The position numbers and the translations under genes were made by a program. A DNA stretch of 33,603 nt from Ignavibacteriaceae bacterium (lineage in GTDB: Bacteria; Bacteroidota; Ignavibacteria; Ignavibacteriales; Ignavibacteriaceae): positions 1 through 33,603 of the forward strand of contig JABWCA010000013.1 of assembly GCA_013359345.1 (NCBI GenBank), in the 5' to 3' direction. The notes below the pieces were generated by a model, which was given only the letters and a program-made list of their open reading frames with translations, had not been told where the DNA came from and did no database searches. Within the stretch, counting starts at the first letter, position 1; each line of letters opens with the position of its first letter. Below, piece after piece: positions 1-33,603 of this stretch.

Positions 1-90
1 GCGGCTTCACCCGCTGTTGGATCTGCAAAACTCACAATGCAGCAGCAGCAGAACCTCGTAAGAGAGGCGTTCACTATAAACGGAAAGTAA
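1..90 (+). CDS. C-terminal end of an unidentified protein (5' truncated)
   Basis: The first 90 bases read open in frame 1 and end in TAA, giving 29 residues that include a run of four Gln and end in FTINGK. The beginning lies outside the window. The reading is supported mainly by the rho-independent terminator about 70 bases downstream on the same strand. The fragment is too short to assign a family, and I cannot exclude that it is non-coding. Confidence 0.45.
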   Translation, partial: AASPAVGSAKLTMQQQQNLVREAFTINGK

Positions 91-157
91 TAGTGTGATG
101 CTGCAGGATTATGTCAGATAATCCCTTCTCAGCATCGGGGCTGCGTTAAAATTTATG

Positions 158-192
158 AAACCGCACAGAGGTAATTTGTGCGGTTTTTTTAT
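158..192 (+). terminator. Rho-independent terminator after the left-edge gene
   Basis: Ten-base arms AAACCGCACA (158-167) and TGTGCGGTTT (177-186) pair perfectly around a 9-base loop and run into a T tract. This is a strong intrinsic terminator on the plus strand. It separates the left-edge gene from the tRNA-Gly gene. Confidence 0.85.
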
Positions 193-276
193 TTTCAGCA
201 ATTCGTTTCGAATTATTTTTAATTAATATTGACTATTAATAAGCGGCTGATTAATTTTGTTGTACCAAATTTTGAT

Positions 277-349
277 GCGGGCGTAACTCAGCCGGTAGAG
301 TGTCAGCTTCCCAAGCTGAATGCCGCGGGTTCGAATCCCGTCGCCCGCT
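277..349 (+). tRNA. tRNA-Gly (anticodon CCC)
   Basis: A full cloverleaf can be drawn. The acceptor GCGGGCG (277-283) pairs with CGCCCGC (342-348). The D stem is ACTC/GAGT. The anticodon stem TCAGC/GCTGA encloses the loop TTCCCAA, with anticodon CCC at 310-312. The T arm is GCGGG-TTCGAAT-CCCGT, with one G-T wobble. The discriminator is T349 and CCA is not encoded. The CCC anticodon reads GGG codons. Confidence 0.97.
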
Positions 350-459
350 CAAATCACCTCTGTTTTTATGTTATTTCCTGTCATTGAATCACACTCGGCG
401 ATGCTATATCCATTTTATTCGGCATCGGTTCCTCTAAGAAATTATCTTAAAATGAATCA

Positions 460-703
460 GCACTAAAGGAATAATTCTTCATATATTGCCGTTGACTTCA
501 GTCAACGGTGATGAAGGCAATGAACTCCCTATGGTTTTAACCACATCAGAAAAACGGGTGCGCGTGTATTTAATGCGGTTAAAACCGAAATTATTTGCCT
601 GATACCATTCCGTCGGTTAAAACCGACGGCAATAGATAAATAGCTGTAACTCATTATAATAAAAGGGATTGGCACTACAGGAATTATTCGCCATATATTG
701 CCG
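460..703. repeat. Cluster of REP/MITE-like palindromes between two 32-bp direct repeats
   Basis: This gene-free stretch carries layered repeats. A 32-bp sequence at 460-491 recurs at 672-703 with 28 of 32 bases identical; both copies end in ATTGCCG. Between them are perfect hairpins: CCGTTGAC-TTCA-GTCAACGG (489-508), TGGTT/AACCA (532-543), CGGTT/AACCG (576-587) and CCGTCGGTT-AA-AACCGACGG (610-629). ATTGCCG (485-491) and CGGCAAT (627-633) bound a 149-bp segment as short terminal inverted repeats. A near-identical copy of the 610-633 hairpin lies in opposite orientation at about 29873-29896. This fits a family of dispersed non-coding palindromes, but no transposase is visible nearby. Confidence 0.75.
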
Positions 704-755
704 GTGTTATATCAAAAGTAATTTTCACTTTCACCCTGTACTGGTCGAAGGTTGA

Positions 756-841
756 TTTTTCAGGGGATACGATACCCGCATTCCTGACATATACCGCAGG
801 GAATACCCCTGTATCAACCAGGGGACGGGTTGAATATCTGT
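756..841. repeat. Copy A of a dispersed ~85-bp element
   Basis: The block begins TTTTTCAGGGGAT and ends GGGACGGGTTGAATATCTGT. Both ends recur in the same order at 29588-29671, 84 bases long, with a diverged centre. Both copies lie in intergenic regions beside palindromic repeats. I do not recognise the element. A non-coding repeat or structured RNA is possible. Confidence 0.65.
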
Positions 842-892
842 TAACAAAAAACACTGCAAGATTTTGCTATGTCTCATGATCACCTTTAAAAC

Positions 893-922
893 AAAAAACC
901 CGGAGGGCAACTCCGGGTTTTG
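893..922 (-). terminator. Terminator of secD-secF
   Basis: Eleven-base arms AAAACCCGGAG (895-905) and CTCCGGGTTTT (911-921) pair perfectly around GGCAA. On the minus strand the hairpin is followed by a T-rich tail, about 20 bases beyond the secF stop codon. It should end the secD-secF transcript. The T run on the plus side is weaker. Confidence 0.88.
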
Positions 923-943
923 AGTATAAAAGAAAGATAAAAA

Positions 944-2083
944 TCAGAATTCGATTTTCTTTTTGCTTCTTGCGGCATAGTCAAGAACAAGCGCACTCGC
1001 TACGAAGATTGAGGAGTAGGTACCAATAATAATACCGAAGAAGAGTGTGAATGAGAAAGCTCTGAGCACTTCACCGCCAAAAAGGAGGAGTATAAACACT
1101 GCAAGCAATGTTGTACCACCGGTGAGTATTGTACGGCTCATCGTTTTGTTTATCGCTTCATTCATCAGATCTGTGAGCTTGCCTGATTTGTGAACCTTGA
1201 TGGTCTCGCGGACACGGTCAAAAACGATAACTGTATCGTTAATCGAGTAACCAACAAGGGTAAGAAAGGCTGCGATAACTGTGAGATCCACTTCCAGGTT
1301 AAGTCCCGGAATAACACCATAAAGTATTGAATAAAGACCGACAGTGATGAGAACGTCGTGGAACAGAGCTATAACCGCACCAACCGCGAAGATCCACTTA
1401 AACCTGAATGAGAGATAAATCAGGATACCGAGAAGTGAAATAACAACTGCAAGGAGAGCCTGCAGTTTAAGTTCTTCACCTATCTTGGGACCAACTCTGT
1501 CTTCACGGAGAACAACAAAGTTATTGTCTTTATTGTTTGCTTTTATTGTTTCTTTAATCCAGTCGGCAATACCGATACTGACAATGACAAGCGAGCTGTT
1601 GTTTTCTTCTTCCATTCTTGAAGCCTGATAACCTCTGGCAATCAGATAATCAACAACATCTGAAGCAGAAACTGTTGAATCAAAGCTGTAAACTGCAGCA
1701 TTTGCAGAATCTCTGACGAGTTTGTAATTGCCGCCTTTTACGGCATCTTTAACTGCAGCATTGACATTAGCAGTTACTTTAGGACGAACTTCCGCCGGAA
1801 TTGACTGAAGTTCTGTTCTCACCAGCACTCCGGTTTCCGCACCAAAAGTTTTAACTTCAACGTTTCCGAGTTCAGTTTTGCTCATTGCATCACGCATTTT
1901 GGTGATATCAATGGGTTTATCAAACTGAAAAACGATTTCGGAACCGCCTTTGAAGTCGATACCGAACTGCATTCCTCTGAAGAGGATACTTAACACACCG
2001 GCAAGAAAAATAATGAGGGAGACTGTATAGAATGTCTTCCTTTTTCCGAGCCAGTCAACATTTAAATTTTTGAAAATTCTCAT
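944..2083 (-). CDS. secF: Protein translocase subunit SecF
   Basis: SecF is an inner-membrane RND-type partner of SecYEG that with SecD uses the proton-motive force to pull exported proteins across the membrane. The 379-residue product has an N-terminal membrane segment (about 17-36), the diagnostic FGIDFKGG (40-47), a periplasmic domain of about 150 residues, and a C-terminal bundle of five hydrophobic segments with the SINDTVIVFDRVRE motif of the SecD/SecF membrane core. The periplasmic part is somewhat longer than in E. coli SecF (323 residues). It lies 30 bases downstream of secD on the same strand, so the two genes are almost certainly cotranscribed. A strong terminator follows. Confidence 0.97.
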   Translation of the reverse strand: MRIFKNLNVDWLGKRKTFYTVSLIIFLAGVLSILFRGMQFGIDFKGGSEIVFQFDKPIDITKMRDAMSKTELGNVEVKTFGAETGVLVRTELQSIPAEVRPKVTANVNAAVKDAVKGGNYKLVRDSANAAVYSFDSTVSASDVVDYLIARGYQASRMEEENNSSLVIVSIGIADWIKETIKANNKDNNFVVLREDRVGPKIGEELKLQALLAVVISLLGILIYLSFRFKWIFAVGAVIALFHDVLITVGLYSILYGVIPGLNLEVDLTVIAAFLTLVGYSINDTVIVFDRVRETIKVHKSGKLTDLMNEAINKTMSRTILTGGTTLLAVFILLLFGGEVLRAFSFTLFFGIIIGTYSSIFVASALVLDYAARSKKKIEF

Positions 2084-2113
2084 TTGTAAAATTGCTCCTA
2101 TAAAGCTGTTTTA

Positions 2114-4024
2114 TTAACCAATTGAAATCTTTGCGCCTTTGCTTACAGAGAGTTCCATTATCATTTTAGTTATCACGAGAGCACCGAACAATGAAGTTGC
2201 CAGACCGATCATAAGGGTTAAGGCAAAACCCTGGATGGGGCCTGTACCGAACTGATAAAGCACGATACCTGTGATGAGTGTTGTGATGTTGGAATCCCAG
2301 ATAGCTGAATAGGCTTTGGAAAAACCGCCTTCAAGAGCAGCTTTGGTTGTTTTACCTGAATCAAGTTCTTCTCTGATACGCTCAAAAATCAGTACGTTGG
2401 CATCAACCGCCATACCAATGGTAAGAACTATACCTGCGATACCGGGGAGCGTAAGTGTGGCTCCGAATCCTGCAAGCACTCCCAGAATAAAAAGGATAGT
2501 TGTAAAGAGAGCCACTGCAGCAATTGATCCTGATTTCTGATAGTAGAAGATCATGAATCCGGCTACAAGCAGGTAACCGAGCAGTGCTGACATGAAACCT
2601 GAATTAACAGAGTCTTCACCAAGTGACGGACCAACCGTTCTCTCTTCGATAACTTCAACGGGGGCAGAGAAAGCGCCGGCATTCAGGATGATGGCAAGAT
2701 TTTTGGCTTCGTTAAGATCAGCCATGCCTTCAATCTGTGAACGTCCGCCGGTGATTTTATTATTAACCACAGGAGCTGAATATACAACACCGTCAAGTAC
2801 TATTGCTATTCTCTTTTTAATGTTTGCGCCGGTTATTCTTGCCCACTCAAGTGAACCTTCAGAGTTCATAGCCATTGTAACGATAGCCTTGCTGCTGTTA
2901 GGGTCAATGTTGCCGACCGCTTCAGTGATAACACCGCCGGTCAGTTCCGCATTTTTATTAACGCAGATTATTGAATAGACGCCTTCGCCGTCTACAAAAT
3001 TCATTGGTTTGGCAGAGAAGAGGAAATCTATATTATCAGGAACCACCCTCTGGATTTCCGGTCTGCTGAGAATCTCTTCAAACTTGGCTTTGTCTGTTTC
3101 TTTAATGAGGGCATCACCTGATTCAAGCGGCTGAATGATTTTGAATAAGGGATTCTCGTTATTCTGAGCTGTCTGATTCGTCTTGGCAGTATCTTTATTA
3201 GCTGCAACGGTTGAATCATTAGCTGCTTTTGTTGTGTCAGTTTTGGCAGAATCAGTATTAACTTCAATTCCGGCCATGACATTATTTATGTTCTGAAGAA
3301 TTCCGAATGCGAACTGAGGATCCTTAACGAGTCTGAACTCAAGGAGAGCCGTGCTCTGTATAAGCTGGCGGGCTTCTTCTTCATTTGCAATGCCGGGTAA
3401 TTCAACAATTATTCTTCTGTTACCCTGTCTCTGGATTGAGGGTTCTGCAACACCGTACTGGTCAACGCGGTTTCTGATGATTTCTTCAGCTCTGAGAACT
3501 GCGTCTTCGGTCTGTGTTTCAAGATCACTGACAATCTTTGCATCATCCTCTCTTACAGAACCGAAATATCTGCTGAGTCTGATGTTGTTTTCAGCAAGCT
3601 TCCTTACAAGCACTGAAACTATTGCAACATCTTCTCTGTCAGCTTCTTCCTGAGCTTCTTTAAGGATTGTGCGGAATTTGTCATCGGGATTATTTGCAAG
3701 TTTGCCGAGGAGCTGTGCGGTGTTCACTTCAAGAACAACACGCATACCACCCTGAAGGTCAAGACCCAGTTTAATCCTTTTGGCACGGGCATCACGGATT
3801 GAAGGATCTGCTGATTTGAGACTGTCTTCAACACGCTTCAGAGTTCTCTGCAGCTCGGCTTTGGAAACAGAAGGGTTTGCTTGTTTAGTCGATTTCTCTT
3901 TTTCTTCCAGTACCTTGCTTATCTTATCTGAGTTAAGGTAATCCTGGTAGGTGGGGTAAAGCAAATAGAGCGAGAGCGCGAAAACCCCAACAATAAGAAT
4001 TAACCGGAATCTGAATTCTTTCAT
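2114..4024 (-). CDS. secD: Protein translocase subunit SecD
   Basis: SecD is the first-encoded partner of SecF in the SecDF export motor of the inner membrane. The 636-residue product has an N-terminal membrane segment (about 7-24), LGLDLQGG (86-93), the periplasmic P1 region with VDQYGVAEPSIQRQG, and a C-terminal six-helix RND-like bundle containing GMAVDANVLIFERIREEL. Residues about 256-291 form a low-complexity insert rich in Asn, Thr, Asp, Lys and Ala, absent from compact SecD proteins; it is probably a flexible linker in the periplasmic domain. The start ATG is preceded by a purine-rich AAGAGAG. The gene is divergent from the peptidase gene across a 228-base gap. Confidence 0.97.
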   Translation of the reverse strand: MKEFRFRLILIVGVFALSLYLLYPTYQDYLNSDKISKVLEEKEKSTKQANPSVSKAELQRTLKRVEDSLKSADPSIRDARAKRIKLGLDLQGGMRVVLEVNTAQLLGKLANNPDDKFRTILKEAQEEADREDVAIVSVLVRKLAENNIRLSRYFGSVREDDAKIVSDLETQTEDAVLRAEEIIRNRVDQYGVAEPSIQRQGNRRIIVELPGIANEEEARQLIQSTALLEFRLVKDPQFAFGILQNINNVMAGIEVNTDSAKTDTTKAANDSTVAANKDTAKTNQTAQNNENPLFKIIQPLESGDALIKETDKAKFEEILSRPEIQRVVPDNIDFLFSAKPMNFVDGEGVYSIICVNKNAELTGGVITEAVGNIDPNSSKAIVTMAMNSEGSLEWARITGANIKKRIAIVLDGVVYSAPVVNNKITGGRSQIEGMADLNEAKNLAIILNAGAFSAPVEVIEERTVGPSLGEDSVNSGFMSALLGYLLVAGFMIFYYQKSGSIAAVALFTTILFILGVLAGFGATLTLPGIAGIVLTIGMAVDANVLIFERIREELDSGKTTKAALEGGFSKAYSAIWDSNITTLITGIVLYQFGTGPIQGFALTLMIGLATSLFGALVITKMIMELSVSKGAKISIG

Positions 4025-4063
4025 ATCTCTCTTGTTTTGTATTGATAAAAAATAAAGACCTTA

Positions 4064-4092
4064 AATTTACTTTTAAATCCGCAAAAAATCAA
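4064..4092 (-). promoter_or_regulatory. Possible sigma-70-like promoter for secD-secF
   Basis: On the minus strand TTGATT (4087-4092) and TAAATT (4064-4069) are separated by 17 bases and lie about 40 bases upstream of the secD start. Each box matches the consensus at only some positions and the region is A/T-rich, so this is a tentative call. Confidence 0.25.
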
Positions 4093-4171
4093 TAAAATAT
4101 TTGTTTTGCAATGGGTTATAATGCGCTTCACGGGGAATAATTTTGACCTGAGCGTCAGAATTTAACTTTAT

Positions 4172-4200
4172 TTATCAGTTTCTTGTTATTGAGCTATAAT
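4172..4200 (+). promoter_or_regulatory. Possible sigma-70-like promoter for the M3 peptidase gene
   Basis: TTATCA (4172-4177) and a perfect TATAAT (4195-4200) are separated by 17 bases. They lie about 50 bases upstream of the peptidase start codon, which is preceded by an AGGAGA ribosome-binding site at 4239-4244. The -35 box matches the consensus at four of six positions. Confidence 0.4.
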
Positions 4201-4252
4201 TATTTTAGAATTTCAGAGTTTATTAAAAATATTTTTACAGGAGAACTTAATT

Positions 4253-6100
4253 ATGCCGGTCTTTTCAGAAGCCGATCTTACAAATCTTTACTCACCCGAA
4301 GGATCGGGCAAACTGCCCCGGAGGAGTGAAATTTCAGAAGAATTCACATGGAATCTGAAAGATATCTATGAAACTGCTGATGAGTGGGAACGCGATTTTG
4401 CTTTCATAGAATCAAAGTTTCCTGTTTACGGTGAGTACCAGGGAAAGCTCGGAGAATCGGCTGATATTCTTGCAGCTTGTCTTAAGCTTGATGAAGAAGT
4501 TGGCATCAGGCTTGAAAGACTCCATCTTTACGCCATGCTGCTTCATGACAGCGATCTCAAGGAGGAGAAAGGCACTGAACTCCATTCAAGAATCAGGTCG
4601 CTTTATGTAAAGTGCGGCGCAGCATCGTCATTTATTACCCCGGAGCTTGTATCGCTTGATGAATCATATCTGAGATCGGTGCTTAAAGATGAGAGATTCA
4701 AGGGCTATGATCACTTCATTGATAATATCCTGAGAAAAAAGAACCACACGCTTTCAGCAGCCGAGGAAAAACTTCTTGCCATGTCAGGGGATATAAGCGG
4801 AGTGCCTTATGATGTGTTTACAGTTTTCACAAACGCCGATATGCAGTTCCCTGAAGTTGAAGATGAGCAGGGCACCAGGATGGAAATGAGCCACGGCAGG
4901 TATTATGCAGCGCTTTATTCAAAAGACCGCGGTTACAGGGAGCGTGCATTCAAAGCGTATTACAAGCCGTTTATCGATTTCTCAAACACTCTTTCCTCAA
5001 TGTTCAGTGGCAATCTTAAATCGAAAGTGTTTTATGCGAAAGCAAAAAATTTCGGTTCTGCAAAGGAAGCCGCTCTCTTCTCAAATAACATCCCGGTTGA
5101 AGTTTATGATAATCTGGTGAAAACTGTGAATGAGAACATGGCTCCCATGCACAGGTGGGCAGATCTTAAACGCAGGATCCTGAAACTTGAAAAGCTCCGG
5201 CCGTTTGATTCTTATGTGGGTCTCTTTGAATCTGGGGATGTGAGAAAGTATGAATACAAAGAAGGTGTGCAGCTCGTTCTTGATTCGCTTCAGGTGATGG
5301 GAGGGGAGTATATCAAATCGCTCAAAACGGCATTTGATAATCGCTGGATTGATGTATATGAAACGGAAAACAAGCGGGGGGGTGCGTACTCATCGGGCAC
5401 AACATTCGGGGTGCATCCTTATGTGCTGATGAACTATACAAACCTGCTTAATGATGTCTTCACTCTCACTCATGAGATGGGACACAATATGCATTCATAT
5501 TACACAGGGCAGAGCCAGCCCTATATTTATTCCGATTACACAATTTTCCTCGCAGAGGTTGCAAGTACCTTTAATGAATCGCTTCTGCTTGATTACATGA
5601 TAGAGAATGCGAAATCGGATGAGGAAAAACTCAGCCTGATTGAAAAGTACCTGAATAACGTCACCACCACTTTTTACAGACAAACCATGTTCGCCGAGTT
5701 TGAGGATCTGGTTTACTCAAGAATTGAAAAGGGCGAGGCCCTCACCGTTCCTGAACTGAGGAAAATGTACGGGGGGATGTATCAGAAGTACTGGGGCCCC
5801 GCAATGCAGGTTGATACCGAAGAGGAATTCACCTGGGCGCGCGTGCCGCACTTCTATTATAACTTCTATGTTTATCAGTATGCAACGGGAATGGCAGCAT
5901 CAGAGGCGCTGGCTTCGCTGGTTAAAAGTGAAGGTGAACCCGCAGTTAAACGATACCTGAATTTTCTGAAAGCGGGCAGTTCAAAGTACTCAATAGATAT
6001 ACTCAAAGATGCCGGGGTTGATATGACCACCGATGCACCCGTAATTGCCATTGTCAATAAGATGAACCGCTATCTCGATATGGTTGAGAAGATAGTTTGA
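4253..6100 (+). CDS. pepF: Oligoendopeptidase F, M3 family zinc metallopeptidase
   Basis: M3B peptidases such as PepF cut short peptides in the cytoplasm, recycling fragments from protein or signal-peptide turnover. The 615-residue length fits the family (about 600). The zinc-binding HEMGH lies at 407-411, and the likely third ligand is Glu435 in the following AEVAST helix, at the expected spacing of about 28 residues. The C-terminal stretch with VPHFYYNFYVYQYATG is typical of PepF and contains substrate-binding Tyr/His residues. There is no signal peptide. AGGAGA sits 8 bases before the ATG, which fixes the start. The gene stands alone, divergent from secD, with repeats downstream. An exact PepF subgroup cannot be assigned by eye. 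Confidence 0.95.
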   Translation: MPVFSEADLTNLYSPEGSGKLPRRSEISEEFTWNLKDIYETADEWERDFAFIESKFPVYGEYQGKLGESADILAACLKLDEEVGIRLERLHLYAMLLHDSDLKEEKGTELHSRIRSLYVKCGAASSFITPELVSLDESYLRSVLKDERFKGYDHFIDNILRKKNHTLSAAEEKLLAMSGDISGVPYDVFTVFTNADMQFPEVEDEQGTRMEMSHGRYYAALYSKDRGYRERAFKAYYKPFIDFSNTLSSMFSGNLKSKVFYAKAKNFGSAKEAALFSNNIPVEVYDNLVKTVNENMAPMHRWADLKRRILKLEKLRPFDSYVGLFESGDVRKYEYKEGVQLVLDSLQVMGGEYIKSLKTAFDNRWIDVYETENKRGGAYSSGTTFGVHPYVLMNYTNLLNDVFTLTHEMGHNMHSYYTGQSQPYIYSDYTIFLAEVASTFNESLLLDYMIENAKSDEEKLSLIEKYLNNVTTTFYRQTMFAEFEDLVYSRIEKGEALTVPELRKMYGGMYQKYWGPAMQVDTEEEFTWARVPHFYYNFYVYQYATGMAASEALASLVKSEGEPAVKRYLNFLKAGSSKYSIDILKDAGVDMTTDAPVIAIVNKMNRYLDMVEKIV

Positions 6101-6257
6101 GTTTTATTGCCGGTGTTGAGCCCATCAAATATGCGTTTGTGCCGGTAAATTAATAAATGATTTAATGCTGTTTGCCGCACCCGCATACATTATGGGCTAT
6201 ATGCATTTTGCATACTCATTGCAGAACAACTGTTTTTTGCAAACCAAATGCAGAATA

Positions 6258-6313
6258 CCAATTTTAGAAAGCCAATTTTAGAAAGCCAATTTTAGAAAGC
6301 CAGTTTTATAAAG
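6258..6313. repeat. Four tandem copies of a 14-bp repeat
   Basis: Three exact copies of CCAATTTTAGAAAG (6258-6299) and a fourth with two changes (6300-6313) abut the 30-bp palindrome. The 14-bp period is not a multiple of three and no reading frame covers it convincingly, so it is non-coding. Confidence 0.9.
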
Positions 6314-6343
6314 CCCATTCGGGGGAAGCTTCCCCCGAATGGG
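6314..6343. repeat. Perfect 30-bp palindrome
   Basis: CCCATTCGGGGGAAG is followed directly by its reverse complement CTTCCCCCGAATGGG, with AAGCTT at the centre. With no unpaired spacer it could extrude as a cruciform in DNA, or form a hairpin with a tight loop in RNA. It joins the 14-bp repeat to the first 66-bp repeat unit, sharing AATGGG with the latter. There is no T tract, so it does not look like a standard intrinsic terminator. Confidence 0.95.
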
Positions 6344-6643
6344 TGCTAGTGTGGCATGGGTACAATGCATAAGGTTGTTATTGCAAAATTGGTATTGGCA
6401 CTTAATGGGTGCTAGTGTGGCATGGGTACAATGCATAAGGTTGTTATTGCAAAATTGGTATTGGCACTTAATGGGTGTTAGTGTGGCATGGGTGCAATGC
6501 ATAAGGTTGTTATTGCAAAATTGGTATTGGCACTTAATGGGTGTTAGTGTGGCATGGGTACAATGCCAAAGGTATTAGTGCAAAATGGGTGTTAGTGTGG
6601 CACGAGTACAATGCATAAGGTTGATATTGGAAAATTGGTAACA
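6338..6643. repeat. Tandem array of a 66-bp repeat (about 4.5 units)
   Basis: Units begin AATGGGTG at 6338, 6404, 6470, 6536 and 6584. The first three are 66 bases and nearly identical; units 1 and 2 match completely and unit 3 differs at two positions. The fourth is shortened by 18 bases to 48, and the fifth is diverged and fades near 6643. Because 66 is divisible by three, both strands show artificial open frames of repeated 22-residue blocks. These have no start context or domain signature and I treat them as spurious. The array is a minisatellite-like, probably length-variable locus. Confidence 0.93.
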
Positions 6644-7040
6644 GTACACATGAGTAAAAACGCACAGGGGCAAAAAGGAGGTTTGTTAAAGAGGCAAATT
6701 GGGCCGGTGATTAACCGGTTAAACGGGTAAATATTTTTCTGATCAGGCTGATGTAAAAATGTTTGCCTGTGTACCTTACACTGCAACCTGATGACAACAG
6801 ATAATTAAAACACCATCGCAGCCGGCTAGCTGATAACTGAGCCCGGGTTTTCACTTCACCCACTGTTAAATTTTTACACACGGCGATTGTGTGCACCCTG
6901 AATATCAAAAAGCCTTGCCTCTGACTTTTGAAAAACGCATTCTTATCAGGTGTTGAATTGTGTGGTGCTGCATGTTATCGGAACCAGACAGACTGGCCTT
7001 TCCGGATTCCTGCCTGGGAGCAGTTCAGGACTGAATTAAA
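6644..7040. other. Gap after the repeat array; no gene seen
   Basis: About 400 bases separate the repeat array from the stop codon of the minus-strand Pro/Gln-rich gene. Short open frames occur on both strands but lack ribosome-binding sites and recognisable protein features. A small CCGGT/ACCGG hairpin near 6704-6718 lacks a T tract. I see no RNA gene. Confidence 0.5.
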
Positions 7041-7724
7041 TCACTTGAATGAAACGGGAGGTCTGCCGCCGCGGCGGGAGTCATCGGGTCTGCCGGGGAA
7101 GGGGCCCGGTTCAGCTTTTTTCTGTTCAGGTCTGGGGTAGTAGTATGGAGTTCCTGCTGACTGAGGTGCGGGTGAACGCAAAGCTGCCTGCTGGTTATTG
7201 ATAACCTGAATTCTTTCTTCTTTAGGTTTCACGTACGCCTGGTAAACTTTGCTTTGTGCGCGCATTCTTCGCTCGGGCGCATATCTGCCCTGATCTGCAT
7301 AATAAGACTGCTGGCTTCTGCCTGAGCTTTGCATCTGCTGAGAAGGGTATGCGGGAGTCTGATGGCGCTGGTCATAGTAAGCGCCCTGCTGATCGTAATA
7401 CTGCTGCTGCGGATAACCCTGCTGCTGCGGATATGGCGGCTGCTGGGGATAACTCTGCTGCTGCTGCGGAGGATATGCTGCCTGCTGAGGTACAGGTGGC
7501 GGGGGAGGAGGCGGCGGAGCAGGTTTTGCCACGTTTTGCGCAACCACAGGTTTCTGCTGCTGAACAGGCGGCGGAGGCGGTGCTGCTGACGGGCCTGTTT
7601 TCTGTTTTTTCTCGCCTGTAATCAGGGCTTTGATTTTATAATAGATAAAAGAGCCCAGCACAAAAGCAACCGCAATAGCTCCGAATGCCAGTACGGTGTA
7701 TTTTACTAGGGGAATTAGCTCCAT
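7041..7724 (-). CDS. Single-pass membrane protein with Pro/Gln/Tyr-rich tail, function unknown
   Basis: The 227-residue product starts with a hydrophobic segment (about 8-30) followed by a basic stretch with KIKALITGEKKQK, predicting a short N-terminus, one membrane helix and a C-terminal tail. The tail is low complexity: poly-Pro runs (PPPPPP), then many YPQQ-like repeats (about 80-130), and a Tyr/Arg/Gln-rich end. Such tails are usually disordered. An AGGAAG lies 10 bases upstream of the ATG on the minus strand. It is divergent from HU across 289 bases. I do not recognise a family. The biased composition makes the other long frames over this region shadows. Confidence 0.72.
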   Translation of the reverse strand: MELIPLVKYTVLAFGAIAVAFVLGSFIYYKIKALITGEKKQKTGPSAAPPPPPVQQQKPVVAQNVAKPAPPPPPPPPVPQQAAYPPQQQQSYPQQPPYPQQQGYPQQQYYDQQGAYYDQRHQTPAYPSQQMQSSGRSQQSYYADQGRYAPERRMRAQSKVYQAYVKPKEERIQVINNQQAALRSPAPQSAGTPYYYPRPEQKKAEPGPFPGRPDDSRRGGRPPVSFK

Positions 7725-7978
7725 TAACTTTTAACTTCCTGATTACAACTGAAAATGAATGACTTAAAAATAAATAAAAAACAATTTATTAAGATACTGA
7801 AATCATAATTCAATTCAATTTGATCCTCTTTACAGCCCTTAAATTATTTTTAAGTTGTACCCATATATAACACAGGGGTTTTAAATTTCTCAAAAATTCT
7901 GATAAATGGTCTGTTAAATAAATATTATGACTGAATATAATTGTATTTATAGCTGTAAATACTTAAATTTTCAGTCTG

Positions 7979-7986
7979 TATTTTTG
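7979..7986 (+). promoter_or_regulatory. Possible Bacteroidetes-type -7 element upstream of HU
   Basis: TATTTTTG fits the TAnnTTTG -7 element known for Bacteroidetes primary sigma factors and lies 28 bases before the HU start. No clear -33 TTG partner is seen at the expected distance, so the call is weak. The rest of the 289-base gap is A/T-rich without other recognisable features. Confidence 0.25.
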
Positions 7987-8013
7987 TAAGTTCAGAAAAA
8001 ATGGAGATATAGA

Positions 8014-8301
8014 ATGACGAAAGCTGATATAGTTGACGTTGTCGCCCAGGGCACGGGGCTGACAAAACTGGAGACTGAAGCGGTAATAGAAGGGTATTTC
8101 AGATGTGTTATTGAAGCTCTGAGTTCAGGCCAGAGCATTGAAATAAGAGGTTTTGGTACCTACAAAACAAAGAAAAAAGCAGCCCGTTTTGCGAGAAATC
8201 CTAAAACAGGCGAAAAAGTACATGTTCCTGAGCACCACGTTCCTGTTTTCAAGTTCTCAAAAGACTTTAAACAGCAGGTTCAGGAAGGGATGAGTAAATA
8301 A
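8014..8301 (+). CDS. HU/IHF-family DNA-binding protein
   Basis: This 95-residue protein has the length and layout of HU: an N-terminal helical region (MTKADIVDVVAQGTGL), the IEIRGFGTY strand, and a DNA-binding arm with ARNPKTGEKVHVPEHHVPVFKFS. The canonical RNPxTG arm motif is intact. It binds and bends DNA without strong sequence preference and helps organise the nucleoid. GGAG at 8003-8006 sits 7 bases before the ATG. The zinc-ribbon/TPR gene follows after 17 bases, so the two are probably cotranscribed. HU and IHF cannot be told apart from one copy. Confidence 0.95.
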   Translation: MTKADIVDVVAQGTGLTKLETEAVIEGYFRCVIEALSSGQSIEIRGFGTYKTKKKAARFARNPKTGEKVHVPEHHVPVFKFSKDFKQQVQEGMSK

Positions 8302-8318
8302 TTTCGTTCAGGTGTTAA

Positions 8319-9278
8319 ATGTCATATAAATGTCCCGGTTGTAATACCGAGTTAGAATCAGATTTCAGATACTGCCCCTCATGCGGGATCGACCTCAGAG
8401 AAGCTCTGAAGCCGGAAGAAGAGCCGCTGGCCTCTCCTGCTGAAGATTTGATTGCTGAAAATGAGAGCGCGGAGTGCGCTGTTTGTGGCGAGTTAAATAA
8501 CGCTTCGCAAAAATATTGTAAAAGCTGCGGCGCTGTTATTAATGAAGAAGGTACAGACAACCGGGGTGTTTATAAAGAAGCTGACAAAGCTCCCGTAAAA
8601 TCAGAAAGCACTGAATCAGTTCCTGAGAAAAAAGATTATGACAATACCTCAGGCAAAAACAGTAAAAAGGGGAAAAAAGATACTGTAATTGCAGTTAAGG
8701 AAAAATCACTCAGTAATGCGAAGATTTTCGGATTCCTGGGTGTGCTTGCGGTACTTTCTGTTGTTATGATGTCTGTTGCAGGTACTTTTGACTCCCCCAA
8801 ACTGGCAAATAACCAGGATCATGTCCACACTGAGGGTGACGGTCACAATCACGGCACTTTACAGATTGATCCGCAGAATGTGCAGGCAATTGAGCAGCTT
8901 AAAGCTGATCTTGTTACAAACCCGGCTGATCATGAGAAAAGACTCAATCTTGCTCATCTTTTAAGCGATAACGGAAATTTTCAGGAAGCCATTGATAATT
9001 ATAAAACTTATCTGGCTGCCAATCCCGGCATACCTGAGGTTATTATTGATATGGGCGTCTGTTATTTCAACATGAATAATCTTGATGAGGCTGAAAGAAT
9101 TTTTCTTGAAGCCATAAAGATTAATCCTAAACAGCAGATAGGTCTGCTGAACCTCGGGGTGGTTAATCTGCAGAAAAATAATATTAGTAAAGCAAAAGAA
9201 TGGCTTCAGAAAGCTGTTGATGTCAACCCGGCATCACCATCCGGTACGAGAGCCAAAGAATTATTAGAGAATCAATAA
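8319..9278 (+). CDS. Double zinc-ribbon, single-TM, TPR-repeat protein
   Basis: The 319-residue product has three parts. Two zinc ribbons come first: C5/C8/C19/C22, then C53/C56/C67/C70. A Lys/Ser-rich linker and one membrane helix (about 136-156) follow. After the helix comes a His-rich stretch (HVHTEGDGHNHG), then TPR-like repeats (about 205-315) with FQEAIDNYKTYLAANP and LDEAERIFLEAIKINP. The ribbons should lie in the cytoplasm and the TPR domain outside the inner membrane. TPRs usually mediate protein contacts; the partner is unknown. The start has no strong SD but lies 17 bases after HU, and the ribbon begins at residue 5, which supports it. A ribosomal-type gene follows after 17 bases. 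Confidence 0.85.
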   Translation: MSYKCPGCNTELESDFRYCPSCGIDLREALKPEEEPLASPAEDLIAENESAECAVCGELNNASQKYCKSCGAVINEEGTDNRGVYKEADKAPVKSESTESVPEKKDYDNTSGKNSKKGKKDTVIAVKEKSLSNAKIFGFLGVLAVLSVVMMSVAGTFDSPKLANNQDHVHTEGDGHNHGTLQIDPQNVQAIEQLKADLVTNPADHEKRLNLAHLLSDNGNFQEAIDNYKTYLAANPGIPEVIIDMGVCYFNMNNLDEAERIFLEAIKINPKQQIGLLNLGVVNLQKNNISKAKEWLQKAVDVNPASPSGTRAKELLENQ

Positions 9279-9295
9279 TTAAACGGAGGTCGTAA

Positions 9296-9391
9296 ATGCC
9301 CTGTGGCAGAAAACGCAAAAGACATAAAATGTCAACTCACAAGAGGAAAAAACGTCTGAGAAAAAACCGTCATAAAAAACGTGTAAGATAA
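9296..9391 (+). CDS. AURKAIP1/COX24-domain small ribosomal protein
   Basis: The gene encodes 31 residues, MPCGRKRKRHKMSTHKRKKR at the N-terminus, and about two thirds of the product is Lys, Arg or His. The KRKRHKxxTHKRKKR core is the hallmark of short bacterial proteins related to mitochondrial mS38 (AURKAIP1/COX24), which occur in Bacteroidetes-group ribosomes and bind rRNA in the small subunit. A strong GGAGG (9285-9289) lies 6 bases before the ATG, supporting expression despite the small size. It follows the zinc-ribbon/TPR gene by 17 bases and precedes tRNA-Thr by 13 bases, so a shared transcript is likely. Confidence 0.88.
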   Translation: MPCGRKRKRHKMSTHKRKKRLRKNRHKKRVR

Positions 9392-9404
9392 GGTTTTCTT
9401 AAAA

Positions 9405-9477
9405 GCCACCTTAGCTCAGCTGGTAGAGCAACTCATTCGTAATGAGTAGGTCGCCGGTTCAAATCCGGCAGGTGGCT
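9405..9477 (+). tRNA. tRNA-Thr (anticodon CGT)
   Basis: The cloverleaf is complete. The acceptor GCCACCT (9405-9411) pairs with AGGTGGC (9470-9476). The D stem is GCTC/GAGC. The anticodon stem ACTCA/TGAGT encloses TTCGTAA with anticodon CGT at 9438-9440. The T arm is GCCGG-TTCAAAT-CCGGC. The discriminator is T9477 and CCA is not encoded. It reads ACG codons. Confidence 0.97.
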
Positions 9478-9594
9478 CTTCAGATTACCATGTCCTGAAG
9501 TGGAAATTATTCCTGCCTGCCCTTTTTTTGATATAATTCAAAATGAGAATTACCTTAGAATAAAATTTATTTAGAGATAATTTTTATCCGTGTT

Positions 9595-9996
9595 ATGCCT
9601 TTAATATTGAAATTTGAGCAGAGCCATGATTTACTCTCTGATGCTCTGTATGACCTTGAAGACATTATAGAAACTGACCCTCAGAATTCCGCTGACCTGA
9701 CTAACGCCCTGGGAATATTCGGCAGCCTCTTTGACCAGGCCATCAGGACTATGCAGGCTTTTCTTTCTATGCAGGGGATAAATGATGCCAAAGCTCCCGG
9801 AGATATTATTCTCAGAAGTTATTATGAGAATATTATTCCTGACAGCGAACTCTGGAATGAGATGTTTACGTTCAGATCAGAAGATACTTCTGAACTGAAC
9901 ACTGACGACCTGCTTTTCAGATACAACATCATCAGGGAAGTCTATTATCCTGCCGTCAGCAGTCTCTACGACATTCTCGATGAAAAAAGGAACTGA
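9595..9996 (+). CDS. HI0074-like nucleotidyltransferase-substrate-binding (HEPN-fold) protein, orphan
   Basis: The 133-residue, probably all-helical product resembles the HI0074 family by eye: an N-terminal helix (FEQSHDLLSDALYDLEDII), a central FDQAIRTMQAFLSMQGI helix, then PGDIILRSYYENIIPDSELW matching the family's SPRDVIREA...GLIDDxELW pattern, and a final YYPAVSSLYDIL helix. HI0074 proteins usually pair with a MNT nucleotidyltransferase; none is encoded beside it. Where the family normally has DRNxTSH, this protein reads FRSEDTSE, so the HEPN-type Arg...His pair appears lost. No good ribosome-binding site is visible. I am fairly sure it is a real gene, moderately sure of the family. Confidence 0.55.
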   Translation: MPLILKFEQSHDLLSDALYDLEDIIETDPQNSADLTNALGIFGSLFDQAIRTMQAFLSMQGINDAKAPGDIILRSYYENIIPDSELWNEMFTFRSEDTSELNTDDLLFRYNIIREVYYPAVSSLYDILDEKRN

Positions 9997-10446
9997 TCAG
10001 ACTCATCTGCGGAAGAAGTTTCTTTGTTTTTTTACCCCGATTCTGATACTGTACGAAAAAGCGTGAAATAAATGCTGACACTTTAAAGACACAGAGGCTT
10101 ATGATACCATTTTCTTATCCGTTGAGAAAATCACATCAATAATGCCCTCCCGGGCCGCAATGACCTCAGATTAATTCAATCTGTGTTGAATGAGTGAATC
10201 CTGATCAAAACAATGAAATAATGATTTTAATGCATTATTTTACCTCATTTCTGAATAAATTCTGCCTGAATTCTGACTCATTCCCATTTATAAAACTCCC
10301 TTTCTATAATTTAAGAAAAGACAAAAAATTCTGATATTGCCGGGGTCTTTAAACCTGTTAAAATGCTTTTTGAAAGGGGAGAATTATGGCATAGTTTATG
10401 ACTATTAAGATTGACTTATATATCTTAATTCCAACAGGTTATTTTA
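9997..10446. other. Upstream region of the hydrogenase sensor operon
   Basis: This 450-base gap has no convincing gene. It contains two inverted repeats: AAATAATG (10216-10223) with CATTATTT (10233-10240), and ATTAAGAT (10404-10411) with ATCTTAAT (10422-10429). The promoter of the seven-gene hydrogenase cluster should lie here, but I cannot place its boxes with confidence. Confidence 0.5.
10404..10429. promoter_or_regulatory. Inverted repeat, candidate operator of the hydrogenase cluster
   Basis: Perfect 8-base arms ATTAAGAT and ATCTTAAT are separated by 10 bases and end 17 bases before the start codon of the sensor gene. Size and position fit a dimeric repressor or activator site overlapping a promoter. 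It does not match the Rex (TTGTGAA-N8-TTCACAA) or FNR/CRP-type consensus. The A/T-rich background raises the chance of coincidence. Confidence 0.35.
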
Positions 10447-12474
10447 ATGTCCGCAGGAATAATTTCAACAATATCATCCGACTGTAAAAGATGTTACTCA
10501 TGCATCAGAGAGTGCCCTGCAAAGGCTATTAAGGTCATTAACGGGCAGGCAACCATCATGCAGGAAAGATGTATTTCATGCGGTCATTGCATTAAGGTAT
10601 GTTCACAGCACGCCAAATACGTTTACAGTTATGCAAATATTGTTCTCGACTGGCTGATGTGGGAAGAAGGCAGGGAGAAAATTGCGATGATAGCCCCCTC
10701 ATTTGCGGCGTCATTTCCTGATAATTACAGCAAACTGCCTGCAGCTCTTAAAAAACTTGGATTTGACCGGGTCTGTGAAGTCTCATTCGGTGCCGATCTT
10801 CTTTCACCGAAATACGTTGAACTGATCTTCAACTCACGTACTTACCCTGTGATAAGCTCCACCTGCCCGGCAATAAATCACTATATACAGAAGTATTTCA
10901 ATGAACTGACCCCCAACCTGGCTCCGGTGGTATCGCCGATGATTGCACTCTCAAGATATCTGCGTCAGGAATCAGAAGATTCATTCATAGTGTTCATAGG
11001 TCCCTGCACGGCAAAAAAGGATGAGTTTCTTGAGCCTGAGGTAGCAAATGAGATAGATGCTGTATTGTCATTTAATGAACTGAAGGGATTATTCAGATCA
11101 GCACAAGTGGACCTGAATGACTGCGAGGATTCTCAGTTTGATCCGCCGCATGCAAATCTGGGCAAGGCATTTCCGCTTTCCGGAGGATTGTTAAAAGCAG
11201 CCGATCTGCCCGGAGATATTCTTGACAGGGAAATTATAGTTGCAGAGGGGAAAAGCAAATGTGTTGAACTGATTGAAGAAATTGCCAAGAATAATATTTC
11301 TGCAAAGTTTGTTGATATGCTCTTTTGCGAGGGGTGTATCAGCGGGCCAGCAATTGACTCAAACCTCAACTATTATTCAAGGAGGGAAAAGGTAATCGAG
11401 TTTATTGACCGGGATATGAAAAAACTCGATAAAAAGGTGTGGAGAAGCAATATTTATAATGCCCGTGATCTTGACCTCACCCGAGAATTTTCTCTCGAAA
11501 GCAAAAGAAGAGCTGTGCCCGATGAGGAGACCATAACAGAAATTCTTAAGAGCTTCAAGAGAGAAGACCCTGAAAATCAATTAAACTGCATGGCATGCGG
11601 TTACGTTTCATGCCGTGAGTTTGCTATTGCAATAGGGAAAGGGCTGGGTGAGTTTCAGATGTGCCTGCCCCATCTTCTTGAGGAGCTTGAACAGGCTAAT
11701 GAGGATCTCAAAACCACACAGGATCAGCTTCATTCTGCTGAAAAGCTGGCATCAATCGGGCAACTTGCCGCAGGGGTGGCGCATGAGATCAATAATCCGC
11801 TGGGGACAATACTTCTCTATTCGGGTCTCCTGAAAAGAATGGCAGAAAAAGAGCTCCCCGAATCCGAAATGAAGGATGATCTTGAACTGATCACGCTTGA
11901 GGCAACCCGATGTAAGAATATTGTGGCAAACCTCCTCAATTTTGCAAGGCAGGGTAAGCTTTCCAAAACCGTGTTCAGCCTTTCTGCCCTTATTAAAGAT
12001 ATCTTCCGCAAAGTTCAGAAGAGCGATAAATTTGAATCGGTCACGCTTGAATTTTCAGATCAGCTCACTCACCCGGATATCTATGCCGATAAGGATCAGC
12101 TTGAGCAGGTTCTGATCAATATGTACGTTAATGCTGCCGATGCAATGGAAGATTCAGTCAAAAAAAGAATTAAGACAACCATAGGGGAAGAAGACGGAAA
12201 AGTTTTAATCAAAATTAAGGACACGGGCTGCGGCATTCCTGAAGAGAATGCGCCAAAGTTGTTCACTCCTTTTTTCACGACAAAACCGCAGGGTAAAGGC
12301 ACCGGACTTGGTCTGGCAATAACCTATGGTATCGTGAAAATGCACCGCGGTGAGATCAGGTATGAGAGCACACCGGGAGAAGGAACTGAATTCACGATCA
12401 TAATGCCCGTAATTGAAGAATCAAAAGATAAAATAAATGAATTAAATAAGGAGTTATTTACTTATGTCAGATAA
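10447..12474 (+). CDS. [FeFe]-hydrogenase-like sensor fused to a histidine kinase
   Basis: The 675-residue soluble protein has four parts. Residues 13-52 form two [4Fe-4S] ferredoxin motifs (C13/16/19/23 and C42/45/48/52). Residues about 75-330 are a hydrogenase large-subunit-like domain with diverged H-cluster motifs: STCP (C140), GPCTAKK (C187) and FCEGC (C294, C297). Next is an extra Fe-S motif, CxxCGYxSC with a later Cys (C381/384/389/406). Last is a histidine kinase with H446 in VAHEINNP, an N box near N562, and DTGCGIP and GTGLGL ATP-binding motifs. It should sense hydrogen or redox state and phosphorylate a response regulator. It opens the cluster and overlaps the next gene by 11 bases. 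No membrane helix is seen. It resembles the sensory [FeFe] hydrogenases of groups C and D; the subgroup is unsure. Confidence 0.92.
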   Translation: MSAGIISTISSDCKRCYSCIRECPAKAIKVINGQATIMQERCISCGHCIKVCSQHAKYVYSYANIVLDWLMWEEGREKIAMIAPSFAASFPDNYSKLPAALKKLGFDRVCEVSFGADLLSPKYVELIFNSRTYPVISSTCPAINHYIQKYFNELTPNLAPVVSPMIALSRYLRQESEDSFIVFIGPCTAKKDEFLEPEVANEIDAVLSFNELKGLFRSAQVDLNDCEDSQFDPPHANLGKAFPLSGGLLKAADLPGDILDREIIVAEGKSKCVELIEEIAKNNISAKFVDMLFCEGCISGPAIDSNLNYYSRREKVIEFIDRDMKKLDKKVWRSNIYNARDLDLTREFSLESKRRAVPDEETITEILKSFKREDPENQLNCMACGYVSCREFAIAIGKGLGEFQMCLPHLLEELEQANEDLKTTQDQLHSAEKLASIGQLAAGVAHEINNPLGTILLYSGLLKRMAEKELPESEMKDDLELITLEATRCKNIVANLLNFARQGKLSKTVFSLSALIKDIFRKVQKSDKFESVTLEFSDQLTHPDIYADKDQLEQVLINMYVNAADAMEDSVKKRIKTTIGEEDGKVLIKIKDTGCGIPEENAPKLFTPFFTTKPQGKGTGLGLAITYGIVKMHRGEIRYESTPGEGTEFTIIMPVIEESKDKINELNKELFTYVR

Positions 12475-12877
12475 GAAAGTGATTTTAGTTGTTGATGACG
12501 ATGTTGATATTCTGGAACAGACGAAAATTTTAGTTGAAAATGCCGGGTTCAGCGTTGTAACCGCCGAATCATCAAATGAAGGATGGCTTAAATTTCAGGA
12601 AATAAAACCTTACGCCTGTGTACTTGATCTCATGATGGAAGAGTATGATTCAGGTTTTATTCTCTCTCATAAAATAAAAAAAGACGCACACGGAAAAACT
12701 ATTCCCGTATTTCTTGTTACATCAGTGGCAAATGCAACCGGATTAAGATTTGATGCCACCACCGAAGATGAAAAAAGCTGGATTAAAGCAGATGCAATTA
12801 TGAATAAGCCGGTGGTGATTGATGATCTTATCAGCAAAATAGATGAATTTTACGAAAAGGCTGACGCAGTAAAATAA
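12464..12877 (+). CDS. Stand-alone response regulator (receiver domain only), first
   Basis: This 137-residue receiver has the acidic pair D12/D13, phosphoacceptor D55 (VLDLMMEE), a switch Thr in LVTS and a conserved Lys in MNKP. No output domain follows, so it probably acts by protein contact or as a phosphate relay. Between the switch residue and the Lys it carries about seven residues more than CheY (TGLRFDATTEDEKSWIKAD), so the alpha4 face used for partner contact is unusual. The start overlaps the sensor-kinase gene by 11 bases, with AAGGAG at 12448-12453, implying translational coupling. The likely phosphate donor is the sensor kinase just upstream (inference). Confidence 0.92.
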   Translation: MSDKKVILVVDDDVDILEQTKILVENAGFSVVTAESSNEGWLKFQEIKPYACVLDLMMEEYDSGFILSHKIKKDAHGKTIPVFLVTSVANATGLRFDATTEDEKSWIKADAIMNKPVVIDDLISKIDEFYEKADAVK

Positions 12878-12899
12878 TTTTACTTCGCCCGGTTTGCTG

Positions 12900-14396
12900 A
12901 TGAATACTGATATTAAAATCCTGATTGTGGATGACGAAGATAATCTCCGGACAGCAGTGAAGAAAATTCTTCAGATGGAGGGTTATACTGTGTCCACGGC
13001 AGAAAACGGCACTAAAGGTATTTCGATCGGCTCATCAGATGACTTTGACGTTGTGCTGATTGATCTGAAAATGCCTGATATTAGCGGAATGGAAGTTCTT
13101 GCGCGGTTAAGACAGGTTAAACCTAATACCAGTTATTACATTGCAACTGCTTATGCAAGTTATGAAACTGCAGTTGAGGCTATTAAGCTCGGGGCGGAAG
13201 GCTATATTCTTAAACCTTTCACCCCTGATGAGCTGCTTCACGATATACGAAAGGGAATAGAAAAAAGACGCCTTATCATTGAGGCAGAGGAGCTAAAACG
13301 TGAGCGCGAAGCAAATCTGCTGGAACTTGCCTTTGAGAGGAGCAGGTTAAATACCGTGATAAAATCTATCACGGAAGGAGTTCTTGTGGTAAATAAAGAC
13401 AGGGAAGCCGTTTATTTTAACCCCGCTTTCATCAAGCTGCTTAAAGCGGATGAGCTTGAACTGGCGCGTAACGTATCTGATGTGCTTCCGTATCCTATCT
13501 ATGAGATGATTGATAATATGCTCAATGACAGCTCTTCGGAAATCAAGACACAGTCAGATGAATTTAAGACCGATGCGGACGGTGATCTCTATGTTGAGGT
13601 ATCCGTTTCGCCGATTCTGGGGAATGACCATTCAATGGACGGGGTGGTACTTGTTGTTAATAATATAACCACATATAAACAGATTGAACTGTTGAAAAAT
13701 CAGTTTATATCAATGGTATCCCATGAACTCAAGGCACCCGTTGCGGCAACACTCGGTTTTCTCGAAATACTTACAAATCCCTCTATCATTCTGCCTGAAA
13801 CTCAGCAGATTGAATATCTCACCCGTGCCTCGGCAAGGCTGAAATCCCTTATTGAGATGGTTAATGATCTGCTTGATATTTCACGTTCTGAACTTAACAC
13901 AGTAAGAAGAGAAATAAGACCTGTTATAGTTCAGAAAGTGATAGAAGAGGTTCTTCTGTTATTTGAGAACGAGGCTGCCAAACGGAATATAGCTGTGGAA
14001 ATAAAATACGAAGAAAATATTCCGCTTATAAATGTGGATCCTAACGAAATTGAGCGGCTCTTAACCAACCTGGTAAGCAATGCCATAAAATACAATAAAA
14101 ATGACGGAAAAGTGCTTATCTCGGTTCACAAATCAGCAAAATATGTTGAGATATCCGTTGAAGACACGGGTATCGGGATGAAACCGGGCGAAAAGGAAAA
14201 ACTGTTCAATGAGTTCTATCGTGCTAAAAATGAATTCACAAAAACAATAAGCGGCACCGGACTCGGGCTATCAATAGTTAAGCGGATTCTTGATTATTAC
14301 CAGGGATACGTTAATGTTGAGAGCGAGTACGGTAAAGGCACCAGATTTATAATCTATTTACCTTATATAGATGAACATAACACAAATCAACACTAA
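12900..14396 (+). CDS. Receiver-PAS-histidine kinase hybrid
   Basis: The 498-residue product has an N-terminal receiver (D55 in LIDLKMPD, KPFTPDEL after it), a charged helical linker (about 120-150), a PAS domain (about 150-260) starting SITEGVLVVNKDREAVYFNP, and a histidine kinase with H275 in MVSHELKAP, NLVSNAIKYN, DTGIGM and GTGLGLSIVKRI. A receiver at the front of a kinase suggests it is itself controlled by phosphorylation, here plausibly from the hydrogenase-like kinase upstream. It lacks membrane helices, so it is cytoplasmic. I chose the ATG at 12900; an in-frame TTG at 12894 would add two residues. Neither has a clear SD. The gap to the previous gene is 22 bases. Confidence 0.92.
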   Translation: MNTDIKILIVDDEDNLRTAVKKILQMEGYTVSTAENGTKGISIGSSDDFDVVLIDLKMPDISGMEVLARLRQVKPNTSYYIATAYASYETAVEAIKLGAEGYILKPFTPDELLHDIRKGIEKRRLIIEAEELKREREANLLELAFERSRLNTVIKSITEGVLVVNKDREAVYFNPAFIKLLKADELELARNVSDVLPYPIYEMIDNMLNDSSSEIKTQSDEFKTDADGDLYVEVSVSPILGNDHSMDGVVLVVNNITTYKQIELLKNQFISMVSHELKAPVAATLGFLEILTNPSIILPETQQIEYLTRASARLKSLIEMVNDLLDISRSELNTVRREIRPVIVQKVIEEVLLLFENEAAKRNIAVEIKYEENIPLINVDPNEIERLLTNLVSNAIKYNKNDGKVLISVHKSAKYVEISVEDTGIGMKPGEKEKLFNEFYRAKNEFTKTISGTGLGLSIVKRILDYYQGYVNVESEYGKGTRFIIYLPYIDEHNTNQH

Positions 14397-14411
14397 TATG
14401 CAGGTGTAATT

Positions 14412-14792
14412 ATGTCCAGAATCGTAATCATAGACGACGATAATGACATTCTCGAAACCGGTTCTCTAGTCCTGAAAGCCCATGGTTTCGAAGTTCTGAC
14501 AGCAAATAACCCGGGCGACGGTTTTGAAATCGTCACAAAGGAACACCCGGATCTTATCATCCTTGACGTAATGATGGAAGAGCCTGATGACGGATTCTTT
14601 CTCGCTCAGAAAATAAGACTGAATAAAATTGAGACCCCGATTCTGATGTACAGTTCAGTGTCAAAAGCTCTCGGATTTGGTTTTGGTAAAGGTGACATGG
14701 TACCGGTTGATGACTTTGTGGAGAAACCCGTTTCTCCGGATGTGCTGGTTGCAAAAGTAAAAGAACTGCTTAAAAAATCGGCTGAGGTTTAA
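14412..14792 (+). CDS. Stand-alone response regulator (receiver domain only), second
   Basis: This 126-residue receiver has D8/D9, phosphoacceptor D52 in ILDVMMEE and Lys in VEKP. It shares with the first lone receiver of the cluster the uncommon MMEExxDxGF sequence after the phosphoacceptor and a glycine-rich alpha4 region (ALGFGFGKGD), indicating that the two belong to one subfamily specific to this type of locus. AGGTG lies 5 bases before the ATG. It has no DNA-binding domain. It ends one base before the hydC start codon, which ties it to the hydrogenase genes. How it acts on them is unknown. Confidence 0.92.
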   Translation: MSRIVIIDDDNDILETGSLVLKAHGFEVLTANNPGDGFEIVTKEHPDLIILDVMMEEPDDGFFLAQKIRLNKIETPILMYSSVSKALGFGFGKGDMVPVDDFVEKPVSPDVLVAKVKELLKKSAEV

Positions 14793-14793
14793 C

Positions 14794-15267
14794 ATGCTGC
14801 AACTTGAAAAATCCGATCTGACCACAGAAATCGAAAAACTTGCCGCTCAGTACAACAATGAAAGAAGGGCGCTCATGCCCATTCTTGAATATGTGCAGTC
14901 AAAGTATCATGCTGTATCAGACTTTGTTCAGCAGGAGATTGCCCGTGTTCTTGATATTCACCCCGTTGAAGTTTACAGTGTCGTTTCCTTTTACTCCTTC
15001 TTTAATCACGAGCAGAAGGGACGTAACATTGTAAGGCTGTGCAGAACCATAGTATGCGATATGGCCGGTAAACCCGAGATCGAAAAAGCAATTACCCGTG
15101 AGCTCGGAATTAAATTTGGCGAAACTTCTGCTGATCTGAAGGTCACCCTTGAATACACAAACTGCCTCGGGCTTTGTGATCAGGGACCCGCAATGCTCGT
15201 TAATGATGAAGTTTACACAAAGCTTGATCCCGAAAAAGCATGCAATATTCTAAGCAGGTTGAAATAG
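14794..15267 (+). CDS. hydC: NAD-linked [FeFe] hydrogenase subunit HydC (NuoE-like)
   Basis: HydC is the small thioredoxin-fold [2Fe-2S] subunit of trimeric NAD-linked [FeFe] hydrogenases, related to NuoE of complex I. The 157-residue length matches. It has the N-terminal helical bundle (LMPILEYVQSKYHAVSD) and four cluster ligands as C83-x4-C88 and C124-x3-C128. It passes electrons near the flavin of HydB. GAGG inside the end of the preceding receiver gene lies 6 bases before the ATG, and only one base separates the two genes. hydB follows after 8 bases. Confidence 0.95.
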   Translation: MLQLEKSDLTTEIEKLAAQYNNERRALMPILEYVQSKYHAVSDFVQQEIARVLDIHPVEVYSVVSFYSFFNHEQKGRNIVRLCRTIVCDMAGKPEIEKAITRELGIKFGETSADLKVTLEYTNCLGLCDQGPAMLVNDEVYTKLDPEKACNILSRLK

Positions 15268-15275
15268 GAGGATAT

Positions 15276-16493
15276 ATGGAACCAAATGTTATTAAAAAGA
15301 CAGTAAGAGAAGGAAGTATTCTCTTTTCAAACCTGACCCCCGGTGACGGAATCAAAAAAGCTATTCAGCTTGGCAGGCAGCTTTCCCTTATGGAGATCAA
15401 GGAATCAAAAATGAAGGGGAGAGGCGGCGCAGGTTTTCCCGTTTCAACAAAGCTTATGCTTACTGCTGCAGCAAAAGACCCTGTAAAATATGTGGTGTGC
15501 AACGCTGATGAAGGCGAACCCGGCACGTTTAAAGACAGAGTCCTTCTGGCTGAATATCCCCATAAGTTCCTTGAAGGAATGATAATTGCCGGATTTATAA
15601 CCGGTGCAAAAGAAGGGCTCATTTATCTGAGAGGCGAGTATGTCTATATGCTCCGTCATCTTAATAAGATTATAAATGAGTTCAGAGAAAAGAAACTCCT
15701 CGGTGAAAATCTTTTCGGAATTGAGGATTTCAGTTTTGACGTTAAGATAACCCTTGGTGCAGGGGCCTATGTATGCGGCGAAGAGACAGCCCTTATTGAA
15801 TCGCTTGAAGGGCACCGCGGCGAACCAAGAAACAGACCCCCGTACCCCGTTAATACAGGCTTCATGGAACACCCCACAGCAGTTAATAATGTTGAGACTC
15901 TTGCAACGCTGCCCCATATTCTCCTGATTGGCGGCAAGGCTTTTTCACGTTACGGTACTGAACAGTCAACCGGCTCCAAACTGTTTTCGATTTCGGGCGA
16001 CTGCAAAAAACCGGGCGTTTATGAGCTTGAATGGGGCTTTACTGTTAAATCAATGCTTGAGAGAGTTGGTGCAAAAGATACCAAAGCCGTACAGATTGGC
16101 GGCGCTTCAGGTGTCTGCATTCCTGAAAGCCAGTTTGACAGAAGAATTGCTTATGAAGACCTCCCGACCGGCGGCTCAATAATCATATTCAATAAATCCA
16201 GAAGCATGCTGCATGTGCTTAAAAACTTCATGGAGTTCTTTGTTGAAGAATCATGCGGCCAGTGCACTCCCTGCAGAATTGGTAATATGAAACTGCTTGA
16301 AGGAGTTGAGAAGATAGAAAAAGGTGAATACACCTTCAGATACATCAATACTCTCAAGGATTTAGCACAAACAATGAAAGTTTCATCAAAATGCGGACTG
16401 GGTCAGTCATCACCAAACCCGTTCCTGAGCATTCTCGAGAACTTCAAAGATGAAATTTTCAGTCTTAAAGGAAATGGAGTTTATCATGAGTGA
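15276..16493 (+). CDS. hydB: NAD-linked [FeFe] hydrogenase subunit HydB (NuoF-like), short form
   Basis: HydB binds FMN and NAD(H). The 405-residue product has the GRGGAGFP nucleotide loop, the flavin-binding NADEGEPGTFKDR, the GAYVCGEETALIESLEG glycine-rich loop, and a C-terminal [4Fe-4S] site C327/C330/C333 (SCGQCTPC) with C373. It matches the NuoF core. The roughly 600-residue HydB of electron-bifurcating enzymes such as Thermotoga also has an N-terminal [2Fe-2S] domain and a C-terminal double [4Fe-4S] ferredoxin domain; both are absent here. The ATG at 15276 is chosen over an upstream in-frame ATG at 15240 because AGGAGG (15267-15272) precedes it. The last 8 bases overlap hydA. Confidence 0.94.
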   Translation: MEPNVIKKTVREGSILFSNLTPGDGIKKAIQLGRQLSLMEIKESKMKGRGGAGFPVSTKLMLTAAAKDPVKYVVCNADEGEPGTFKDRVLLAEYPHKFLEGMIIAGFITGAKEGLIYLRGEYVYMLRHLNKIINEFREKKLLGENLFGIEDFSFDVKITLGAGAYVCGEETALIESLEGHRGEPRNRPPYPVNTGFMEHPTAVNNVETLATLPHILLIGGKAFSRYGTEQSTGSKLFSISGDCKKPGVYELEWGFTVKSMLERVGAKDTKAVQIGGASGVCIPESQFDRRIAYEDLPTGGSIIIFNKSRSMLHVLKNFMEFFVEESCGQCTPCRIGNMKLLEGVEKIEKGEYTFRYINTLKDLAQTMKVSSKCGLGQSSPNPFLSILENFKDEIFSLKGNGVYHE

Positions 16494-18357
16494 ACAGAAA
16501 AGAGCCCCCGTTAGTCAGACCCTGCACAAAGTTGGCAAACACGCTGAAGGCGATACTGTCGGCGGTTTTATAACCGTTGAAATTAATGAAAAATCAGTGA
16601 GCGTGCCTTTCGGGTCAACAATCCTCGAAGCCTGCGAAATGGCTCAGGTTCATGTTCCCACACTATGCCACCATCCCGATCTTGACATGGCAGGACTCTG
16701 CCGTATCTGCGTGGTTGAAGTTGAAGGATTCAAAACCCTTCAGGCAGCATGTGCATTCCCGATAACTGCTCCCATTAAGATAAAAACATCAACCGAACAG
16801 GTAAGGAAATCAAGAAGGCATATTCTCGATCTTCTGTTAAGCGAACACCATGGTGATTGCTATGCCTGCGTTAGAAATAATAACTGTGAACTCCAGCATC
16901 TTGCCAAGGAATACGGTGTTGACCATTTCACTTTCGGTCATATTGAGCAGTCAAGATTTGATGTTGATAAATCATCATTCTCTGTTGTAAGAGACATGGA
17001 TAAATGCGTGCTCTGCCGCAGATGCGTCAGGACCTGTATTGATATGCAGGAGGTAGGCGTGCTTGAGGCAATAGGACGCGGATATGAAACTCATATCACC
17101 ACCTTCATGGATAAACCGCTCTCAGAAGTTATCTGCATCAACTGTGGTCAGTGTATTAACAGATGCCCCACAGGCGCATTATATGCAAATGACCCTTCAG
17201 ATGAGATCTGGGCGCTTATTGATGACCCGACAAAGCATGTCGTAATCCAGACTGCACCATCCCCGAGAGCCGCAATAGGTGAGGAATTCGGGCTTGAACC
17301 GGGTCATTCACTTACAAGAGAGATGAACACTGCCTTAAGAAGAGTCGGTTTTGATAAGGTGTTTGACACCAACTTCACTGCAGATCTCACTATTATGGAA
17401 GAAGGCACAGAACTTCTGACCAGAATCAAGAAGGCCCTTGTTGATAAAGACGAAAGCGTGAAACTGCCTCAGTTCACATCATGCTCGCCCGGCTGGGTAA
17501 AATTCATTGAGCATTACTATCCTGATTATCTGGATTATCTTTCAAGCGCAAAATCACCTCAGCAGATGTTTGGTGCGTTAATCAAGACTTTCTATGCAAA
17601 AGAGAAAGGCATTGACCCGAAAGATATCGTATCGGTGGCAGTAATGCCCTGTGCCGCAAAGAAATTTGAGTGCAACAGGCCTGAAATGAATGCCAGCGGG
17701 TACCGTGATGTTGATTACGGGCTTACTGCAAGAGAACTGGCAAAAATGATAAAAGAAGCCGGTATCTATCTGCCTGAAATGCCGAAATCGGATTTTGATG
17801 ATCCGTTTGGTGAAGCCTCCGGCGCTGGTCTTATTTTCGGCGCAACGGGAGGTGTTATGGAAGCTGCACTGAGAACAGCTTATGAAATAGTTACAGGAAG
17901 ACAGGTGCCGTTTGAAAACCTGAGAATTGAAGCCACCAGAGGCTTTGAAGGCATTAAACAGGCATCAGTGAAACTGGAGGGTTGTTTACCTGAATGGAGC
18001 TTCCTGGAGGGTGCTGATCTTAATTTCATGGTTGCTCACGGAACTGCCAATGCAAAAACTGTCATGGAAATGCTCAAACGCGGTGAACTGAACCATGTTC
18101 ATTTCATTGAGATTATGGCCTGCCCGGGCGGATGTATCGGCGGCGGTGGTCAGCCGATTCCGACCTCTGAAGAGATCAGAAAAGCGAGAGCGAAAGCCAT
18201 CTACGCTGAGGAGGAATCACTTGAGCTGAGAAAAAGCCATGATAACCCCCATGTTAAGGCAATTTATGAAAAATTCCTTACAGACGGGCCATGCGGACAT
18301 ATTTCCCATAAACTCCTCCATACTCATTACACCAAGAGAGGCAAGTTTATAGGTTAA
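16486..18357 (+). CDS. hydA: Catalytic subunit HydA of trimeric [FeFe] hydrogenase
   Basis: HydA makes or consumes hydrogen at the H-cluster. The 623-residue product has an N-terminal [2Fe-2S] domain (C61/C72/C75/C89), a His-ligated [4Fe-4S] site (H121/C125/C128/C134), two ferredoxin clusters (C174/177/180/184 and C217/220/223/227), and the H-cluster domain: L1 TSCSPGW (331-337), L2 MPCAAKKFE (387-395, C389) and L3 MACPGGCIGGGGQP (C546, C550). The small-subunit-like tail ends near the C-terminus, with no extra [2Fe-2S] domain. L1 has Ser334 where most enzymes have the second Cys. The ATG at 16486 overlaps hydB by 8 bases, with GGAG 6 bases upstream; an in-frame upstream ATG at 16450 lies inside hydB. 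A terminator follows. Group A3-like. Confidence 0.95.
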   Translation: MSEQKRAPVSQTLHKVGKHAEGDTVGGFITVEINEKSVSVPFGSTILEACEMAQVHVPTLCHHPDLDMAGLCRICVVEVEGFKTLQAACAFPITAPIKIKTSTEQVRKSRRHILDLLLSEHHGDCYACVRNNNCELQHLAKEYGVDHFTFGHIEQSRFDVDKSSFSVVRDMDKCVLCRRCVRTCIDMQEVGVLEAIGRGYETHITTFMDKPLSEVICINCGQCINRCPTGALYANDPSDEIWALIDDPTKHVVIQTAPSPRAAIGEEFGLEPGHSLTREMNTALRRVGFDKVFDTNFTADLTIMEEGTELLTRIKKALVDKDESVKLPQFTSCSPGWVKFIEHYYPDYLDYLSSAKSPQQMFGALIKTFYAKEKGIDPKDIVSVAVMPCAAKKFECNRPEMNASGYRDVDYGLTARELAKMIKEAGIYLPEMPKSDFDDPFGEASGAGLIFGATGGVMEAALRTAYEIVTGRQVPFENLRIEATRGFEGIKQASVKLEGCLPEWSFLEGADLNFMVAHGTANAKTVMEMLKRGELNHVHFIEIMACPGGCIGGGGQPIPTSEEIRKARAKAIYAEEESLELRKSHDNPHVKAIYEKFLTDGPCGHISHKLLHTHYTKRGKFIG

Positions 18358-18386
18358 CACACTTAAACACGCATTAGATTTCTTTT

Positions 18387-18416
18387 GGGGACGCTGTAAA
18401 ATGGCGTCCCCTGTTT
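18387..18416 (+). terminator. Terminator of the hydrogenase cluster
   Basis: GGGGACGC (18387-18394) pairs with GCGTCCCC (18404-18411) around a 9-base loop and is followed by a short T-rich stretch, 30 bases after the hydA stop codon. It is the only strong terminator seen between 10447 and here, which supports a single seven-gene transcript. Confidence 0.75.
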
Positions 18417-18525
18417 ATTCATACCAAACCGTTTCCAGTAATCACTGAAAAACAGAACATTCTATGAGGCATCCTCCTCTCTGATTCCTGAAAATCTCAC
18501 AAAATTTGTCCGGGTAAATCTTTCC

Positions 18526-18555
18526 TGTGACAATTTGTGACAATTCTTTACAATT
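18526..18555. repeat. Three head-to-tail 10-bp repeats
   Basis: TGTGACAATT occurs twice in direct succession (18526-18545) and is followed by the related CTTTACAATT (18546-18555). The 10-base spacing is close to one DNA helical turn, so a protein binding each copy would sit on one face. Function is unknown; the copy number is small enough for coincidence. Confidence 0.55.
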
Positions 18556-18777
18556 GACTGACATACACCCAAAAGACTTTTTGCATTTTGCACATGAGAT
18601 AAGGAAATAATCAGAATCAATTCAGATACGGATATTAAAACATCATCCTCCCGCTGCGGATGAGCGTTAAAACGGTACCGGGAAGCAGATTCGGGCTCTT
18701 TTGAAGTCCGGATTCTTTTTGGTGCCGCAACTCAGATTACGAAAAGTAGCAAACCTCATAACATACATACTCCGTTG

Positions 18778-18807
18778 GGTGGGTTGTAGCAGGCCCGCCC
18801 ACCTTTT
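18778..18807 (+). terminator. Terminator-like hairpin
   Basis: GGTGGG (18778-18783) pairs with CCCACC (18798-18803), followed by TTTT. The loop of 14 bases is long and the T tract short, so this is a weak candidate. Its purpose is unclear as no gene ends just upstream. Confidence 0.3.
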
Positions 18808-19065
18808 AATCAACAATATTCAGCTCAATAAATATAAAACATAATAAAACAGTTTCAATTCTTTCAGGTGTGTATGCTATACTTCAGATCTCACAAACAG
18901 ATTTCAGTTCCTGTTGATCAGAGATTTTCACCCGGAAAGTTCATCAGAATTATAAAATTGCATTCATGCACTTCAATTCAAACAATCTTTTGAGATAATT
19001 GGTATATTTGATTCTTGTAAGAATATTTCTATTTTCCCTTAACAAATACAATTATTATCTGAGCT

Positions 19066-20772
19066 ATGACTAAGAAGAAAATACCGTATGGTGTCTCAAA
19101 TTTTGAAGCGATTATAAATGAAGACTACTATTATGTTGATAAAACAAAGTATATAAGGGTATTAGAATCCTTAAACGAAAAACATATATTTTTCCTCCGT
19201 CCCCGTAAATTTGGCAAATCTTTATTTATATCATTATTGCAATATTATTACGGAATAGAACACCGTGATAAATTCAGCAGGCTGTTCGGTGATTATTATA
19301 TTGGTAAAAACCCAACTTCCAAGGCTAACAGTTACTATATTCTTAAATTTGATTTCAGTTCCATAATGACCTCCTCTGAGGAAGAAACTTTCAGGGGGTT
19401 CAGGAAAAAAGTGGTATCAGGGATAAAGTATTTCAATAAAGCTTACAACTTATTCAGTGAAGAAATCCTGGCATCAATTTTAGCTGAAGAAACAAGCAAT
19501 GAGATCATGTTAGCGTTTTTCAATGAATTCAGTCCATCAGAAGAAAATGCTAAAATATTTATTTTGATTGATGAATATGACCATTTTACTAATGAGCTGA
19601 TTTCGTTCAGAATGACAGAATTTCAGCAAATAGTATCAAAAAATGGTTATGTAAGGAAGTTTTATGAAGCAATAAAAGAAGCTTCGGGTAATGGTATTGT
19701 TGACAGGTTTTTTGCTGCCGGGGTGACCCCTGTAACCCTTGACAGTCTTACCAGCGGTTTTAATATAGGTAAAGATCTTACTCTTGATTTGAGATTTAAT
19801 GAGATGCTGGGATTTACTGACGCGGAAATGAAAATACTGCTTGCCTACTATGAGATTGAAAATATCGAAGAAGTGGCAACTGATTTACAGAATTTGTATA
19901 ACGGGAGTTTATTCAGTCCTGAGGCATCAGAGCGCATTTATAATTCAAATATGTTGTTATATTTTTTAAGTGAATTTCTTTCAAGGAATAAATATCCATC
20001 AGATTTAATTGACAGCAATATTGCGAGTGATCACGGTAAAATTAAAAGTATTTTTTACATGAATAATTCACCGGAACATCAGCAAAAATTAAATCAGATT
20101 ATCACAGAAGAAGAGACTATCGGAGTGATTACAAAAAAGTTCAGTTTCGAAAGACCTTTTACTCCTGATGATTTTGTTTCCCTTCTCTTTTATAACGGAT
20201 TGATTACAATAAAAGAAATTGAGTATGCTTTAATAAGATTCAGAATTCCTAATTATGTAATAAAAGAGATATACTGGGATTTCTTTAAAGAAGAAATTAC
20301 AAGGAAGTTTAATATAAATATTAATATCAGTAACCTCCAGCAGGCACTTCAGGATTTAGCAGTAAATAATAACATGGGTGGATGGATAAAGGAAATTGAA
20401 AAGGTTCTTGATTTATTAAGTAACCGGGATTTACTGAATTTTGATGAAAAATACATAAAAATGCTCTTTATTACTCTTGCCTCATTATCACCGGCATTTA
20501 TAATAAAAAGTGAAACTGAGATAAACGGAGAATATCCTGACTTAATGTACCTTTTCAGAAAACCAAACAGTGTAAAATTTCAGTTCCTTTTAGAGCTGAA
20601 GTATTTAAAGAAGGGTGATTCTGCCCAACTGAACAGAATAATGGAGAAGGCTGAGCAGCAGGTAAAGCGTTATCTTCTGAAGCAGGAGATCAAAGAATTG
20701 AAAAATCTCAGGATATATATTATTGTCTTTACGGGGAAGCAGGGACACTTCAAGGAAATAATACCTGACTAA
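19066..20772 (+). CDS. AAA-ATPase-like / PD-(D/E)XK nuclease family protein
   Basis: The 568-residue product has the architecture of a family common in Bacteroidetes-group genomes (AAA-ATPase-like domain plus PD-(D/E)XK nuclease superfamily 9). The N-terminal IPYGVSNFEAIINEDYYYVD is typical. The Walker A is the family's reduced RPRKFGKS (45-52) and the Walker B is ILIDEYD (166-172). Near the C-terminus PD492 and E510-L-K512 supply the PD-(D/E)XK residues. The biological role of the family is not established; mobile-element and defence roles have been proposed. Codons are visibly richer in A/T than in the hydrogenase genes upstream, and the gene is flanked by long non-coding stretches, suggesting separate acquisition. 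No SD is clear. Confidence 0.88.
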   Translation: MTKKKIPYGVSNFEAIINEDYYYVDKTKYIRVLESLNEKHIFFLRPRKFGKSLFISLLQYYYGIEHRDKFSRLFGDYYIGKNPTSKANSYYILKFDFSSIMTSSEEETFRGFRKKVVSGIKYFNKAYNLFSEEILASILAEETSNEIMLAFFNEFSPSEENAKIFILIDEYDHFTNELISFRMTEFQQIVSKNGYVRKFYEAIKEASGNGIVDRFFAAGVTPVTLDSLTSGFNIGKDLTLDLRFNEMLGFTDAEMKILLAYYEIENIEEVATDLQNLYNGSLFSPEASERIYNSNMLLYFLSEFLSRNKYPSDLIDSNIASDHGKIKSIFYMNNSPEHQQKLNQIITEEETIGVITKKFSFERPFTPDDFVSLLFYNGLITIKEIEYALIRFRIPNYVIKEIYWDFFKEEITRKFNININISNLQQALQDLAVNNNMGGWIKEIEKVLDLLSNRDLLNFDEKYIKMLFITLASLSPAFIIKSETEINGEYPDLMYLFRKPNSVKFQFLLELKYLKKGDSAQLNRIMEKAEQQVKRYLLKQEIKELKNLRIYIIVFTGKQGHFKEIIPD

Positions 20773-21099
20773 TTCCCTGTAAATTAACTCGCTGCTGATT
20801 TAATTTTTATCAGAACTTTTCTAATCAATTTGATTAAAACGAGGTCAATGACAGCACTCCGGATTCATTGTGAATTTCTGAGAATTTTTTTTATTAATGG
20901 GGTTAGTCAAAAAAATAAATAAATTATTTTTCTGAATAGTATTCTGTTAAGATATAATGAACCCGGGATCTATTTTTATTTTCCATTGAAACATTGCTTT
21001 ACGCATCTTCTTATAATATTCAGGTGAGCAGTTACTCTGTTCACCTGATACAATTCATTAATCCTTGTTCTGCACTGAAATAAGTGTGGGTTGTTTGTC
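20773..21099. other. A/T-rich gap with small palindromes
   Basis: No gene is seen. TAATCAA-T-TTGATTA (20822-20836) is a perfect inverted repeat about 50 bases after the AAA-ATPase stop. CAGGTGA (21021-21027) pairs with TCACCTG (21041-21047), with three further internal pairs, forming a hairpin between two converging genes. Neither is followed by a T tract, so terminator function is uncertain. Confidence 0.5.
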
Positions 21100-22023
21100 T
21101 TATCTGTAATTAAACTGATAGAGAGTGACTTTTTCTGATTTAACTTCACCCTTCTCATCAGGCTGCTCTTCGGTGAATCTTATTTCAGTCGGGTTCCCGA
21201 ACGCATCGTATTTATATTCATATGAATATTTATATTCTCTTCCCTGAATGGCTGCAATTCCCTTTCTGTATGAAACAAGTTCCATGGGGTACGTTTCGTC
21301 ACCGACATAAAATAATTCCTCGGTTTTTGTTAACATTCCGCTGCCGCCGGAATAGGAAAAGCTTTCAATTCTTCCGTTTTCTTTATACATAATATTGAAA
21401 AAAGTAAGGTCGTTGTAAAGTAAAGTTCTCAATTTTCCATCAGAATCCGGCCTGTCATATTTTAATTCTATGGGATTACTGTCACCGGTGATTCCGGTAA
21501 GTCTGTTTAATTCGTCATATTGAAATGAGTATTCTTTAATAATTTCACCGGTAGCTTTATTTGACTGAATCAGCTTTACAATTTTCCCGTTTTCATAAAA
21601 ATAATCGACTGACCCGTTTACAAGATCATCAGCCGTTCTGTCATATGAGGTGATTGATTCTACTAATCCCTGATTGTTGTGGTTAAAAAGTGCCAGATAA
21701 CTGTTTTCTCCCCGGATCCATTTTATGGTATACTCACGTAAAACTTCACGCCCCTGATTATCGAAGATTAATTTAAGATAGGGCGATTTTTCAATCTTCT
21801 CAGAAGTGTTTTCAGGCATCTCCCATTTACTGATAGTTATGTCTGCACTTTTATAACCTGCCTTTGCAATCCGTGAACTGATTTTATCCATCAGATCCTT
21901 TGACATAACAGGGTTTTTCGTAAAATCTATATACGAGTTTTCTAAATACCAGTTAGGAAGAAGAGGCTGGGCATTTACTGCAAAAATTGTGATCAGAACA
22001 AAAAACACAATCTTTTTATACAT
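21100..22023 (-). CDS. Secreted protein with YD/RHS-like repeats, function unknown
   Basis: The 307-residue product starts with a signal peptide (MYKKIVFFVLITIFAVNA, cleavage likely after Ala18). Its second half carries YD-like repeats resembling those of RHS proteins: FQYDELNRLTGITGD, the degenerate IMYKENGRIESFSYSG, and YKYDAFGNPTEIRF. It is far shorter than true RHS toxins and has no toxin tip or core cage, so it may be a small surface or periplasmic protein. AGGTGAT lies 5 bases before the ATG on the minus strand. It stands alone, facing away from the protease gene. I cannot assign a function. Confidence 0.75.
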   Translation of the reverse strand: MYKKIVFFVLITIFAVNAQPLLPNWYLENSYIDFTKNPVMSKDLMDKISSRIAKAGYKSADITISKWEMPENTSEKIEKSPYLKLIFDNQGREVLREYTIKWIRGENSYLALFNHNNQGLVESITSYDRTADDLVNGSVDYFYENGKIVKLIQSNKATGEIIKEYSFQYDELNRLTGITGDSNPIELKYDRPDSDGKLRTLLYNDLTFFNIMYKENGRIESFSYSGGSGMLTKTEELFYVGDETYPMELVSYRKGIAAIQGREYKYSYEYKYDAFGNPTEIRFTEEQPDEKGEVKSEKVTLYQFNYR

Positions 22024-22360
22024 TTATATCACCTTTCATAAGGACAATTTTAAAAAAGAAAATCCGGTTTCTGAAAGATCAGAATTTATTCTGCGGAAAA
22101 TAAAAAAAACTCTGATAAAATCTGTAAAAGAAAATCAGAGACTAAGCAATCTGATTAAATTTTTACGCAGACTGAGATATCCGGGATGCCGTTTAAATCT
22201 GCGGAATTTTCTGCAAATGCACATGAATTATTCACGATCATATAAAGGGCAGGGGAGTTTACGGTAAATTAACCTGATGATGGTTTAAATATTTGCAATT
22301 CTATTATTTAATTAGCAATTTAGCATATCCGAAAAACCTCAATAAATTGCTGAAAATTAT
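22024..22360. other. Divergent gap between the YD-repeat gene and the Lon-like protease gene
   Basis: This 337-base A/T-rich region should contain promoters for both flanking genes. A plus-strand open frame (21989-22267) overlaps the YD-repeat gene, lacks an SD and shows no protein-like features, so I do not call it. No RNA gene is seen. Confidence 0.45.
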
Positions 22361-24865
22361 ATGGAACTTATTAAAGCCGAACCTTACGAACCACTGAAAA
22401 TCCGTCAGCTAAGATGGAAGTGCGACTCCTCAGTCTTCAAAGTTGAATCAACCGATGAACTCGATCCCATTGAAGGGATCATTGGTCAGGAGAGGGCGTT
22501 AAAAGCTCTCAAGCTTGGTGTATCCATCAGAAAACCGGGCTACAATATTTTTATTACAGGACTTGCCGGTACCGGCAAAACGACGATGGTGCAGGATATC
22601 CTTGAAACCCTTTCAACAACCTGCCCAACGCTCAGAGATTATGCCTATGTGAACAACTTTATTGATCCCGACCGGCCCATACTTCTCACTTTCCCGAAAG
22701 GGAAGGGGCGCGAGTTCAGGGATGCAATGAAAAATCTCATTGAAGTTCTGCGTGACCGTATACCCACTGTATTAGAGAGTGAAGGCTTTAACACGAAAAG
22801 GAAGGCAATCTTTGAGCATTATTCTGGTATTGAGAAAAAACTCCAGGTTGAGTTTAATGATGTGATAGAGAAGGAAGGTTTTACGCTGGGCACTGTTCAG
22901 GTGGGTGAAAACCAGAGTACCGATCTCATGCCCGTTGTAAACGGTAAGGCCGTTCCGATCACCAAGATTGAAGCCATGGTTAAAATGGGGGCCATGAAAG
23001 AGAAAGAAGCCAAAACGATTCTCACCAAGTATGAAACCCATCATGCAGATCTGATTCAGTTTGTAAGAAATATGATGAAGATCCAGGAAGAAGTTAAACA
23101 GAAATTCACTGAACTTGAACGCGATGAAGTTGTAACCATAATCACTGCGCTTAAAAATAACATTGCAGAGAAATTCGCAGATGAAAAGATTCTCAGGTAT
23201 ATTGATTCGGTTACGGCAAGTGTGCTTGATAATCTCGCACTTTTCAAGATGAAGCAGATCCCTCCCGAGGTTCTTGAACAGTTTCCCAAGTTTGATCCTT
23301 TCAGAGAATTTGATGTGAACGTGATACTCGATAACAGCACCGTGGAAGAGTGCCCGGTTATAATTGAGATTAACCCGACTTTCACCAACTTGTTCGGCAC
23401 GATTGAGAGAGTCAGCGACGGCCGCGGCGGATATATTGCCGATTTCATGAACATCAAGGCAGGCTCGCTGCTAAGGGCTAACGGCGGATTTCTCGTTATG
23501 AGAGTTTCACCCCTGTTTGAAGCCGGGATGGTATGGAAAAATCTGAAAAGGGTGCTTAGCCATCATAAACTGAATGTGCAGGATAGTCCCGGTATGATTG
23601 GTATTGCCCCGTCATTCCTGCAGCCCGAATCAATTGATATTGATACAAAGGTGATCCTGATAGGGAATAATTACACCTATTCTCTTCTCAGTTCCTACGA
23701 AGATGATTTTAAGAAGATATTCAAAATCAAAGCTGATTTTGATTATGAAATTGATAAAAGCAGGCACTCCATCATGGAATATGCCCGCGTTCTTGCAAAG
23801 CTGATCAGGGAAGAGGGACTTAAAAATTTTGATAAAAAAGCTATTGCATATCTGATAGAACTTGCCGCAAAGTTCAGCGGAAGCCGCAATAAACTCACCA
23901 CCCGTTTTTCAATACTGACCGATCTCCTCAGAGAGGCTGATTTTTATGCAACGCAGTCAGGTAAGAAACGGGTTTCGGCCGAAAATGTGAAGGAAGCTTA
24001 TTACGCTTCAATCGAAAGGCATTCGCTCAGCGAGGAGAAGATAAGAGAAGCTGTTGAGAATGATAAAATCATGCTCAGCACACAGGGGTATAAAACGGGT
24101 CAGATTAACGGGCTTGCCGTTTACGGTACCGAACATTACAGCTTTGGAATACCTGTGAAAATCACTTCATCGGTAGCGCTGGGCACGGGAAACGTGCTGA
24201 ATGTTGAAAGAGAAGCCGGACTCAGCGGAAAGACATATGATAAAGGTGTGCTCATTCTTACGGGTTATCTCAAAGAGACATTCGGCAAGGAGATGCCGCT
24301 TATGTTTACTGCCAATCTCGTATTTGAGCAGTCATACGGAATGGTTGACGGCGACAGTGCTTCTGCGGCAGAACTGCTGGCACTGATCAGCGGAATTTCG
24401 GGAGTGCCGCTCAATCAGGCACTCGCCATCACGGGCAGTATCAATCAGAAAGGGGAGATTCAGCCAATTGGCGGAGTGAATGAAAAGATAGAAGGATTTT
24501 ACAGAATCTGCAAAAAACGCGGATTTGCCGAAGGACAGGGTGTTGTTATTCCCGTTCAGAATGTTGATGATCTTATGCTTCATGAAGATGTGCTGGTATC
24601 GGTGAAAAAAGGAGAATTCAGAATCATTGCCGTCAGTGATATAAAAGAAGCGGTTGAGATTTTTACGGGTCACCGTGCCGGTTCTGAAAAGAAGACGGAA
24701 AAAGGAACGGTTTATGCAAAACTCCGGGCAAAACTTGAAGAGTTTCTTGAAGTGTCAAGGAGCGCGAAAAAAGGAGTTGAAAAGACTGCCAAAGCCAAAA
24801 AAGTGAAAAAGAAGAAACCGGCTCCAAAACCGGAAAATGCAAATGATGAAAACACAAAGGACTAA
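22361..24865 (+). CDS. Lon-family ATP-dependent protease (LonB/LonH-like)
   Basis: This 834-residue protein joins an AAA+ domain to a Lon-type serine protease domain without the N-terminal substrate domain of LonA, matching the LonB/YcbZ (LonH) type. Walker A is GLAGTGKT (67-74), followed by a long helical insert (about 130-330). The protease domain carries catalytic Ser666 in GDSAS and Lys709 in VNEKIEGF, 43 residues apart as in E. coli Lon. No membrane helices are seen, so it should be cytoplasmic, unlike archaeal LonB. The last about 60 residues form a Lys/Ala/Pro-rich tail. No SD is obvious. It begins a tight six-gene run with pyk 12 bases downstream. Confidence 0.92.
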   Translation: MELIKAEPYEPLKIRQLRWKCDSSVFKVESTDELDPIEGIIGQERALKALKLGVSIRKPGYNIFITGLAGTGKTTMVQDILETLSTTCPTLRDYAYVNNFIDPDRPILLTFPKGKGREFRDAMKNLIEVLRDRIPTVLESEGFNTKRKAIFEHYSGIEKKLQVEFNDVIEKEGFTLGTVQVGENQSTDLMPVVNGKAVPITKIEAMVKMGAMKEKEAKTILTKYETHHADLIQFVRNMMKIQEEVKQKFTELERDEVVTIITALKNNIAEKFADEKILRYIDSVTASVLDNLALFKMKQIPPEVLEQFPKFDPFREFDVNVILDNSTVEECPVIIEINPTFTNLFGTIERVSDGRGGYIADFMNIKAGSLLRANGGFLVMRVSPLFEAGMVWKNLKRVLSHHKLNVQDSPGMIGIAPSFLQPESIDIDTKVILIGNNYTYSLLSSYEDDFKKIFKIKADFDYEIDKSRHSIMEYARVLAKLIREEGLKNFDKKAIAYLIELAAKFSGSRNKLTTRFSILTDLLREADFYATQSGKKRVSAENVKEAYYASIERHSLSEEKIREAVENDKIMLSTQGYKTGQINGLAVYGTEHYSFGIPVKITSSVALGTGNVLNVEREAGLSGKTYDKGVLILTGYLKETFGKEMPLMFTANLVFEQSYGMVDGDSASAAELLALISGISGVPLNQALAITGSINQKGEIQPIGGVNEKIEGFYRICKKRGFAEGQGVVIPVQNVDDLMLHEDVLVSVKKGEFRIIAVSDIKEAVEIFTGHRAGSEKKTEKGTVYAKLRAKLEEFLEVSRSAKKGVEKTAKAKKVKKKKPAPKPENANDENTKD

Positions 24866-24877
24866 GAAAGGTTAATT

Positions 24878-26323
24878 ATGTTACAAGCCTCTAACTATCT
24901 GTTTTCTAAAACAAAGATATTATGCACGCTGGGACCCGCTTCATTTTCAAAAGATGTTCTCAAGAAAATGATTGAAGCCGGAATGGACGGTGTGAGACTG
25001 AACTTTTCTCACGGAAATTATGATTTTTTCCTGAACGTATTTAACACCATTAAAGAGGCCTGTGCAGAAGATAATAACGCGCTCGCAATTCTGGTAGACC
25101 TGCAGGGTCCGAAAATCAGAATTGGTGAACTTGCAGAACCGGAAGTGACGCTTGTTAATGGCGAAGAGATTGAAATAACAAGAGAAGACATTAAAGGCAA
25201 CGCAAAAAGGGTTTCGACCTCTTACAAGCCGCTGCCTGAAGATGCAAAGGTGGGTGATACGATCCTGATTGATGATGGTCTGCTCAGGTTAACGGTGACG
25301 TCAAAAACAAAAGACTCTGTATTCTGCCGCATTGAAAACGGAGGCACACTCAAACCGAAAAAAGGAATGAATCTTCCCGGTATGAATCTTTCCACACCCT
25401 CAATAACCGAGAAAGATTACCGTGACCTGGAATTTCTTGCTGAAAATTTCCATGTTGATTACATAGCCCTTTCATTTGTAAGAAAAGCGGCTGATATAAC
25501 CGAACTGCATGAATGGCTTGCCAAAAGAAATATTAAGAGCAAAATAATCGCCAAGATCGAGAAGAAGGAAGCAGTCGATAATTTCGATGAGATTCTTGAA
25601 GTATCTGACGGTATCATGGTTGCAAGAGGTGACCTTGGTGTGGAAATGCCGCCGTTTGAAGTTCCCAACTATCAGAAAATGATCATAAGGAAATGCAATG
25701 AGGCGGGCAAACTTGTAATCACCGCAACACAAATGCTTGAATCGATGGTGAATAACCCCGTTCCCACAAGAGCCGAAGCCTCTGATGTGGCAAATGCCGT
25801 ATGGGATGGCACCGATGTGGTAATGCTAAGTGCCGAAACATCCGTCGGAAAGTTCACCGTCAAAGCTGTTGAAATGATGAATCAGATTGTGAAAAATGCT
25901 GCATCCCTTTCCGATGTCAGAAGAGAGATTCAGTATAAAGTGCCTGTGCAGTTTAAAGAAAAGATATTCGATTCAGTGAATAAATCAGTGGTTCAGCTCA
26001 GCAAGGAAGTGAATGCATCTGCAATAGTTGTGTTCACGCTTAAGGGCAGAACAGCAGTATCGATCTCAAAGTACCGTCCAAATGCCATGATCATAGCCCT
26101 TTCTCCGGTAATTGAAACTATAAATGAGCTTTGCCTGAGGTGGGGAGTTACATCAATTTACAGCGATCTTGATACTAACGAGCATGACTTTATAGAAAAA
26201 GCCACCCACATGATCCTTGAAGGCGGTCTCGTAAAAAAAGGAGATGTTGTGATCTTCACATCGGGTACTCTTGATTCTGATAACAGCAGAACCAATCTTC
26301 TGAGAATTAACATCATTCAGTAA
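24878..26323 (+). CDS. pyk: Pyruvate kinase
   Basis: Pyruvate kinase transfers phosphate from phosphoenolpyruvate to ADP, the last step of glycolysis. The 481-residue length is standard. The N-terminal TKILCTLGPAS, the substrate-binding NFSHG, the B-domain stretch after VDLQGPKIRIGE, and the signature IMVARGDLGVEMP (Met247 onward) with ATQMLESM are intact. The C-terminal domain (about 345-481) has the usual Rossmann-like layout with FTLKGRTAVSISKYRP. It follows the Lon-like gene by 12 bases and its stop codon ends one base before the start of the AmrS-type gene, so it is coupled to both. Confidence 0.97.
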   Translation: MLQASNYLFSKTKILCTLGPASFSKDVLKKMIEAGMDGVRLNFSHGNYDFFLNVFNTIKEACAEDNNALAILVDLQGPKIRIGELAEPEVTLVNGEEIEITREDIKGNAKRVSTSYKPLPEDAKVGDTILIDDGLLRLTVTSKTKDSVFCRIENGGTLKPKKGMNLPGMNLSTPSITEKDYRDLEFLAENFHVDYIALSFVRKAADITELHEWLAKRNIKSKIIAKIEKKEAVDNFDEILEVSDGIMVARGDLGVEMPPFEVPNYQKMIIRKCNEAGKLVITATQMLESMVNNPVPTRAEASDVANAVWDGTDVVMLSAETSVGKFTVKAVEMMNQIVKNAASLSDVRREIQYKVPVQFKEKIFDSVNKSVVQLSKEVNASAIVVFTLKGRTAVSISKYRPNAMIIALSPVIETINELCLRWGVTSIYSDLDTNEHDFIEKATHMILEGGLVKKGDVVIFTSGTLDSDNSRTNLLRINIIQ

Positions 26324-26324
26324 G

Positions 26325-27341
26325 ATGAAACCTGTAAAAGCAAAATGGTGGGAAATGCGCGCAGACGGAAAAATTCTGTGCACTCTCTGCCCCAGGTACT
26401 GTACGATGGGAGAAGGCCAGCACGGATTCTGCTACGTCAGGAAAAACACAGGATCTGAGCTGTGGTCAATCGGATATGGCAGGCCTACAGGTTTTGCAAT
26501 GGACCCTGTCGAGAAAAAGCCGCTCAATCATTTTTTGCCGGGCACCGGAATTCTCAGCTTTGGTACAGCCGGGTGTAACCTTGGCTGCAAGTTCTGCCAG
26601 AACTGGACCATCAGCAAGGCAAGACTTGACGATTCAAACTCTGTAAGCGCCGCTCCCGAAGATGTTGTTGCGCTTGCATTGAAGCATAAAGCACCGTCAA
26701 TCGCAATAACATATAATGATCCGGTTATAATCGGCGAATATGTTATTGATATAGCTGAAATCGCAAAACTTTATGATGTGAAAGTGGTACTGGTTACTGC
26801 AGGCTATATCGATAAAAATGCCCGCCCGGAAGTCTTTAAGAACATCTCCGCCGCAAATGTAGATCTCAAGGCTTTCACACCCGAATTTTATAAAAATTTC
26901 ACTTATTCTGAACTGGATGCCGTGCTTGACACACTTCTCTGGCTCAGAAACGAATCGGATATATGGTTTGAGATTACAACCCTGCTGATCCCCGGTGAAA
27001 ATGACTCGGCTGATGAGATAAAGCGGATGTCTGAGTGGATAGTGAAAAATCTTGGCGACGAGGTTCCGCTCCATTTCACGGCGTTCCATCCCGATTTCAA
27101 AATGACCGGCTATCCTTATACCCCTCCTGAAACACTCAAAGCGGCAAGAAGCACCGCAATGGCCGTGGGGATAAAGTATTGTTACACCGGTAATATATAT
27201 GACATTAACGGACAGACCACTTATTGCCCGGGCTGCGGTACGCCGGTTATAAGACGTAACAGATACGATGTTGAGATCACGAATCTGACCGGCAATAAAT
27301 GCGCAAAATGCGGTTATAAAATAGCCGGAATATTTAATTAA
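26325..27341 (+). CDS. amrS: AmrS-type radical SAM enzyme (AmmeMemoRadiSam system)
   Basis: The 338-residue protein has an N-terminal Cys-rich motif (CTLCPRYCTMGEGQHGFC), the radical SAM triad C84-x3-C88-x2-C91 in AGCNLGCKFCQNW that holds the [4Fe-4S] cluster cleaving S-adenosylmethionine, and a C-terminal zinc-ribbon-like pair (CPGCG and CAKCG). This matches the AmmeMemoRadiSam family, related to pyruvate formate-lyase activating enzymes. The AMMECR1 and Memo partners often encoded with it are not in the window. Its substrate is not established. It begins one base after the pyk stop. Confidence 0.9.
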   Translation: MKPVKAKWWEMRADGKILCTLCPRYCTMGEGQHGFCYVRKNTGSELWSIGYGRPTGFAMDPVEKKPLNHFLPGTGILSFGTAGCNLGCKFCQNWTISKARLDDSNSVSAAPEDVVALALKHKAPSIAITYNDPVIIGEYVIDIAEIAKLYDVKVVLVTAGYIDKNARPEVFKNISAANVDLKAFTPEFYKNFTYSELDAVLDTLLWLRNESDIWFEITTLLIPGENDSADEIKRMSEWIVKNLGDEVPLHFTAFHPDFKMTGYPYTPPETLKAARSTAMAVGIKYCYTGNIYDINGQTTYCPGCGTPVIRRNRYDVEITNLTGNKCAKCGYKIAGIFN

Positions 27342-27357
27342 GCCCGGAGAATTCACC

Positions 27358-28107
27358 ACGAAATTATCATCAATCACCATAGCTAAAAATGAAGAACACA
27401 ATATCGGAGACTGCATCAGGAGTCTTCAGGGTGTCATAGATGATATTGTGATTCTGGTTGATAAAAACTCTTCAGATAGAACTCTTGAAATTGCACGCAG
27501 TTTTGAGGGAGTAAGGGTTGAAGTGGTTGAATGGAATGGGTATGCAGGCACAAAAGCTCATGGGCTCACTCTCGTTGAAAACGACTGGGTTTTCTGGATT
27601 GATGCCGATGAGAGGATCACTCCGGCACTTCATGAGGAGCTGGTTAAGTTTAAGTTAAGCACACCTTCTGCTCCTGTTTACTCGGTTCCCAGAAAGGCAT
27701 ATTTTCTGGGAAAATGGATAAGGCACAGCGGCTGGTATCCGGGAAGAGTGCAGAGGCTGTTTGATAAAAGCAGGGTGCGTTTCAATCAGAATGCCGTTCA
27801 TGAAGCGCTTGTTTTTGAGGGAGATGAAGGCCGGCTGGTACATCCGCTTGATCATTTCACTGATCCCGATATATTTCACTACTATGAGAAGTTTAATAAA
27901 TACACCTCGCTTGCTGCCGATGACCTGATTACCCGAGGAAAAACTGTTTCTAAAGCAGGGATAGTGCTAAGAGCATTTTTTATATTCATTAAAATGTATA
28001 TTATTAAACTCGGGTTTCTTGATGGTTTTCATGGTTTTGTGCTTGCCGTGTTCTCCTCGAATTATGTTTTTACTAAATACACCAAACTCTGGGAAAAGCG
28101 GAAATGA
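27358..28107 (+). CDS. Family 2 glycosyltransferase, apparently starting at ACG
   Basis: The product is a GT-A-fold family 2 glycosyltransferase, similar to enzymes of lipopolysaccharide core synthesis. Reading from 27358 gives 249 residues starting (M)KLSSITIAKNEEHNIGDCI, the standard first strand and helix of the fold, then WIDADERI as the metal-binding motif, and a hydrophobic stretch near the C-terminus. No ATG, GTG or TTG occurs in frame between the amrS stop and this region, yet GGAGA (27346-27350) sits 7 bases before ACG. The next usable start, GTG at 27448, would delete the first 30 residues including the first strand. I therefore place the start at ACG. It overlaps nadK by 4 bases. 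Confidence 0.82.
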   Translation, partial: TKLSSITIAKNEEHNIGDCIRSLQGVIDDIVILVDKNSSDRTLEIARSFEGVRVEVVEWNGYAGTKAHGLTLVENDWVFWIDADERITPALHEELVKFKLSTPSAPVYSVPRKAYFLGKWIRHSGWYPGRVQRLFDKSRVRFNQNAVHEALVFEGDEGRLVHPLDHFTDPDIFHYYEKFNKYTSLAADDLITRGKTVSKAGIVLRAFFIFIKMYIIKLGFLDGFHGFVLAVFSSNYVFTKYTKLWEKRK

Positions 28108-28976
28108 TGATCGGAATATCCGGTAACACCGGAAAAAAAGAAATACATCTCGTGATTAAGGACATCTGCTGTGAGCTTGAGGAAAACAGTCTTGACTATT
28201 GTTTTTCGATTGATCTCACTAAAGTACCCGAGATAAGACACCTCAATATTCCTGTTTCAAAGTTCCTGACTAATGAAGAACTTTTTGAACAGAGTGACCT
28301 CGTTATCTCAGTGGGAGGGGATGGTACGCTCCTTTCCGCTGCTCAGTATGCAATTCATGCCGATAAGCCGGTTATGGGTGTAAACTTCGGTAAGCTGGGA
28401 TTTCTTACAGAGATAGATAAAAGCAATCTTAAAAGGGCTGTCTATGAAATTAAGAATCACGAGATGCTGACTGAAGAGAGAATGCTGCTGGCGGCACACT
28501 TCAATAATGCTGCCATGGTGGCGGTGAATGATATTGTTATTGATAAAGGCGGCTGGCCTAAAATGATTCAGATGATGGTTGAAGCCGACGGTGAACCGGT
28601 TACATCCTTTTCGGCCGACGGACTTATCATAGCCACCCCGACAGGAACCACCGGGTATTCACTGAGTGTCGGCGGGCCTGTAGTGCACCCCAGAGCCGAG
28701 GTAATTACCCTTAGCCCTATATCACCCCATACACTTACACTAAGACCCATGGTGCTTCCGGGAAATTTTGAAGTAACTCTTAAAGTGCCTGCACATCCGG
28801 AGAGCTTCTGGATAAACTGCGATGGACAGAGGGTGTATGAATGCCGTTCACCTTTTGAAATGATTATCAAAAAATATGACAAACCATTAAAACTCGTAAA
28901 GACCTCTTTCTCAAGCTATTTCTCCACACTCAGGAGCAAGCTGCTGTGGGGTCTTGATATAAGAGATAAAATATAG
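28104..28976 (+). CDS. nadK: NAD kinase
   Basis: NAD kinase phosphorylates NAD to NADP using ATP or polyphosphate and sets the NADP pool. The 290-residue product has GGDGT (71-75) in VISVGGDGTLL, the VNDIVIDKG region, and SADGLIIATPTGTTGYSLSVGGP, all typical. It overlaps the glycosyltransferase stop codon (ATGA). A second ATG immediately follows at 28107 and could be the true start. The thioredoxin-fold lipoprotein begins 13 bases downstream. Confidence 0.96.
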   Translation: MMIGISGNTGKKEIHLVIKDICCELEENSLDYCFSIDLTKVPEIRHLNIPVSKFLTNEELFEQSDLVISVGGDGTLLSAAQYAIHADKPVMGVNFGKLGFLTEIDKSNLKRAVYEIKNHEMLTEERMLLAAHFNNAAMVAVNDIVIDKGGWPKMIQMMVEADGEPVTSFSADGLIIATPTGTTGYSLSVGGPVVHPRAEVITLSPISPHTLTLRPMVLPGNFEVTLKVPAHPESFWINCDGQRVYECRSPFEMIIKKYDKPLKLVKTSFSSYFSTLRSKLLWGLDIRDKI

Positions 28977-28989
28977 GAACCGTTTAACA

Positions 28990-29505
28990 ATGAAAAAATT
29001 CCTGCTTATGATATTGTTCTCATTCGCTTTTGCGGCCTGCTCATCACAGTCGGTAAATAAAATAATCACAGATGAACCAACGGGAAAGAAAATCCTTGTC
29101 GGGTATATTAACCGTGAAGTTTTTTCAGACACACTTTTTTCGGCATGGTACCATAAGGAGTATGATAATTATAAGCCTGATGCCTCAATGCTGAAGCGTA
29201 TAAGTGAAAACCCTTTAACTTTCAATATTAAAGTGGTTATGGGCTCATGGTGCAGTGATACGAAGCGAGAGCTTCCGAGATTTCTGAGAATACTTGATGA
29301 ACTCAGATTCCCCGCTGAAAATCTTTCAATGATTGCCGTTGATGTGGATAAAAGAACTGAAGGGAAAGAACTTGAGGGACTTAATATTGAGTTTGTCCCC
29401 ACGTTCATTTTTTACCGGGGTTCTCAGGAAATAGGCAGAATTGTGGAAATGCCCAAAACAACCCTGGAAAAGGATTTTTACGATATAGTTAACCGTAAAG
29501 AATAG
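28990..29505 (+). CDS. Thioredoxin-fold lipoprotein lacking a CxxC motif
   Basis: The 171-residue product has a lipoprotein signal (MKKFLLMILFSFAFAAC, lipobox FAAC, acylated Cys17), so it is anchored in a membrane facing the periplasm. The rest reads as a thioredoxin fold: VVMGSWCSDTKRELPRF with a single Cys88 where thioredoxins have CxxC, IAVDVDKR, and the cis-Pro loop VPTFIFYRG. With the second Cys replaced (C-S-D-T), it cannot form the usual internal disulfide; a one-cysteine reaction or a binding role is possible. It ends the run that begins with the Lon-like gene. Confidence 0.85.
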   Translation: MKKFLLMILFSFAFAACSSQSVNKIITDEPTGKKILVGYINREVFSDTLFSAWYHKEYDNYKPDASMLKRISENPLTFNIKVVMGSWCSDTKRELPRFLRILDELRFPAENLSMIAVDVDKRTEGKELEGLNIEFVPTFIFYRGSQEIGRIVEMPKTTLEKDFYDIVNRKE

Positions 29506-29587
29506 TGACTCAGGGCTTAATTCCTCCTGGCTGAAGCCAACGGCAAAAGAGGATCGGCATAAGAGCCTTAGCGGGGGTGAAGTGCAG

Positions 29588-29671
29588 TTTTTCAGGGGAT
29601 GCGAACATCGCATCCCTGAGAGATACGACCGGGAAAACCCAGAATCAACCCGGGACGGGTTGAATATCTGT
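29588..29671. repeat. Copy B of the dispersed ~85-bp element
   Basis: It shares TTTTTCAGGGGAT at the left end and GGGACGGGTTGAATATCTGT at the right end with 756-841, at almost the same distance and in the same orientation. The centre differs but contains GATGCGA and TCGCATC as a small inverted repeat. Both copies lie outside genes. Confidence 0.65.
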
Positions 29672-29872
29672 AGAAGATAATTATCGAATAAAAACCCTCA
29701 ACCCCGGCGGGGTTGGAAATAAAAAAGGATTGCAGTTAATTCTGTTTCCTTTTTACAGTACATATGTACCGATCCCGAAAAATCGGGACGGCGATACATT
29801 TTAACTCCCGGATTCGTGATTCTGAATTAAAATTGCTGCTTAAAGCTGAAAATTTGATATTTCACATCATTT

Positions 29873-29896
29873 ATTGCCGCCGGTTTTAACCGACGG
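29873..29896. repeat. Palindromic repeat, inverted copy of 610-633
   Basis: Read on the minus strand this 24-base segment matches the hairpin and flank at 610-633 except at one position (CCGTCGGTTAAAACCGGCGG against CCGTCGGTTAAAACCGACGG). Finding the same 24 bases more than 29 kb apart in opposite orientation supports a dispersed repeat family. Confidence 0.75.
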
Positions 29897-30112
29897 AGAA
29901 GAAATATCACAACCACACCGGCTTTAGCCGCATAAAAACTTTCAGAAGGGATACCTGCTTAATCCATTAATTCCATTTTCCGGGAATTTCGATTTTCGGG
30001 ATATTCAGGAATTTAATCGGAGAGCAGCAGCGCACGGCACTTGTTTATTCTGCTTTTTGCATGCTGAAAATATGTGCCCGCAAAAATGTTTTTAATATAA
30101 TGAAAAGCGGTT

Positions 30113-33058
30113 ATGCGTACTAAAATACGTTCACTGTTAGTAATAGCAGCCGTACTGATTATCTGCACTTCTGTGAAAGCCCAGCTTTCAGATCTGCTCC
30201 TGAACAGAATGATTGATTCTGTGTTCACGAATCAGGATAAGATAAAGCTCCGTTCTGTTTACGGGTCTACTCCGGCTCTGTCCGATTTTAACTTCCTTTA
30301 TGAGCAGGCTAACCACTACGAAAAATCTCTTCAGTATGACAGTCTTGCCTCAGTTCTGTTTTATGCAATGCTCACCAGAGACAAGTACACAGTATCATCG
30401 ATTCTTTATTCTGTTGCAACTGTAAAGATGCTGAACGGAGAGCATTTTTATGCGATAGAAATAATTGATAAGGTGTTTGAGTTTTTCAGAAGAGCTAATA
30501 ACCGTTCATTTCTGTCATCATTTTATTTCCTCAAGGGTCAGGCATACATTAATATGTCGATGTTTGACGATGCGGTTTCTCAGATCAGCGCAGGTATAGG
30601 GCTTTCAAAACAATCGGGTTATCAGGGGGAAACGGGCTATGGCTATTTTATTCTGGGGGACCTTTATGATTCAATCGGGGAGAGGGATTCGGCAAAAGCT
30701 GCATATAGTCTGGCAATGAAGAATTATGAACAGATTAATGAAGCGCAGGGAATGGCTAACTGCTGTTTCAGACTCTCAGAGATGGCACTCAGAGAAACGG
30801 ATATCCTTACAAGCCTTAAATATCTTGATGAGGCGGGTGCAATTTACCGTGAGATTGGTGATTATCAGGGACTTGGTAACATTTATTACACTCTCGGCAA
30901 AATCTACGGAACAATAAATCAGGAGCAGAAAGAGAAAACATACTATGACTCGGCATATGTTTACTATAGTTACACGGCCGATCTGCTTGGAAGGGGAAAT
31001 GTGAAAACCAGGCTGGGAGATCTGTTCCTGAGAGAAGAAGATTATGAATCCGCAAAGAAGGCTTATTCTGAGGCATCTGCTTTTCTTGAAAAAATAGGGG
31101 AGGCATCGGGTCTTGGCAGCACTTATCTCGGTCTGGGTAAGGCGTATATGTATCTCAATGAAGAAGACTCGGCAATGATACAGTTTAATAGGTCGCTGGG
31201 TTACTTTGAGCGGGACAGAACTGAACTGGGCAAGGGAAATGTATGGCTTGAGATCGGAAACATGCGGATAATGGCCCGCCGATTCACTGAGGCAGATACT
31301 GCTTTCGGTCTTGCTCTTAAATCTTATATCAACTGTCAGAATAAACTAAATATGGCCTGGGCGAACTTTAGTCTCGGGTTTACAGGTGAGCAGCTGGGAA
31401 GCAATGACACTGCCCTGATACGATATAAAACGGCACTTTCACTTCTTGATCAGGTTCGTGATGAAACGGGATTCTCTGAGATGAAACTGACATTTCAGGA
31501 GAGGATGTATTCAAGCTACTCCACTGCCATCGGGTTTATGCTGAGGAACGGATTTTACAGGGATGCCCAGCAGTATGCAGAGGCTGTGAAATCGAGAACT
31601 TTTCTTGACCAGATTGCCGAGAAGAAGACGATAGATTTTGATAAGGAGATTGATCCTCAGCTTCGCTTTTCCAGAGATAATATTATTAACACCCTGGCAA
31701 ACCTGAAGACTTACACTCAGCAGGTGAGGGATGACTCTCAGAGAAACATGCTGCTTGATTCAATTAAAAACTATGAAAATCACCTTGAAGAAGTAATAAG
31801 AAAAATCAGATTCAGTAACCCAAGGTTTGCGGCTGTCAGATATTTTGAGCCTGCCGGACTTGAACAGATTCAACAGGCACTCAGGGAGGATGAGATTATA
31901 CTTTCATATCTTCAGTTTTCTGAAGCGATTACCACTTTCATAATAGATAAAAAAGGGATGGAAGTCACAATTAAGGATGTAAGCTCTGCAGTAATTGACT
32001 CACTTACCGAATCAGCGCTTGCTCTGATGAAAGCAACTGCACTCAGAGGTGCCGAAGAGATAGGCGATGAGGAGCAGCCTGATTCACTTTTATGGCAGAA
32101 TGCACTGGCAGATCTGCATGATATTCTGATTACGCCCGCATCAGAGTTCCTCACCGGGAAAAAGGCTGTTGTAATTATACCGTCAGGAAAACTCTCGGTA
32201 ATTCCTTTTGAAATGCTGATCACCGGCAGAGAGAACGGGCAGGTCAGATTCCTGACAGAGGATTATACAATCAGCTACTCGCAGAGCAGTACACTTTTCA
32301 GCCTGTACCGAAGCGAGTTAAAACCGGCTGCATCCCGCAAAATCACAAGCTTTGTTGCATTTGGTGATCCGGTTTATGATTATGATTCGTACAAGGCAGG
32401 TCTTCCGGAAAAGGGTGTTCCGGGAACCAGAGGTGCAGATGAGAACCTCTATGAAGAGCAGAATCGTGAGAGTTTTCTGAGGCTGGGTGAGGTGCTTAAC
32501 AGACTGCCTGCCACCTCAGCAGAGATCAGTACGATCAGTGATATAATGACATCAAACGGTATAAATGCAACCGCATTTTTGAGGGCCGATGCCACTGAAG
32601 AGAACGCAAAATCTGATGTGACAGCAAATGCTGATATCATTTCTTTTGCATGCCATGGTCTGCTTTCTGATGAGTACCAGTCGCTTGCGCTGAGCAGAAT
32701 ACCGGGAGCAAAAGAGGACGGCTTTTTCACCATTGAAGAAATAATGACAATGAACTGGAAGGCAGGCCTGGTTGTCCTTTCGGCCTGTAAAACGGGGAAA
32801 GGAAAGATACGGCGCGGTGAAGGGGTGATGGGGCTATCCCGTGCAGTTATGTATGCAGGAGCGGCTGCAGCGCTGGTATCCCTCTGGAGCGTTGAAGATA
32901 ATGCCACAAAGGAGCTTATGATTAATTTCTTCAGCCGGTATATATCGCAAAACATGAAAAAAACCGAAGCCCTCAGAATGGCAAAGCTTGATATGATAAA
33001 ATCGGGTAAGTATTCCAATCCGTTTTACTGGGCTGCTTTTATTATGTACGGAGAGTAG
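30113..33058 (+). CDS. Exported TPR-CHAT protein (clan CD peptidase-like)
   Basis: The 981-residue product has a signal peptide (cleavage likely after Ala23), at least eight TPR-like repeats over about 60-440 (YLGLGKAYMYLNEEDSAMIQF, YYTLGKIYGTINQEQKEKTYY), a helical linker (about 480-590), and a C-terminal CHAT domain. The CHAT catalytic pair is intact: His848 in FACHGLLSDEYQSLALS and Cys892 in VLSACKTGKGK, followed by GVMGLSRAVMYAGAAAALVSLW. CHAT domains are caspase/separase-like proteases. Most studied ones are cytoplasmic, whereas this protein should act outside the inner membrane. Its target is unknown. A caspase-family gene follows 95 bases downstream. Confidence 0.92.
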   Translation: MRTKIRSLLVIAAVLIICTSVKAQLSDLLLNRMIDSVFTNQDKIKLRSVYGSTPALSDFNFLYEQANHYEKSLQYDSLASVLFYAMLTRDKYTVSSILYSVATVKMLNGEHFYAIEIIDKVFEFFRRANNRSFLSSFYFLKGQAYINMSMFDDAVSQISAGIGLSKQSGYQGETGYGYFILGDLYDSIGERDSAKAAYSLAMKNYEQINEAQGMANCCFRLSEMALRETDILTSLKYLDEAGAIYREIGDYQGLGNIYYTLGKIYGTINQEQKEKTYYDSAYVYYSYTADLLGRGNVKTRLGDLFLREEDYESAKKAYSEASAFLEKIGEASGLGSTYLGLGKAYMYLNEEDSAMIQFNRSLGYFERDRTELGKGNVWLEIGNMRIMARRFTEADTAFGLALKSYINCQNKLNMAWANFSLGFTGEQLGSNDTALIRYKTALSLLDQVRDETGFSEMKLTFQERMYSSYSTAIGFMLRNGFYRDAQQYAEAVKSRTFLDQIAEKKTIDFDKEIDPQLRFSRDNIINTLANLKTYTQQVRDDSQRNMLLDSIKNYENHLEEVIRKIRFSNPRFAAVRYFEPAGLEQIQQALREDEIILSYLQFSEAITTFIIDKKGMEVTIKDVSSAVIDSLTESALALMKATALRGAEEIGDEEQPDSLLWQNALADLHDILITPASEFLTGKKAVVIIPSGKLSVIPFEMLITGRENGQVRFLTEDYTISYSQSSTLFSLYRSELKPAASRKITSFVAFGDPVYDYDSYKAGLPEKGVPGTRGADENLYEEQNRESFLRLGEVLNRLPATSAEISTISDIMTSNGINATAFLRADATEENAKSDVTANADIISFACHGLLSDEYQSLALSRIPGAKEDGFFTIEEIMTMNWKAGLVVLSACKTGKGKIRRGEGVMGLSRAVMYAGAAAALVSLWSVEDNATKELMINFFSRYISQNMKKTEALRMAKLDMIKSGKYSNPFYWAAFIMYGE

Positions 33059-33153
33059 GCGGTTCACGGAGAGAAGAGATAAAACCGCTTTACTCAGAAA
33101 AGTTTTAATTCAATAAAAAGAAATCCGGATGTTTTTCCGGCGTCTGAATTATC

Positions 33154-33603
33154 ATGAATAAAAGATACTGTATCTGTCAGTTTTTATGCCTTTTATTGCT
33201 GTTCATAAGCATCACATCTGCACAGCAGCCTGTTAAACGAGCGCTGATTACCGGGATATCCGAGTTTAAGTATTTCCCGTATATTAACGGCGAAAATGAC
33301 ATCAGGCTGATAAGTGAGGCGCTTGCTGAACAGAAATTCACCGATATAAGAGTGCTTGCCGGTAAACAAGCGACCAAACAGAACCTGATGGCCGCATTTG
33401 ACACTCTGATAAATGATACAGGACCCGGCGATATAATCGTTCTCCATTTTTCAACGCACGGTCAGCAGATTTACGATGTCAGCGGTGATGAACCTGACGG
33501 GCTTGATGAAGCAATGGTTATGTATGACTCGTATCCCGAATTCAGGGATGGTTACACAGGCCAGAATCATTTCAGTGACGATGAATTTGAGATTGTGCTG
33601 GAG
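33154..33603 (+). CDS. Exported caspase-family (peptidase C14) protein, 3' truncated
   Basis: The frame is open from ATG 33154 to the window edge (150 codons). It starts with a signal peptide (MNKRYCICQFLCLLLLFISI..., cleavage likely after Ala23), then RALITGISEFKYFPYINGENDI, matching the caspase/metacaspase opening strand and N-D-x2 motif, and HFSTHGQQIYDVSGDEPDG with catalytic His102, followed by LDEAMVMYD. The catalytic Cys should lie beyond the window. Lipid, TPR or other C-terminal domains cannot be seen. The gene is in the same direction as the TPR-CHAT gene and may be cotranscribed; a short CCGGA/TCCGG hairpin lies between them. Confidence 0.88.
   Translation, partial: MNKRYCICQFLCLLLLFISITSAQQPVKRALITGISEFKYFPYINGENDIRLISEALAEQKFTDIRVLAGKQATKQNLMAAFDTLINDTGPGDIIVLHFSTHGQQIYDVSGDEPDGLDEAMVMYDSYPEFRDGYTGQNHFSDDEFEIVLE

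Follow-up and report, generated by a model that had tools for sequence, protein, structure and literature searches.

Genes for exported CHAT peptidases and exported caspases, both clan CD enzymes, adjoin one another more often than expected by chance, an association that is supported in several lineages and in both gene orders. This recurrent exported combination suggests a proteolytic system of the envelope. The instance analysed here comes from a 4.26 Mb draft genome of 454 contigs, of which contig C15 in full (33,603 bases) is referred to as the window. A TPR-CHAT protein and a caspase are encoded at its end, and we consider the chances about even that the pair is part of an extracytoplasmic module for regulated proteolysis.

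The open reading frame coordinates place the two genes on the same strand with a gap of exactly 95 bases, as the initial annotation had it, and the residues that it named (CHAT His848 and Cys892, caspase His102) are all present. The features of the pair are as follows.

30113..33058, + strand: TPR-CHAT gene, 981 aa (open reading frame; Pfam CHAT and TPR_12; AlphaFold2 model)
30113..30181, + strand: signal peptide of the CHAT protein, cleavage predicted after residue 23, between SVKA and Q (SVKA/QLSD; sequence reading and hydropathy script, Q-rule pattern)
30383..31465, + strand: TPR superhelix, approximately residues 91-451 (pattern of helix pairs in the model; Pfam TPR)
32102..33055, + strand: CHAT peptidase domain, residues 664-981 (Pfam PF12770)
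32654..32656, + strand: codon of catalytic His848 of CHAT (invariant in 16 CHAT proteins)
32786..32788, + strand: codon of catalytic Cys892 of CHAT, in SACKTG (invariant in 16 CHAT proteins)
32897..32899, + strand: codon of Asp929, in SLWSVED, candidate S1-pocket acid (invariant in 16 CHAT proteins)
33059..33153, no strand assigned: 95-base spacer without a clear terminator or promoter on the + strand (sequence scan)
33154..33603, + strand: exported caspase (C14) gene, truncated by the contig end after 150 codons (Pfam PF00656; 43% identity to the C128 paralogue)
33154..33222, + strand: signal peptide of the caspase, cleavage predicted after residue 23, between ITSA and Q (ITSA/QQPV; sequence reading and hydropathy script, Q-rule pattern)
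33457..33459, + strand: codon of caspase His102, in FSTHGQ (sequence reading; His invariant in 26 relatives)

Export signals stand at both N-termini, as first annotated. These calls come from reading the sequence and from our own hydropathy script, and the predicted signal peptides are of the typical Bacteroidota type with Gln after the cleavage site. Gln directly behind the cleavage site is the Bacteroidetes Q-rule for substrates of signal peptidase I (PMC5837995). Scans for promoters and terminators returned fewer sites than in shuffled sequence. The 95 bases that separate the genes, and the lack of support for co-transcription, count against a common module. The dispersed repeats noted upstream come down to three short palindrome-like motifs (29699-29715, 29880-29892 and 29916-29930), one of which has two near copies at 576-626; none has a tie to the gene pair.

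The first gene product is a member of the CHAT peptidase family, as judged from its Pfam match (PF12770, E=2.1e-58, 198.5 bits against a curated cut-off of 24), its His/Cys dyad and the separase-like fold of its AlphaFold2 model (mean pLDDT 79.4); it is a putative protease. Alignment of 16 CHAT proteins reveals H848, C892 and D929 as invariant. D929 occupies what we take to be the position of the S1-pocket Asp of separase, which suggests a basic P1 residue in the substrate. The model superimposes on the protease domain of separase (5fby) with Z 27.3 over 320 residues (rmsd 3.3). Its best full-length structural match is Csx29, along both the TPR and CHAT parts (Z 28.2, 520 residues, rmsd 6.1), while at the level of sequence the match to Csx29 is weak (E=0.22-0.4). 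Pfam finds TPRs (TPR_12, E=3.4e-17) and CHAT alone, hence no SAVED domain, and the protein has no C-terminal membrane anchor. Foldseek places the Myxococcus transmembrane anti-sigma factor DdvA first (PDB 8rot/8rw5; E=1.2e-14, Z 21.5, 516 residues, rmsd 11). Because the structural alignment is so loose, DdvA is taken as a lead only; moreover, it is a single protein with an anti-sigma part, which is absent from the window CHAT.

The 150 residues of the caspase that can be read match PF00656 (E=5.5e-10, 39.8 bits against a cut-off of 21.4). The catalytic Cys and any further domains fall outside the read sequence since contig C15 itself ends at position 33603. The last 127 bases of the contig have no match on the other contigs of the assembly, no contig carries the C-terminal piece at E<=1e-20, and no further genomes of the same genus were found. 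A complete paralogue on contig C128 (661 aa, 43% identical in the region that both cover) serves as a stand-in. The catalytic His is invariant across 26 caspase relatives, and H103, D168 and C170, the latter two within a DAC/DSC motif, are kept in 25/25 complete ones. The paralogue model (pLDDT 80.6) matches metacaspase 6w8r (Z 24.6, 232 residues, rmsd 3.6) and also the Arg-specific paracaspase MALT1. Taken together, the Pfam match and His102 of the window copy and the modelled fold of its paralogue indicate that the caspase is C14B-like, that is, of the orthocaspase/metacaspase type.

In a model of a Nostoc orthocaspase, the Asp two residues before the Cys helps bind an Arg-Arg ligand (PMC8283722). 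Conservation of this Asp makes an Arg/Lys preference of the present caspases likely. R177, R184 and G185 (paralogue numbering) are likewise invariant in the 25 complete relatives, and lie in or near two low-confidence loop segments of the paralogue model, 172-180 and 203-214, behind Cys170. R177 and R184-G185 are therefore candidate maturation sites for an Arg-specific enzyme. However, the invariant arginines could be structural, which weakens the argument for regulated proteolysis. The C-terminal part of the paralogue contains a DUF4384-like domain (E=8.7e-6, just under the Pfam cut-off); DUF4384-bearing caspases are already listed (PMC8283722). Nor is caspase export by itself new, since earlier work noted 46 prokaryotic caspase homologues whose N-terminal helix is a possible signal peptide (PMC3501461).

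Adjacency of such genes might simply reflect two expanded families that cluster by duplication and by insertion into the same variable places, each enzyme doing a separate job. We regard this explanation as somewhat unlikely, and several observations bear on it. The source genome has seven CHAT domains, which favours independent neighbours; yet both of its caspases adjoin a CHAT gene, for which the rough chance is about 5e-6. On C128, the exported caspase gene overlaps an exported TPR gene by 4 nt. This TPR gene is cut at the contig end ahead of any CHAT domain, and its missing CHAT end is very probably C105, whose start is 60% identical to the corresponding end of the CHAT of a related genome, G075. 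Indeed, G075 and G076 carry an overlapping pair orthologous to that of C128, and an exported WD40-caspase gene is oriented divergently to it.

The window pair itself is not kept in this way. Its CHAT (tree row L095) groups with CHATs of G073, G075 and G076 with support of 100/100, and none of these three closest relatives has a caspase neighbour. This speaks for independent neighbours and against a common module. The relatives of the window caspase pair with a different CHAT clade, in reverse gene order. A common origin of the window pair with the C128, G075 and G076 pairs was rejected, since the CHATs belong to different clades, though the caspases are related (43%). Hence the expectation that the pair should recur in other genomes is borne out for the exported CHAT-caspase combination, which is found in several lineages, but not for the exact pair of the window.

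A search for related loci with three caspases as query yielded 28 loci, nearly all from Bacteroidota; with the CHAT protein as sole query there was no match. An exported CHAT gene lies on the same strand within 4.5 kb of the caspase in nine of the 28. Larkinella knui (L070) has the window order, CHAT then caspase, with 102 bases between. Spirosoma and two other Larkinella (L063, L069, L072) have CHAT, a TPR-caspase and a caspase in succession. The caspase precedes the CHAT in Paraflavisolibacter, a Cyclobacteriaceae MAG and two more MAGs (L078, L080, L084, L085), with 4, 8, 31 and 36 bases involved, respectively. In Prevotellamassilia (L087) the two are in one run, with sigma and membrane protein genes between them. 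The catalytic His and Cys are kept in all partner CHATs, and signal peptides are predicted by the hydropathy script on nearly all partner proteins.

Among the 17 named loci with at least 3 kb on each side, a CHAT gene occurs within 4.5 kb in 8, and a further clan CD gene is nearby in 15. When lineages are collapsed, 6/20 show a CHAT gene within the same distance. Under a simple density model, with 0-7 CHAT genes per genome, the chance of this is about 1e-6, a rough estimate as the named loci are a non-random sample. This number argues against independent neighbours, as do the 4-nt gene overlaps seen in several lineages; on the other hand, several exported caspases adjoin other caspases only. 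An even sample of the phylum, searched with a 26-row caspase profile (a three-row profile had been narrow), is less generous to a common module. The caspase was found in 9/392 genomes, and outside the source genome's own family just one of six caspase loci has an adjacent CHAT. That locus (G381) has the window order with a 4-nt overlap, followed by an exported M48 peptidase gene.

The tree of 53 CHAT domains requires 6 changes between the paired and unpaired state, at least 4 of which are forced by well-supported branches. The CHAT partners thus come from several clades, indicating that the CHAT-caspase association arose repeatedly. Such recruitment of different CHAT clades does not sit well with independent neighbours. 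In general, repeated formation of the same combination speaks for functional linkage; for the window instance, which is a local pair, caution is in order.

A second alternative places the exported CHAT in envelope signalling, as a site-1 protease whose target is an anti-sigma factor or a different regulator in the membrane, with the caspase as an accessory. In its favour, an anchored exported TPR-CHAT is encoded behind a zinc-type anti-sigma gene in the source genome and in at least 33 others of the order, and an ECF sigma gene precedes the anti-sigma gene wherever checked. The Prevotellamassilia run (caspase, sigma, membrane protein, CHAT) and the cleavage of a sigma inhibitor by Csx29 (PMC10028731) are also in keeping with it. 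Still, this role is improbable for the window pair: no sigma or anti-sigma gene was seen beside it, and a sigma/anti-sigma operon was set aside as its explanation, given that the window CHAT belongs to another clade and has no C-terminal membrane anchor.

The anchored proteins deserve a description of their own. On C413 of the same genome, genes for an ECF sigma factor, an anti-sigma factor and an exported TPR-CHAT that is membrane-anchored at its C-terminus occur together. The anti-sigma protein has one membrane helix and the invariant residues H49, H80, C84 and C87, as in zinc anti-sigma factors. Searching 164 genomes of the order gave 40 matches to the anchored CHAT. In 34 cases an anti-sigma gene immediately precedes it in the same orientation, the two matches lying 6-126 bases apart; the remaining six include contig-end pieces. 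The dyad motifs LSTHS and LSSC are strictly conserved. The C413-type CHAT looks like a candidate site-1 protease for an envelope sigma factor, and its operon follows the logic of Csx29-Csx30-CASP-sigma outside CRISPR.

Exported caspases also keep company with peptidases of other kinds. Exported trypsin-like peptidases are encoded beside them at L068, L073, L074 (with ankyrins) and L080 (with PDZ), astacins at L084 and L085, a papain-like peptidase at L083, an M28 peptidase at L074 and an M48 peptidase at L123. At L066 and L074, an exported caspase homologue that has lost the Cys is adjacent to an intact one. Such peptidase islands are more in keeping with a regulated network of envelope proteolysis than with one house-keeping enzyme. 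The co-occurrence of exported trypsin, astacin, M48, M28 and papain types could alternatively be taken to mean that these loci digest extracellular protein for food, in the manner of gingipains and clostripain. To our knowledge, the latter have no CHAT partner. The regulatory TPR, WD40 and ankyrin parts, the catalytically dead caspases beside live ones and the rarity of the caspase in the phylum sample make this use quite improbable. Gingipains (C25) and clostripain (C11) do resemble the window pair as exported clan CD peptidases with Arg/Lys preference (PMC4357240), but they belong to other families.

Defence against phages or competitors in the envelope is very improbable: it can draw on the cytoplasmic defence roles of CHAT and caspase enzymes (Csx29, SAVED-CHAT) and on the loose match to DdvA, the anti-sigma factor of DdvS, which controls a phage-defence island, but PADLOC gives no family for the CHAT and a generic caspase model only for the caspase, the neighbours are housekeeping genes and no mobile context was seen. 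PADLOC and NCBIfam searches identified no specific system for the pair.

The regulated-proteolysis module that we favour has cytoplasmic precedents. In type III-B CRISPR systems, a CHAT protease activates a prokaryotic caspase. The SAVED-CHAT of these systems (cited in PMC11417357) is similarly encoded near a caspase; however, it is cytoplasmic and its SAVED domain binds a nucleotide signal, whereas in the window CHAT TPRs take the place of this domain, and both window proteins carry export signals. Csx29, the TPR-CHAT protease of the type III-E Craspase, is activated by an input and cuts a sigma inhibitor (PMC10028731). Like the window CHAT, it has a CHAT peptidase with a His/Cys dyad behind a TPR superhelix. 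Unlike the window CHAT, with its signal peptide and Q-rule site, Csx29 works in the cytoplasm, where it is bound to Cas7-11 and switched on by target RNA; no Cas7-11 or other Cas genes are among the annotated genes from 19066 up to the pair, on its upstream side. Orthocaspases and metacaspases (C14B; MaOC1 and DUF4384-bearing cyanobacterial members) share with the present caspases the p20 fold, the HG ... DxC residues, a predicted Arg specificity and, in some cases, DUF4384. They differ in that export and adjoining exported CHAT or other peptidases are not reported for them in the cited part of PMC8283722.

These precedents make activation of one enzyme by the other plausible by analogy. In the module as we envisage it, both proteins would be exported via Sec, with processing by signal peptidase I. 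Sensing or docking would fall to the TPR superhelix, which would thereby control the separase-like CHAT peptidase, as in Csx29. The caspase would be a metacaspase-like enzyme that prefers Arg/Lys and that has, in relatives, a C-terminal part of the DUF4384 type. As the likeliest arrangement, we envisage the TPR-CHAT as a regulated initiator and the caspase as the executioner, which would be matured by cuts in the flexible loop that follows the catalytic Cys (at R177 and R184-G185, paralogue numbering); the substrates would presumably be periplasmic or cell-surface proteins. A fuller version extends this to an envelope cascade of Bacteroidota and relatives. There, an exported TPR-CHAT would mature an exported Arg-specific caspase, richer loci adding trypsin, astacin, M48 or papain-type enzymes. 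Such a cascade would mirror, outside the cytoplasm, the cytoplasmic CHAT-caspase relay of CRISPR systems, and CHATs of different lineages would have been drawn into it on several occasions. In this complete form we consider the proposal unlikely.

The domains themselves are known and so are exported caspases; judging from the open-licence literature, in which we found no reports of exported caspase-CHAT pairs or of the mixed exported protease operons around them, the exported CHAT-caspase pairing appears to be the new part. Most of what is known of CHAT proteases and bacterial caspases concerns immunity and cell death in the cytoplasm. A recurrent exported combination would shift this chemistry to the cell envelope, where runs of exported proteases from several clans would parallel complement- or coagulation-like relays. 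CRISPR systems may also have acquired their cytoplasmic modules, CHAT-caspase and CHAT-sigma, from the exported combination.

All 25 exported caspases retain Arg177, Arg184 and Gly185 (numbering of the L036 caspase, a complete paralogue standing in for the truncated window enzyme), at positions C-terminal to the catalytic Cys. Three exported homologues that are devoid of the catalytic Cys lie close to an intact exported caspase:

L066, 6631-7701: exported caspase homologue without catalytic Cys
L074, 10001-11059: the same
L103, 2811-5360: the same

It is possible that these act as inhibitors or scaffolds. Exported peptidases of other clans also adjoin exported caspases, being trypsin-like (loci L068, L073, L074 and L080), papain-like (L083), or of the astacin (L084, L085), M28 (L074) and M48 (L123) types. 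In Prevotellamassilia timonensis (L087, 7974-12920), a single same-strand run holds an exported caspase, a sigma factor, a membrane protein and an exported CHAT protein.

Upstream of the CHAT-caspase pair, the window carries a further protease gene:

22361-24865: LonB/LonC-type ATP-dependent protease

No connection between this gene and the pair was seen. GC-rich short palindromic motifs, commoner than chance, occur in gene-free stretches (576-626, 29699-29715, 29880-29892 and 29916-29930) and are probably dispersed intergenic repeats.

Elsewhere in the source genome, two exported TPR-CHAT genes (about 820 and 1850 aa) stand in tandem (L041, G000:C218, 1832-9884). The tandem is kept in the relatives G073, G076 and G032 (L107, L108 and L109), and the divergent exported neighbours are similar. 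Another locus (L040, G000:C413, 4603-9654) shares with L110-L120 a conserved operon in which an ECF sigma factor gene is followed by those of a zinc-type membrane anti-sigma factor and an exported TPR-CHAT protein with a C-terminal membrane anchor. Within the order Ignavibacteriales, 34 of the 40 CHAT matches of this type have the anti-sigma gene immediately upstream.
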